From: Acidobacteriota bacterium
GTDB lineage: Bacteria; Acidobacteriota; Terriglobia; UBA7540
Reading direction: 5' to 3'
Length of the DNA stretch: 47,237 nucleotides
Assembly: GCA_902812365.1 (NCBI GenBank)
Contig: CADDZC010000025.1
Location: 1 to 47,237 of the forward strand
Under the pieces are notes generated by a model. That model worked only from the letters and a program-made list of their open reading frames with translations. It was not told where the DNA came from and searched no databases. The translations under genes and the position numbers were made by a program. Shown here one piece after another: positions 1 to 47,237 of the stretch (position 1 is the first letter of the stretch; every line of letters starts with the position of its first letter).

Positions 1-829
1 GGCGCGGCGCGTCCTCTGCTTCCGGGGCCGGACTGGCGGCCTCGCCGGCCGCGGGTTGTGAACTCCGCTGCGCTGCCGATGCCGGGAATCGGCTCGGACC
101 GGACGAATCAGAAGGCCGCGAGGGCATCGGGCGAGTTGCGGGAGCCTCGAAGGCAACATCCGGAGTGGCGCCGGACGCGGCCTTCTTATCGGCGAGTGTC
201 TCGACCATCGATTTGCGCCCGTTTTGATACACCGCCACCGACACGACGACCAGGCTCACCCCCAGCGTCGCCGCAAAGGCGAAGACCAAGCGCCCATGAA
301 ACAGCGAAAAGCGCGCGCTGACCTTGGCCCGGCCGTGACCGCCGCCGTCAACCTCCGCAGCCGGCACGCCCAGGGCTTGTTCCAGCGCCCGCGTGAGCTT
401 ATTCAGGTTCTCGTCCCAGTCTTGTTCGGTGACTTCGAGAGCATTCCGCCGGCACAGCGCCCGAATATCCTCGGGCAAATCCGCTTCCGACGGCATGGAA
501 GCACCACCCACCAGGACCGGAATCACGCGCATCTTGCGAGCCAGGGCGGAGCGGATTTCTGCCCGGACGGTGTCGTTCGGATCGTCCAGGCGGCGGCGTC
601 CTGCAGCGTCGGTAACGCTCAACCAACTCTTACCGATCACGACGACGCAGGCGTCACTTGTTCCGAGGACACGTTCAATCGCATCTTGCCACTCCACGCC
701 GGGTTCAAGCGAGCCGACGTCCCGAAACACCTTGCCCGGGAACCGCAGACTTAGGCGATCGTAAATGCGACCGGCGTCGGCGCGACTGTCATCCCGACGA
801 TAGTTGATAAAGATGCGTCCATCCGCCAT
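1..829 (-). CDS. TIR-domain transmembrane protein (C-terminus cut by window edge)
   Basis: Read on the minus strand from an ATG at 829, the frame stays open to the window edge (276 codons seen). The first ~150 residues are a TIR_2-type domain: FINYRRDD at residues 7-14, VFRDV at 34-38, CVVVIG at 61-66 and DTVRAEI at 86-92, with E91 where catalytic TIR domains carry the NAD-cleaving glutamate. One membrane segment follows (about 181-201), then a Pro/Ala/Ser-rich linker running off the window. A GAGG motif lies 7 nt before the start. The architecture suggests a membrane-anchored signalling or cell-death effector with the TIR domain in the cytoplasm; the missing C-terminal domain would decide. 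TIR domains can also act only as protein-protein adaptors. NADase activity is inference. Confidence 0.85.
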   Translation of the reverse strand, partial: MADGRIFINYRRDDSRADAGRIYDRLSLRFPGKVFRDVGSLEPGVEWQDAIERVLGTSDACVVVIGKSWLSVTDAAGRRRLDDPNDTVRAEIRSALARKMRVIPVLVGGASMPSEADLPEDIRALCRRNALEVTEQDWDENLNKLTRALEQALGVPAAEVDGGGHGRAKVSARFSLFHGRLVFAFAATLGVSLVVVSVAVYQNGRKSMVETLADKKAASGATPDVAFEAPATRPMPSRPSDSSGPSRFPASAAQRSSQPAAGEAASPAPEAEDAPR

Positions 830-1030
830 GGTCGGCCCTCACGACAATAGATGAATCGCTCGATTGTCTCCGCGAGCCTGCCAGCCAGGCGCCCCGCGCC
901 AGGAATGGCTAGCAGTCTATAGCCGGCAGCTGATAAATGCAACGTCGAATCAGGTCTCCCGCCGGCTTGCACCCGGGAGTGCCCGGCCGATCGGATCAGA
1001 CCAGGCTGCCTTGCGGGTTGGGTTTCGCCT

Positions 1031-1059
1031 TTGTACAGGGGCAAGAAATCGGGTATACG
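1031..1059 (+). promoter_or_regulatory. Sigma70-like promoter for the secreted glycosidase
   Basis: TTGTAC and TATACG are separated by 17 bp. The predicted transcript start (about 1066) lies just upstream of the ATG at 1085, which supports that start over the one at 1067. Seen by eye only. Confidence 0.45.
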
Positions 1060-1084
1060 ATAGATCATGGTTTGGGGGTTCGCG

Positions 1085-2698
1085 ATGGATTTTCTTTTGC
1101 GCTCCGCTTTTCTTTCGTTGCTGGTCCTGATCAGTGGTTTCGGATACGCCGCTCAAGAGATCAAACCTCTTCCCCGCCTCGAGCACCATGGGGATCACTA
1201 TCAGCTGCTGGTGGACGGCAAACCGTTTTTGGTGCTCGGCGGACAAGTTCACAATTCAAGCGCCTGGAGTAGCGATAATCTTGAAACGGCCTGGAAAATT
1301 TATGATTGCCTGCACGCCAACACCGCCGAGATACCAATCTATTGGGAACAGGTGGAGCCCGAACCGGGCAGATTTCGCTTCGACGTCATCGACCACATCG
1401 TGGCCGATGCCCGAAGTCATGGGCTGCGCGTCGTATTTCTCTGGTTCGCCTCATGGAAAAACGGCGAGATGCACTATACACCACCCTGGATCAAGCTCAA
1501 TCGAGAGACGTATCAGCGTGTTATTGGACCGTTCGGACAGGCGATGGAGATTTTATCCCCGCTCTGCGACGCCTGCCGCGAGGCCGACGCCCGCGCTTTC
1601 ACTGCCGTGATGGCACACATCCGCTCAGTCGATGAGTCCTGCCGCACCGTGATCCTGGTCCAGGTGGAAAACGAAACCGGGCTGCTCGGCACCGACCGGG
1701 ATTATTCCGACCGGGCCACGAGCGCATTTCGCGGTCCGGTCCCGGCCGATTTGATGAACTATCTGGAGCGCCACCGCGACACTCTGATGCCGGCACTCAA
1801 AGCAGCATGGCAACAGTCCGGTTTCCGCCGCTCCGGCACCTGGAGTGAAGTTTTTGGCAGCTTAGCACCCGAAGCCTTCAGCGGCTGGACCGTAGCCCGT
1901 TACGTTGACGCCGTCGCGGCGGCCGGAAAGCAGGCGTATCCGCTGCCGATGTACTGCAACAACTGGTTGATTAATCCGGGCAATGAGCGGGCCGGCCGCT
2001 GGCCGAGCGGCGGCCCCACCACCCATGTGCTCGATATTTGGAAAGCTGCTGCACCTCACATCGACCTTCTGGCGCCGGATATCTATCTGCCTAAGTTTTA
2101 CGATACGGCGGCGGAGTTCACACGCCCCGATAACCCCCTGTTTGTGCCCGAAACCGCCCCGGCGGCCCATTATGCGGCTTACGCTTTTTACACGTTAGCT
2201 GCTTTCAACGGTATCGGCTTCAGCTCTTTTGGAATCGACGGCCGGGCGTTTGTCCGAGATGGCGAGCTTAACGATAACGCCAGAGAATTCGCGGATGTTT
2301 ACCGCGTGCTGACCCCGCTTCTGCCGCTGATCGCCCGCGAGCAATACGCGGGTAGGCTCCACGCGGTTGTTCAGGATGAGGACCGAGCGCAGGCCATTCC
2401 ACTCAATATGAAGCTGGCCGCCGTCGTCAGCTTCCGCGATACCTATCGGCTGGAGGGCCCGCGCGGGCGAGGCTTACTGATTGAGCTGTCGCCCGATGAT
2501 TATGTCGTGGCTGGAGCCCGATTCCACGTCGACTTTCGCGAGCTTCAGGGGCCGGCTCGCGACGCCGAGTTCTTGTCAATCGAGGAGGGAACCTTCGACG
2601 GCGACCGCTGGATTCCGTCGCGCCGCCTGAACGGTGATGAGCTGCATGTGACATTGCCCGAGACCAGCAAAATATTGCGAGTCCGGCTCATCCCGTGA
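1085..2698 (+). CDS. Secreted GH35-like glycosidase, DUF5597 family (putative beta-galactosidase)
   Basis: About 537 residues from the ATG at 1085. That start is preferred over an in-frame ATG at 1067 because GGGGG lies 6-7 nt before it and the promoter would leave almost no leader for 1067. A hydrophobic signal peptide comes first (LLRSAFLSLLVLISG), so the enzyme is exported. The TIM barrel has the family opening (LLVDGKPFLVLGGQVHNSS), an acid/base motif VENE with E197 as likely proton donor, and VPET with E356 as likely nucleophile. The C-terminal third is beta-rich, as in DUF5597 proteins. The probable role is releasing galactose or a related sugar from plant or microbial polysaccharide outside the cytoplasm; the exact substrate cannot be read from sequence. 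It stands alone, with no transporter or regulator in the same transcription unit. Confidence 0.85.
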   Translation: MDFLLRSAFLSLLVLISGFGYAAQEIKPLPRLEHHGDHYQLLVDGKPFLVLGGQVHNSSAWSSDNLETAWKIYDCLHANTAEIPIYWEQVEPEPGRFRFDVIDHIVADARSHGLRVVFLWFASWKNGEMHYTPPWIKLNRETYQRVIGPFGQAMEILSPLCDACREADARAFTAVMAHIRSVDESCRTVILVQVENETGLLGTDRDYSDRATSAFRGPVPADLMNYLERHRDTLMPALKAAWQQSGFRRSGTWSEVFGSLAPEAFSGWTVARYVDAVAAAGKQAYPLPMYCNNWLINPGNERAGRWPSGGPTTHVLDIWKAAAPHIDLLAPDIYLPKFYDTAAEFTRPDNPLFVPETAPAAHYAAYAFYTLAAFNGIGFSSFGIDGRAFVRDGELNDNAREFADVYRVLTPLLPLIAREQYAGRLHAVVQDEDRAQAIPLNMKLAAVVSFRDTYRLEGPRGRGLLIELSPDDYVVAGARFHVDFRELQGPARDAEFLSIEEGTFDGDRWIPSRRLNGDELHVTLPETSKILRVRLIP

Positions 2699-3024
2699 CA
2701 AGCGATCCAAGAGCACCCATGGCCCTCGGCTGGCGAGCGGCGCAGAATCAGTGTGCCAAAGCAGTTGAAAAGGCTTGCGGACCCCAGATCTACCGGAGAC
2801 GGAAGTGGAGTCTCACGCTTACGGCGCGCCTCTCCCTGTCGGCGCCAATCCGGGAACGACGCCGGTTTGACGAATTGGACGCATGAACCGCCGGCTAACA
2901 GCGTGTTGGTCATTTTTTTGTCAAGATTTCGGCGAGGCGTCCACCGTCCAGCGGGTTGTGGTGTATGATAACAACCTTCGGATGCCGAGCGTCGGGAGTG
3001 TCGATGAGCTGGGCGGGCTGAAGG
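2699..3024 (+). other. Intergenic stretch without a recognisable gene
   Basis: No frame on either strand looks like a protein. A TATGAT at 2964-2969 could be a -10 box for the response regulator at 3025, but I see no matching -35 box. Confidence 0.5.
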
Positions 3025-3708
3025 ATGGATAAGATCCTGCTGATCGAAGACGACCAATCTATCCATAAAGCTTTGAGGTTACTCTTTGAGCCGGAAGGCT
3101 TTGCTGTCGAAATCGCCTCCGACGGGCGAGCCGGAATCGACGCCTTCCGGACGTCAAAACCCGAGCTCGTCATCCTGGACTTGACGATGCCAGAAATGAA
3201 CGGAAAAGACGTATGCCGTGAGATTCGGAAGCTGTCCCCCACCCAGCCGATTATCATTTTGAGTGCTGCTTCGGATGAAATCAATAAGGTAGTCCTGCTG
3301 GAACTCGGGGCTGATGATTATTTGACGAAACCATTCAGCCCCAAGGAGCTTCTGGCGCGTGTTCGGGCCCTGCTTCGGCGGGCCCGGCAGCCGGCCAAGG
3401 AGACTCTCGAGCATTACTCTTTCGACGATGTAACCGTGGATTTTGCCAAAATGGAGCTGAGGCGCGGCGACCGCCTGGTTCGCCTGACACCGCAGGAGTT
3501 CAAGATACTGAGATACCTATTCCAGAACCCCGAGCGCGTCATCCCGCGCGATGAGCTCCTGAACGAAGTTTGGGGTTACCAGTGCTATCCGACGACGCGG
3601 ACGGTGGACAACCACATACTCAAGCTTCGGCAGAAGCTCGAAAAGGATCCTGCCAACCCACTTCACTTCCGTACCGTCCACGGCGCGGGATACAAGTTTG
3701 TACCCTAG
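3025..3708 (+). CDS. OmpR/PhoB-family response regulator
   Basis: 227 residues, a normal length for the family. The receiver domain (1-~118) has the acidic pocket E8-D9-D10, the phosphoacceptor D52 in VILDLTMP, and the conserved K102 in LTKPF. The C-terminal winged-helix DNA-binding domain (about 130-227) has the typical LTPQEFKIL, V(I)PRDELL and TVDNHILKLRQKLE segments and ends GAGYKFVP. It should act as a DNA-binding transcription factor switched by phosphorylation. The sensor kinase starting at 3894 on the same strand is the probable partner, although a 185-bp gap separates them and the signal is unknown. Confidence 0.95.
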   Translation: MDKILLIEDDQSIHKALRLLFEPEGFAVEIASDGRAGIDAFRTSKPELVILDLTMPEMNGKDVCREIRKLSPTQPIIILSAASDEINKVVLLELGADDYLTKPFSPKELLARVRALLRRARQPAKETLEHYSFDDVTVDFAKMELRRGDRLVRLTPQEFKILRYLFQNPERVIPRDELLNEVWGYQCYPTTRTVDNHILKLRQKLEKDPANPLHFRTVHGAGYKFVP

Positions 3709-3893
3709 GGGCTCGAACAAGCCGAGGCCGTCGCCGATAGGGATTACCGGAAGGTGACGCGCTCTAGGCGAGATGGGGCCAAGTTGGGGTGCCTTCGGCT
3801 TGCTTGGTTGGTCTCGGAACAGATCTTGATCTTCCCGACTCCGAGAGCTGATAGCCCAGATCTCGTTCCTGTCACCGGGGGCTGCCATTTCCC

Positions 3894-5642
3894 ATGCGAC
3901 TGCGCACGAAGTTTCTCCTTTCGCTCGTCGCCATTTCCGCTTCGTTGACCTGGGTCACGCTGCTGATTGTGCGCCAACGTGTTCAGGTACAGGTCCGGGA
4001 AGGAATTTTCGAGTCGTTGCGCGATTCCGTCTCGACCTTTCAACGATTCCAGCAGGATCGGGAGCGCATCCTGGCCGGTTCGACGGCCTTGATGGCCGAC
4101 GTGCCGCCAATTCGCTCCCTCATGACCTCCGAAGATGAAGCCACCATTCAGGACGCCTCTGTAGCCTTTTGGCACCAGATCGGCAGCGGCCTTTTCGTGC
4201 TGGCCGACCGGACGGGGAAAGTCATGGCGCTTGACACCGATGCCCCAGGCTTCCGGCGTGGCGACGCTCAGAAGGGGCTCAATCTGTCCGTGCCGCAGGG
4301 CCGCATGAGGGATTGGTGGTTTGGCGGGGGGCATCTCTTTGAAGTATTTCTGCACCCGATCTACTTCGGCTCGCCGACCACGGGTACGCTGCTAGGCACC
4401 GTCGTCGTCGGCGATGAGATTGACGATCGGGTGGCTGCCGAAGTGAGCCAAATCGCTTCCAGCCAGGTGGCCTTCCGCTACGGCAACGCCGTGGTGGCCA
4501 GCACGCTCCCACTTCGGCAACGGGCCGTGCTCGCGGCTCAGCCTCTGGCAGGGCTGGGTGCAACGGCGCCGGTGGACGTTCGCCTCGGCCCCGAGCGCTT
4601 CCTCGCCAGCTCGGTAGAACTCTCCCCTGGCAGCGTGCCGACGGTCAGTCTGACCGTGTTGAAGTCCTATGATGAGGCGACGTCCTTCTTGCGAAGCCTG
4701 AACCGCTGGATTCTCAGCGTCGGCTTTGCGGCTGTCGTCGCGGGCACCATCCTCGTGTTCTTGATTTCCACCACCTTCACTCGGCCACTGGCCGATTTAG
4801 TCGAGGGAGTTCGCGCCTTGGAGAAGAGCGACTTCGCATATCCTCTCAAAGTTCGCGGCGCGGATGAGGTCTCAGAGCTGACACGCGCTTTCGACCGCAT
4901 GCGTCGGACGCTTGAAGAAACTCAGCAGGAGCTGTTGCGCACCGAGCGTCTGGCGACGATCGGTCGGATGGCCAGTACGATTTCTCACGATCTGCGCCAC
5001 CCGCTGACCGTGATTTTGGCTTATGCCGAGTTTCTGGCCGAGCGCCCTCTTGCCGACCCTGAGCGTCAGGAGCTGTACCGGGAAATCCGGCTGGCGGTGG
5101 ATCGCATGACCGAGCAGATCAGTTCGCTCCTCAATTTCTCCAAACAGGGCGAGGTCTTGAGGCCGGTGGAGGGCTGCCTCGAGGAAGTGATTGGTGAAGC
5201 CATCCAGAGTGTGCACGCGAGGCCGGAGTTTCACGACATTCCGATCGCCTTGATTTCGGAAGGGTCTACCGAAGCGAGATTTGATCCCCGCAAGATGGAA
5301 TTGGTCTTCCACAATCTCCTCTTGAATGCCTGCGAAGCCGTGCCCCGGGGATCAGGCCGGATCGAAATCACAACCCGTCGCACCCCCCACGGCCTGGAAG
5401 TCCGCGTTGCCGATAACGGCAGGGGCATTCCGGAGGAGATTCGTGATCGCCTGTTTCATCCCTTTGTGAGTTGCGGGAAACAGAACGGTTTCGGGTTGGG
5501 TCTGACGATCGTTCAAAAGATCATCCGCGATCACGGCGGCGACATACACGTGGAGAGCACTGGCGCGAGCGGCACCGTCTTTTGTTTTACTGTGCCTCAC
5601 AGCTCCCGCCTCCAACCGGTCGAGTCCGACATTAGGCATTGA
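3894..5642 (+). CDS. Membrane sensor histidine kinase (HAMP-HisKA-HATPase)
   Basis: 582 residues. One membrane helix near the N-terminus (about 7-26) and a second at about 272-294 (WILSVGFAAVVAGTILVFLI) enclose a ~245-residue extracytoplasmic sensor region resembling a double-Cache fold (inference). A HAMP linker follows, then the dimerisation/phosphoacceptor helix with H365 in ISHDLRHPL, and an ATP-binding domain with N box HNLLLNACEA, G1 DNGRGIPEE and G2 GFGLGLTI. It should autophosphorylate on H365 and pass phosphate to the response regulator just upstream. The ligand is not predictable. The stop overlaps a possible TTG start of the next gene, so the LarA-like gene may be co-transcribed. 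Confidence 0.93.
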   Translation: MRLRTKFLLSLVAISASLTWVTLLIVRQRVQVQVREGIFESLRDSVSTFQRFQQDRERILAGSTALMADVPPIRSLMTSEDEATIQDASVAFWHQIGSGLFVLADRTGKVMALDTDAPGFRRGDAQKGLNLSVPQGRMRDWWFGGGHLFEVFLHPIYFGSPTTGTLLGTVVVGDEIDDRVAAEVSQIASSQVAFRYGNAVVASTLPLRQRAVLAAQPLAGLGATAPVDVRLGPERFLASSVELSPGSVPTVSLTVLKSYDEATSFLRSLNRWILSVGFAAVVAGTILVFLISTTFTRPLADLVEGVRALEKSDFAYPLKVRGADEVSELTRAFDRMRRTLEETQQELLRTERLATIGRMASTISHDLRHPLTVILAYAEFLAERPLADPERQELYREIRLAVDRMTEQISSLLNFSKQGEVLRPVEGCLEEVIGEAIQSVHARPEFHDIPIALISEGSTEARFDPRKMELVFHNLLLNACEAVPRGSGRIEITTRRTPHGLEVRVADNGRGIPEEIRDRLFHPFVSCGKQNGFGLGLTIVQKIIRDHGGDIHVESTGASGTVFCFTVPHSSRLQPVESDIRH

Positions 5643-5689
5643 AGGATGCCAGCCCGTGGAAGGGCGACGCTTCGGAAGGGGTCAGGCAC

Positions 5690-6985
5690 GTGAGTCCGGC
5701 GACTGGCAACCTCGAAATCAACACCCCCCTCGCCGCTTTTTACCGCCTCGAAAGGATATCGGCGACTCTGCCCGAGATCGCCTCCGTCAGCGGTGAAGTC
5801 CACGCGGCTTTATCCGCCCTGAATATTCCACCGCACCAGCTGCGCGAGCGCGATATCGCGCTCGCGGTCGGGAGCCGCGGTATCGCGAAGCTACGAGAAA
5901 TCGTACACGCCACCGTCCAGTGGCTCCGGGCCGCCGGCGCTCGCCCTTTCGCTTTTCCCGCTATGGGCAGCCACGGCGGAGCCACCGCCGAAGGCCAGCG
6001 GCAAGTGCTGGCCGAATACGGCGTTACGCCGGAAAACATCGGTTGTCCCATCCGCTCCGATATGGCGACGGTGATTACGGGCACGACGCCGCACGGCGAT
6101 CGCGTGTTCATGGATCGCAATGCCTGGCACTCCGATGGTGTCGTTGCGATCAATCGCGTCAAACCCCATACTGATTTTTACGGCAGGATCGAAAGCGGCC
6201 TCACCAAGATGATCGCCATCGGAATGGGCAAAGCCGACGGAGCGCGCGAATGTCATCGCGCCATCCGCAAATACGGGAATGAGCAGGCCATCCGCGCGGC
6301 GGCTCAAGTCTCACTGGCTACCGGAAAAATTCTTGCTGGACTCGCCGTGGTTGAAAATGAGTTGCACCAGATCGCGGCCATTCGGGCCGTGCGTCATGAA
6401 AATCTTTTTGCCGTGGAGGAAGAAACTCTGCAGCTGGCGCGCCGGTTGGTGGCCCGCCTACCGTTCACCCAACTCGATCTTTTGATCGTCGACGAAATGG
6501 GAAAGAACGTGAGCGGCACGGGCATGGATACGAAAGTGATCGGACGCGGTATCCGTCTGCCCAAGCAAAAGCCGGCGGACGTGCCGGCGATCAGCCTTAT
6601 CTACGTGCGGGACTTGACCGACGAGAGCGATGGCAATGCTCTGGGCGTCGGTCTTGCCGACCTCGTGCACCAGCGGCTGTATCGGAAGATTCGTCTTGAA
6701 GAGACTTACGTGAACGTCCAGACGTCGCTTAATCTCCCCGTGGCGCGCGTTCCCATGCACGTCGGCTCAGACCGCGAGGCGTTTGATCTGGCGCTCGCCG
6801 CCCTCGGCAGCCCCGCTCCTTCCGAGCAACGGCTTGTTTGGATTCGCAACACGCTCGAGCTGGACCACCTTTTCGCTTCGGAACCGCTTCTCCGAGACCG
6901 AGAAGCCCTCGCCGGATGGCGGCTCGCGCCTGAACTGCGGGCGCCGGTCTTTGACGGTTGCGGCAACGTGGTGTCGTGGGCGTAA
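5690..6985 (+). CDS. LarA-like DUF2088 family protein (nickel-dependent racemase superfamily)
   Basis: About 431 residues from the GTG at 5690, which has GAAGGGG about 9 nt upstream and gives the usual family length. A TTG at 5639 overlapping the kinase stop would add 17 residues. Family features are AMGSHGGATAEG in the N-terminal domain, INRVKPHTDF, and ESGLTKMIAIGMGK. The family includes lactate racemase LarA and other 2-hydroxyacid racemases/epimerases that use a pyridinium nickel-pincer cofactor made by LarBCE. No larB, larC or larE lies in this window, and this subgroup differs from LarA around the active site, so calling it lactate racemase would go too far. It sits directly behind a two-component system. 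Confidence 0.8.
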   Translation: MSPATGNLEINTPLAAFYRLERISATLPEIASVSGEVHAALSALNIPPHQLRERDIALAVGSRGIAKLREIVHATVQWLRAAGARPFAFPAMGSHGGATAEGQRQVLAEYGVTPENIGCPIRSDMATVITGTTPHGDRVFMDRNAWHSDGVVAINRVKPHTDFYGRIESGLTKMIAIGMGKADGARECHRAIRKYGNEQAIRAAAQVSLATGKILAGLAVVENELHQIAAIRAVRHENLFAVEEETLQLARRLVARLPFTQLDLLIVDEMGKNVSGTGMDTKVIGRGIRLPKQKPADVPAISLIYVRDLTDESDGNALGVGLADLVHQRLYRKIRLEETYVNVQTSLNLPVARVPMHVGSDREAFDLALAALGSPAPSEQRLVWIRNTLELDHLFASEPLLRDREALAGWRLAPELRAPVFDGCGNVVSWA

Positions 6986-6988
6986 AGG

Positions 6989-8134
6989 TCACCCTCCGGC
7001 AGCGGACTTCCGAGCGGCAACGCGCTCGTAGAGCTGCTCGTAAAGGGGAATGATCTTGGTTGTGCAAAACTCGTTGGCGGCCCGCGCACGCGCCGCCATC
7101 CCCATCGCCGTGCGGCGATCCGGGTCAGCCAAAATTTCCAGGGTGCGCGCCGCCATGGTTTCGATGTCTCGGGGCGCCACCAAGAACCCGTCGACCCCGT
7201 TGCGAATTACTTCCGGTAATCCCCCGACCCGCGAGCACACGCATGGCACGCCGCATGCCATGGCCTCGAGCGCCGCCAAGCCGAAGGACTCGAGATCGCT
7301 AGGCAAAAGCATGACATCCGCACAGTTCAGGAGTTGATGCACTTGATTCTGCTTGCCCAAAAAGATCACGTCCTCCCCCAGCTTCTTCTCTCTCACCAGC
7401 CACTCGGCCGGCGCACGATCAGGGCCGTCTCCGATCATCAACAGCTTGGCTGCAATCTGGCGGCGCACGCGATCAAAAATCTCAATCACGTCCAGTACCC
7501 GCTTCACGGGGCGGAAATTGGAGAGATGCACAACAATCCGCTCGTGTTCCTGGGCGAATTCCTGGCGACGGCCGGAATCATCGGCGGGCTGGAACACATC
7601 GCAGTTGACAAAATTGGGGATCACGTCTACCGGCCGGCGAATACCAAATTCCTCGATCGTGACACGACGCAAATACCCAGAGATGGCGGTCACGGCGTCA
7701 CTTTCTTCAATCGAAAAGCGCGTGATCGGCAGGTAGGAGCGATCGGTGCCCACCAACGTAATATCGGTGCCGTGGAGCGTGGTAACGAAGGGCAATCGGC
7801 GCGTACCGAGCATGGCTCGGGCCAGATAAGCGCTCACCGAGTGAGGGATGGCATAATGGACGTGCAGTAAGTCCAGCGATTCATTCACCGCGACGTTATA
7901 CATTTTGGTAGCGAGGGCCAGCGTGTACGGAGGGTGGTCGAAAAGCGGATAGTTCATCATCTCGACTTCGTGAAAGTGAAGCCGGTCGGAGGCCTCTGTC
8001 ATCCGTACGGGGACGGCATAGCTGATGAAATGGATTTCGTGCCCGCGCGCCGCCAGCTCCAAGCCCAGTTCGGTAGCTACAACTCCGCTGCCACCGTAAG
8101 TGGGATAGCACGTAATGCCGATTTTCATGGGCAT
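6989..8134 (-). CDS. bshA: N-acetyl-alpha-D-glucosaminyl L-malate synthase BshA (bacillithiol synthesis)
   Basis: 381 residues, a GT-B (GT4) glycosyltransferase. The N-terminus has the BshA signature KIGITCYPTYGGSGVVATEL, followed by LHVHYAIPHS, TLHGTDITLVG and IPNFVN, and the nucleotide-binding loop LPSDLESFGLAALEAMACG. The enzyme joins GlcNAc from UDP-GlcNAc to L-malate, the first step of bacillithiol, a low-molecular-weight thiol. The later genes bshB and bshC are not here. The second Met (8128) is an equally good start. It is the last gene of a minus-strand run and converges with the LarA-like gene, 3 bp away. Confidence 0.92.
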   Translation of the reverse strand: MPMKIGITCYPTYGGSGVVATELGLELAARGHEIHFISYAVPVRMTEASDRLHFHEVEMMNYPLFDHPPYTLALATKMYNVAVNESLDLLHVHYAIPHSVSAYLARAMLGTRRLPFVTTLHGTDITLVGTDRSYLPITRFSIEESDAVTAISGYLRRVTIEEFGIRRPVDVIPNFVNCDVFQPADDSGRRQEFAQEHERIVVHLSNFRPVKRVLDVIEIFDRVRRQIAAKLLMIGDGPDRAPAEWLVREKKLGEDVIFLGKQNQVHQLLNCADVMLLPSDLESFGLAALEAMACGVPCVCSRVGGLPEVIRNGVDGFLVAPRDIETMAARTLEILADPDRRTAMGMAARARAANEFCTTKIIPLYEQLYERVAARKSAAGG

Positions 8135-8157
8135 CTACCGGGCGGGCTGATATGTGG

Positions 8158-8631
8158 CTAGGAGTGAGGGGACGATTTCGGGTGGGCCTTCTCGGAAGGC
8201 GGGCTCGCCACCAACACCACAATCTGCTTGACCTGTCGCCGGTCACCCCTCTGATTGTAGTACACCAACACATTCGTGCCCGGCGCCAGAGATTTCAAGT
8301 TCAACCGCTCACCGTCGGCACTCGCCACTTGCACTTTCTTAGTAATCGGAAAAATTTCGGTGTTTTGACCGCCGGCGCTCACGACGTTCAACACTTTATC
8401 TTTCAAGTCAACGGACTGCACCTTGCCGCTGAACGCACTGCGCGACGCTCCTCCGATGACCTTATCCAGACCGGGAACCTTGGGCTTGCGCTCAACTTGA
8501 GCCAGAGTAATGCCCGTGAGGGCCAGTAACGCCCATACAAGTCCCTTTGCGTTCCGTGTCGCTCGCAACCAGCGCCCCTCGCCACTCCCGCGACGATCAT
8601 CAGCTACGCCTCGGCCGACCTTTCCGTTCAT
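8158..8631 (-). CDS. Small exported hypothetical protein, possibly DUF5666-like beta fold
   Basis: About 157 residues from the ATG at 8631, with GGGG just upstream; a longer frame reaches 8784 but would overlap the Hfq-like gene. The N-terminus is Arg-rich, then hydrophobic (LVWALLALTGITLAQ), like a signal peptide. The mature part is a short beta-rich domain (FSGKVQSVDLKDKVLNVVS, then LKSLAPGTNVLVYY), which resembles the OB-like fold of DUF5666 proteins. That resemblance is inference. The function is unknown. It lies between Hfq-like and bshA on the same strand. Confidence 0.65.
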   Translation of the reverse strand: MNGKVGRGVADDRRGSGEGRWLRATRNAKGLVWALLALTGITLAQVERKPKVPGLDKVIGGASRSAFSGKVQSVDLKDKVLNVVSAGGQNTEIFPITKKVQVASADGERLNLKSLAPGTNVLVYYNQRGDRRQVKQIVVLVASPPSEKAHPKSSPHS

Positions 8632-8749
8632 GGCCCCATCGTATGCAGGAAGCCGACAGGTGTCAAGCCGACCCGGCGTGCGGCGCGGGCATGCACGAGG
8701 CAACTTAGCCGAGTTGGCGGTTGCGCCGGGTACGCGACGCCCGCAGGCC

Positions 8750-9103
8750 CTATTCGTCGTCCTGATCGGGAGGCTCAACTTCACGCGAAAAGTTGCCGTC
8801 GCTTCCGTTCTTCGTCTCGTTTTGCTTGTACATGTAACGAACGGCAGACTTCATAATGAGCAGGTTGGGCTCCTTCGCGCGATGCACCTTAATGCAATTT
8901 TTGTCGTACCATTCGATGACGCCGCGAATCTCTTCGCCGTCATCCAGCACCACCACCATCGGCGTGCGGCCCTGCATCTGCTTGATGTAGTAAAAACTCT
9001 CCGCGTTAGTCTGCTCGGGCGGGGTTGGCTTCCGCCGCTGAATGCGCGGTCCCATTTGTTCCTGAATTTCCGATAGTGAGGGACGAATCAGTTTCCGATT
9101 CAC
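8750..9103 (-). CDS. hfq: Hfq-like Sm-fold RNA chaperone with long N-terminal extension
   Basis: 117 residues from a GTG at 9103, with AAGGAG and AGGA motifs upstream. The Sm domain covers about 36-93: Sm1 is [20 protein letters not shown] and Sm2 is [14 protein letters not shown]. It differs from E. coli Hfq in having ~35 extra N-terminal residues, an acidic tail (EPPDQDDE) and MKSA where E. coli has YKHA, so the proximal-site histidine is a serine. It probably forms a hexameric ring that binds RNA, but the poly-U preference of enterobacterial Hfq may not hold. The promoter at 9261-9289 would give a leader of about 150 nt. Confidence 0.85.
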
Positions 9104-9260
9104 TCTTCCTACTCCTTGCGGCCCTCAGTGCGGGCCAGGGTTTGAGGCGACATCAAGTCGCGAAGCGTAACCTACGCACCCGGCCGTTATCGGTGGCGTC
9201 GCCGATGATCCGGTTTCTTCCGAATCAGAAACGACCCAGATGACTGGAACGCTGCCCCAT

Positions 9261-9289
9261 AATCTACCACGCTGTGCCTCGTTCCGCAA
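9261..9289 (-). promoter_or_regulatory. Sigma70-like promoter for the Hfq-like gene
   Basis: On the minus strand TTGCGG, a 17-bp spacer and TAGATT, with TG one base before the -10 box (extended -10). The predicted start is about 9254, leaving a ~150-nt leader before the GTG at 9103. Confidence 0.5.
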
Positions 9290-9315
9290 ATGCTTTTTCA
9301 GCGTGACGAGAATGA

Positions 9316-10443
9316 TCAGTCGCCAAACGCGGGGCCGGAACCAGAAATCGAATCTTCCTGATTGCCACGCCTCTGCACCATAACCTCGATTCCAAGGGCC
9401 TCAAAGCCAAGTTGTTGGTTGACGTTCCGAGTTCGGAGACGGTAGGCCTCATCGAGGCCATCCTTGAGCCGCTCAATCTCTGCCAAACTGAGCCTGCGGC
9501 TCCAACGTTTAAGACGGGGCAGCAAATCCACGTGGCTCACGGCTGACTCTTCCGCCCCTTCCACCATGAGCAGAAGATCACGCAGCAAACTATAGCCTAT
9601 CTTCAATACATCTTCAAATTCATCGTGGCGCTCGCTCAACGCCCTGGCCGACTCGATGAGCTGCTTCCATTCTTCAGCGGCCACCCCCCCGGACCAATCC
9701 GCAGCGACACTGTCCAGGAGGTCAAGCCAAGGGCGGATCTGCCTGGCATACGCGGCGGGATCAAACGTCAAAGCCTTCGCCACGCTACCGGCCGCAAGGC
9801 GCGCCGCCTGCTGCCTCTCCGCTTTCGGCAGCGCAGACTTCTCCTCGAGCAGTTGCAAAATCGTCTCGGCTCCAACCGGCGAAAATACAATCCGCCGCGC
9901 CCGCGAGCGGATTGTCGGCCGCAGTTCCGCCGCGTTAGGCGAGATAAGAATGAAAATTGTTGTCTCCGGCGGCTCTTCGAGCACCTTCAGGAGAACATCA
10001 ACGGCCTGCCAATGGATGGTTTGGACCTGGTCCACGATAAGGACGCGGCGTAGAAGATCGAAGGGCCGTGTATAGGCTATCCGGCGGAGCTCTCGGACCT
10101 GCTCACTCAGAATAAAGCGTGTCATTGGTTCGATCAACTGCACATCGAAGTAAACTAGACCTTCGATCCGCTGACCGGAAGCTTTCAGTTCACGGCGTCG
10201 CGCGAGGTCCTCGCGTGCAGCACGCACCATCGCATCCACCTGACAGCAACGATGGCACTGGCCACAGAAATCGTCCCGAAGACGGCCGCAATTCAACGCT
10301 TTCGCCAACATTAAAGCCAGTGTCTTTTTCCCCACCCCGTCGGGCCCCGTGAAAAGCAACGTGCCCGGCACCCGACCGGTGCGCAGCATCTCTCGCACCG
10401 TTCTTACGGCGCCCGAGTTCCCGATATAGGCGTTAAATGGCAT
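9316..10443 (-). CDS. holB: DNA polymerase III delta' subunit (clamp-loader ATPase-like)
   Basis: 375 residues. The AAA+ module has Walker A GPDGVGKKT, a zinc-binding cluster CGQCHRC, the region RRVLIVDQVQTI at the Walker B position, and sensor-like PTIRSRA. This is the delta' member of the clamp loader that opens the sliding clamp for DNA polymerase III. An insert of ~30 Arg/Glu-rich residues follows the zinc cluster (AREDLARRRELK), and the C-terminal helical domain is of normal size. tmk lies 111 bp upstream on the same strand, the common tmk-holB pairing. The start ATG at 10443 fits the family N-terminus (GNSGAVRTVREML). Confidence 0.92.
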   Translation of the reverse strand: MPFNAYIGNSGAVRTVREMLRTGRVPGTLLFTGPDGVGKKTLALMLAKALNCGRLRDDFCGQCHRCCQVDAMVRAAREDLARRRELKASGQRIEGLVYFDVQLIEPMTRFILSEQVRELRRIAYTRPFDLLRRVLIVDQVQTIHWQAVDVLLKVLEEPPETTIFILISPNAAELRPTIRSRARRIVFSPVGAETILQLLEEKSALPKAERQQAARLAAGSVAKALTFDPAAYARQIRPWLDLLDSVAADWSGGVAAEEWKQLIESARALSERHDEFEDVLKIGYSLLRDLLLMVEGAEESAVSHVDLLPRLKRWSRRLSLAEIERLKDGLDEAYRLRTRNVNQQLGFEALGIEVMVQRRGNQEDSISGSGPAFGD

Positions 10444-10554
10444 GCGAAACTTGAAGGCTAATCCTCATTCAGGCTACTCGGGCCTCGCCGAGGCGATGCG
10501 TGTTTCCGCGTCAAACACCTATCCTGATTCGCATGGCGATCCAGGACTGCGCAA

Positions 10555-11358
10555 TCAGCGGCGCCGGATACCCGCCCTTTGGCCAACGCCCGCCAAAAAC
10601 TCATCCACTATGCGCCGGATCTCCGCCTGTACCTCCGCGACGGTCCGCCCGGCCTTCACCACCCGAACGCGTCGAGGATTACGACGCGCGATCGCCAGAT
10701 AACCCGACCGAACCCGGCGCTGGAATTGCAAACCTTCCGCCTCGAAGCGCCCTCCGTGGCCATGGCGCCGCTTCCCGCGGCTCTCGGCGCGCCGAAGCGA
10801 CGTGTGGGGATCGAGATCGAGGAGAATCGTAAGGTCTGGTTGTGTGGAGCGGCACACCAGGCGATCCAACGCGCTCACCACCCCCGGACTAAGCCGACGA
10901 CCGTAGCCCTGATAAGCCAAGCTGGCGTCATTAAATCGGTCGCTAACCACAATCTCGCCGCGAGCGAGCGCCGGCTGGATGACTTGCTCGAGATGTTCGG
11001 CGCGTGCGGCGTACATTAGCAGTAGCTCGGCAAGAGGCGACACCTGTGCCGGCCGCCCAGCGAGCAGCACGGCGCGAATGCGCTCACCCAGGGGCGTCCC
11101 GCCCGGTTCTCGCGTGAGGGCGACGGCGTAGCCTCGCTGTCGAAGGTAGGTCGCCAGGCGGCGTGCCTGCGTCGTCTTGCCTGTGCCGTCGATACCTTCC
11201 AAAGTAATCAAGACGCCGCGCTGCTTTACTCTATCCCGCAGTCGATCCTTAGCCAGCTTTCCTCCGTCGCCATCGAGTATACAGCGGTCCAGGAGCCCGC
11301 ACGGCAGTTCTCGCACTAGCCCATTGAGCAAACTGGCCTGGGCCCGCCCCGGCCTCAT
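10555..11358 (-). CDS. tmk: Thymidylate kinase (start uncertain)
   Basis: The enzyme phosphorylates dTMP to dTDP. It has the P-loop EGIDGTGKTTQ, the TREPGGTPLG loop, a DRF motif (SDRFNDASLAYQGYG) in place of the usual DRY, and a basic lid region (RAESRGKRRHG). The core begins at about 11211, where a TTG would give 218 residues, the usual family length, but without a clear ribosome site. The nearest ATG in frame (11358, used here) adds ~49 residues of low-similarity sequence. yggS is divergent 24 bp from that ATG. The family call is firm; the start is not. Confidence 0.88.
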   Translation of the reverse strand: MRPGRAQASLLNGLVRELPCGLLDRCILDGDGGKLAKDRLRDRVKQRGVLITLEGIDGTGKTTQARRLATYLRQRGYAVALTREPGGTPLGERIRAVLLAGRPAQVSPLAELLLMYAARAEHLEQVIQPALARGEIVVSDRFNDASLAYQGYGRRLSPGVVSALDRLVCRSTQPDLTILLDLDPHTSLRRAESRGKRRHGHGGRFEAEGLQFQRRVRSGYLAIARRNPRRVRVVKAGRTVAEVQAEIRRIVDEFLAGVGQRAGIRRR

Positions 11359-11361
11359 CGA

Positions 11362-11370
11362 TGATAGAAT
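11362..11370 (+). promoter_or_regulatory. Extended -10 promoter for yggS
   Basis: TGATAGAAT matches TGnTAGAAT, 12 bp before the ATG at 11383. No -35 box is evident. The mRNA would have a very short leader. Confidence 0.35.
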
Positions 11371-11382
11371 AAATGGCGAGTC

Positions 11383-12114
11383 ATGGTCGATATTAGCGAA
11401 AATATCGCCCGCGTATACGAACGGATTGCAGCAGCGTGTCGTCGCGTAGACCGACCGCCAGGGGGTGTGCGGCTCGTGGCCGTCAGCAAAACGGTTGATC
11501 CCGAGCGCATCCGACAAGCCCACTTAGCGGGCGTCAGCGATTTCGGCGAAAACCGAGTGCAAGAGGCTGAGGGAAAACGCCCGGCGCTCGCCGACCTCGC
11601 CATCACTTGGCACCTGATCGGTCATTTGCAATCCAACAAGGCCCGGCGAGCCCGCGAACTCTTCCATTGGTTGCACTCAATTGATTCGGAACGGTTGGCC
11701 AATAAGCTCGATAAGGCCGGGGCACTCCATGGCGCGCGCCTACCCGTTTTGCTGGAAGTCAATCTCGGCGGGGAGATCAGCAAATTTGGAGCCCGCGAGG
11801 CCGAAATCATAGACCTGGCGCGCCACGTCAGCCGGCTCCCGTCTCTCGAGTTGCGAGGTCTGATGACGATTCCACCCTTCTCCGAAGACCCCCAAAGAAG
11901 CCGGCCGTACTTTCGCCGCTTGCGAGAACTCGCCGGGGCGATTGTCTCCGCGGGTTTGCCACAGGCTTCGATGCGGGAGCTCTCGATGGGCATGAGCCAC
12001 GACTTTGAAGTGGCTATCGAAGAAGGTGCAACCATGGTTCGGGTTGGCACGGCCATATTTGGCAAAAGGTCGAACTTGCCGGTGAGTGCCACCATATCAG
12101 AAGTCGCCTTTTAG
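11383..12114 (+). CDS. yggS: YggS/PROSC-family pyridoxal-phosphate homeostasis protein
   Basis: 243 residues, a normal length. It is a single alanine-racemase-like TIM barrel with the PLP lysine in VAVSKTVDPERI, then FGENRVQEAEGK, ITWHLIGHLQSNKAR, HSIDSERLANKLD and SMGMSHDFEVAIEEGATMVRVGTAIFG, all hallmark segments. It binds and buffers PLP in the cytoplasm rather than racemising amino acids. In many bacteria yggS sits with cell-division or sepF genes; here it is followed by a sodium:solute symporter. Confidence 0.95.
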   Translation: MVDISENIARVYERIAAACRRVDRPPGGVRLVAVSKTVDPERIRQAHLAGVSDFGENRVQEAEGKRPALADLAITWHLIGHLQSNKARRARELFHWLHSIDSERLANKLDKAGALHGARLPVLLEVNLGGEISKFGAREAEIIDLARHVSRLPSLELRGLMTIPPFSEDPQRSRPYFRRLRELAGAIVSAGLPQASMRELSMGMSHDFEVAIEEGATMVRVGTAIFGKRSNLPVSATISEVAF

Positions 12115-12193
12115 GGTCCCGGGGCGGAGCATCTCCCAATCAACAAGGAAGCTATCTGGAGTCGAAACGCACGCCCACGTTGTTGATATTCTG

Positions 12194-13639
12194 ATGTTTA
12201 AGGTTTCAACTATCCTTTACGCTGCCGTCTTGGGCGTCATCGTCATCGCGATGCTCGCGGTTAGCATTGGTCGGTCAGTCCGGCTCACGTCTCACGACGA
12301 CTTTATGGTGGCCGACCGCAACCTCTCGGGCGCCGTGTTGATCTTCACGCTGCTCTGTTCCTGGATCGGAGCCGGGAGTCTGTTTGCGGGCGCCGAATTC
12401 GCCTATCATCAGGGCCTCGCCTCATTGTGGCTGCCGGCAGGCGGTTGGGTAGGCCTGATGGTTGTTTATTTCACGGCTGGGCGCGCGCGCGCTTTCGCTC
12501 AATACACGGTACCGGACCTACTGGAAGTGCGTTATGGCGCGCTGGCCCGCGTTTTCGGCACCCTCTGCATCATCGTCTCCTACACAGCCATTGTGAGCTA
12601 CCAACTGAAGGGAGGTGGGCGAATTCTGAACCTGGCTTTGGGTATCAGCGAGACGCGGGGCACAGTCCTCATGGCCATTTTTGTCATCGTTTTCACGGCC
12701 CTTGCCGGGATGTCTTCGGTCGCGTACGTGGACCTCGTGATTGGCATCGCCGTGACGATCGGATGTCTCGTCGCCTTTCCTGCCCTGGTTAATCAGGTCG
12801 GCGGATGGAGGGTCGTCCACTCGGCTTTACCGCCTAGCCATTTTACGGTGTTCGGGACTATGAAGTGGACGGAGGCGATGGGTTACTTCTTCCCCACGTT
12901 TACCCTGATGCTGGGCAATCAGACGATGTATCAGAAATTCTATGCGGCAAAGAGCGAACGCGTCGCAAGACACGCCGTAGTCGGTTGGATTGGCGGCACG
13001 GTCTTGCTCGAGACCGTCATTGTCCTAATCGCCGTGACTGGCAGCGTTCTGTTTCGGCGCCAACTCGGGGCCACCGACCATCCTCTACCGCCCTGGGCAA
13101 TCATCCCGTATGCGGCACGTCGCGGCCTGACCCCTGCTGTCGGCTCCATTTTTCTGAGCGCTATCTTCGCCAAAGTCATTTCCACGGGTAATAATTTTCT
13201 TTTCTCTCCGGCCTCGAGCGTGGTGCACGACCTTTTCCAACGCTTTGTGCTCAAGGGATGGAGTGATCGCCCCCTCCTTCTATTATCGCGTCTGAGCGTA
13301 ATCATCCTGGGGTTGATCGCATTGGCCCAAGCCTTTCAGCCTTCAGTTCTGGCAACCGCGGTCTATGCTTACGACGTGTACGGCGCAGGGCTTACGCCTG
13401 CGATCATGGCTGCGTTCTTGTGGGAGCGCGCCACTGTAGCCGGAGGAATCTGTTCGATCATCGCCGGCACAACAGTTGCGCTCGCATGGAAAATCATGGG
13501 TTATGCGACGCCGATGATCTTCCCTGCGCTGGCGGCTTCGCTCGCCTGCTTGGTCGCAGTCAGCCTGGCGACGACACCTTCGCCGCGAAAGGAACAATGT
13601 CGCCCGGTCCTCGGCCGGCCGGCCGCAGCCGGCAAATGA
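12194..13639 (+). CDS. Sodium:solute symporter (SSS family)
   Basis: 481 residues from the ATG at 12194. The earlier in-frame start (12086) overlaps yggS and adds a polar stretch with no family likeness. There are about 12-13 hydrophobic helices. The segment SHDDFMVADRNLSG after helix 1 and IGAGSLFAGAEFAYHQG in helix 2 are typical of the family, as is YTVPDLLEVRYG. It should bring a solute into the cell with sodium; the substrate (sugar, amino acid, carboxylate or nucleobase) cannot be told. The C-terminal tail is basic. Confidence 0.88.
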   Translation: MFKVSTILYAAVLGVIVIAMLAVSIGRSVRLTSHDDFMVADRNLSGAVLIFTLLCSWIGAGSLFAGAEFAYHQGLASLWLPAGGWVGLMVVYFTAGRARAFAQYTVPDLLEVRYGALARVFGTLCIIVSYTAIVSYQLKGGGRILNLALGISETRGTVLMAIFVIVFTALAGMSSVAYVDLVIGIAVTIGCLVAFPALVNQVGGWRVVHSALPPSHFTVFGTMKWTEAMGYFFPTFTLMLGNQTMYQKFYAAKSERVARHAVVGWIGGTVLLETVIVLIAVTGSVLFRRQLGATDHPLPPWAIIPYAARRGLTPAVGSIFLSAIFAKVISTGNNFLFSPASSVVHDLFQRFVLKGWSDRPLLLLSRLSVIILGLIALAQAFQPSVLATAVYAYDVYGAGLTPAIMAAFLWERATVAGGICSIIAGTTVALAWKIMGYATPMIFPALAASLACLVAVSLATTPSPRKEQCRPVLGRPAAAGK

Positions 13640-13675
13640 TCAGAGATCGCCTCCCCCGACCGGAGTCAAACCAGG

Positions 13676-13681
13676 TATAAT
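13676..13681 (+). promoter_or_regulatory. Consensus -10 box (TATAAT)
   Basis: A perfect TATAAT 24 bp before the GTG at 13706. No good -35 box sits 16-18 bp upstream, so the promoter would need an activator or be weak. Confidence 0.35.
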
Positions 13682-13705
13682 TGGATTCGCTGCCGGGGAC
13701 GACGC

Positions 13706-14248
13706 GTGACCATTGACGAAGCACTCAGTAAGCTCGACGAAAATATCAGGCGCCTTAAGATCGAATACGAGACCTATTTTAATGGTGGTTCGCCTCGACC
13801 GCCCCGCGACACGGTGTTTCGCGTCGAAACCGCCATCAAGAAATATTCGGGCGAGATGGGGGAGTTGAATTTCGCACAGCGATTTCGCTTCAACCAGTTG
13901 GCCCAGAAATACGCGGTTTATAATGACCTGTGGAGGAGGCGCCTCAAGGACATCGAGGAAGGGCGCGCGCCGATCGCTCGGCGACGCGAAGCTTCAGTGG
14001 CCTTCGAGGGGCCATTCCGCGTGGTCTGCGCCGACCTGACCCCGGAAGTTGTGGACCAGCTCTTGGGAGCGCTCGTTCGCGCCAAGCATCAAGTGGGCGA
14101 CCCCGTCGAAAATCTGGATCCGGCTCGCTTCGCCCAGTTCGTCCGCCAGAAAGCAGAGCAGGTTAAACAGAAGCTCGGTTGCGCGCAAGTGCAATTTTCG
14201 GTCAGCATTGAAGACGGCAAGGTAAGATTCACGGCGGGAAAAGCCTAA
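13706..14248 (+). CDS. MXAN_5187 C-terminal-like protein of unknown function
   Basis: 180 residues from a GTG. The first half is helical and charged, with the recognisable segment RRLKIEYETYFNGG then PRPPRDTVFRVETAIKKY and NFAQRFRFNQLAQKY, which I recognise from proteins annotated with the MXAN_5187 C-terminal domain of myxobacteria and acidobacteria. The second half (about 95-180) is a separate alpha/beta region. No signal peptide or membrane helix, so cytoplasmic. The function is unknown. It is flanked by a symporter and purH with a private -10 box, so it may be its own transcription unit. Confidence 0.7.
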   Translation: MTIDEALSKLDENIRRLKIEYETYFNGGSPRPPRDTVFRVETAIKKYSGEMGELNFAQRFRFNQLAQKYAVYNDLWRRRLKDIEEGRAPIARRREASVAFEGPFRVVCADLTPEVVDQLLGALVRAKHQVGDPVENLDPARFAQFVRQKAEQVKQKLGCAQVQFSVSIEDGKVRFTAGKA

Positions 14249-14350
14249 GGTCCGAGAGTCAGTACCGGCAGTTCCGAGCCTGCGGAGGTCGGCGAACGTA
14301 CGACATCAACCCTCCGTTGTTCCAAATTCTGTCCCCTACCCGGAGCATTC

Positions 14351-15946
14351 ATGAAGAAAATTTATCGAGCCCTGGTCAGTGTCAGCGACAAGACGGGCGT
14401 GGTTGACTTCGCGCAAGGACTCACCGCACTGGGAATCGAAATCGTTTCCACGGGCGGAACAGCCAAGCTGTTGCGCGAGCGAGGACTCAAAATCCGCGAT
14501 GTGTCGGAGATCACCGGCTTTCCCGAAATGCTCGACGGACGGATCAAAACGCTGCATCCCAAAATTCACGGCGCAATCCTGGCCATCCGTGACAATCCCG
14601 AGCACGGGCAGCAGCTCAAGGCCTATGGCATCGAGCCGATCGACCTCGTCGCGGTTAATCTATATCCATTTGAACAGACCGCTACGCGACCGGGCGTCAG
14701 GCTAGAGGAGCTGATCGAAAATATCGACATCGGGGGAGCGTCAATGATCCGGTCGGCCGCCAAAAACTTTGAGGACGTTGCGGTCATCGTCGACGCGGCC
14801 GACTACGGGCCCGTGGTCGAAGAGGCGCGCCGAAACTCGGGCGCTCTCTGCCGCGAAACACGCGCCCGCTTGGCCCGAAAGGCGTTCGCTATAACAGCCG
14901 CTTACGATGCCGCAATTTCGACCGTACTTGAAAACTGGACTGGTAGTCAGGCGATGCGCATGGAGCTCGCCGACAGCTCGCAGTCATTCTCGCTTCCTGA
15001 CAACCTCTATCTCAGTTTTCGCAAGGCCATTGATCTGCGGTACGGCGAGAATCCGCACCAGAAGGCTGCGCTGTATCTTGACCCGGCGGCCGCTGGCCGC
15101 GGCATGGCTTATGCGCGGCAGTTGCAGGGCAAAGAGCTCTCATTCAACAATTTGGTTGACCTTGAAGCGGCTTGGCGCCTGGCCGGCGAATTCGACGAAC
15201 CCGCGACCGCAATCATCAAGCACACAAACCCTTGCGGAGTGGCCACCGGGTCAACCCTGGCTGAAAGTTACAGGCGCGCTCTGGGTGTCGATCCAATTTC
15301 AGCCTTTGGCTCAGTCATTGCCTTCAATCAGGCGCTGGACGCCGCCACCGCCGAGGCCCTGTCAAAGCTGTATGTGGAAGCTGTGGTCGCGCCCGCCTTT
15401 GCGCCGGCGGCATTGGAAAAGTTGAGTGGCAAGAAGAACCTGCGCCTGATGGATATGTCTGCCACCCAAGGGGACGACCTCAGCCTCCAGCTGAAACGCA
15501 TCGGTGGCGGACTGCTCGTTCAAACTCCCGATACGTTTCCCGCCAGGCCGCGGGACTGGAAGTGTGTCACCGAGCGCCAGCCCACAGAGTCGGAACGGCG
15601 CGCCTTAGTGTTCGCTTGGAAGGTTGTCAAGCACGTGAAATCCAACGCTATCGTTTACGCCCGCGAAGGCGTTGTCGTGGGTATCGGAGCGGGACAGATG
15701 AGCCGCGTTGACGCCGTCAAAGTTGCCGCCATGAAAGCTCGCGACCTGAAGCACCCACTCTCGGGGACCGTGGTGGCTTCGGACGCTTTCTTTCCCTTCC
15801 CCGACGGTGTGGAGGAAGCCGCGCAGGCGGGTGCTACGGCTATCGTGCAACCGGGTGGATCGATCAAGGACAGCGACGTGATCGCCGCTGCTGACCGTTT
15901 AGGGTTGGCCATGCTCTTTACAGGGGTGAGGCACTTTCGACACTGA
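14351..15946 (+). CDS. purH: Bifunctional AICAR transformylase / IMP cyclohydrolase
   Basis: 531 residues. It catalyses the last two steps of purine synthesis: formylation of AICAR with 10-formyl-THF, then ring closure to IMP. The N-terminal cyclohydrolase domain has [22 protein letters not shown], the K-T-L-H-P-K motif ([13 protein letters not shown]) and NLYPFE. The C-terminal transformylase domain has [31 protein letters not shown] with the catalytic Lys-His pair, and [15 protein letters not shown] lies 6 nt before the ATG. It is not in a pur cluster. Confidence 0.97.
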
Positions 15947-15968
15947 GAACGCCGGTCGATAGACGCTC

Positions 15969-17078
15969 TCAGGATTTCGGCGAGTAGTAGCCGTCGCGCG
16001 CGATGATCTTGTATTTCACTTGCTTCCCCTTCTGATTCACAATCCGCAGCGGATTGCCAGTATCATCCACGAGTTCGACCTTTAAATGGTGAAATTTTCC
16101 ATCCCTGGCCGTGTCTGTCGGTACAAACCCGAGACTGTACTCGGTGCGGAGTTGCCCGGCAATTTGCTGGTAAATGGCCGGGAGATCGCCCTCGAAACGA
16201 GGGAAATACGCCTGGCCGCCCGAGTACTGAGCGATGTACTGCAACTGTGATCTAGCTTGGACGGCCGTCATTCCCAGATTGTAGCGCACATCGAGGAACT
16301 CGAGGATACTCACAGGGTAAATGGGCGTGTCAGATGCCCTCGCGATCTTAAGCATTTCCGGATAGGTCAGCTTACTGAAGGTGTCGATGCCGGAGCAAAT
16401 GGCAATGATTGCCTTCCTGCCTTTGATATCCTTCATGCGGTCGATCGTAAAGGCCAGCGCGTCATAAAGGTTCGTCTCGCTGAAACCGGGAATACGTAGC
16501 GTATCGAGAGCCGCCTGCACTTGATAGCGGTCCTGCGTAAAGTCGGTCGTGATGTGAGGCTTGAGGTCAAAATCCACCACCGCCACCCAATCGTTGGGCT
16601 TCATGTAGTTCAGGAATTCATAAGCATCCTGGAGCGCTAAAACCAGGAAGGGCCACCACTTATTGCTGAACTCAACCAGCAGGCAGACTGTGAGCGGCGC
16701 CTCCGAGGTGCCGAAGTTCGTGATTGTCTGCTCCACCCCATTGTCGTAAATCCGAAAATTCTTACGCCCCAACGTAGTGATGGGGTCACCATCTTTGTCA
16801 GTCACAAGAACGTCCACATTAACCAGATTCGTTGATGTAGAAAGTGTGTAGATGTCCTTCGGATTAATCTTCTCGATCTTGTTTTCCGGCAGGGGCTGAG
16901 GAGTTCCCGGTTGGCTTTTCTTCGGCACGAGCACCGTTTCGCCAGGTGGGGTGCTCGGACCGCTCGGGGCGGAGGACTGGTCCTGACCTTGCGCCAAAAG
17001 GGCGGGACCAAATCCTGGAATAGTCAACCGGACGGCGGCAACCAAAAAGACAATCAGCAGCGCTTTTCTCAGCTTCAC
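15969..17078 (-). CDS. Secreted VWA protein (VWFA-related Acidobacterial type)
   Basis: About 369 residues from the GTG at 17078, which has GGGGAG 7 nt upstream and leads straight into a signal peptide ([17 protein letters not shown]). An upstream ATG (17174) would add 32 residues. A Pro/Ser-rich linker follows, then [17 protein letters not shown] and [16 protein letters not shown], the beta domain that precedes the VWA fold in this group, and a VWA domain (VCLLVEF to [11 protein letters not shown]). The metal-binding DxSxS motif is degenerate (EFSNKW), so metal binding is doubtful. Such proteins are greatly expanded in Acidobacteriota. The role is unknown, presumably extracytoplasmic binding. 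Confidence 0.85.
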
Positions 17079-17396
17079 GTCTCGGCTCCCCGGAACCATC
17101 GATATTCTGTTCATTATGATGCCATTCAGGGTGTTCCGGGTCAACCAGAATGGCCCCGGCGAGTTACGGGCCAACGGGCCGAGCTAACCCGCGGTTTCCA
17201 ACAAAAACTTAGGTATGCTCGGCGGGTATGGTTGGGCCCGGAGAAGGCCTCTGTTTGCGGTTGGTCGGAGCGTCGTTTTGGTGGTAGAAGTATCTGAACT
17301 GCTATTCTTCTCGGCCGGAGTTTGCGCCGCCGTGACCTCTGGTAATGTCGGCGTTGAAGGTCGTAACTCTTATGGCCTGGCACTTGCGGGCACCAT

Positions 17397-17439
17397 CCGG
17401 AATCATCCATGGTCGTCGCGGACGACCATGTCGTTCCGG
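17397..17439. repeat. Nested inverted repeat (hairpin or operator)
   Basis: The inner arms CATGGTCGTC and GACGACCATG are perfect complements around GCG (17408-17430). The outer arms CCGGAA and TTCCGG (17397-17402 and 17434-17439) also pair. Next to it is the perfect palindrome CGGTTAACCG at 17437-17446. It lies 26-68 bp upstream of the promoter for the gene at 17548, a usual place for an operator. There is no T-run, so a terminator is less likely. Confidence 0.6.
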
Positions 17440-17464
17440 TTAACCGATTGGCCCGGCACGAGGA

Positions 17465-17493
17465 TTGGGTTGCGGCACACTTTGCGGTATAGT
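17465..17493 (+). promoter_or_regulatory. Sigma70-like promoter for the secreted TIM-barrel-like protein
   Basis: TTGGGT and TATAGT are separated by 17 bp. The predicted start is about 17500, giving a ~48-nt leader before the ATG at 17548. Confidence 0.45.
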
Positions 17494-17547
17494 AGCCGGC
17501 CGGATCGTAGGGGTGGATGATTTCGACGGGTCTGAAAAGGCTCCTGT

Positions 17548-19218
17548 ATGACGGCCCGTTCATTCTGGCTGTGGTGGCGCTTGCTTTCGGGTTTCTTCCT
17601 CCGGTTCGCCGCCAGCGTGCTAGTCGCAGCTTGGGTAGCGCCGGCAGCCAGCGCCACCGACTGGTCAATCCTCTTCACGGCTCAGGATGTCCGCGACTGC
17701 CTTTCAACGCCCCAAGGTCGCGCCCTGGCGCTCAATTTCTGCCGCCGATTCGGGCTCGAGAAGGTGTATCTGGAAACGTTCCGAGACGGTTATCAAGCTG
17801 ACGCCGAGGCGCTCCGAACCGCACGAGACTTCTTTCATCGGGCGGGAATGACGGTAGCCGGCGGCGTGGCCACAACCCGTCTGGGCAAGCCCTCGACAGG
17901 ATGGGATCTGGTTGCCTGTTATACCGACCGGGCCAATCGCGAGCGGCTCGCGTCAATCTTCAGGTTCACAGCTTCGCTTTTTAACGACATCATCATTGAC
18001 GACTTCTTCTTTACCGACTGCGAGTGCTCGGAGTGTTCGGCCGCCCGCGGCGGATCTAGTTGGCGTGATTATCGCCGCCGGCTGATGCTCGACGTAAGCC
18101 GCGGCTCCGTGCTTGCACCCGCGCGCCAAGTCAACCCCGAGGTCAAGATTGTTCTGAAGTACCCGCAATGGTACGAAAGCTTTCAAGAGCGCGGTTACAC
18201 TGTAGAAAAGGAATCTCCGCTCTACGACGGAATCTTTGTCGGCACCGAGACGCGCGACCCCAGTTCCGACCACTGGGGGCACGCCGAACAGTATCGCGGC
18301 TTCTTCCTGTTCCGCTGGTTGACCGATCTCGCGGGCGCGAAAAACGACGGCGGGTGGTTTGATCCGTTCGGCACCGATGCGGCCTTTTACCTCGATCAGG
18401 CTTACGTCACCGTTCTGGCCGGTGCACCCGAAGTTTTCCTTTTCCATTACGGTGTGCTCGCCTCGTCCGCATACCAGGCGCAGGCGGAGGCCTTAGCATC
18501 TCAGCGCCCTTCCCTCGACCGGCTCGCCAAACTGACCGGCTCCTGGCAGGGAGTTCCCGCTTATAAGCCACCATCCAGCGATCCGGGCAAAGAGGCGTAT
18601 ATCTTCGACCGGCTCGGAATGTTAGCGATCCCGCTGCTGCCGGTGGCGCATTTTCCCGAGGGTTCGCGTGTGGCCGCCTTCGCCGAGCACGCGCTGGCCG
18701 ACCCCAACTTCGTTCCTGAGCTCAGGTCCTTCCTCAACGCGGGAGGAACGGCCCTGGTCAGCGAACGCTTGGCGCATCGTCTTAACGCCGATCCCCGCCT
18801 GCCGGGACCCGCCACGCTCGATCTTCAAGAAGGAAGCGACTTCAAACAGATCGGCGTCGCCCGGGGCAAAATTGTCGTATTTTCCGACGCGCTGGCCGGG
18901 CTTGCGTACGTCGACGGCCACAACCAGGTAGCACAACCCACACCAGAGTTGCGGGCCGCGCTCGCTAACTTGCGGGAGACGGTCTCGCAATTCACGCCGA
19001 CCTCGTTCGACGCGCCCCCGCGCGTAGCCATCTTCCCGATGCGTGGCCGCGTGGCCGTAGATAACTTCACTGAGCTTCCGGTTGCCTGTCACCTCGACGG
19101 CATGAGCGGAATGGCCAGTCGTTTGCAACTGGTCTGGTCAAGCCCAGGAGCTACTCTCGCCTCCGACGGCGCGACGCTTCGCCTGCCGCCCCATGCCCTG
19201 ATCGTAGTCGGGCAATGA
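17548..19218 (+). CDS. Secreted protein of unknown function with a glycosidase-like TIM-barrel look
   Basis: 556 residues. The N-terminus is a signal peptide (FFLRFAASVLVAAWVAPAASA). Residues ~38-330 alternate strands and helices like a TIM barrel. They include VYLETFRDGY, a helix after GMTVAGGVATT, and a striking acidic/cysteine segment IIIDDFFFTDCECSECSAA, where paired aspartates at a strand end recall glycosidase active sites and the three cysteines could bind a metal. Residues ~360-480 look like a small alpha/beta domain (FLNAGGTALVSERLA), like the beta-galactosidase trimerisation/GATase-type domain. A beta-sandwich tail closes it. I do not recognise a named family. Role as an extracytoplasmic carbohydrate-active enzyme is inference. 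Confidence 0.75.
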   Translation: MTARSFWLWWRLLSGFFLRFAASVLVAAWVAPAASATDWSILFTAQDVRDCLSTPQGRALALNFCRRFGLEKVYLETFRDGYQADAEALRTARDFFHRAGMTVAGGVATTRLGKPSTGWDLVACYTDRANRERLASIFRFTASLFNDIIIDDFFFTDCECSECSAARGGSSWRDYRRRLMLDVSRGSVLAPARQVNPEVKIVLKYPQWYESFQERGYTVEKESPLYDGIFVGTETRDPSSDHWGHAEQYRGFFLFRWLTDLAGAKNDGGWFDPFGTDAAFYLDQAYVTVLAGAPEVFLFHYGVLASSAYQAQAEALASQRPSLDRLAKLTGSWQGVPAYKPPSSDPGKEAYIFDRLGMLAIPLLPVAHFPEGSRVAAFAEHALADPNFVPELRSFLNAGGTALVSERLAHRLNADPRLPGPATLDLQEGSDFKQIGVARGKIVVFSDALAGLAYVDGHNQVAQPTPELRAALANLRETVSQFTPTSFDAPPRVAIFPMRGRVAVDNFTELPVACHLDGMSGMASRLQLVWSSPGATLASDGATLRLPPHALIVVGQ

Positions 19219-19233
19219 GCGGGTTGCCAGCGA

Positions 19234-20220
19234 TCACGGAGTACGAGACTGAACGCCGCCTTGACTGTCGCGGTCCGGCCCCACCGAGGGGGCAGTCGCC
19301 ACCCCACGGGCTACCTGGTTCGGCCTCGATCCCGCCTTCCGCCCCACGATGACCACTTCACCGAAGTAACGGCGCAAGGGCGGGCATAACGCGATGAGCA
19401 TACGGTCTGCGGCTGCCACCGCGACCAAACAGGCTCGCTTCAGGCACCGCGAGGCGAGCGTGCGAGGGGGATCGGGGAAAAAGCGCTGGAGGCGTCCGAG
19501 AAAATTAAAGAAACAGATTTCGGGCGACTCCAGCAGCCCCCGGATATAGTCAAGGTCCTGCTGAACCAATTGTTTTTCTTCCGCACTCACACGCTTTCCG
19601 ATTGGCAGCGCATCGCGCACCTTCTGAAATCGCTGGCTTAAAGCAATCGGCTCAACAAAGACGGCCGTGCCTTCGGGCTTCAGACTCCGGAGCACGACTG
19701 GAACTACCGCATGAATGTCCACGTGGTGCAGCACGGCGTAACACAAGACGGCATCGAAGCGGTCAGGGGGAAGCGGCGATTGCGTTACGTCGATCGCCGC
19801 GAGTTCGACGCGATCCTCGACACCGTCCAGGCGAGCGCGCTGCTCAGCCAGGGCGACCAGCTCGGGTGAAATGTCGACGCCCGTCACCCGGGCGCCCAGC
19901 CTGGCCAACTGCGTCGTGATCTCGCCTTCGCCACATCCAAAATCCAGGATGCTCCGGCCCGCCAGGTTCCCCAGTTTCTTAAAAGCGAAATCCTTAGGAA
20001 AAGCCCACGAAAACCTTAAACGCCGGTAACGCTCAATGATGTGATCGGGCGTAGCCGTGAGGTTCGCGAGCCGGCGGGCGCGCTCCGCCTGGAAGGCTAA
20101 CTCCTGGCCGACGCGATTGACTTCACGCTCCATCTCGGTTTCTTGCCGGATGGCGAAAAATGCCGATCGAGCCTCCAGACCGCCTTCCCGGGCCAACTCG
20201 GCCAACCCCGGGGCGGTCAT
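19234..20220 (-). CDS. Class I SAM-dependent methyltransferase
   Basis: 328 residues. The Rossmann-fold core begins at ILDFGCGEGEITTQLA (SAM-binding motif I) and continues through VTGVDIS and FDAVLCYAVLHHVD, with RSLKPEGTAVFVEP after it. An N-terminal ~85-residue helical region and a C-terminal helical/hydrophobic region (CLVAVAAADRMLIALC) flank it. It is the third gene of a minus-strand operon after a nucleotide-sugar dehydrogenase and a glycosyltransferase (23 bp gap), so a sugar or polysaccharide intermediate is the most likely substrate. That is inference. Confidence 0.85.
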   Translation of the reverse strand: MTAPGLAELAREGGLEARSAFFAIRQETEMEREVNRVGQELAFQAERARRLANLTATPDHIIERYRRLRFSWAFPKDFAFKKLGNLAGRSILDFGCGEGEITTQLARLGARVTGVDISPELVALAEQRARLDGVEDRVELAAIDVTQSPLPPDRFDAVLCYAVLHHVDIHAVVPVVLRSLKPEGTAVFVEPIALSQRFQKVRDALPIGKRVSAEEKQLVQQDLDYIRGLLESPEICFFNFLGRLQRFFPDPPRTLASRCLKRACLVAVAAADRMLIALCPPLRRYFGEVVIVGRKAGSRPNQVARGVATAPSVGPDRDSQGGVQSRTP

Positions 20221-20243
20221 CGAGAATCACTCGTCGCCCGCCA

Positions 20244-21467
20244 TCAAACCGCGGCACAGCGGGCTCCGGCACGAAGAACGCCTTCGAGGATGTCTTCGAA
20301 CTGCCGGGCGACCGCGCTCCAACTGTAGTGCCTCTCCACCAATCGCCGCGCCGCAATTCCCAGCTGCCGGCGGCGCTCCCTATCGCGCAATAAGTCGGTC
20401 ACGCGGCTTGCAAAATCCTGAGGAGTGTCAGCCAGCACGATATTCTCTCCGTCCCGGACGGGAAGCCCTTCCGCGCCAATCGTCGTCGAGACCACGGCCT
20501 TGCCCATCGCCAGCGCTTCAAAAATCTTCAGCCGCGTGCCGCCGCCTACGCGAAGGGGGACGATGTAAACGGCGGCCGCGCGCACATAAGGGCGGATGTC
20601 CTCGACGCGCCCCGTGACCCGGATGCCCGTGTCGCTCATAGCAAGCGCCTTTAACCGGGCCGAGGGCCGGCGCCCAACGATCCACAGAGTGGCGTGCGGA
20701 AATTCCTGCCGAATGCGGGGCAGAATCCGGTCAACGAAATAAACGACGGCGTCCTCATTGGGTAGCCAGTCCATCGAGCCGGTAAAGACTAAAGTGGCCG
20801 CTTGCTCCTCGGAGGGTGCGGGTTGAAAATACTCCACATCGACGCCGGTGGGAATTACAAAGGTCTTCTCGGCCGCGGCGCTGCGGGCGAAGTGGCGGCG
20901 ATCGTGTTCGGAGACCGTCACCACAGCATCGGCCCGGCTCGCGTAGCGGCGCTCCGCGCGATCCATCAGGTAATATTCCCTCCACGACAGCAGCTTCCAT
21001 AGCGGATTGCGGGCAACTTGACCGTGGCGCCGCCAGATGGCGGCCTCGATATTGTGGGCAAACAGGACCTTAACCGGCGGAGCGTCCCAGGGAACCACGC
21101 CTCCGGCAATGGCGAAGTCGCACAGCAATATGTCGCAGGGCTCCTGCTGGAGCAGGTCGCCCAGCCGCCGCCCGACCCTGGGAGGACAGAACTTAGCGAT
21201 GTTATAGGGAAGCCCAGAGAAGAGCTGACGAGCATAATAAAGCCCCTCGGCGAAGCTCTTGGGCGCAGGCAGATCGAGCGGCAAGAGGACGAGGCGGCGG
21301 AACAGCGGCGCCAGCCCCGGATGTTCGTCGTTCGCGTGCGCCGCATAGAACGTAAACAGCGTCACCTCGTGACGGCGCGCGAGCTCGTGAAGAAGGTGAT
21401 AGCTGCGGATCTTGCCGCCGGTGTCCAGGGGCACGAGTCCGCCGGCTTTGACCCACAGAATCCTCAT
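20244..21467 (-). CDS. Glycosyltransferase family 4 (GT-B fold)
   Basis: 407 residues. The N-terminal domain opens RILWVKAGGLVPLDTGGKIRSYHL and contains a DILLCDFAIAG strand. The C-terminal domain has IPTGVDVEYFQP, LVFTGSMDWLPNEDAVVYF, LWIVGRRPS and the donor-binding region VPLRVGGGTRLKIFEALAMGKAVVSTTIGAEGL, with the EX7E-like acid pair. It transfers a sugar from a nucleotide donor in building an exopolysaccharide or O-antigen-like glycan. The opening resembles the exosortase-associated sugar transferases, but no exosortase or PEP-CTERM gene is in the window. It starts 6 bp after the dehydrogenase stop. Confidence 0.9.
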   Translation of the reverse strand: MRILWVKAGGLVPLDTGGKIRSYHLLHELARRHEVTLFTFYAAHANDEHPGLAPLFRRLVLLPLDLPAPKSFAEGLYYARQLFSGLPYNIAKFCPPRVGRRLGDLLQQEPCDILLCDFAIAGGVVPWDAPPVKVLFAHNIEAAIWRRHGQVARNPLWKLLSWREYYLMDRAERRYASRADAVVTVSEHDRRHFARSAAAEKTFVIPTGVDVEYFQPAPSEEQAATLVFTGSMDWLPNEDAVVYFVDRILPRIRQEFPHATLWIVGRRPSARLKALAMSDTGIRVTGRVEDIRPYVRAAAVYIVPLRVGGGTRLKIFEALAMGKAVVSTTIGAEGLPVRDGENIVLADTPQDFASRVTDLLRDRERRRQLGIAARRLVERHYSWSAVARQFEDILEGVLRAGARCAAV

Positions 21468-21473
21468 GGCGAC

Positions 21474-22817
21474 TCACCAACAGATGCCTTGGTAATGTTC
21501 GTTCGCCGCGGGGCGCCGCGACTTGTCAAGGTTGACGAGGTCAATCACCGTCTGCTCTGGCCGCAAACAGCGGGCCAGCTCGTCGCGACTGACCGAGCTC
21601 GTGCCGATCACCACGACCTCGGCCCGCGCGAGCGCGTCTTCGAGGCGATTCTCCAGAAGCTGGCCAATATGGGGAATCGTTTCTTCAATGAACTGCCGGT
21701 TTGATCCGGCGATCCGGCCGAGCGACACGTACCGGTCCCACACCCGAACCTCGCATCCCTCGCCGAGCAGACGTTTGATCAGTTGCACCTGCGGACTCTC
21801 GCGCAGATCGTCGGTTCCCGCCTTGAAACTGAGGCCGAGCACGCCGATGCGCCTCTTCTTTGTCGCCAAGATAGCCTCCACAGCGCGCTCGATGTGTTGA
21901 CTGTTGCTCGGCAGCAGCGATTCCAGCAAGGGAAGGCGCAGGTCGAGCTCTTTGGCTTTGTAGTTCAAAGCTCGAACATCCTTGGGTAGGCATGAGCCGC
22001 CGAACGCGAAACCAGGTGAGAGATAGGCGGGGGAAATATTCAGTCGCGTATCGGACGTGAAGATTCGCGTCACCACATCCGTATCAACGCCGAGCTGCTT
22101 GGCCAGCGTTCCCATTTCATTGGCGAAAGCCACCTTGAGCGCGTGAAAGGCATTCGAGACGTACTTGACCATCTCCGCCACTTCGAGCGAGGTTTCGTAA
22201 ACCTTACCCGGAACCCAATCGTAGAGTTCGCGTAGCAAGGTGAGATCGGCCGGGTCTTGGGCTCCCAGGACGGTATAGGGCGGCTCGCGAAAATCCGCGA
22301 TGGCCGTTCCCTCGCGCATGAATTCAGGGTTGTAACAGACGGCGAAATCCGCGCCCGCCCGTTTCCCGCTCACCGCTTGGAGCACCGGAATGACAACCGC
22401 GCGGGTGCTGCCGGGCAAGATCGTGCTGCGAATGACGACGGCGTGCCGCGATCGTTTGCGGGCCAGTCCCTGCCCGATCTCCCGGCAGACATGCTCGATG
22501 TGAGAAAGGTCCAGTCTGCCGTTCGGCCGGCTGGGCGTACCCACGCAGACGAACGAGACGTCGGATTCTAACACCGCCCGCGTCGCGTCGCTCGTGGCGT
22601 GAAGACGGCAGGCCCGATAGGCGCCCGCCACCAGATCATCGATTTGGGCCTCGATGATGGTGCTGCGGCCGCTGTTCAAGGCTTCAACCTTGGCCGGATT
22701 CATGTCCACGCCGATCACCGTGTGACCGCGGTTGGAAAAACAGGCTGCAGTAACACATCCGACGTAACCGAGGCCAAAAACGCTGATCGTATGAGGGGCA
22801 CCGCCCATCGTCCTCAC
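21474..22817 (-). CDS. Nucleotide-sugar 6-dehydrogenase (UDP-glucose/GDP-mannose dehydrogenase family)
   Basis: 447 residues from a GTG at 22817; an ATG at 22808 is an alternative. The N-terminal Rossmann domain has ISVFGLGYVGCVTAACF and VIGVDMN. The middle has VCVGTPSRPNG, STILPGST and NPEFMREGTAI. The catalytic cysteine is in FGGSCLPKDVRAL, and the C-terminal domain has GLSFKAGTDDLRESP. The enzyme oxidises a UDP- or GDP-hexose twice to the uronic acid. The sequence style is closest to the AlgD-type GDP-mannose subgroup, but the substrate is not certain. It heads the polysaccharide operon. Confidence 0.92.
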   Translation of the reverse strand: MRTMGGAPHTISVFGLGYVGCVTAACFSNRGHTVIGVDMNPAKVEALNSGRSTIIEAQIDDLVAGAYRACRLHATSDATRAVLESDVSFVCVGTPSRPNGRLDLSHIEHVCREIGQGLARKRSRHAVVIRSTILPGSTRAVVIPVLQAVSGKRAGADFAVCYNPEFMREGTAIADFREPPYTVLGAQDPADLTLLRELYDWVPGKVYETSLEVAEMVKYVSNAFHALKVAFANEMGTLAKQLGVDTDVVTRIFTSDTRLNISPAYLSPGFAFGGSCLPKDVRALNYKAKELDLRLPLLESLLPSNSQHIERAVEAILATKKRRIGVLGLSFKAGTDDLRESPQVQLIKRLLGEGCEVRVWDRYVSLGRIAGSNRQFIEETIPHIGQLLENRLEDALARAEVVVIGTSSVSRDELARCLRPEQTVIDLVNLDKSRRPAANEHYQGICW

Positions 22818-22880
22818 GTCTCCATCAGCGCGGGGCCATTCTTCGACCGGCCCGCCAGCCGCTTAGCCCGCGATGGTATC

Positions 22881-22889
22881 AGCATAACA
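22881..22889 (-). promoter_or_regulatory. Extended -10 promoter for the polysaccharide operon
   Basis: On the minus strand TGTTATGCT matches TGnTATGCT. It lies about 60 bp before the dehydrogenase start. No clear -35 box. Confidence 0.35.
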
Positions 22890-22981
22890 TCATTCCGGCC
22901 CGAGCCTCACCGGTGAGGACCGCAATCCGGGGCCGCGACCAGCCCGGCGCCGGGAACGCCCGCGGTGTGGCGAGGGAGTCA

Positions 22982-22990
22982 TGTTACACT
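22982..22990 (+). promoter_or_regulatory. Extended -10 promoter for the CAT-anticodon tRNA
   Basis: TGTTACACT matches TGnTACACT, about 92 bp upstream of the mature tRNA 5' end. No convincing -35 box. Confidence 0.3.
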
Positions 22991-23081
22991 GCGCGAAGGA
23001 TGTTCGGAGCAGGGTGGGTGAATGGCGCCGGAACCGGCGAAAGAGCCGCGTGAAACCATGCCCGTCCGCCCCTTCGCACAC

Positions 23082-23155
23082 GGGCCCATAGCTCAGCCGG
23101 TCAGAGCAGCGGACTCATAATCCGTTGGTCGCAGGTTCGAATCCTGCTGGGCCCA
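23082..23155 (+). tRNA. tRNA with CAT anticodon, probably tRNA-Ile2 (lysidine type)
   Basis: 74 nt with a full cloverleaf: acceptor GGGCCCA/TGGGCCC, D stem GCTC/GAGC, anticodon stem GCGGA/TCCGT around loop CTCATAA, T arm GCAGG-TTCGAAT-CCTGC, discriminator A. The encoded 3' end reads CCT, so CCA is added after transcription. Elongator Met and Ile2 share the CAT anticodon. The TTGGTCGC variable region and GC-rich acceptor resemble bacterial Ile2, whose C34 is changed to lysidine by TilS. Isotype is therefore probable, not certain. An integrase remnant begins at its 3' end. Confidence 0.93.
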
Positions 23156-23442
23156 CCTCTGTTTTCAACAGCTTGAGGGTCTGGGAGGGCCGCGTCTTGC
23201 CGGTTCGATTGCACGCGGTTTACGAACTTCGGGTGACTCGCTGGCGAGTCGAGGCGCTCCGCCCAATCGATATTGCCTTTAGGAATGGACTGCCCGCAAT
23301 TGTCGGCCGTGGCATCAGTCGACCTGTGGTTCAATTGTTCTTTGACTTGCACCAGGCTCTCGCCCTTCCGGAATACAAGGCAGAGGAGTCTTAGCCCAGC
23401 GGGTGCGCCCGTGAGAAGTTGAAAGGATCGCTTGATGTTCGT
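23101..23442 (-). pseudogene. Decayed tyrosine recombinase (phage-type integrase) remnant abutting the tRNA
   Basis: On the minus strand the segment 23442-23245 encodes a string recognisable as the end of a tyrosine integrase: RKGESLVQVKEQLNHRSTD, then ADNCG and IPKGNIDWAERLD. Intact relatives read approximately GESLAYVKEQLGHHSIQ, DTYGH and IPGANxxWVDRLD. The catalytic tyrosine position is Cys, the HxxR motif seems deleted (only CLVF precedes RKGES), and no N-terminal half is present. The frame then runs antisense into the tRNA, as for integrases whose attachment site is the tRNA 3' end. It is a dead trace of an integrated element. Confidence 0.65.
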
Positions 23443-23938
23443 TGCGGCCAGGGAATGGTAGGAGTACGAGCGTGCTGGGCCTTGTTGAGTGCTGATCGGT
23501 TCAGATGGTGCGGCCGTAGTCACCGGAAAATGGCAGCGCCAGGCTCGGGAGGGGCAAGCAGAGGGACGAGGGAGCGGGCTGGAACTCGGCGATCTCAGGG
23601 AGTGGTAACGGGCGGCGCCCGCTGCAACTATCTGGCGGCCACAACCAGCCAGTCGAGGATGTGCGAGGGAGAAAGGTTCAAAGGTGTTCTACGCCGGGGG
23701 GCACGGCCAGCTCTCCAGTCCGCTTTTCTCTTGCGCCGAGCCAGGGTGCTGCCCAGGCGCTCTGGCTTCTGCCGCGGTGGCGTCGGCGCGGTGGCTGAGC
23801 GCAGACTTTTCCGAGCGCTATGGAAGGTGACGCAGGGATGGATGGGGAGGCCGGCTGCCGGTTGAGCTCTGGCGGCAGAAGCCGGCCGGGGGGACAATGG
23901 CCGGCAAGGCTTGCAAGTGACTGTATTTACGCGCCTTC
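23443..23938. other. Non-coding or decayed sequence between integrase remnant and lipid cluster
   Basis: Open frames here have no protein-like composition and I recognise nothing in them. A GC-rich inverted repeat (GCCGGCC/GGCCGGC, about 23881-23905) precedes the promoter at 23939. The stretch may be leftover of the lost mobile element; that is inference. Confidence 0.45.
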
Positions 23939-23966
23939 TTGACGTCGTGCGGCGGCGGGATATAAT
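23939..23966 (+). promoter_or_regulatory. Strong sigma70-like promoter of the lipid gene cluster
   Basis: TTGACG, a 16-bp spacer and a perfect TATAAT. The predicted start is about 23973 and the first gene begins at 23996, so the leader is short. Confidence 0.6.
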
Positions 23967-23995
23967 GGAAGGGATAGGCGTACCGAGGCCGAGCC

Positions 23996-24505
23996 GTGTT
24001 TATCAGTCTGGAAGAGCTGAAGCTGCACCGGATTCAGGTGAAAAAGACGTATGAAGTCGGGGCCTTGGACTACCACAGCGACGACTTCCGGCAAATCGGC
24101 GCGCTGAACGTGGAAGCAACGGCGGAACTGCTCGGCTCGGAAATCCGCATTTGGGGACACCTCGGGACGCGTCTGGAGGCGGTGTGCGATCGCTGCCTGC
24201 GGCCCGTGGAATTGCCGGCGGAAACGGATTTCGACCTTGCGTATCGCCCCATCGAGAGCATCGCGCGGGAGGAGGAAGTGGAAATCTCGCCGGATGAGTT
24301 GGAAGTGGGCTTCTATGCTGGCGAGGGCATCGACTTGGCTGACGTGGTGACGGAACAGGTGAACCTCTTCATGCCGATGAAGGTGGTCTGCCGGGCGGAC
24401 TGCCGGGGGCTATGTCCGGTGTGCGGCACGGACCTGAATGTGACCTCGTGTCGCTGCAGGACGGTGGCGAGCGACTCACCCTTTGCCTCGTTGCTGGGCG
24501 GCTGA
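23996..24505 (+). CDS. yceD: DUF177/YceD family protein
   Basis: 169 residues from a GTG, with GAGG 8 nt upstream. It has the family's two paired-cysteine elements: CDRCLRPVELP in the middle, and a C-terminal cluster CRADCRGLCPVCGTDLN ending CRC, likely a zinc site. The tail SPFASLLGG is typical (family members end near xFxxLxxL). YceD lies before rpmF in most bacteria and has been linked to 23S rRNA/50S maturation in plants and E. coli. Here too it comes directly before rpmF and plsX, the conserved order. Confidence 0.92.
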   Translation: MFISLEELKLHRIQVKKTYEVGALDYHSDDFRQIGALNVEATAELLGSEIRIWGHLGTRLEAVCDRCLRPVELPAETDFDLAYRPIESIAREEEVEISPDELEVGFYAGEGIDLADVVTEQVNLFMPMKVVCRADCRGLCPVCGTDLNVTSCRCRTVASDSPFASLLGG

Positions 24506-24667
24506 AGACGTGACGGCCCGAGCGTGAGTGAGAAAAGGTCGACCGCCAGTCTTCAGGCGGTTCCCCTTCCCCTGGATTCCTGGACGCTTTTTGAATTATA
24601 GTCTTGAATCTCTAATTTGCGCGCGAGGGAGGAGGCTTCAGCCTGCAAACCTCGCCCGAGGTTACTT

Positions 24668-24853
24668 ATGCCCAACCCGAAACGACGACATTCCAAGGCG
24701 AGACGTAATCGGCGGCGAGCTCACGACTATCTGATCGCTGCCGTGCTGGCCGAATGCCCTCACTGCCACGAAGCCAAGTTGCCTCATCAGGCGTGCCCGC
24801 ACTGCGGGTACTACAGGCGGCGCGAAGTCATCTTGGTCAAGGAGAGCGAGTAA
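24668..24853 (+). CDS. rpmF: 50S ribosomal protein L32
   Basis: 61 residues from the ATG at 24668. It begins MPNPKRRHSKARRNRRRAHD and carries a four-cysteine zinc ribbon (CPHCHEAKLPHQACPHCG), followed by YYRRREVI. This is the zinc-binding (C+) form of L32, a structural protein near the tRNA exit side of the large subunit. It sits in the conserved yceD-rpmF-plsX order. An AT-rich stretch at 24591-24618 (TTGAAT, 16 bp, TAATTT) could be an extra internal promoter. Confidence 0.96.
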   Translation: MPNPKRRHSKARRNRRRAHDYLIAAVLAECPHCHEAKLPHQACPHCGYYRRREVILVKESE

Positions 24854-24944
24854 GAACCGCAGTCGAAAGGGGGCGGCGGGCCCTGGGCTAGGCCTGCGGT
24901 TCGAGCGCGTCGTCTGGAAAGGCCTTGGCCTTTAACCCTGTCGT

Positions 24945-25958
24945 ATGAGACGGATCGCAGTAGACGCGATGGGTACGGATGCGGCCCCGCAGGCGGAGGT
25001 CGAAGGAGCGATCCAGGCAGCACGGGAGCGCTTAGCTGAAGTTTTGCTGGTGGGTCCTCAGGAGATGCTGAAGCGGGAACTGGGGCGCCACCACGAAGCT
25101 CGGAGTCTGCGCATCGAGATCGTGCATGCGAGCGAAGCTGTCACCATGGAAGATGCTGCAGCTAAAGCATTTAGGCGCAAAAGGGACTCATCGATGCGGG
25201 TGGCAGCCAGGCTCGTCAGGGATGGCGAGGCCGACGGACTCATCAGCGCCGGAAACACCGGTGCCGTGATGGCAACGGCCAAAATCGTATTAGGCACGCT
25301 CGAGGGTGTCGATCGCCCGGCGCTTGCGGCGGTGTTTCCGACCTCGAAGCGGAAGGCTTCGGTGCTGCTCGACGTCGGCGCCAACGTAGACTGTAAGCCC
25401 CATCATCTTCAACAATTTGCGGTGATGGGTGAGATTTATTACCGAGTCATCTTTGGAATCCATCGGCCCAAAGTGGGCCTGCTATCGATCGGTTCGGAGG
25501 ACCATAAAGGCAACGAGCTGACGCGCGAGGCGCTCGGGTTGTTGAAGCATCTGCCGGTTCATTTCGTGGGCAACGTCGAGGGCCGCGACCTCTACAACGG
25601 GAGCGTGGATGTCATTGTCTGCGACGGATTTATCGGCAATGTGGCGCTTAAAATCAGCGAAGGGCTGGTCGAGGCTGTCTCCAGCCTCTTAAAAGAAGCT
25701 CTCTCGAGCACGCTCTCGTCAAAAGTTGGCTATGTCCTTTCCAGAAAAGCATTTAGAGACTTCAAAAGACGGGTGGATTACTCGGAATACGGAGGCGCCC
25801 CGCTGCTCGGCGTCAAGGGGGTCTGCCTGATTTGCCATGGAGCCTCCAACTCGAACGCGATTAAGAACGCCATTCGGGTGGCGGCGGAGTTCGCGGAGGG
25901 GCGGATCAACGAGAAGATCGAGCGGGAGCTAGCCATCCGGTCACTGAGCCAGAACTGA
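24945..25958 (+). CDS. plsX: Phosphate acyltransferase PlsX
   Basis: 337 residues. It makes acyl-phosphate from acyl-ACP for phospholipid synthesis (used by PlsY). It opens [19 protein letters not shown], the family phosphate-binding start, followed by [56 protein letters not shown] and [17 protein letters not shown]. Length and motifs are normal. It is peripheral to the inner membrane in known cases. Placed between rpmF and fabH as in many bacteria. Confidence 0.97.
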
Positions 25959-25973
25959 GGATCGCCGTTTTAG

Positions 25974-26005
25974 TTGCTTAATATATTGAAAATAAACAAC
26001 TTAAT
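25974..26005 (+). repeat. AT-rich TTGAAAA-box element upstream of fabH
   Basis: The sequence GCTTAATATATTGAAAATAA, followed by ACAACTTA, stands out as AT-rich in a GC-rich cluster. It resembles the repeated motif at 37845-38070 as read on the minus strand there (CACTATATTATTGAAAACAA). It lies 38 bp before the fabH start, in sense orientation. It could be a regulatory site or a dispersed repeat. Confidence 0.4.
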
Positions 26006-26043
26006 TTGCACGACGCGGGTGAATCCAAGTCAACGGAGCTGAC

Positions 26044-27024
26044 ATGCCTCGCGCAGGGATCTTGGGCACCGGGGCGGCGTTGCCGGAGAAGGTTATCACC
26101 AACGCCGATATGGAAAAGCTCGTCGATACATCCGATGAATGGATCACGACGCGCACGGGCATCAAGGAGCGGCGGCAAGCCGGCCCTCACGAGACCACGT
26201 CGCAATTGTCTATCCAAGCCGCCCGCAAGGCGCTTGAAATGGCAGGAGTTAGCCCGACAGACTTGGACCTGATCATCTGCTCCACCATCTCGCCCGACAT
26301 GCCCCTGCCCTCCACCTCTGCCTTCATCCAGCGCGGGCTCGGAGCCCCAGCCTGCTGCGCCTTCGATTTGGCTGCGGCCTGCTCGGGATTCCTGTTCGGC
26401 ATGACCGTAGCCGAGCAGTTTATTTTGACGGGCAAGGCAAAGTATGTGCTCGTGGTAGGCGCGGAGTTGCTCTCCCGTTATATCGACTATTCTGATCGCT
26501 CCACTTGTGTGATCTTCGGCGACGGCGTTGCCGCCGGCGTGCTGGGTCCGGCGACGCCGCCCTCGGGTATCCTGGCTGCCGAGATGCACACGGAGGGCGC
26601 CTTTGCCGACCATCTGTATATTCCGGCCGGCGGCACAAGAAAGCCCGCTTCTTGCGAGACCGTCCGGGCTCGGGAGCATTACATCAAAATGCGCGGCAAC
26701 GAACTGTTTAAGGTGGCGGTGCGGAGCCTGGAGGAAGTCTCCCGGCGGGTGCTCGACAAGGCTCAGGTTTCCGCCCAGCAGATCGATCTGTTTATCCCTC
26801 ACCAAGCCAACCAGCGGATCACCGACGCCGTCCGCGAGCGGCTGGGCGTGAGCGCCGAAAAGGTTTATTCCAATATCGCGCGGGTAGGAAACACGTCGTC
26901 CGCCTCGATTCCCATCTGCCTCGACGAGTGCGTTCGCAGCGGACGGCTCAAAAAAGGCGACTTGGTGCTGATGGCGGCCTTCGGCGCGGGAGTGACCTGG
27001 GGGGGTATTCTCATGCGGTGGTGA
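26044..27024 (+). CDS. fabH: Beta-ketoacyl-ACP synthase III
   Basis: 326 residues. It starts fatty acid chains by condensing an acyl-CoA (usually acetyl-CoA) with malonyl-ACP. It has GTGAALPEKVITNADMEK at the N-terminus, SDEWITTRTGIKERR, the catalytic cysteine C113 in AAACSGFLFG, the histidine in IPHQANQRI, and the asparagine in RVGNTSSASIP. It ends GAGVTWGGILMRW, as usual. The strict triad is complete. It is the second lipid enzyme of the cluster, preceded by an AT-rich element. Confidence 0.97.
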   Translation: MPRAGILGTGAALPEKVITNADMEKLVDTSDEWITTRTGIKERRQAGPHETTSQLSIQAARKALEMAGVSPTDLDLIICSTISPDMPLPSTSAFIQRGLGAPACCAFDLAAACSGFLFGMTVAEQFILTGKAKYVLVVGAELLSRYIDYSDRSTCVIFGDGVAAGVLGPATPPSGILAAEMHTEGAFADHLYIPAGGTRKPASCETVRAREHYIKMRGNELFKVAVRSLEEVSRRVLDKAQVSAQQIDLFIPHQANQRITDAVRERLGVSAEKVYSNIARVGNTSSASIPICLDECVRSGRLKKGDLVLMAAFGAGVTWGGILMRW

Positions 27025-27215
27025 GCATCTTTTTTCCGGCTGGGTGGCGCCAGGCATTCATGGCCCGACCGCGAGGTCATCATGCGCGCCACCCGGGACG
27101 CTGTGCCGCCCGCTTCGATGGGGCGCGGCCTTCGGGCCCCTGCCGCCGGCCAAGGCTGTCCGCTCGCTCCGCCGCGGCAGCCAGCGCCAATCGCGATTGA
27201 CGACGGATCATCAAC

Positions 27216-28193
27216 TTGCCCAGAACCGCCTTCATCTTCCCGGGCCAAGGCTCCCAGTATCCCGGCATGGGCCGCGAGCTCGCCGCCCGGTTCGCCGCCG
27301 CCCGCAAAGTCTTTGACGCCGCGGATACCGCGCTGGGGTTTTCCCTTTCGCGACTCTGCTTCGAAGGTCCCGCCGAACAACTCCAGCTTACCGCTAACAC
27401 TCAGCCAGCCGTTCTGGCGGTTTCGGTGGCGGCGGCCGAGGTGTTGCGAGAGCACGGCATCGCGCCGGATTACGTGGCCGGCCACAGTCTGGGCGAGTAT
27501 TCCGCCCTCGTATCGGCAGAAGCCATCCGCCTCGCCGACGCGGTGCGTCTGGTGCACAAGCGCGGTCAATACATGCAGGAGGCCGTGCCGGTGGGACAGG
27601 GAGCGATGGCGGCCGTGCTCGGTATGGAACCGGAGAGGGTCGCGGAGGTCTGCCGCGAAGCGGCCCAAGGGGAGGTTGTGGAGCCGGCCAACATCAATTC
27701 CCCCGGGCAAATCGTGATTGCCGGCACCGCCGCGGCGGTTCAGCGGGCCTTGGCTCTGGCCAAGGAGCGCGGTGCCCGGCGCGCCATCCGGCTCAACGTC
27801 AGCGCCCCCTTCCATTGCTCCCTCATGAAGCCTGCGCAAGAGCGCCTTTCCGCCGACCTTGAGGCCTTGGAGATTGCCGATCCGCGAGTTCCGCTCATCA
27901 ACAATGCCGACGCTCAGGCGGTTCGCTCGGCGGCGGGTGTGCGCGACGGACTGAAACGCCAAGTCACGGCGCCGGTGCGCTGGGAGCCATCGATGCGGGC
28001 GCTTCGGAGAGAGGGCGTGGAGCTGTTCATCGAAGTCGGCCCGGGCAAGGTGCTTTCCGGCCTCATGAAGCAGATCGACGGGGCCGCCCGCTGCCTGCAC
28101 GTCGAAGACTGGGCGTCGTTGCAAGAAGTGCTCGAAGCGATAAAAGCGGCGGACTCCGGATTGGAAAGCCTGAGCTCGGCGGGATCGAGTTGA
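27216..28193 (+). CDS. fabD: Malonyl-CoA:ACP transacylase
   Basis: 325 residues from a TTG at 27216, chosen because the family opening (TAFIFPGQGSQYPGMG) follows at once. It moves malonyl from CoA to ACP. The nucleophile is S91 in GHSLGEYSAL. Other motifs are QPAVLAVSVAA, the conserved QGAMAAVLG, NSPGQIVIAG, and the catalytic-histidine region SAPFHCSLM. A 191-bp GC-rich gap after fabH holds no gene I can recognise. Confidence 0.96.
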   Translation: MPRTAFIFPGQGSQYPGMGRELAARFAAARKVFDAADTALGFSLSRLCFEGPAEQLQLTANTQPAVLAVSVAAAEVLREHGIAPDYVAGHSLGEYSALVSAEAIRLADAVRLVHKRGQYMQEAVPVGQGAMAAVLGMEPERVAEVCREAAQGEVVEPANINSPGQIVIAGTAAAVQRALALAKERGARRAIRLNVSAPFHCSLMKPAQERLSADLEALEIADPRVPLINNADAQAVRSAAGVRDGLKRQVTAPVRWEPSMRALRREGVELFIEVGPGKVLSGLMKQIDGAARCLHVEDWASLQEVLEAIKAADSGLESLSSAGSS

Positions 28194-28321
28194 AGAGCGG
28201 ACCGCATGGCCCGGAGTCCGGGACCGTCCCGGGCTGAGAGGCCGGGGGCAAGGGGAGCAGCCGGAGTGCCCGGGCCCGCTGACCCCGGGGTTCCGGAGTT
28301 CCGTCTGGCGGGAGGCCAACG

Positions 28322-29065
28322 ATGAATCTGCTGGGCAAGGTAGCGATGGTGACCGGGGCCTCGCGCGGCATCGGCAAGGCTTGCGCGCTGGCGCTCGCCG
28401 AAGCCGGCGCGGACCTCGTCATCGGCAGCCGCAACCTGGAACCCCTTCAAGCCGTGGCCAAGGAGATTGAGGTTCTGGGCCGCCGGGCGCTGGCCGTCGG
28501 CCTGGATGTTTCGAGTGCTGAATCCGTCAAGGCGGCAGTGGCGCGGGCGCTCGAAGGTTTCGGCCAGATCGACGTTCTCGTGAACAACGCCGCCATCACC
28601 AAAGACAACCTGCTGCTGCGCATGAAGCCGGAGGATTGGGAGATCGTCCTCAAGACCAATCTGGACGGCGCTTACCATTGCATCCGGGCGGTGCTGCCGG
28701 GCATGATCCGCCAGCGCTACGGCCGGATCATCAATATCACATCGGTGGTGGCGCAGTCGGGAAACCCGGGGCAAGCGAATTACATCGCCTCGAAGGCGGG
28801 CTTGATCGGCCTCACCAAGGCCGTGGCCGCCGAGGTGGCCAGCCGCAATATTACCGTGAACGCGGTGGCGCCCGGATTTATCGCCACGTCGATGACCGAA
28901 AAGCTGCCCGAAGAGATCCAGAAGAAGATTCTGAGCCTTGTTCCTTTGGCCCGCATGGGCACGGACCGCGAGGTTGCTTACGGCGTGCGATTTCTGGCCT
29001 CTGAAGAGGCCGCTTATATTACCGGGCACGTGCTCAACATCAACGGGGGCCTGTACATGTCGTAG
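28322..29065 (+). CDS. fabG: 3-oxoacyl-ACP reductase
   Basis: 247 residues, a short-chain dehydrogenase. It reduces 3-oxoacyl-ACP with NADPH. It has the cofactor loop TGASRGIGKACALALAEAG, NNAAITKDNLLLRMK (a segment typical of FabG), and the catalytic set S141, Y154 and K158 (YIASK), with VNAVAPGFIATSMT after. It ends TGHVLNINGGLYM. GGGAGG is 7 nt before the ATG. A role in fatty acid synthesis is supported by its position between fabD and acpP. Confidence 0.96.
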   Translation: MNLLGKVAMVTGASRGIGKACALALAEAGADLVIGSRNLEPLQAVAKEIEVLGRRALAVGLDVSSAESVKAAVARALEGFGQIDVLVNNAAITKDNLLLRMKPEDWEIVLKTNLDGAYHCIRAVLPGMIRQRYGRIINITSVVAQSGNPGQANYIASKAGLIGLTKAVAAEVASRNITVNAVAPGFIATSMTEKLPEEIQKKILSLVPLARMGTDREVAYGVRFLASEEAAYITGHVLNINGGLYMS

Positions 29066-29221
29066 GCGGCCAGGGCCTGCGAGCCGGTGGCCGCCGGCCG
29101 TTGGCGCAGGAGCGCCTCGCGGCGCCAGGGCTGCGGGGCGCCCAGCTTCACCCGACAAGGCCCGCCGGGCCGGCCGGAGGCCGTCGGGCGGGGAGCCGGG
29201 CGAGCCGCGGACGCGTTCGGC

Positions 29222-29251
29222 TTGTCGCTGGTGACTGGTCACTGTTAAAAT
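29222..29251 (+). promoter_or_regulatory. Internal promoter for acpP
   Basis: TTGTCG, an 18-bp spacer and TAAAAT, with TG one base before the -10 box (TGTTAAAAT). It would boost acyl carrier protein above the other cluster genes, as is common because ACP is needed in large amounts. Confidence 0.55.
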
Positions 29252-29284
29252 CAGTTGCCCCAATTAACCGAGGAGGATGGCCTG

Positions 29285-29533
29285 ATGGCGGCGATCGAGG
29301 AGAAGGTGAAAGAGATTATTGTGGAACAGCTCGGGGTTGATGCCTCAGAGGTAACCCCCACGGCGCATTTCATCGATGACTTGGGAGCCGATTCGCTGGA
29401 TATCGTGGAACTGGTGATGACCTTTGAAGAGGCCTTCGAGATCGAGATTCCCGATGAAGAAGCGGAGAAGATCCAGACGGTGAAGGACGCCATTGACTAC
29501 ATTCAGTCCCATGGCAAGGCTGCCAAGAATTAA
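29285..29533 (+). CDS. acpP: Acyl carrier protein
   Basis: 82 residues from the ATG at 29285, which has GAGGAGG about 8 nt upstream; an earlier in-frame start (29255) lacks this. Small, acidic and helical, with the phosphopantetheine site S37 in [13 protein letters not shown] and the typical [10 protein letters not shown] and [13 protein letters not shown] segments. It carries growing fatty acyl chains in the cytoplasm. It is adjacent to fabG and fabF and has its own promoter. Confidence 0.97.
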
Positions 29534-29566
29534 GCGCTGCGGGCCGCGTCGGCGGGAGGAACCAAC

Positions 29567-30808
29567 TTGACCCGAAGAGTCGTCGTGACGGGCGTGGGAT
29601 TAGTCAGCGCCCTGGGCGTCGGCACGGAACAGACCTGGAGCGGCATCCTGTCCGGCAAGAGCGGGGTATCCTCGATCACCCGCTTTGACACCACGGGTTT
29701 TTCCACCACCATGGCCGCCGAAGTCAAAGGTTTCGATCCCCTGCAGTTTATCGAGAAAAAGGAACTCAAGAAGATGGGGCTGTTCATTCAGTACGCCTTG
29801 GCGGCGACGCAGGGCGCCGTCGAGCAGAGCGGCCTGAGGATTACTCCGGAAGTCGCCGATCGGGTGGGAGTATACATCGGCTCGGGCATCGGCGGGTTCG
29901 ACGTCATCGAGCGCGAGCACACGGCCTTGATGCAGGGGGGTCCACGGCGCATCTCACCTTTCTTCATCCCGGCCACGATTGTCAACCTGGCCTCGGGATT
30001 CGTCTCGATCCGGTGGGGAGCCAAGGGGCCGAACTCCGCCACCTGCACGGCGTGTTCGTCGAGCGCCCACGCCGTGGGAGACTCGTACAAGCTTATCGCC
30101 CGTTGCGACGCCGACGCGATGATCTGCGGCGGCACGGAAGCGGCCATCACTCCCATGGGAGTGGGCGGATTTGCGGCCATGCGGGCGCTCTCCACCCGCA
30201 ACGAAGCGCCCGAGAAGGCCAGCCGCCCTTTTGACCGCGAGCGCGACGGCTTCGTGATTGGAGAAGGGGCGGGCATCCTGATTCTCGAGGAGCTCGGCTT
30301 CGCCCTGAGGCGGGGAGCTCCCATCCTGGCCGAGGTGGTGGGCTACGGGATGTCGGGCGACGCTTACCACATCACTTCCCCGTCCGAAGACGCGGACGGC
30401 GCGGTGCGGGCGATGCGGAACGCGCTGGCCGACGCGAAAGTGCTGCCCGAGCAAGTGGGTTACATCAATGCCCATGGCACCTCCACTCCTTATAACGATC
30501 GCCTGGAAACCCTGGCCATCAAAAAAGTCTTCGGCGAGCACGCGCGACGGCTGGCGGTGAGTTCCACGAAATCCATGACCGGGCACCTGCTCGGGGGCGC
30601 CGGCGGGCTGGAAGCCGGGCTGGCGGTTCTGGCTTTGCGGGATCAGATTCTTCCGCCGACGACGAATTATGAATATCCCGACCCGGACTGCGACCTCGAT
30701 TACGTTCCAAATCAGGCCCGCCGGGCGGAGTTCGAATACGCGCTCTCGAACTCGTTCGGATTCGGCGGTACCAATGCCTCCTTGCTGTTCAAGCGGTACG
30801 CAGGATAG
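29567..30808 (+). CDS. fabF: Beta-ketoacyl-ACP synthase II
   Basis: 413 residues from a TTG with GGGAGG upstream. It elongates acyl-ACP. Motifs: VVVTGVGLVSALG, the nucleophile C163 in CTACSSSAHA, the first histidine in YINAHGTSTPYND, the lysine in STKSMTGHLLGGAGG with the second histidine, and NSFGFGGTNASL near the end. All catalytic residues are present. It closes the fab part of the cluster; etfB starts 147 bp further on. Confidence 0.97.
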   Translation: MTRRVVVTGVGLVSALGVGTEQTWSGILSGKSGVSSITRFDTTGFSTTMAAEVKGFDPLQFIEKKELKKMGLFIQYALAATQGAVEQSGLRITPEVADRVGVYIGSGIGGFDVIEREHTALMQGGPRRISPFFIPATIVNLASGFVSIRWGAKGPNSATCTACSSSAHAVGDSYKLIARCDADAMICGGTEAAITPMGVGGFAAMRALSTRNEAPEKASRPFDRERDGFVIGEGAGILILEELGFALRRGAPILAEVVGYGMSGDAYHITSPSEDADGAVRAMRNALADAKVLPEQVGYINAHGTSTPYNDRLETLAIKKVFGEHARRLAVSSTKSMTGHLLGGAGGLEAGLAVLALRDQILPPTTNYEYPDPDCDLDYVPNQARRAEFEYALSNSFGFGGTNASLLFKRYAG

Positions 30809-30955
30809 CGAGGCGGGGCTGAAGGACCGGCGCTCCCGCGATGGGGAAGCGGACCGGGCCACCGCCGGGCAGGAAGGGAAGTCTCGGCCCGGCGCCGGGC
30901 CAGGTTCGCGCCCGGTCGCCTTCAAAGCCGATTTTCCATAGCTCCCTGGCTGAAG

Positions 30956-31735
30956 ATGAAAATTGTCGTCTGCCTCAAGCAAGTGCCGGCGCGCGATTCG
31001 CTTCTGCGGCTTAACCTCGCCCAGACGTGGATTCAGGAAACGGAGATCAGCTTCGAGGTCAACGAGCCGGACGTGTACGCGCTCGAGGAAGCCTTGCGCT
31101 TGAAGGAGAAGCACGGGGGCGAGGTGATCGTCTGTTCGCTCGGCCCGGCGCGCGCCCAGCAGGCCATCAAGGAAGCCCTGGCCAAAGGCGCCGACCGCGC
31201 CCTTCACCTCGAGGATCCGGCCTTCGACGGCCTCGACGCCCGCGGCACGGCCCTGGCGATGTCGCGGGCGATTCGAGACGAAAATCCCGATCTCATCGTC
31301 ACCGGTCTTCAATCCGACGATTTCGGCTTCGCGCAGACCGGAGTGATTCTGGCCGAGCTGCTAGGCCTGCCGCACTCGACAATCATTATGGAAATCCAGG
31401 TGACCGGCGGCCGGCTCCGCGTCAAACGCGAGTTAGAGGCGGGTTGGTTCCAGTGGATCGAGATGCCACTGCCGGCGCTCGTGACCATTCAATCCGGGAT
31501 CAACAAGCCGCGTTACGCAACCCTGAAGGGAATTATGGCGGCGAAATCCAAGCCGATCCGGAAACTGAGTGCGGCCGATCTGGGCGTCGCGCCCGGCGAT
31601 GTCAAACCGCGCCAGAAGATCACGCGCGTCTACGTGCCGGAGAAGCGGGCCCAGACGGAGTTTTTGCAAGGCAGCGCGAAGGAGATTGCGAGCCGGTTGG
31701 TCGACAAGCTGAGGAACGAGGCGCGGGTTCTTTGA
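30956..31735 (+). CDS. etfB: Electron transfer flavoprotein beta subunit
   Basis: 259 residues. It opens MKIVVCLKQVPAR and has SFEVNEPDVYALEEALRLKEKHGG, VCSLGPARAQQAIKEALAKGADRA and LIVTGLQSDDFGFAQTGVILAELLGLPHST, the AMP/FAD-binding and recognition-loop regions of EtfB. With EtfA it carries electrons from acyl-CoA and other dehydrogenases to a quinone reductase or other partner. It is followed by etfA after 72 bp. The position beyond fabF links fatty acid synthesis and oxidation genes, though co-transcription with fabF is not shown. Confidence 0.95.
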   Translation: MKIVVCLKQVPARDSLLRLNLAQTWIQETEISFEVNEPDVYALEEALRLKEKHGGEVIVCSLGPARAQQAIKEALAKGADRALHLEDPAFDGLDARGTALAMSRAIRDENPDLIVTGLQSDDFGFAQTGVILAELLGLPHSTIIMEIQVTGGRLRVKRELEAGWFQWIEMPLPALVTIQSGINKPRYATLKGIMAAKSKPIRKLSAADLGVAPGDVKPRQKITRVYVPEKRAQTEFLQGSAKEIASRLVDKLRNEARVL

Positions 31736-31807
31736 GCCCCCGCCGAGCGGCACCCCCTGAGCGGGGCGGCCCGTGGAAACTCTGCTGGTTGCGGTTCGCG
31801 GAATGTC

Positions 31808-32794
31808 ATGGGTGAGATTCTCGCGTACGCCGAACAGAGCGGCGGTAAGCTGACCCGCGCCGCGTGGGAAGCCGTGGCGGCGGCGCAGCGTCTGGCCGAA
31901 GACGCCGGCGGCCGCGTCGTCATGACCCTCGTCGGCCAGGATCTTCACCGCAGCGCCTCCGAGCTGGCCGCCTTCGGGGACGAGGTGGTGGCTGTCGAGT
32001 CGCCATCGCTCGGCGAATACACGGCGGACGGCTACGCCCTCGCCTTGCGGAGCGTGATCGAGCAGCGCCGGCCGCGCTGGGTGGTGTTCAGCCACACCTA
32101 CCAGGTCCGCGATTTCGCGCCCAAACTGGCGGCCTCGCTCAACGCCGCGCTGATCAGCGACTGCCTGGGCTATCGCCGGCAAGCCGACCGGTGGATATTC
32201 GTTCGTCAGGTCTTCCAGGGCAAATTCAACGCCGACGTGGAATTCGACGGCGATCCGCCGCACCTCATCTCCTTTCAGGCTGCGGCCTTTCGCGGAGACT
32301 CGGTCGTTCCAGGCCCCGCGCCGGGCAGGGTGACGGCCGTTGCCGCCGCTTTCGCCGCCGACCAAATCCGCACGAGGCCCGGCGAGCGCTTCCGCGAAGC
32401 CAAGCAGGCCGTGGACCTTTCGCAAGCCGAAGTCATTGTGGCGGTGGGACGCGGGATCAAGGCACCGGAGAACCTGGAACTGGCTCGGCAGCTCGCCGAA
32501 GCGCTGGGCGGCGAGCTCGGCGCCTCCCGGCCGATCTGCGACAGCGGCTGGCTGCCGATGGACCGGCAGATTGGGAGTTCCGGGCAGACTGTCGCGCCGA
32601 AGCTGTATGTGGCGCTCGGGATTTCCGGCGCCATTCAGCATCAGGTGGGCATGAAAGGATCGCGGACGGTGGTAGCGATCAACAAGGATCCGGAAGCCCC
32701 GATCTTCGAGGTGGCTTCCTACGGGGTCGTAGGCGACTTGTTTGAAATCGTTCCGCCGTTGATCGAGGAAATTAAAAAGGCGAAAGCCGGTTAA
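31808..32794 (+). CDS. etfA: Electron transfer flavoprotein alpha subunit
   Basis: 328 residues. The N-terminal domain (GEILAYAEQSGGKL) is variable. The C-terminal FAD domain has VAVGRGIKAPENL, LGASRPICDSGWLP, the FAD loop QIGSSGQTVAPKLYVALGISGAIQHQVGM, and INKDPEAPIFEVASYGVVGD. All match canonical EtfA. It pairs with EtfB upstream. The partner dehydrogenase and ETF:quinone oxidoreductase are not in the window. Confidence 0.95.
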   Translation: MGEILAYAEQSGGKLTRAAWEAVAAAQRLAEDAGGRVVMTLVGQDLHRSASELAAFGDEVVAVESPSLGEYTADGYALALRSVIEQRRPRWVVFSHTYQVRDFAPKLAASLNAALISDCLGYRRQADRWIFVRQVFQGKFNADVEFDGDPPHLISFQAAAFRGDSVVPGPAPGRVTAVAAAFAADQIRTRPGERFREAKQAVDLSQAEVIVAVGRGIKAPENLELARQLAEALGGELGASRPICDSGWLPMDRQIGSSGQTVAPKLYVALGISGAIQHQVGMKGSRTVVAINKDPEAPIFEVASYGVVGDLFEIVPPLIEEIKKAKAG

Positions 32795-32968
32795 AGCGGC
32801 GGAGCTGCGGCGTTGGCCGAACGCCGGCGGATTCGCGCCTTCCTCCGGTGGCGCTTTTTCTGCTTGCCCCCCCTGCTTGACCCCCCTGATGGATCGAACC
32901 GCCGGCCGCCCCGAGATCATCATGGGCACGTCCGGCTTCTATTGGCCCGCGCCGCTCCGCAGCGGCTC

Positions 32969-34270
32969 TTACGCCTGAGCCCGAAGCGCCGAACCGCGCC
33001 AACCGGCCTCCAGGCGGAGCACATCACGGCGCGCGAAGCCCAAGCCGGCCACGCCCAGCAGGACTGCCGCGACCCCGTACACCGCGGCGGCGGAAGAAAT
33101 CGCCACGCTCAAACTGCGCCGCTCAGCAACCCAGCCGACCAACACCGGCGCCAGACCTCCGCCGAGCCAACCGAGCATGTTCATCAAGCCGGCAGCAGTT
33201 CCGCGGGCCGGGGGGGCGATGACGTCGAAAAGGGAAGCAAAAATGTTGGCGTCATAGAGCCCTTTGAAGAATCCCCAAGCCGCCAGAGCCAGGATTGCGG
33301 CGCGGATTGAGGCGGCGCGGCCCGAGATGGCCACAAACGGCGCGCCGCCAGCCAGCGCCAAGGCTTGCACCAGCATGCGGCCGCCGGCGGCGCGGCGGCG
33401 CGCGAGATCGGCGAACCAGCCGCCGAGCGGCGAGCCGACCAGGCTGGCCAGTTGCGCAAAGAGGGTGGCGGAAAGTCCGGCCATCGCCAGGCTGAGGTGG
33501 AACTTGCCGTAAAGAAACCTCGGCATCCAGGAAAGCAGCACCAGCGCCACGAAATTGGCGCCCAGAAAAGCCCCCATTAGCAGGACGGCGCTCGGCGTTT
33601 CCCACACCATCCGGAAAAACCGCGCGAGTGGAATCGGCGCGGGCGCCCCGGGCTCGGCAGCCGTCCCGGCGTCCCGCCGGTCGGCTTGGCCGCGCTCGGG
33701 CTCGCTGAGCAGGCGAGTCAAGGCGATTCCGAGCGCCAGGCCCAGGCTGCCGAAGACGATGAACGACCAGCGCCAGCCGTAATGTTCGCCGATCAGGCCG
33801 GCAAACGCGCCGCCACCGATGGTCCCCAAATAGACGCTGGTCTGGTGCACTCCCATGGCCCGCGAGCGGGTGGCGCGGCCATGATAGTCGCTGAGCATCG
33901 ACATCGACGCCGGGTAGTAGAACGTCTCGCCGAGCCCCTCCGCGGCCATGAAAGCGAACAACTGGCGGAAGCCGTGAGCGAGCGACGTGCATAGAGCGAT
34001 GGTGCTCCAGGCGGCGAGCCCGCCCAGGATCGCCGTCTTGCGCCGCACGCGGTCAACGATGTGGCCGGCGAAGGGCGCGCAGAGTCCGTACACGCCGGCG
34101 AAGGACGAGCCGAGCAGTCCGAGCTGCACCGGCGTCAAGCGCAGCTCTTTCTCGAGCAGCGGGAAGAGTGAGAAAATCGCCTCCCGGTCGGCATAGTTGA
34201 AGAAAGAGATGAGCCACAGCATGCCCACCACGAACCAGGCGTAACGATCGGATGGCGAGAAGGATTTCAA
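32969..34270 (-). CDS. MFS transporter
   Basis: 433 residues from a TTG at 34270. There are about 12 membrane helices, a cytoplasmic loop between helices 2 and 3 (VDRVRRKTAILGG), and a longer central loop rich in Glu, Arg and Ala (about residues 190-215). The opening YAWFVVGMLWLISFFNYADREAIFSLFPLL is typical of the ACS/spinster-like group that moves organic anions and sugar acids. It is the last of three minus-strand genes with an exported glycosidase and an aldolase, so a sugar acid is a reasonable substrate guess. Confidence 0.87.
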   Translation of the reverse strand: MKSFSPSDRYAWFVVGMLWLISFFNYADREAIFSLFPLLEKELRLTPVQLGLLGSSFAGVYGLCAPFAGHIVDRVRRKTAILGGLAAWSTIALCTSLAHGFRQLFAFMAAEGLGETFYYPASMSMLSDYHGRATRSRAMGVHQTSVYLGTIGGGAFAGLIGEHYGWRWSFIVFGSLGLALGIALTRLLSEPERGQADRRDAGTAAEPGAPAPIPLARFFRMVWETPSAVLLMGAFLGANFVALVLLSWMPRFLYGKFHLSLAMAGLSATLFAQLASLVGSPLGGWFADLARRRAAGGRMLVQALALAGGAPFVAISGRAASIRAAILALAAWGFFKGLYDANIFASLFDVIAPPARGTAAGLMNMLGWLGGGLAPVLVGWVAERRSLSVAISSAAAVYGVAAVLLGVAGLGFARRDVLRLEAGWRGSALRAQA

Positions 34271-34319
34271 GCCCGTAGCCCCGGAATTCGCCGGCCCGGC
34301 AGCCGGCCGCGGGCCTCCA

Positions 34320-35138
34320 TCAGTACAACGGTTTCCTCTCCTCTTCCTGGTGGGCTTTGCCGAAGGGCTTAAGAAAAGCGGAAGCCCCGGCCGCCATCAA
34401 TCCGAGTTCGGTCGGCCCCTGGAAGATCAGGAACCCTTGCTCCACATAGGTTTCAAGCTGCCGGGCGTCGGGCGCCGGGCGCCCCAGGAATTTCCCGTGC
34501 CGGCGCGCGGCGCCGGCGATGCGCTGGATGGCCTCGTCGAGCTTCGGGTCATTCTGTCGCCCCCTTAGTCCGAGCGAGAACGCCAGGTCACTGGTGCCGA
34601 TAAACAGGGCGTCAATGCCGGGCGTCGCGGCGATCTCGTCAATCCGCGCGACGGCCTCTGCCTCTTCAATCATGGCGATCACCATCATGTTCCGGTCGGC
34701 CAGGTCGTAGTAGTCCGCGGCGGGAGGCCAGCGAAAGGCGGCGAGCCCGGCGCCCGAACCGCGCCGGCCCGCGGGCGGATATTTGCACGCTGCCGCCGCC
34801 CGGCGCGCCTCCTCCGGCGAGCTGATGAAGGGGAAAATGACGCCCATCGCGCCGGCGTCCATCACCCGCTTGGCCGTCCACAGCTCGTTGACGGGCACGC
34901 GGGCAAAAGGCACGGCGGGAAGGCCCCGCGTGGCCAGCACGATCTGGCGCAGAGTGTCGAGCGAGACCGGCGAGTGCTCCATTTCGATCCACAGAAAGTC
35001 AAAACCCAGGCTCGCCGCTTGCGCGGCGGTCTCCACCGTGTTGACCGTAATCGTCACCCCCACCGCGGGTTTTCCCGCCCGCAACAACGCTCGGACGGGA
35101 TTTTCCCACGGCGAAGGGGGAAGCGGATCCATGGACAT
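34320..35138 (-). CDS. HpcH/HpaI-family class II aldolase
   Basis: 272 residues from the ATG at 35138, chosen because GGAG lies 7 nt upstream; an in-frame GTG at 35144 is possible. TIM barrel with FDFLWIEMEHSPV, FARVPVNE (catalytic arginine), the metal ligand region GAMGVIFPFISSPEEARRA, and FIGTSDLAFSLGLRG. Members cleave 2-keto-3-deoxy acids to pyruvate (or a related oxoacid) and an aldehyde with a divalent metal. The usual length is ~255, so this is slightly long. It lies 22 bp after the exported glycosidase gene in the same operon, consistent with breakdown of a sugar-acid product. Confidence 0.88.
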   Translation of the reverse strand: MSMDPLPPSPWENPVRALLRAGKPAVGVTITVNTVETAAQAASLGFDFLWIEMEHSPVSLDTLRQIVLATRGLPAVPFARVPVNELWTAKRVMDAGAMGVIFPFISSPEEARRAAAACKYPPAGRRGSGAGLAAFRWPPAADYYDLADRNMMVIAMIEEAEAVARIDEIAATPGIDALFIGTSDLAFSLGLRGRQNDPKLDEAIQRIAGAARRHGKFLGRPAPDARQLETYVEQGFLIFQGPTELGLMAAGASAFLKPFGKAHQEEERKPLY

Positions 35139-35160
35139 CAGCACGCTCCTTTCGGCGACT

Positions 35161-37677
35161 TCACGTCCTCATCAGCCAGACTTCCGCCACCTGGCAGCCG
35201 CGACCGTTGCCGCCGAGGCCGGGCTCGCGGTACCACCGCAGGCGCAACTCGCCGCCCGCGGTCGCCTGGCGCGGAAGGTCGAATTCAAGCGGCGCGATCG
35301 GCCACGGCTTCCGGATGTAGCCGTGGACTTCCACGTGGTCGCCGGCCACCAGCCGAATCTTCTTGTCCATGCTGTCGCCGGCATAGACGACCCGCAGGCG
35401 ATACTGGGCCTCGGGATCAAGGCTGGCATAGCGCATTTCGAGCGGCGCATCATAGAGCGATTCCGCCCAGCGCTTCCAGGCCACCGGCACGCGGTCGCCG
35501 AGCCGGTCCGGATAATCAAATCCGGTGAAGGAGGAGGCGCGGAACTCGGGATCGGCGGCGGCCCCGGGGCCGCGCACCAGATGGGGCTGCCGCGCCACGT
35601 CGCCCAAATCGTCATAAAAGCCGCCCGGGCCCGGATTGGTGCGATCCAGAATCTCTTCGATCGCCCGGCGCTGTTCTGGCTCGGAGGCGAGAGCGCGAAT
35701 CTCGCGCAGGCGGCGCTTCAACCACGTGTGGTTGGTGATCGGGGCGTCGAGCGTATCGAGATTGGCTCCGCGCTCGACCGCCTCCGCCCGGTAACGCTCG
35801 ACGGCCAGCTGCAGGCGGATGCTTTGGTAAAGAGCCTCGCCCAGTTCGGCGATGCGGGCGCGAACGCCGAGGGCCACCGGCGCGGTGACGGCACGATCCA
35901 GGATCGCTTCCGCGCCATCGAGCAGATCGGCCACCGACTGCGAATCGGCCGGCACGCCCCGCTCGCCGTCCGTGCCGAGCGGCACTGGATTCATCCCGAG
36001 CCGCCGCACCTTTTCCAGCTCCCCGAGCGCCTCCTGCTCGAGGCTCGTTTCATACACCAACCGGCTGCGGACGTAGGCATCGTAGTAAGCCCGATAAAGA
36101 CCCTGCTGGAAGCGCCAGTTCAATAAGTCGTGCGGCGAAGCCCGGCGCTCGAGCGCCTGGAACTGCCGGAGCGTGGTGGTGACATTTTCGTTCGAGATGA
36201 GCGGAGCCCGCCAATTCTGCTCGAGGGCCAGAAGCCCCTGCGCGAATCCTTCCGCCAGATGATCGCCGATGAAGTAGCGGCTATAGTCGCGCAACACGTC
36301 GATGACCGGGGCCTGCGGATTCCAGCCCAGGCTGCTCCAGACGATCTTATTCACATCGTCATTACACCCTTCCGAATAGCTCAGAAAGCCGATCGTCTCC
36401 GGACCGTAAAGCCGCAGGACGTTGGCGAATCCTTCCGGCCGCGGATTGATAACTTCGCGGCCCTCGGTGTAAGCGTAAGCGGTGTCCCAATCGGGGACGG
36501 GAAATTGGCATTCGAGACTGTGGGTGATGTCGGGATAGAGACGGATCGGATAGCGCGCCGGCAGCCGGCGGCGGAACGCCGGCAGATCGAGTTCAATCTG
36601 GGGGCCGAAAACCACGCCGTCCAGCCAGCGCGGTTCGTCCCGGCGCACGATCTCGAAGAACTCGTCCATCCAAGCCCGGCCGAACGACTGCGGCGAAATC
36701 CAGGCGGTGGCGCGCGGGTGATATCGGCGCAGTTGATCGCGCTGCTTCTCGAGCAGCGCCAGCAGATACTTGGGCTCGGTATGGCCGGGATCGCCGCCGG
36801 GTACGAAGATGGCGTCGATGCGCGGCAGCGCCCGGAAAATCGCGCCCCACTCGTTGAGGGCGCGCTCGACCGTCTTCGGATCGGAGTAGTCCTTTTCCAG
36901 GGCGGGATACCAAATCCAAACGTCGAGGCCGTAAGCGTCGGCGAGGCCGGACATCTCGATCATCATGCGCTCGGGCGGCAGCCAGAAGTGCGGGCTATCG
37001 GCAGCGTCGTCGGAGCGCGGCGGGATCAATTCGATGGCGTTGGTACCAAAAACCGCCAGGTCGCGCAGGTACTGATCCCACAAGGCGACGGTCCATCCGT
37101 CGTACGAATTGGTTTTGGGGCGATAGCCGAGCTGGTGGCCGCGTAGCCGATAGCGCGGGCGCGCCGTCACGCGCAACCCGCTGGCCAGCGCGACGCGGCC
37201 CTTGGCCATGCGCAAGGCGCGCAGCAAGCCGCCGATTCCGAACAGCAGGCCGCGCTCGTCAGCGCCGACGATCGCCACCGACGGCGCGCCGCCGCCGCTC
37301 GACGAAACCAGCGAGTAGCTTTCCGGCGCTCCCGGAAACGCCATCACCGGCGCGGCCACGAGCTCGTGTGCGCGATGGGCGGGGCTTGCGACGATGCGGG
37401 CCATTCCCGTTTGCGGCGCGCGCTCGGCCAATGGCCAGCGGATTTGCGTGCGCCGTTCCACCTCTTCCACGAGCACTTGGACGGCCTTTTGCTCCCGCGC
37501 CGACAGCCCCGGAGGCGTGACGACGACGGCGCGCGTCAGGTCCAACGGCACGGCCTCGCCAGGCGCAAGGCTTGCAGCGCGGGCGACAAGCGCCGATGAC
37601 GGCGAATCAAACCGCCGGTTCGGAACCATCGCTGCGGCGAGCGTCGCGCTCGCCTTGAAGAAATCTCGCCGATCCAT
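35161..37677 (-). CDS. Tat-exported glycoside hydrolase-like protein (alpha-glucuronidase/GH20-like N-terminus)
   Basis: 838 residues from the ATG at 37677. That start exposes a twin-arginine signal (RRDFFKASATLAAAM), whereas the longer frame to 37857 puts it 60 residues in. Residues ~45-170 form an alpha/beta domain like the N-terminal domains of GH20, GH67 and GH84 enzymes (ADERGLLFGIGGLLRAL). A TIM barrel follows, with YRLRGHQLGYRPKTNSYDGW, VWIWYPALEKDY, IDAIFVPGGDPGHTEPK and DGVVFGPQIELDLP. The C-terminal ~130 residues look like a beta-sandwich sugar-binding domain. Folded export via Tat suggests periplasmic or surface action. I cannot assign a GH number or substrate; uronic-acid glycans fit the operon. 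Confidence 0.75.
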   Translation of the reverse strand: MDRRDFFKASATLAAAMVPNRRFDSPSSALVARAASLAPGEAVPLDLTRAVVVTPPGLSAREQKAVQVLVEEVERRTQIRWPLAERAPQTGMARIVASPAHRAHELVAAPVMAFPGAPESYSLVSSSGGGAPSVAIVGADERGLLFGIGGLLRALRMAKGRVALASGLRVTARPRYRLRGHQLGYRPKTNSYDGWTVALWDQYLRDLAVFGTNAIELIPPRSDDAADSPHFWLPPERMMIEMSGLADAYGLDVWIWYPALEKDYSDPKTVERALNEWGAIFRALPRIDAIFVPGGDPGHTEPKYLLALLEKQRDQLRRYHPRATAWISPQSFGRAWMDEFFEIVRRDEPRWLDGVVFGPQIELDLPAFRRRLPARYPIRLYPDITHSLECQFPVPDWDTAYAYTEGREVINPRPEGFANVLRLYGPETIGFLSYSEGCNDDVNKIVWSSLGWNPQAPVIDVLRDYSRYFIGDHLAEGFAQGLLALEQNWRAPLISNENVTTTLRQFQALERRASPHDLLNWRFQQGLYRAYYDAYVRSRLVYETSLEQEALGELEKVRRLGMNPVPLGTDGERGVPADSQSVADLLDGAEAILDRAVTAPVALGVRARIAELGEALYQSIRLQLAVERYRAEAVERGANLDTLDAPITNHTWLKRRLREIRALASEPEQRRAIEEILDRTNPGPGGFYDDLGDVARQPHLVRGPGAAADPEFRASSFTGFDYPDRLGDRVPVAWKRWAESLYDAPLEMRYASLDPEAQYRLRVVYAGDSMDKKIRLVAGDHVEVHGYIRKPWPIAPLEFDLPRQATAGGELRLRWYREPGLGGNGRGCQVAEVWLMRT

Positions 37678-37844
37678 TTGGTTCGCCCGTTGAAACCCGG
37701 TTGGCGCCCAGGACGCACCAGTCGACGCGCGGACATCGAGCGCGGTTCGAGAGTGTAAGAGAAGAGGCGTGGCTTGGCCAGCAAATTTTGGCTGCGAAGG
37801 GGGGCAGCGGCGCGTCCGGAGGCGGTTTAGAACGAATATCTCCA

Positions 37845-38070
37845 GTTTTTTCAACAACCTAGTGGCTTTATCGAGGGCCGGTTTGGAGGGTTCGACGAAT
37901 TTTCAATCACTTACAGCCCGTCTGGACCCCGCTGTTTTTATCTAACTCCTTTATTTTTCATCAACCTAGTGGCTTTCCAGAACCGCTTCTACGTATTTTC
38001 AATAACTTAGCGGCTTCGTTTTTCGAGCGAAGCCGCTAGGTTGCTTGTTTTCAATAATATAGTGGCTTCG
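37845..38070 (-). repeat. Five degenerate ~22-bp repeats ending in TTGAAAA
   Basis: Read on the minus strand the copies fall at 38070-38046, 38017-37994, 37978-37952, 37918-37895 and 37872-37845. The rough consensus is AAGCCRCTARGTTRTTGAAAA; the fourth copy is the most diverged. Start-to-start spacing is about 53, 39, 60 and 46 bp. The copies are not identical and the spacing varies, so this is not a normal CRISPR array. Confidence 0.6.
38003..38043. repeat. Long perfect stem-loop within the repeat array
   Basis: The arms TAGCGGCTTCG (38008-38018) and CGAAGCCGCTA (38028-38038) are perfect complements around a 9-nt loop. Pairing extends outwards by five more pairs, two of them G-T. The second arm is an inverted copy of the repeat's conserved head. 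On either strand there is no following T-run of terminator type. Confidence 0.7.
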
Positions 38071-38223
38071 ACCCCCTGGGATGGGGGGTATCGCCCCAGT
38101 TGAGATTTTTGCCTCTGCAAGCCCCCTTCGGCTCGAACCAGACTCGATGACGGGCGCAGAGTGGTAGCAGGGGCCGCGTACCGAGCTTCAGGAGGCGATG
38201 GAAGAAGGAGCATAGATAGTTTT

Positions 38224-38252
38224 ATATTACACACTTTAGCGATTATTGTCAA
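38224..38252 (-). promoter_or_regulatory. Near-consensus sigma70 promoter reading toward the repeats
   Basis: On the minus strand a perfect TTGACA, a 17-bp spacer and TAATAT. It is the best -35/-10 pair I found in the window. The predicted start is about 38217, giving either a leader for the operon starting at 37677 or a stand-alone RNA. Confidence 0.65.
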
Positions 38253-38674
38253 GTTCTATCCTTGTCGCTGCCGCTCGCCGGCGATGGCCTAGCACGCCGT
38301 CCCAACACCCCTTATCGGTTCCTCCGCCCCCGCTATCGCACCCGCGGCCGCGTCAGCGCCCCGCTCTGCGCCTCAAAGAAGAGCTTGACTTCAAAGGCAG
38401 CTCGGTGTATGAAGGATGCCACGGACCTTAATTGACAAATGCGTGGTGCCCGGAAAAAGGGGACGGGTGCTACTGCCCGGCGGGAAGCGGGCTCCAGGGA
38501 GCTTTGTCTTGGCCAGGCAGCGATCGATTAGGGTTGGGAGCCCATCGGCCGTAGCCGTTGGGTTCGACAGCCTTTCCACTTTTTTCCCTGCGCAACGCCA
38601 GAGAACGGTTGGTAAGGTGGAAGGCCGGCCGCATTTCGTGCTCGGCGGCGGGCCGTCACCGGGGAAAGGGGGAA
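38253..38674 (+). other. Intergenic and leader sequence before the NarL-type kinase
   Basis: No protein-like frame recognised. It holds the plus-strand promoter at 38385-38413, which with the promoter at 38224-38252 makes this a divergent control region. Confidence 0.5.
38385..38413 (+). promoter_or_regulatory. Sigma70-like promoter for the NarL-type kinase gene
   Basis: TTGACT, a 17-bp spacer and TATGAA. The predicted start is about 38420, giving a ~255-nt leader to the ATG at 38675. Confidence 0.5.
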
Positions 38675-40444
38675 ATGAACTCAGGCGGTGGCAATTTCGC
38701 GTTCTCGTGGCTATCCGGTGACGCCCAGCGCGCCGAGCGCGTTCTGGCGACCGCCCGTTCCTTTCTGGCCTTCGGGGTGGTCATTGCTTTGTATTTCGAT
38801 CCGGCAATTCCGCGCGCTTACCACCCGCTGGCCTACCTTTGTTCGGTCTGCTATCTCATTTACAGCGTCCTCGTCCTCATCCTGGTGCACAGCCAGCGGG
38901 GGCCGGCGGGCGGGTTCGTGCTGGCCATTCATCTGGTCGACATTCTCTGGGCGGGCGCCGTGGCCATGCTCACTCCCGGGCCGAGCGTGCTTCCCTGGGT
39001 GCTGTTTCTGTTCGCTCTGCTCGGGGCCGCTTATCGGTGGGGCTTGCGGGAGACGCTGGCGACGGCGGGCGGGACCAGCGCGGTCTTGCTGGCGGGCATC
39101 GTGGGGCTGCGGTTCTTCGCCGGGTGGCCGGCTGCCGAGCTCGAGTATCGCTCCGAGCACGCCATCACCACCGTCCTGTGCCTGCTCATGGTCGGCGGCG
39201 TCTTCGGCTACCTGGCGGACAAAGAAAAGCAGCTGCGCGCCCAAACCGTGACCATTGACCGCCTCGTAGCCCGAGCCAGCCCCGAAATCAACATCCGCGA
39301 GACGCTGGAAGAAGTCCTCCGCTGCCTCGCCGACTTGTTTGGGAGCCGCCGAGTGCTCCTGGCCCTGCGGGAGACGGCCAGAGACAGGGTTTTTCTGTGG
39401 CAAGCCGTGCCGGCCTCGGGCAATGGCCAGGATGTGAAGGTCAGCCTGGCCGAGCTCCAGGACGGCCAGAAGGACACCTACTTCTTCAACTCCCCCGGAC
39501 AGCGGTGGTATGCCGTTCGGCTGCGCCGCTCCCAGCACGGGGAACCGTTCCGCCTGCTGGCCCTCGACCAAGCGGGCGGGCGGCTGCGCGACGTCCCCTG
39601 CTGCTTTCCCGGGTCATTCTTCGCCCAGTACAGCTTTCGCTCCCTGTTGGCGGTGGCCTTCGATCTCGACGGTGAATGGCAGGGCCGGCTGTTCCTGCTC
39701 GATCCTCGCCACCGTCTCGAGCGGGAAGCCGACCTGCGCTTTCTTCAGGCCTTGGTGCGTGAGGTGGGTCCGGCGCTGTACGGCGTGCATGTGGTGGGAC
39801 GACTGCGGTCGCGGGCGCGGGCGGCGGAACGGAGCCGCATCGCCCGCGAGCTGCACGACGAGGTCGTGCAGTCGCTGATTGGGGCCGAGATGCGGGTGGA
39901 GCTGCTGCGCCGGCGGGCGGCGCAAGTCGCCCCGGGAATCGCCGAAGAGCTGGGGCAGGTGCAGAAACTGCTGCGCCAGGAAGTGGTTGAAGTCCGCAGT
40001 ATGATGCAGCACCTGCGGTCGCTCGAGATCCGGCCCGAAGAGTTGCTGGCGTCGGTCCAGGATATCGTCGAGCGCTTCGGGCGGGAGACGGGGATTGCGG
40101 TCCGCTGGGCGGCGGAATCGGAGCGGGTGGCGTTGCCGCCGCGGGTGTGCGGCGAGCTGGCGCGGATCGTCCAGGAAGCGCTGGTGAACGTGCGCAAGCA
40201 CAGCGGGGCTCGGCACGTTTCGGTGCGGTTCTCGTCGGAGCGGGGGCTATGCCGGGTGGTGGTCGAGGACGATGGCCGCGGCTTCGAGTTCGCGGGCCGG
40301 CTTTCCCAGGCTGAGCTGGAGCGCCTGCGCCAGGGTCCCCGCCTGCTGCAGGAACGCGTCAAACTGATCCGGGGAGAGTTGGCGATTGAGTCGATGCCGG
40401 GCCGCGGCGCGCGGCTGGAGGTTTGCGTTCCGCAGAAGACTTGA
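38675..40444 (+). CDS. NarL-type sensor histidine kinase (membrane sensor, GAF-like, HisKA_3)
   Basis: 589 residues from the ATG at 38675, which has GGAAAGGGGG just upstream; an earlier in-frame start (38558) is less likely. About five membrane helices fill residues ~25-180, an integral-membrane sensor without a large periplasmic loop. A GAF-like domain spans ~210-375, then HisKA_3 with H394 in ARELHDEVVQSLIGAEMR, and an ATPase domain with ALVNVRKHSGARHVSV and VVEDDGRGFEF. It probably phosphorylates a LuxR/NarL-type response regulator, but none is adjacent. The signal is unknown. Confidence 0.9.
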   Translation: MNSGGGNFAFSWLSGDAQRAERVLATARSFLAFGVVIALYFDPAIPRAYHPLAYLCSVCYLIYSVLVLILVHSQRGPAGGFVLAIHLVDILWAGAVAMLTPGPSVLPWVLFLFALLGAAYRWGLRETLATAGGTSAVLLAGIVGLRFFAGWPAAELEYRSEHAITTVLCLLMVGGVFGYLADKEKQLRAQTVTIDRLVARASPEINIRETLEEVLRCLADLFGSRRVLLALRETARDRVFLWQAVPASGNGQDVKVSLAELQDGQKDTYFFNSPGQRWYAVRLRRSQHGEPFRLLALDQAGGRLRDVPCCFPGSFFAQYSFRSLLAVAFDLDGEWQGRLFLLDPRHRLEREADLRFLQALVREVGPALYGVHVVGRLRSRARAAERSRIARELHDEVVQSLIGAEMRVELLRRRAAQVAPGIAEELGQVQKLLRQEVVEVRSMMQHLRSLEIRPEELLASVQDIVERFGRETGIAVRWAAESERVALPPRVCGELARIVQEALVNVRKHSGARHVSVRFSSERGLCRVVVEDDGRGFEFAGRLSQAELERLRQGPRLLQERVKLIRGELAIESMPGRGARLEVCVPQKT

Positions 40445-40524
40445 GAGGGCGGCCCGTGTACCGCTCGGCCCGGCTGGCGGCCGGAGGGATTCCGAAAATC
40501 AAGGTGTCAGCCGGCGGGCTCCGC

Positions 40525-40553
40525 TTGACGCTTCTCCGTGTTTTCCCTACAGT
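40525..40553 (+). promoter_or_regulatory. Sigma70-like promoter for ggt
   Basis: TTGACG, 17 bp and TACAGT. The predicted start is about 40560, ~80 nt before the ATG at 40641. Confidence 0.45.
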
Positions 40554-40640
40554 TAGAATTCAACTGGTTAATTCGGCGCGGAGCCGCCGGCGGACTCGCG
40601 CCGGCAACTGCGCCACAGTGTGGGATGGGCGAGGAATGAC

Positions 40641-42383
40641 ATGAGGGGGAGCGGGTCGGTGGGTGCGCCGCCGGGACGCGTCGGCGCGGCCTTAAAGCCT
40701 GCCGGAGCGCTGTGGGCGCTGGGTCTGGCGGTGGCCGTGGCTGGGAGCGCGGCGGCGACATTCGAGCCGGTGGCGGCGCGCCACGGCATGGTGGTCTCAA
40801 GTGAGGCGCACGCCTCGGAAGCCGGCGTCGAGATGCTGCGGGCGGGAGGAAACGCCGTGGACGCGGCGGTGGCCGTGGGATTGGCGCTGGCGGTCACCCA
40901 CCCGTTCGCCGGGAACCTTGGCGGTGGCGGCTTCATGCTGATTCACTGGGCGCGCGGCGACTCGGTGTTCGTCGACTATCGGGAGCAAGCGCCGGCGGCG
41001 GCCACCCGCGACATGTACCTGGACGGGCGGGGCCAGGTGATTCCGGGCGCCAGCATTGTGGGGGCTCGGGCTGCCGCCGTGCCGGGGACGGTGGCGGGAC
41101 TGGCGCTGGCCGAGCAGACGTACGGCCGGCTCGGCTGGGCGCGCGTCCTGCAACCGGCGATGCGGCTGGCGAGGCAAGGTTTTCCGGTCAGCTATGCGCT
41201 GGCCCGGTCGTTGCGGGAGGCGCAGGGGCTGTTGGGGAGATTTCCCGAGTCGCGGCACATTTTTCTGCGCGACGGGCGGTTTTATGAGCCCGGCCAAGTG
41301 TTTCGCCAGCCCGAGCTGGCGGAGACCCTCGAGCAGCTCTCGGCGCACGGCCCCCAGGCCTTCTACCGCGGCCCGGTGGCCGCCCAGATTATGGCTACGA
41401 TGAAGAAGTATCACGGCCTGGTCAGCGCGGCGGATTTGGCGGCCTATCAGGCCAAGCTCCGCCAGCCGCTGGTGGGGCACTTCCGGGGCTACACCATTCT
41501 CAGCGCGCCGCCGCCCAGCTCCGGCGGCGTCGCCCTAATTGAGATGCTCAACATCCTCGAGCCGCTCGATTTGGGGGCGCCGGATTCTTTCGCGTCCATG
41601 CGTCTGATGATTGAGGCCATGCGCCGGGCCTACGCCGACCGCGCGGCTTACTTGGGCGACGCGGATTTCGTATCCGTCCCGGTCGTTGGCTTGACCAGCC
41701 GCGCCTACGCCGCTCAGCTCCGCGCCGAGATTCTGGCCGCCCGCCCCGACGCTCCGGTGGGAGCCGGCCAACCCGAGCGGTATGAATCGGGCCAAACGAC
41801 GCATTACTCGGTCGTGGACGCGGAGGGGAACGCGGTGGCGAACACGTACACGCTCAACAACGGGTATGGCTCGGGGGTGACGGTGGAGGGGGCCGGCTTC
41901 CTGTTGAACGACGAAATGGACGATTTCGCCGCCAAGCCGGGCACTCCGAACATGTTTGGTCTGGTGCAAGGCGAAGCCAATGCCATCGCGCCCCGCAAGC
42001 GCCCGCTCTCCTCGATGACGCCGACGATTGTGCTCGGCAACTCCGGAGAAAAGCCTCCGGTGCGCCTGGTGCTCGGCTCGCCGGGCGGGGGGACGATCAT
42101 CAACACGGTGCTCGAGGTGCTGCTGAACGTGCTGGCGTTTCACATGGACATCCGCGAAGCCGTCACCGCGCCGCGCTTCCACAACCAGTGGCTGCCCGAC
42201 GAGGTGGTGGTGGAGAAGTGGGGCTTCTCGGCCGATACCCTCGAGCGGCTGCGGGAGGCCGGATACCGACTTCGCGAGCGGAGCCGGATCGGCGAGTGCG
42301 AAGCGGTGGAAATTGACGCCGCGACCGGCTGGCGCTTTGGCGCCGCCGACCCGCGGTCGGATGGAAAGGCGGTCGGTTACTGA
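40641..42383 (+). CDS. ggt: Gamma-glutamyltransferase
   Basis: 580 residues from the ATG at 40641 (GAGG 8 nt upstream). The N-terminus has a hydrophobic export signal (GALWALGLAVAVAGSAAA). The large-subunit part has HGMVVSSEAHASEAGVEMLRAGGNAVDAAVA and GNLGGGGFMLIH. The self-cleavage site is before T386 in GQTTHYSVVD, whose threonine becomes the nucleophile, and small-subunit motifs NNGYGSG, PLSSMTPTIV and GSPGGGTIINTV follow. It hydrolyses or transfers the gamma-glutamyl group of glutathione-like compounds in the periplasm. Its stop overlaps the start of the next gene. Confidence 0.96.
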   Translation: MRGSGSVGAPPGRVGAALKPAGALWALGLAVAVAGSAAATFEPVAARHGMVVSSEAHASEAGVEMLRAGGNAVDAAVAVGLALAVTHPFAGNLGGGGFMLIHWARGDSVFVDYREQAPAAATRDMYLDGRGQVIPGASIVGARAAAVPGTVAGLALAEQTYGRLGWARVLQPAMRLARQGFPVSYALARSLREAQGLLGRFPESRHIFLRDGRFYEPGQVFRQPELAETLEQLSAHGPQAFYRGPVAAQIMATMKKYHGLVSAADLAAYQAKLRQPLVGHFRGYTILSAPPPSSGGVALIEMLNILEPLDLGAPDSFASMRLMIEAMRRAYADRAAYLGDADFVSVPVVGLTSRAYAAQLRAEILAARPDAPVGAGQPERYESGQTTHYSVVDAEGNAVANTYTLNNGYGSGVTVEGAGFLLNDEMDDFAAKPGTPNMFGLVQGEANAIAPRKRPLSSMTPTIVLGNSGEKPPVRLVLGSPGGGTIINTVLEVLLNVLAFHMDIREAVTAPRFHNQWLPDEVVVEKWGFSADTLERLREAGYRLRERSRIGECEAVEIDAATGWRFGAADPRSDGKAVGY

Positions 42384-43231
42384 TGGAGTACGGAGTATCC
42401 ACACGGCTGTTCGCCGATCGCCGCCTCGGCTCCCACATCCTGGATTCGATCCTGGCGGCGGGCTTCCGGGAGCTGGAGGTGTTTGCCGCGCGCCAGCACC
42501 TGAATTACTGCGACACCAACCACGTCCGCGATTTGGCTCCGTGGTTTGAAGATCACGGCATCGCGCTCTACTCGGTGCACGCGCCCTTGTTCGCCGACGA
42601 GGACTGGGGCCGCCTGGGCGGCCTGCCGGTCTCGGTGGCGTATCGGGAGCGCCGGCTTCGGATCGAGTCCATGGATGAGATCAAGCGGGCGCTGGAAATC
42701 GCCGAACGGCTCCCCTTCCGATATCTCATCCTGCACCTCGGCCTGCCGGAGGAGAGTTACGATCTGCGGAAGTTTGACGCCGCCTTCACGTCCATCGAGC
42801 ACCTGAAGATTTTCGCCAAGGAACGGGGCGTGCAATTGCTAATCGAGAACACTCCGAACGAGCTCAGCACGCCGGAACGCCTGACGGAGTTTCTGAATTA
42901 CACGCGGCTGGATGACGTGAAGATTTGTTTCGACACCGGTCATGCCCACCTTGGTGGCGGCGTGAGGGAGGCCTTTCGGGCACTGAAGGGCCGCATCGCT
43001 TGCGCGCACCTGCACGACAATCATCGCCATCAGGATGAACATCTGGTGCCGTACGAGGGCGATATCAACTGGGACGAGGTCGTGCGGGACTTTCGCGGCC
43101 TATCGACCGCCGACGGGCGCTTCCCGGTGCTGTTCGAGATCAAGGCGGGGAAGCCGGAGGCGAGCGTTTTGCCGCGATTGCAACAGGTGGTGGAGCGGAT
43201 TAATTCCGTAGCCGCGCGAGAGGAAGGGTGA
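42383..43231 (+). CDS. Sugar phosphate isomerase/epimerase-family TIM barrel
   Basis: 282 residues. AP-endonuclease-2/xylose-isomerase-like barrel: GSHILDSILAAGFRELEVFA, HGIALYSVHAPLFADE, FRYLILHLGLPEESYD, VQLLIENTPNELS, KICFDTGHAHLGGG, and CAHLHDNHRHQDEHLVPYEGDINWDEV. The histidines, Glu and Asp for a divalent metal are in place. Members isomerise sugars or cut DNA at abasic sites; this one looks like the sugar-isomerase side. It overlaps ggt by one base and is followed 3 bp later by asnS, so the three genes are co-transcribed. The substrate is unknown. Confidence 0.85.
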   Translation: MEYGVSTRLFADRRLGSHILDSILAAGFRELEVFAARQHLNYCDTNHVRDLAPWFEDHGIALYSVHAPLFADEDWGRLGGLPVSVAYRERRLRIESMDEIKRALEIAERLPFRYLILHLGLPEESYDLRKFDAAFTSIEHLKIFAKERGVQLLIENTPNELSTPERLTEFLNYTRLDDVKICFDTGHAHLGGGVREAFRALKGRIACAHLHDNHRHQDEHLVPYEGDINWDEVVRDFRGLSTADGRFPVLFEIKAGKPEASVLPRLQQVVERINSVAAREEG

Positions 43232-43234
43232 CCG

Positions 43235-44539
43235 GTGCCGCCGATCGTCGAGATTCGCGACGTCTCTCAGTACGCCGGGCAGGAGGTGGTGATCCAGGGA
43301 TGGCTCTATAACCTGCGGGAGAGTGGAAAGCTGTTGTTTCCGCTGGTTCGCGACGGGACGGGAATCATCCAGGGCGTGGTGGTGAAGGCGGCGGTTGCGC
43401 CCGAAGTGTTTGAAGCGGTTCGCCATCTCACTCAGGAATCGTCGCTGCGCGTCACGGGCCGCGTGCGGGCGGAGAAGCGAGCCCCGGGGGGTTACGAGCT
43501 CGAGGTCACGGCGGCCGAGGTGATCCAGCGGGTGCCGCCCGAGCGGCCCTATCCCATCACACCGAAGGAACACGGGATCGAGTTTTTGATGGATCACCGC
43601 CATCTGTGGCTGCGTTCCATGCGCCAGCGGGCGATTTTGGGCGTCCGGCACGAGATCATCAAGGCGGCGCGGGATTTTTTGGACAGCCAGGGCTTCACGC
43701 TGGTGGATACGCCCATCTTAACCCCGGCGGCCTGCGAGGGGACGACAACGCTGTTTGAAGTGAACTATTTTGGTGACAAAGCCTATCTGACCCAGTCCGG
43801 CCAGCTCTATAACGAGGCGGCCGCTATGGCCGTCGGCAAGACATATTGCTTCGGGCCTACGTTCCGCGCCGAGAAGTCCAAAACGCGCCGGCACTTGACG
43901 GAGTTTTGGATGGTCGAACCGGAGGTGGCTTTCGCCCACCTCGACGACATCTGCGCGTTGGCCGAACAACTGGTGAGCTTTGTGGTGGAGCGGGTGCTGG
44001 CGAAACGACGGGAGGAATTAAAGACGCTCGAGCGGGACCTTTCGAAGCTGGAAAACTGCCGACCCCCCTTCCCCCGCATCCGTTACGACGAGGCGGTGAA
44101 CCGGCTGCAGCAGAAAGGGAGCGAGATTCGGTGGGGCAATGATTTCGGCGGCACCGACGAGACGATCCTTTCGGAGCAATTTGATCGCCCGGTGCTGGTG
44201 ACCCACTACCCCGGTTCGGTCAAGGCATTTTACATGGCGCCGGATCGGGAGCGGCCGGAGCTGGCCTTGTGCGTGGACATGCTGGCTCCGGAGGGCTACG
44301 GCGAGATTATCGGCGGGGGAGAGCGCCTGGCCGACTTCGAGCTGCTCGCGCGCAGAATCGAAGAGCATCAGCTTCCGCGTCAGGCCTTCGAGTGGTACCT
44401 CGACCTGCGGCGTTACGGCAGCGTTCCTCACGCTGGCTTCGGCATGGGCATCGAGCGTGTGGTGGCGTGGGTCTGCGGGCTCGAGCACGTTCGAGAGACG
44501 ATCCCGTTCCCGAGAATGCTCTATCGGCTCACACCTTGA
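43235..44539 (+). CDS. asnS: Asparaginyl-tRNA synthetase
   Basis: 434 residues from a GTG with GGAAGG about 8 nt upstream. It has the OB-fold anticodon-binding domain ([26 protein letters not shown]), then the class II core with motif 2 in [22 protein letters not shown] and motif 3 in [13 protein letters not shown]. The Asn-type arrangement EPEVAFA after motif 2 separates it from AspRS. The enzyme charges tRNA-Asn in the cytoplasm. The C-terminus ends [10 protein letters not shown], typical of the family. Confidence 0.96.
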
Positions 44540-44880
44540 GGCGCGCCGGGTGGTTAACGCCAGAAGTATCACTTCGCTGAAGTATTAATATATCAGATAA
44601 TTCCCGATTGGAAGCGATGCCCGACGTTGGGCACAAAAGAGAATCTCTGTGCCTGTCGGCCGGCCGATGAATAATGCGCCGGATAACCCGGGGGCGGAGC
44701 GAATTCTCATCTAGCCCGTGTGGTTTCAGCAATTTGTCGCCGGTCGGCCGGCGAGCCAAGGCTCGGGCGGAGCCGCTTCATTTGGCCCGTCGCTTGCACG
44801 GGAACGTCCAGCCTGCTCGGACGCCCGGACGGGGCGTCATCGGCAGCGCGGGCGGTCGGTGAACAAGATTGGGGTGAAGC
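44540..44880. other. Intergenic stretch without a recognisable gene
   Basis: An AT-rich island (about 44575-44605) follows a small hairpin ACTTC/GAAGT. A CGGCCGGCCG palindrome lies near 44660. No protein-like frame or tRNA seen. Confidence 0.45.
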
Positions 44881-45315
44881 GTGGACTTTCGGTTGAAGCG
44901 ATCTAAGCGCGCCATCCGGGTGTTTCTGCGGACGGCCTATACCGATGAGCGGTTGGCGTGGCTGCTGGCTCATGCGCGCAGCGGCAAACTCTCGTATCAC
45001 TCCTGCTGCTGTCTGGTCGGGGTGGCCACCGCCGACCACATGCTGGAAGGGCGAACGCCGGCCAGCGCCCTGCCGGCGTCCCATTACGCCTTGGCCAAAA
45101 GGTTTCTGGGCGCGCCGGAAGCCGAGCTCGCCTACCGCCACTTGGGCCTGGTAGCGCCGCGCTGCGCGGTTTCCGCGGATGAGGAGCGTCGCCGGCGCCT
45201 TATCCCCATGATTCGCGCCGAAATGCGGCGGCGCGAATGGCTGCGGGCTCAGCGTGAAGCTCAAGAATCGTTGGTGCCGGCGCGCCTTGGCGCGCGCTTG
45301 GACCTGCTGGCGTAA
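44881..45315 (+). CDS. Small hypothetical protein, basic and helical
   Basis: 144 residues from a GTG with GGGGTGA upstream. It contains AYTDERLAWLLAHARSGKLSYHSCCCLVG, with three consecutive cysteines, and an Arg-rich helix at the C-terminus (RLIPMIRAEMRRREWLRAQREAQ). No membrane segment or signal peptide, so cytoplasmic. I do not recognise the family. Amino-acid composition and frame length look like a real gene rather than chance. The basic tail could bind nucleic acid, but that is speculation. Confidence 0.55.
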   Translation: MDFRLKRSKRAIRVFLRTAYTDERLAWLLAHARSGKLSYHSCCCLVGVATADHMLEGRTPASALPASHYALAKRFLGAPEAELAYRHLGLVAPRCAVSADEERRRRLIPMIRAEMRRREWLRAQREAQESLVPARLGARLDLLA

Positions 45316-45402
45316 GCAGCGAGTCGGCGCCAGAAGCCTGACGACGGCCGCGGTCGCGACCTCACCCTGCCGGATCCGCGCCGAGGGCTTCCGCGAGCAC
45401 CC

Positions 45403-45978
45403 TCACCGCGTTGCTAGCCCCTCGCCCTTTTCCCGCCGTCCGGACCACCGCTTGCCCGCCTGATCGACCGGCACCCAAACGAAATTAGCCCACGCCGTCT
45501 CGAGAATCCGGCAGTGCTCACAGTCGAATCGCTTTCGAGTCTGCGCGCGCCCGCTGATTCGAGCCGGTGTCACCGTGTCAAACTCGATGCGGGTCACCAG
45601 CGGGCACGACTTGGGGGTGGAATTCCGGGCGCCCTCCTCGGTCGGGCAAGGTAGGTAGCTGCGGGTTGTGCCGATCCACTTGGACCCTACGCGGCGGCAC
45701 TCGGTGCGGATGTAGGCCCCGCGGCGGGCGAGGCCGGGCGGAATGTTGATCCACAGCGCGTCCAGGGTATCTCCGCTGAGACGCACTCGATATTCATTTC
45801 CCGTCACCTCCGACCTCCAGACGACCGGACGAGGGGAGAGCGCCATTGCCCGAAGCGTGCCGGCATCTTGCGCGCGCCCGCCGTTCGCGCCACCCCAACC
45901 CACCATGATTGCCGCCAGCGTGATCATCCTCGCTGTTCGGCCGTTCTTCACCCCATGAACAGGGTTGAGGTTTGCCAT
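45403..45978 (-). CDS. Exported cysteine-containing hypothetical protein
   Basis: About 191 residues from the ATG at 45978; a GTG ten codons on is an alternative. A signal peptide (MITLAAIMVGWGGANGGRAQ) precedes a beta-rich domain: VVWRSEVTGNEYRVRLSGDTL, then WINIPPGLARRGAYIRTECRRVGSKWIGTTRSY. Several cysteines follow, including a CEHC pair, so disulfides or metal binding outside the cytoplasm are likely. No known family is recognised. It is divergent from the CxxC peroxiredoxin at 46095, 116 bp apart, so they may share control. Confidence 0.6.
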   Translation of the reverse strand: MANLNPVHGVKNGRTARMITLAAIMVGWGGANGGRAQDAGTLRAMALSPRPVVWRSEVTGNEYRVRLSGDTLDALWINIPPGLARRGAYIRTECRRVGSKWIGTTRSYLPCPTEEGARNSTPKSCPLVTRIEFDTVTPARISGRAQTRKRFDCEHCRILETAWANFVWVPVDQAGKRWSGRREKGEGLATR

Positions 45979-46058
45979 ATTTAGATGATACCACAATGGC
46001 AGATACAGCATCGAGCATAAACGACGAAGGCAATTCAACGCAGAAAGTCGTTCAGCTT

Positions 46059-46067
46059 TGTTAGAAT
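46059..46067 (+). promoter_or_regulatory. Extended -10 promoter for the peroxiredoxin gene
   Basis: TGTTAGAAT matches TGnTAGAAT, 27 bp before the GTG at 46095. No good -35 box. Confidence 0.4.
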
Positions 46068-46094
46068 AGAAGAGCGGAACGAGGAGGAAGAGGC

Positions 46095-46589
46095 GTGCCC
46101 GCAACAGCGATTAGCAAGGGAGCTCCAGCGTTTGAACTATTCGATCTGAAAGGCGAGCGGTATCGGTTGCAGGAGGGACTGGCCCGAGGGCCACTCTTGA
46201 TTGCGTTCTTTAAAGTTGCCTGCCCCACGTGCCAGTATGCCTTTCCCTTCGTCGAACGGATTCACCGGCAGTTCGTTGACCCGGGCGCCCAAGTTTGGGG
46301 TATTTCGCAGGACGATGTCGAGTCCAGCCGCGGCTTCGCCGAGCGTTATGGAGTGACGTTTCCTATTCTCATCGATGAGCCGCCCTACGCCGCTTCCCGC
46401 GCTTACGGCGTGCGGTTCACTCCGACCTTGTTCTTGGTCGACTCCAACGGTCACATCTCGCTCTCTAGTGACGGTTTTTCGAAGTCCGACCTCATCGAAA
46501 TCCAAAAACGGCTGGCTCAACATTACTCGCAGACGGTGCCGCCGCTGTTCCGTGCCGACGAAAAAGTTCCCGAATACAAACCTGGGTGA
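46095..46589 (+). CDS. Thioredoxin-fold peroxiredoxin/TlpA-like protein with CxxC motif
   Basis: 164 residues from a GTG with GAGGAGGAAGAGG just upstream. AhpC/TSA-like fold: APAFELFDLKGERYRLQEGL, then LLIAFFKVACPTCQYAFPFVERI with a CPTC redox pair, GISQDDVESSRGFAERYGVTFPIL, and the cis-proline loop VRFTPTLFLVD. It has no signal peptide, so cytoplasmic. It should reduce peroxides or exchange disulfides; the CPTC arrangement is closer to TlpA/BCP-type than to typical 2-Cys peroxiredoxins. The organism also has bshA, so a bacillithiol-linked partner is possible (inference). Confidence 0.85.
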   Translation: MPATAISKGAPAFELFDLKGERYRLQEGLARGPLLIAFFKVACPTCQYAFPFVERIHRQFVDPGAQVWGISQDDVESSRGFAERYGVTFPILIDEPPYAASRAYGVRFTPTLFLVDSNGHISLSSDGFSKSDLIEIQKRLAQHYSQTVPPLFRADEKVPEYKPG

Positions 46590-46683
46590 GGGTCCAAAAG
46601 CTGAGGCTTGGTTCAAGCCTGGAAGATAGTAGCGTTACAAACCGGGTAATCGAGCCCCGAGGGCGGAGAATCACGCGGTGGGG

Positions 46684-46845
46684 TCAGACAGCGTCAATTT
46701 CGTTCTGACGCTTCTTGTGTTTCACCGGCTTTCGCCTTCCTTCCGCTACGGCTCGGGAAGGCGGAGGCATCCCCACGAGGAGGCGGGCCCGCCGCTTCAC
46801 TTCCTTGGAGCTTTGAAACCCCCGAGTTTTACGTCGCGCACTCAT
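46684..46845 (-). CDS. Small basic protein, probable real short gene
   Basis: 53 residues from the ATG at 46845: it opens SARRKTRGFQSSKEVKRRAR and ends near KHKKRQNEIDAV, with a PPPSRAV segment between. I have an impression of similar short proteins ending in basic KHKKR motifs in acidobacteria, but cannot confirm it here. It begins 71 bp downstream of the selenocysteine tRNA on the same strand. The ribosome site is weak. The end of the gene encodes a 7-bp inverted repeat (AGCGTCA/TGACGCT). Function unknown. Confidence 0.45.
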   Translation of the reverse strand: MSARRKTRGFQSSKEVKRRARLLVGMPPPSRAVAEGRRKPVKHKKRQNEIDAV

Positions 46846-46916
46846 GACCGGCAGCCGCTCGTCTAAGGTCTGGTCGGCTCGCCGCGATCCGCTCTCTCCG
46901 TCGGCGGCGAGGGCAA

Positions 46917-47011
46917 TGGCGGAAGTGTGTCGGAATCGAACCGACCGGTCTACCGGAGGCAGACCCGCAGGATTTGAAGTCCTGGGCGAACACCAGCCCG
47001 CATGCACTTCC
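46917..47011 (-). tRNA. selC: Selenocysteine tRNA (anticodon TCA)
   Basis: 95 nt with encoded CCA. Read on the minus strand: acceptor GGAAGTGC against ACACTTCC (seven pairs, the eighth is C-A), discriminator G and CCA. The D arm is the bacterial tRNA-Sec hallmark, six pairs GCGGGC/GTTCGC around a TGGT tetraloop. The anticodon stem CAGGA/TCCTG encloses CTTCAAA (anticodon TCA). The long variable arm GGTCTGCC/GGTAGACC closes on TCC, and the T arm carries TTCGATT. It reads UGA as selenocysteine with SelA, SelB and SelD, none of which is in the window. Confidence 0.93.
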
Positions 47012-47180
47012 AACAGCAGTGTGCCTCAAGTGCAGTGGAGCCGGCAAGGGCTTGGGGGCAGCGAGGGCTATGCCGGATCACGCTGAAACCTGGCGCGGGA
47101 TGGGCGGGGGCTTTAAAGCTGGACAGACGCTGACAAGCTTGGCAGAATACCGGCAGGGTACGGAACCGATTCCGTAAGGT

Positions 47181-47237
47181 CGGGGCGTGGCGCAGCCTGG
47201 TAGCGCGCTTGCCTTGGGCGCAAGAGGTCCCCGGTTC
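47181..47237 (+). tRNA. tRNA-Pro (TGG), cut by window end
   Basis: Acceptor 5' strand CGGGGCG, D arm GCGC/GCGC around AGCCTGGTA, anticodon stem CTTGC/GCAAG with loop CTTGGGC (anticodon TGG), then the start of the T arm (CCCCGGTTC). The 3' end is beyond the window. Confidence 0.9.

Follow-up and report, generated by a model that had tools for sequence, protein, structure and literature searches.

The window, that is, the whole stretch of DNA analysed here (47,237 nucleotides), is the entire contig C25 of a draft genome (G000; 3.5 Mb, 97% complete, estimated contamination 2.5%) from an uncultured member of the Acidobacteriota, class Terriglobia. It carries a gene for a selenocysteine tRNA (tRNA-Sec), and the features considered below are the following:

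46095 to 46589, plus strand: gene for a peroxiredoxin/ResA-like protein with the cysteine (not selenocysteine) motif CPTC, running towards the tRNA-Sec gene (Pfam AhpC-TSA, 71.7 bits)
46917 to 47011, minus strand: tRNA-Sec gene (selC), anticodon UCA, encoded CCA (ARAGORN and RF01852)
47004 to 47011, minus strand: 5′ acceptor strand GGAAGUGC, with C8 at 47004 (sequence and pair table)
46986 to 47001, minus strand: D arm, 6-bp stem GCGGGC/GUUCGC with tetraloop UGGU (Rfam alignment)
46975 to 46977, minus strand: anticodon UCA (ARAGORN position 35)
46947 to 46965, minus strand: long variable arm GGUCUGCC-UCC-GGUAGACC (Rfam alignment)
46929 to 46945, minus strand: T arm, 5-bp stem GUCGG/CCGAC (Rfam alignment and pair table)
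46921 to 46928, minus strand: 3′ acceptor strand ACACUUCC, with A66, facing C8, at 46928 (sequence and pair table)
46917 to 46919, minus strand: encoded CCA tail, with G73 at 46920 just before it (read from the sequence)
47181 to 47237: tRNA gene whose anticodon reads TGG (proline), cut by the contig end

ARAGORN reported tRNA-SeC (tca) at 46917–47011 on the minus strand, and a search over the window with the Rfam model RF01852 matched 46921–47011 with 70 bits (E 2.2e-12), well above the gathering cut-off of 47 bits. An earlier sequence-only reading had called the 6-bp D stem with tetraloop, the TCA anticodon, the long variable arm and the encoded CCA diagnostic for bacterial tRNA-Sec; every one of these features is present, and the two programs, with a good covariance score on the interval, bear the assignment out. 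Seven acceptor pairs (GGAAGUG/CACUUCC) are followed by C8 facing A66, the D stem contains two G-U pairs, the variable arm has eight layers of which one is G-U, and the acceptor/T arm comes to 8 + 5 = 13 layers with 8 nt on both acceptor strands. The score, UCA, G73, the long variable arm and the 6-bp D stem with 4-nt loop by which bacterial tRNA-Sec is recognized are thus found together. The next-best RF01852 matches in the same genome reached 50.6 and 48.3 bits, as against 70, and such lower matches were left uncounted because weak matches, like cross-matches to other tRNAs, were also obtained in 14 of 14 control genomes. The gene at 46917–47011 is the single clear tRNA-Sec of this genome.

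Homologues of the protein encoded next to the tRNA-Sec were found in named Terriglobia and Acidobacteria genomes. The CPTC gene, a conserved neighbour within the family, was found at 17 of 29 related loci, convergent with tRNA-Sec in all 17 and usually about 300 bases away, and was not found within the flank examined at the remaining 12. As a selenoprotein candidate this neighbour was ruled out, its motif being CPTC here and in all relatives that show that stretch. A GC3-filtered listing of TGA codons in the window, judged by eye rather than by homology search of each frame, gave no selenoprotein gene, that is, no in-frame TGA with open frame on both sides in a redox motif.

Selenium machinery and genes with in-frame TGA

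The tRNA-Sec had been taken to imply a selenoproteome, to be checked by looking for selA, selB and selD and for SECIS hairpins after in-frame TGA codons. This expectation was borne out. All three genes are present in the same genome above their curated cut-offs, selA on C10 (577 bits), selB on C8 (330 bits) and selD on C1 (371 bits). The selD gene has one in-frame TGA itself, at AGUAAK, where E. coli SelD has its catalytic cysteine, and its neighbours are a LarB-like gene and an apparent seryl-tRNA synthetase gene, both identified by reading of the sequences.

At least eight intact genes, selD and seven others, carry an in-frame TGA at a redox position, a minimum that comes from a few family searches and not from an exhaustive genome scan. 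Three are peroxiredoxins of the TxxU type with one TGA each (FTGGU on C67, DTPGU on C64, FTPVU on C15), one is a peroxiredoxin-like gene of the UPFY type on C1 with a single TGA (FGUPF), and three are AhpD-like CxxU genes, again with one TGA each (CEYU on C94, CVYU and CPFU on C67), whose products all score above the TIGR01926 cut-off. Contig C67 (L269) by itself accounts for three of these genes, the FTGGU peroxiredoxin and two of the AhpD-like type. The suspicion that genes ending early at TGA may be misannotated selenoprotein genes proved apt for at least these eight, which annotation taking TGA as a stop only would shorten. Throughout this clade, annotation is likely to truncate genes that stop at TGA; this one genome contributes at least eight such enzymes.

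A ninth, deiodinase-like gene (G000:C59:11588-11866, L138) has an SYTUPPF motif with TAG stops besides the TGA, and is apparently a decayed selenoprotein gene. Formate dehydrogenase of the Sec-FdhA type was rejected, as cysteine stands in the best match (CHAPS) and a second large match resembles NuoG, and the SelW-like Rdx family is absent from the genome.

Peroxiredoxin, SelD and AhpD-like proteins are known prokaryotic selenoprotein families (PMC13188914). An earlier count for Acidobacteria gave 4 proteins in 3 families (PMC1794560), and 3 selenoproteins were given for Occallatibacter riparius (PMC12013277). The selenocysteine trait and the known families are shared with these published selenoproteomes, whereas the number differs, at least eight here versus 4 and 3. 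The selenoproteome appears to be genuine and of moderate size.

SECIS hairpins and UGA codons in relatives

SECIS-like hairpins were found downstream of the in-frame TGA in most of the eight genes. Within the single genome, hairpin scores separated weakly from those of controls (p 0.018 and 0.005), and a comparative test was used instead; by a simple hairpin rule applied to this genome alone, the C64 and C67 peroxiredoxins (2 of the 8 genes) score poorly. Of these two, the C67 peroxiredoxin was covered by the comparison. The stretch GGCGUAUCAGGCUGAUAUCGCC or close variants of it, 22 bases that begin some 15 bases downstream of the UGA, is common to 28 Sec peroxiredoxin sequences, among which conserved residues use their commonest codon in 98.5% of cases inside the stretch versus 64% outside. 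It folds into a hairpin with a GGC loop, and the stem is kept in variants such as UACCA-GGA-UGGUA (L392), GCCUAUCA-GGC-UGAUAGGC (L395) and GGAUAUCA-GUC-UGAUAUCU (L391), with compensatory changes among them; natural variants refold at -10.5, -11.3 and -9.5 kcal/mol. In the cysteine homologue L390 the AYQADI residues are kept, two codons are changed synonymously and the hairpin is lost. Comparison of relatives rescues the C67 hairpin, and conservation of the peroxiredoxin SECIS is strong enough for it to be used as a probe when related genomes are searched. The AhpD-like CxxU genes of relatives nearly all have a perfect hairpin 17–23 bases after the UGA whose loop has G at position 1 or 2, their stems differing between subfamilies while pairing is kept; this is the pattern known for bacterial SECIS elements.

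The genomes compared are drafts, many or all of them metagenome-assembled. With the C67 peroxiredoxin as query against 37 genomes, the best match had exactly one TGA, as its sole stop, in most. A TGA was found in a listed peroxiredoxin homologue in 30 of the 31 genomes with a detected tRNA-Sec, and none in the listed homologues of 4 of the 6 genomes without one; the two exceptions, G007 and G017, which have TGA without a detected tRNA-Sec, are 66% and 80% complete. Fisher's test for this association gave p 0.001, a guide rather than a strict probability as the genomes are related. The one genome with tRNA-Sec and no TGA among its listed peroxiredoxins was G005. On these comparisons, recoding of UGA is well supported.

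The tRNA-Sec of G005 (L065, L415) is deviant, with a 7-nt 3′ acceptor strand, and its contig also holds one AhpD-like gene that has a UGA and a SECIS.

The eighth layer of the acceptor arm

The C-A at the eighth acceptor pair had been expected to weaken the 8-bp helix usual in bacterial tRNA-Sec. C8 does face A66, so that the Watson-Crick eighth pair of the E. coli type is missing here, but the premise of a usual helix did not stand, as a non-canonical layer 8 is the norm in Acidobacteriota and in the sampled Bacillota. Within the tRNA-Sec family, 28 members were parsed; the base opposite C8 is A in 16, U in 9 and G in 3 of them, which leaves the layer unpaired in 25 of 28. Among 133 parsed tRNA-Sec of Acidobacteriota (five unparsable tRNAs, one of them that of G005, being excluded from the layer-8 counts), standard pairs occur always at positions 1–6, in 132 at pair 7 and in 38 at pair 8, and layer 8 is unpaired in about 70% of the phylum. 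With duplicates removed, pairs 3–7 are clearly above column shuffles, whereas pair 8 is standard in 37 of 128 distinct sequences versus 34.8 expected (p 0.33); with one tRNA-Sec per taxonomic family the figures are 21 of 61 versus 16.1 expected (p 0.047). Layer-8 pairing in Acidobacteriota is thus unselected or only weakly selected, a point that matters for what SelB and EF-Tu recognize in tRNA-Sec. In the papers available to us, we found no description of such a phylum-wide lack of layer-8 pairing.

The out-group consisted of named plasmid records and viral contigs. Layer 8 is G-A in the Bacillota plasmid records of Pusillibacter, Acetoanaerobium, Enterococcus and Terrisporobacter, and also in Ligilactobacillus after the start is shifted by one base; it is A-U in Pseudomonas, Burkholderia and Caballeronia, U-A in Ilyobacter and C-G in E. 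coli-like contigs. The non-Watson-Crick types are C-A, A-A, A-G and C-U in Acidobacteriota and G-A in the sampled Bacillota. A Watson-Crick eighth pair is a trait of the E. coli type and not a defining one for bacterial tRNA-Sec at large, which suggests that tools and reviews taking 13 Watson-Crick pairs as the standard describe one type only.

Compared with the 8/5 tRNA-Sec of E. coli, the gene described here has the same UCA, 6-bp D stem with tetraloop, long variable arm, G73, 8 + 5 layers and encoded CCA. In E. coli, however, pairs eight to ten (C7-G66, G49-U65 and C50-G64), reported to favour SelB and to reject EF-Tu (PMC9976931), stand where C-A, G-C and U-A are found here. In the 12-bp (7/5) variants described with Secmarker, the 3′ acceptor strand is only 7 residues long, often with a bulge (PMC5330540); like our tRNA, they fall short of 13 canonical pairs in the acceptor/T arm, but our tRNA has all 8 nt on both acceptor strands. 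It is conceivable, though we hold it to be rather unlikely, that in Acidobacteriota and Bacillota a layer 8 kept non-Watson-Crick, and not a pair like the C7-G66 of E. coli, is what SelB recognizes and what keeps EF-Tu off, the textbook antideterminants then being a proteobacterial special case. It may be that the non-canonical layer takes on the same role, that SelB and EF-Tu in this acidobacterial clade read the tRNA elsewhere, or that the layer drifts freely.

The plasmid record labelled Klebsiella pneumoniae (L474, NZ_CP061968.1) carries a tRNA-Sec that resembles those of Bacillota, with layer 8 G-A, and contamination is possible.

Function of the tRNA and rival readings

We put at roughly 97% the probability that the gene at 46917–47011 encodes a working tRNA-Sec, acting with selA, selB, selD and eight intact UGA genes. 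Serine charging by SerRS calls for G73 and the long variable arm, SelA conversion for the 6-bp D stem and its tetraloop, and decoding of UGA for the UCA anticodon; all of these are present. By analogy with the known bacterial pathway, SerRS would charge the tRNA with serine, SelA with selenophosphate from SelD would convert it to Sec-tRNA-Sec, and SelB would carry this to SECIS-marked UGA codons, the products being mainly thiol-peroxidase-type enzymes and SelD itself. A non-Watson-Crick layer 8 is found across the phylum, and C8-A66 most probably leaves the function of the tRNA normal.

One could argue instead for a UGA suppressor or selC-like tRNA inserting cysteine or serine, in the manner of selC* tRNA-Cys or allo-tRNA. 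In fact, such tRNA-Sec-like tRNAs exist, with allo-tRNAs in Acidobacteria too (PMC7609411), yet selC* and allo-tRNAs have 8/4 or 9/3 arms, whereas G73, the 6-bp D stem with tetraloop and the 13-layer arm are those of tRNA-Sec. The presence of selA, selB and selD, and of UGA codons with SECIS hairpins at redox positions where selenium is relevant, makes this reading very improbable. Still less credit can be given to the C8-A66 mismatch as a sign of a decaying, non-functional gene: one acceptor pair is indeed broken, but every other pair is intact, and genomes with conserved Sec genes have the same layer unpaired. For practical purposes, the phylum-wide pattern refutes decay.

That the in-frame TGA codons act as normal stops or are scars left in pseudogenes, the machinery serving SelD or selenouridine only, is equally hard to believe. 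The C59 gene with its TAG stops would agree with scars, but in eight otherwise open genes the TGA stands at the catalytic position, relatives keep it, and the sequence that follows it is under constraint even at synonymous sites.

A working tRNA-Sec with its selenoproteome is a sound but mostly ordinary finding; what it adds to the papers available to us is how large the selenoproteome is for an acidobacterium, the conservation of the peroxiredoxin SECIS, and a layer 8 that goes unpaired across the phylum. As a minor observation, the genome G041 (L064) carries two different tRNA-Sec genes, at 3001–3099 and 6650–6748, 3.6 kb apart.
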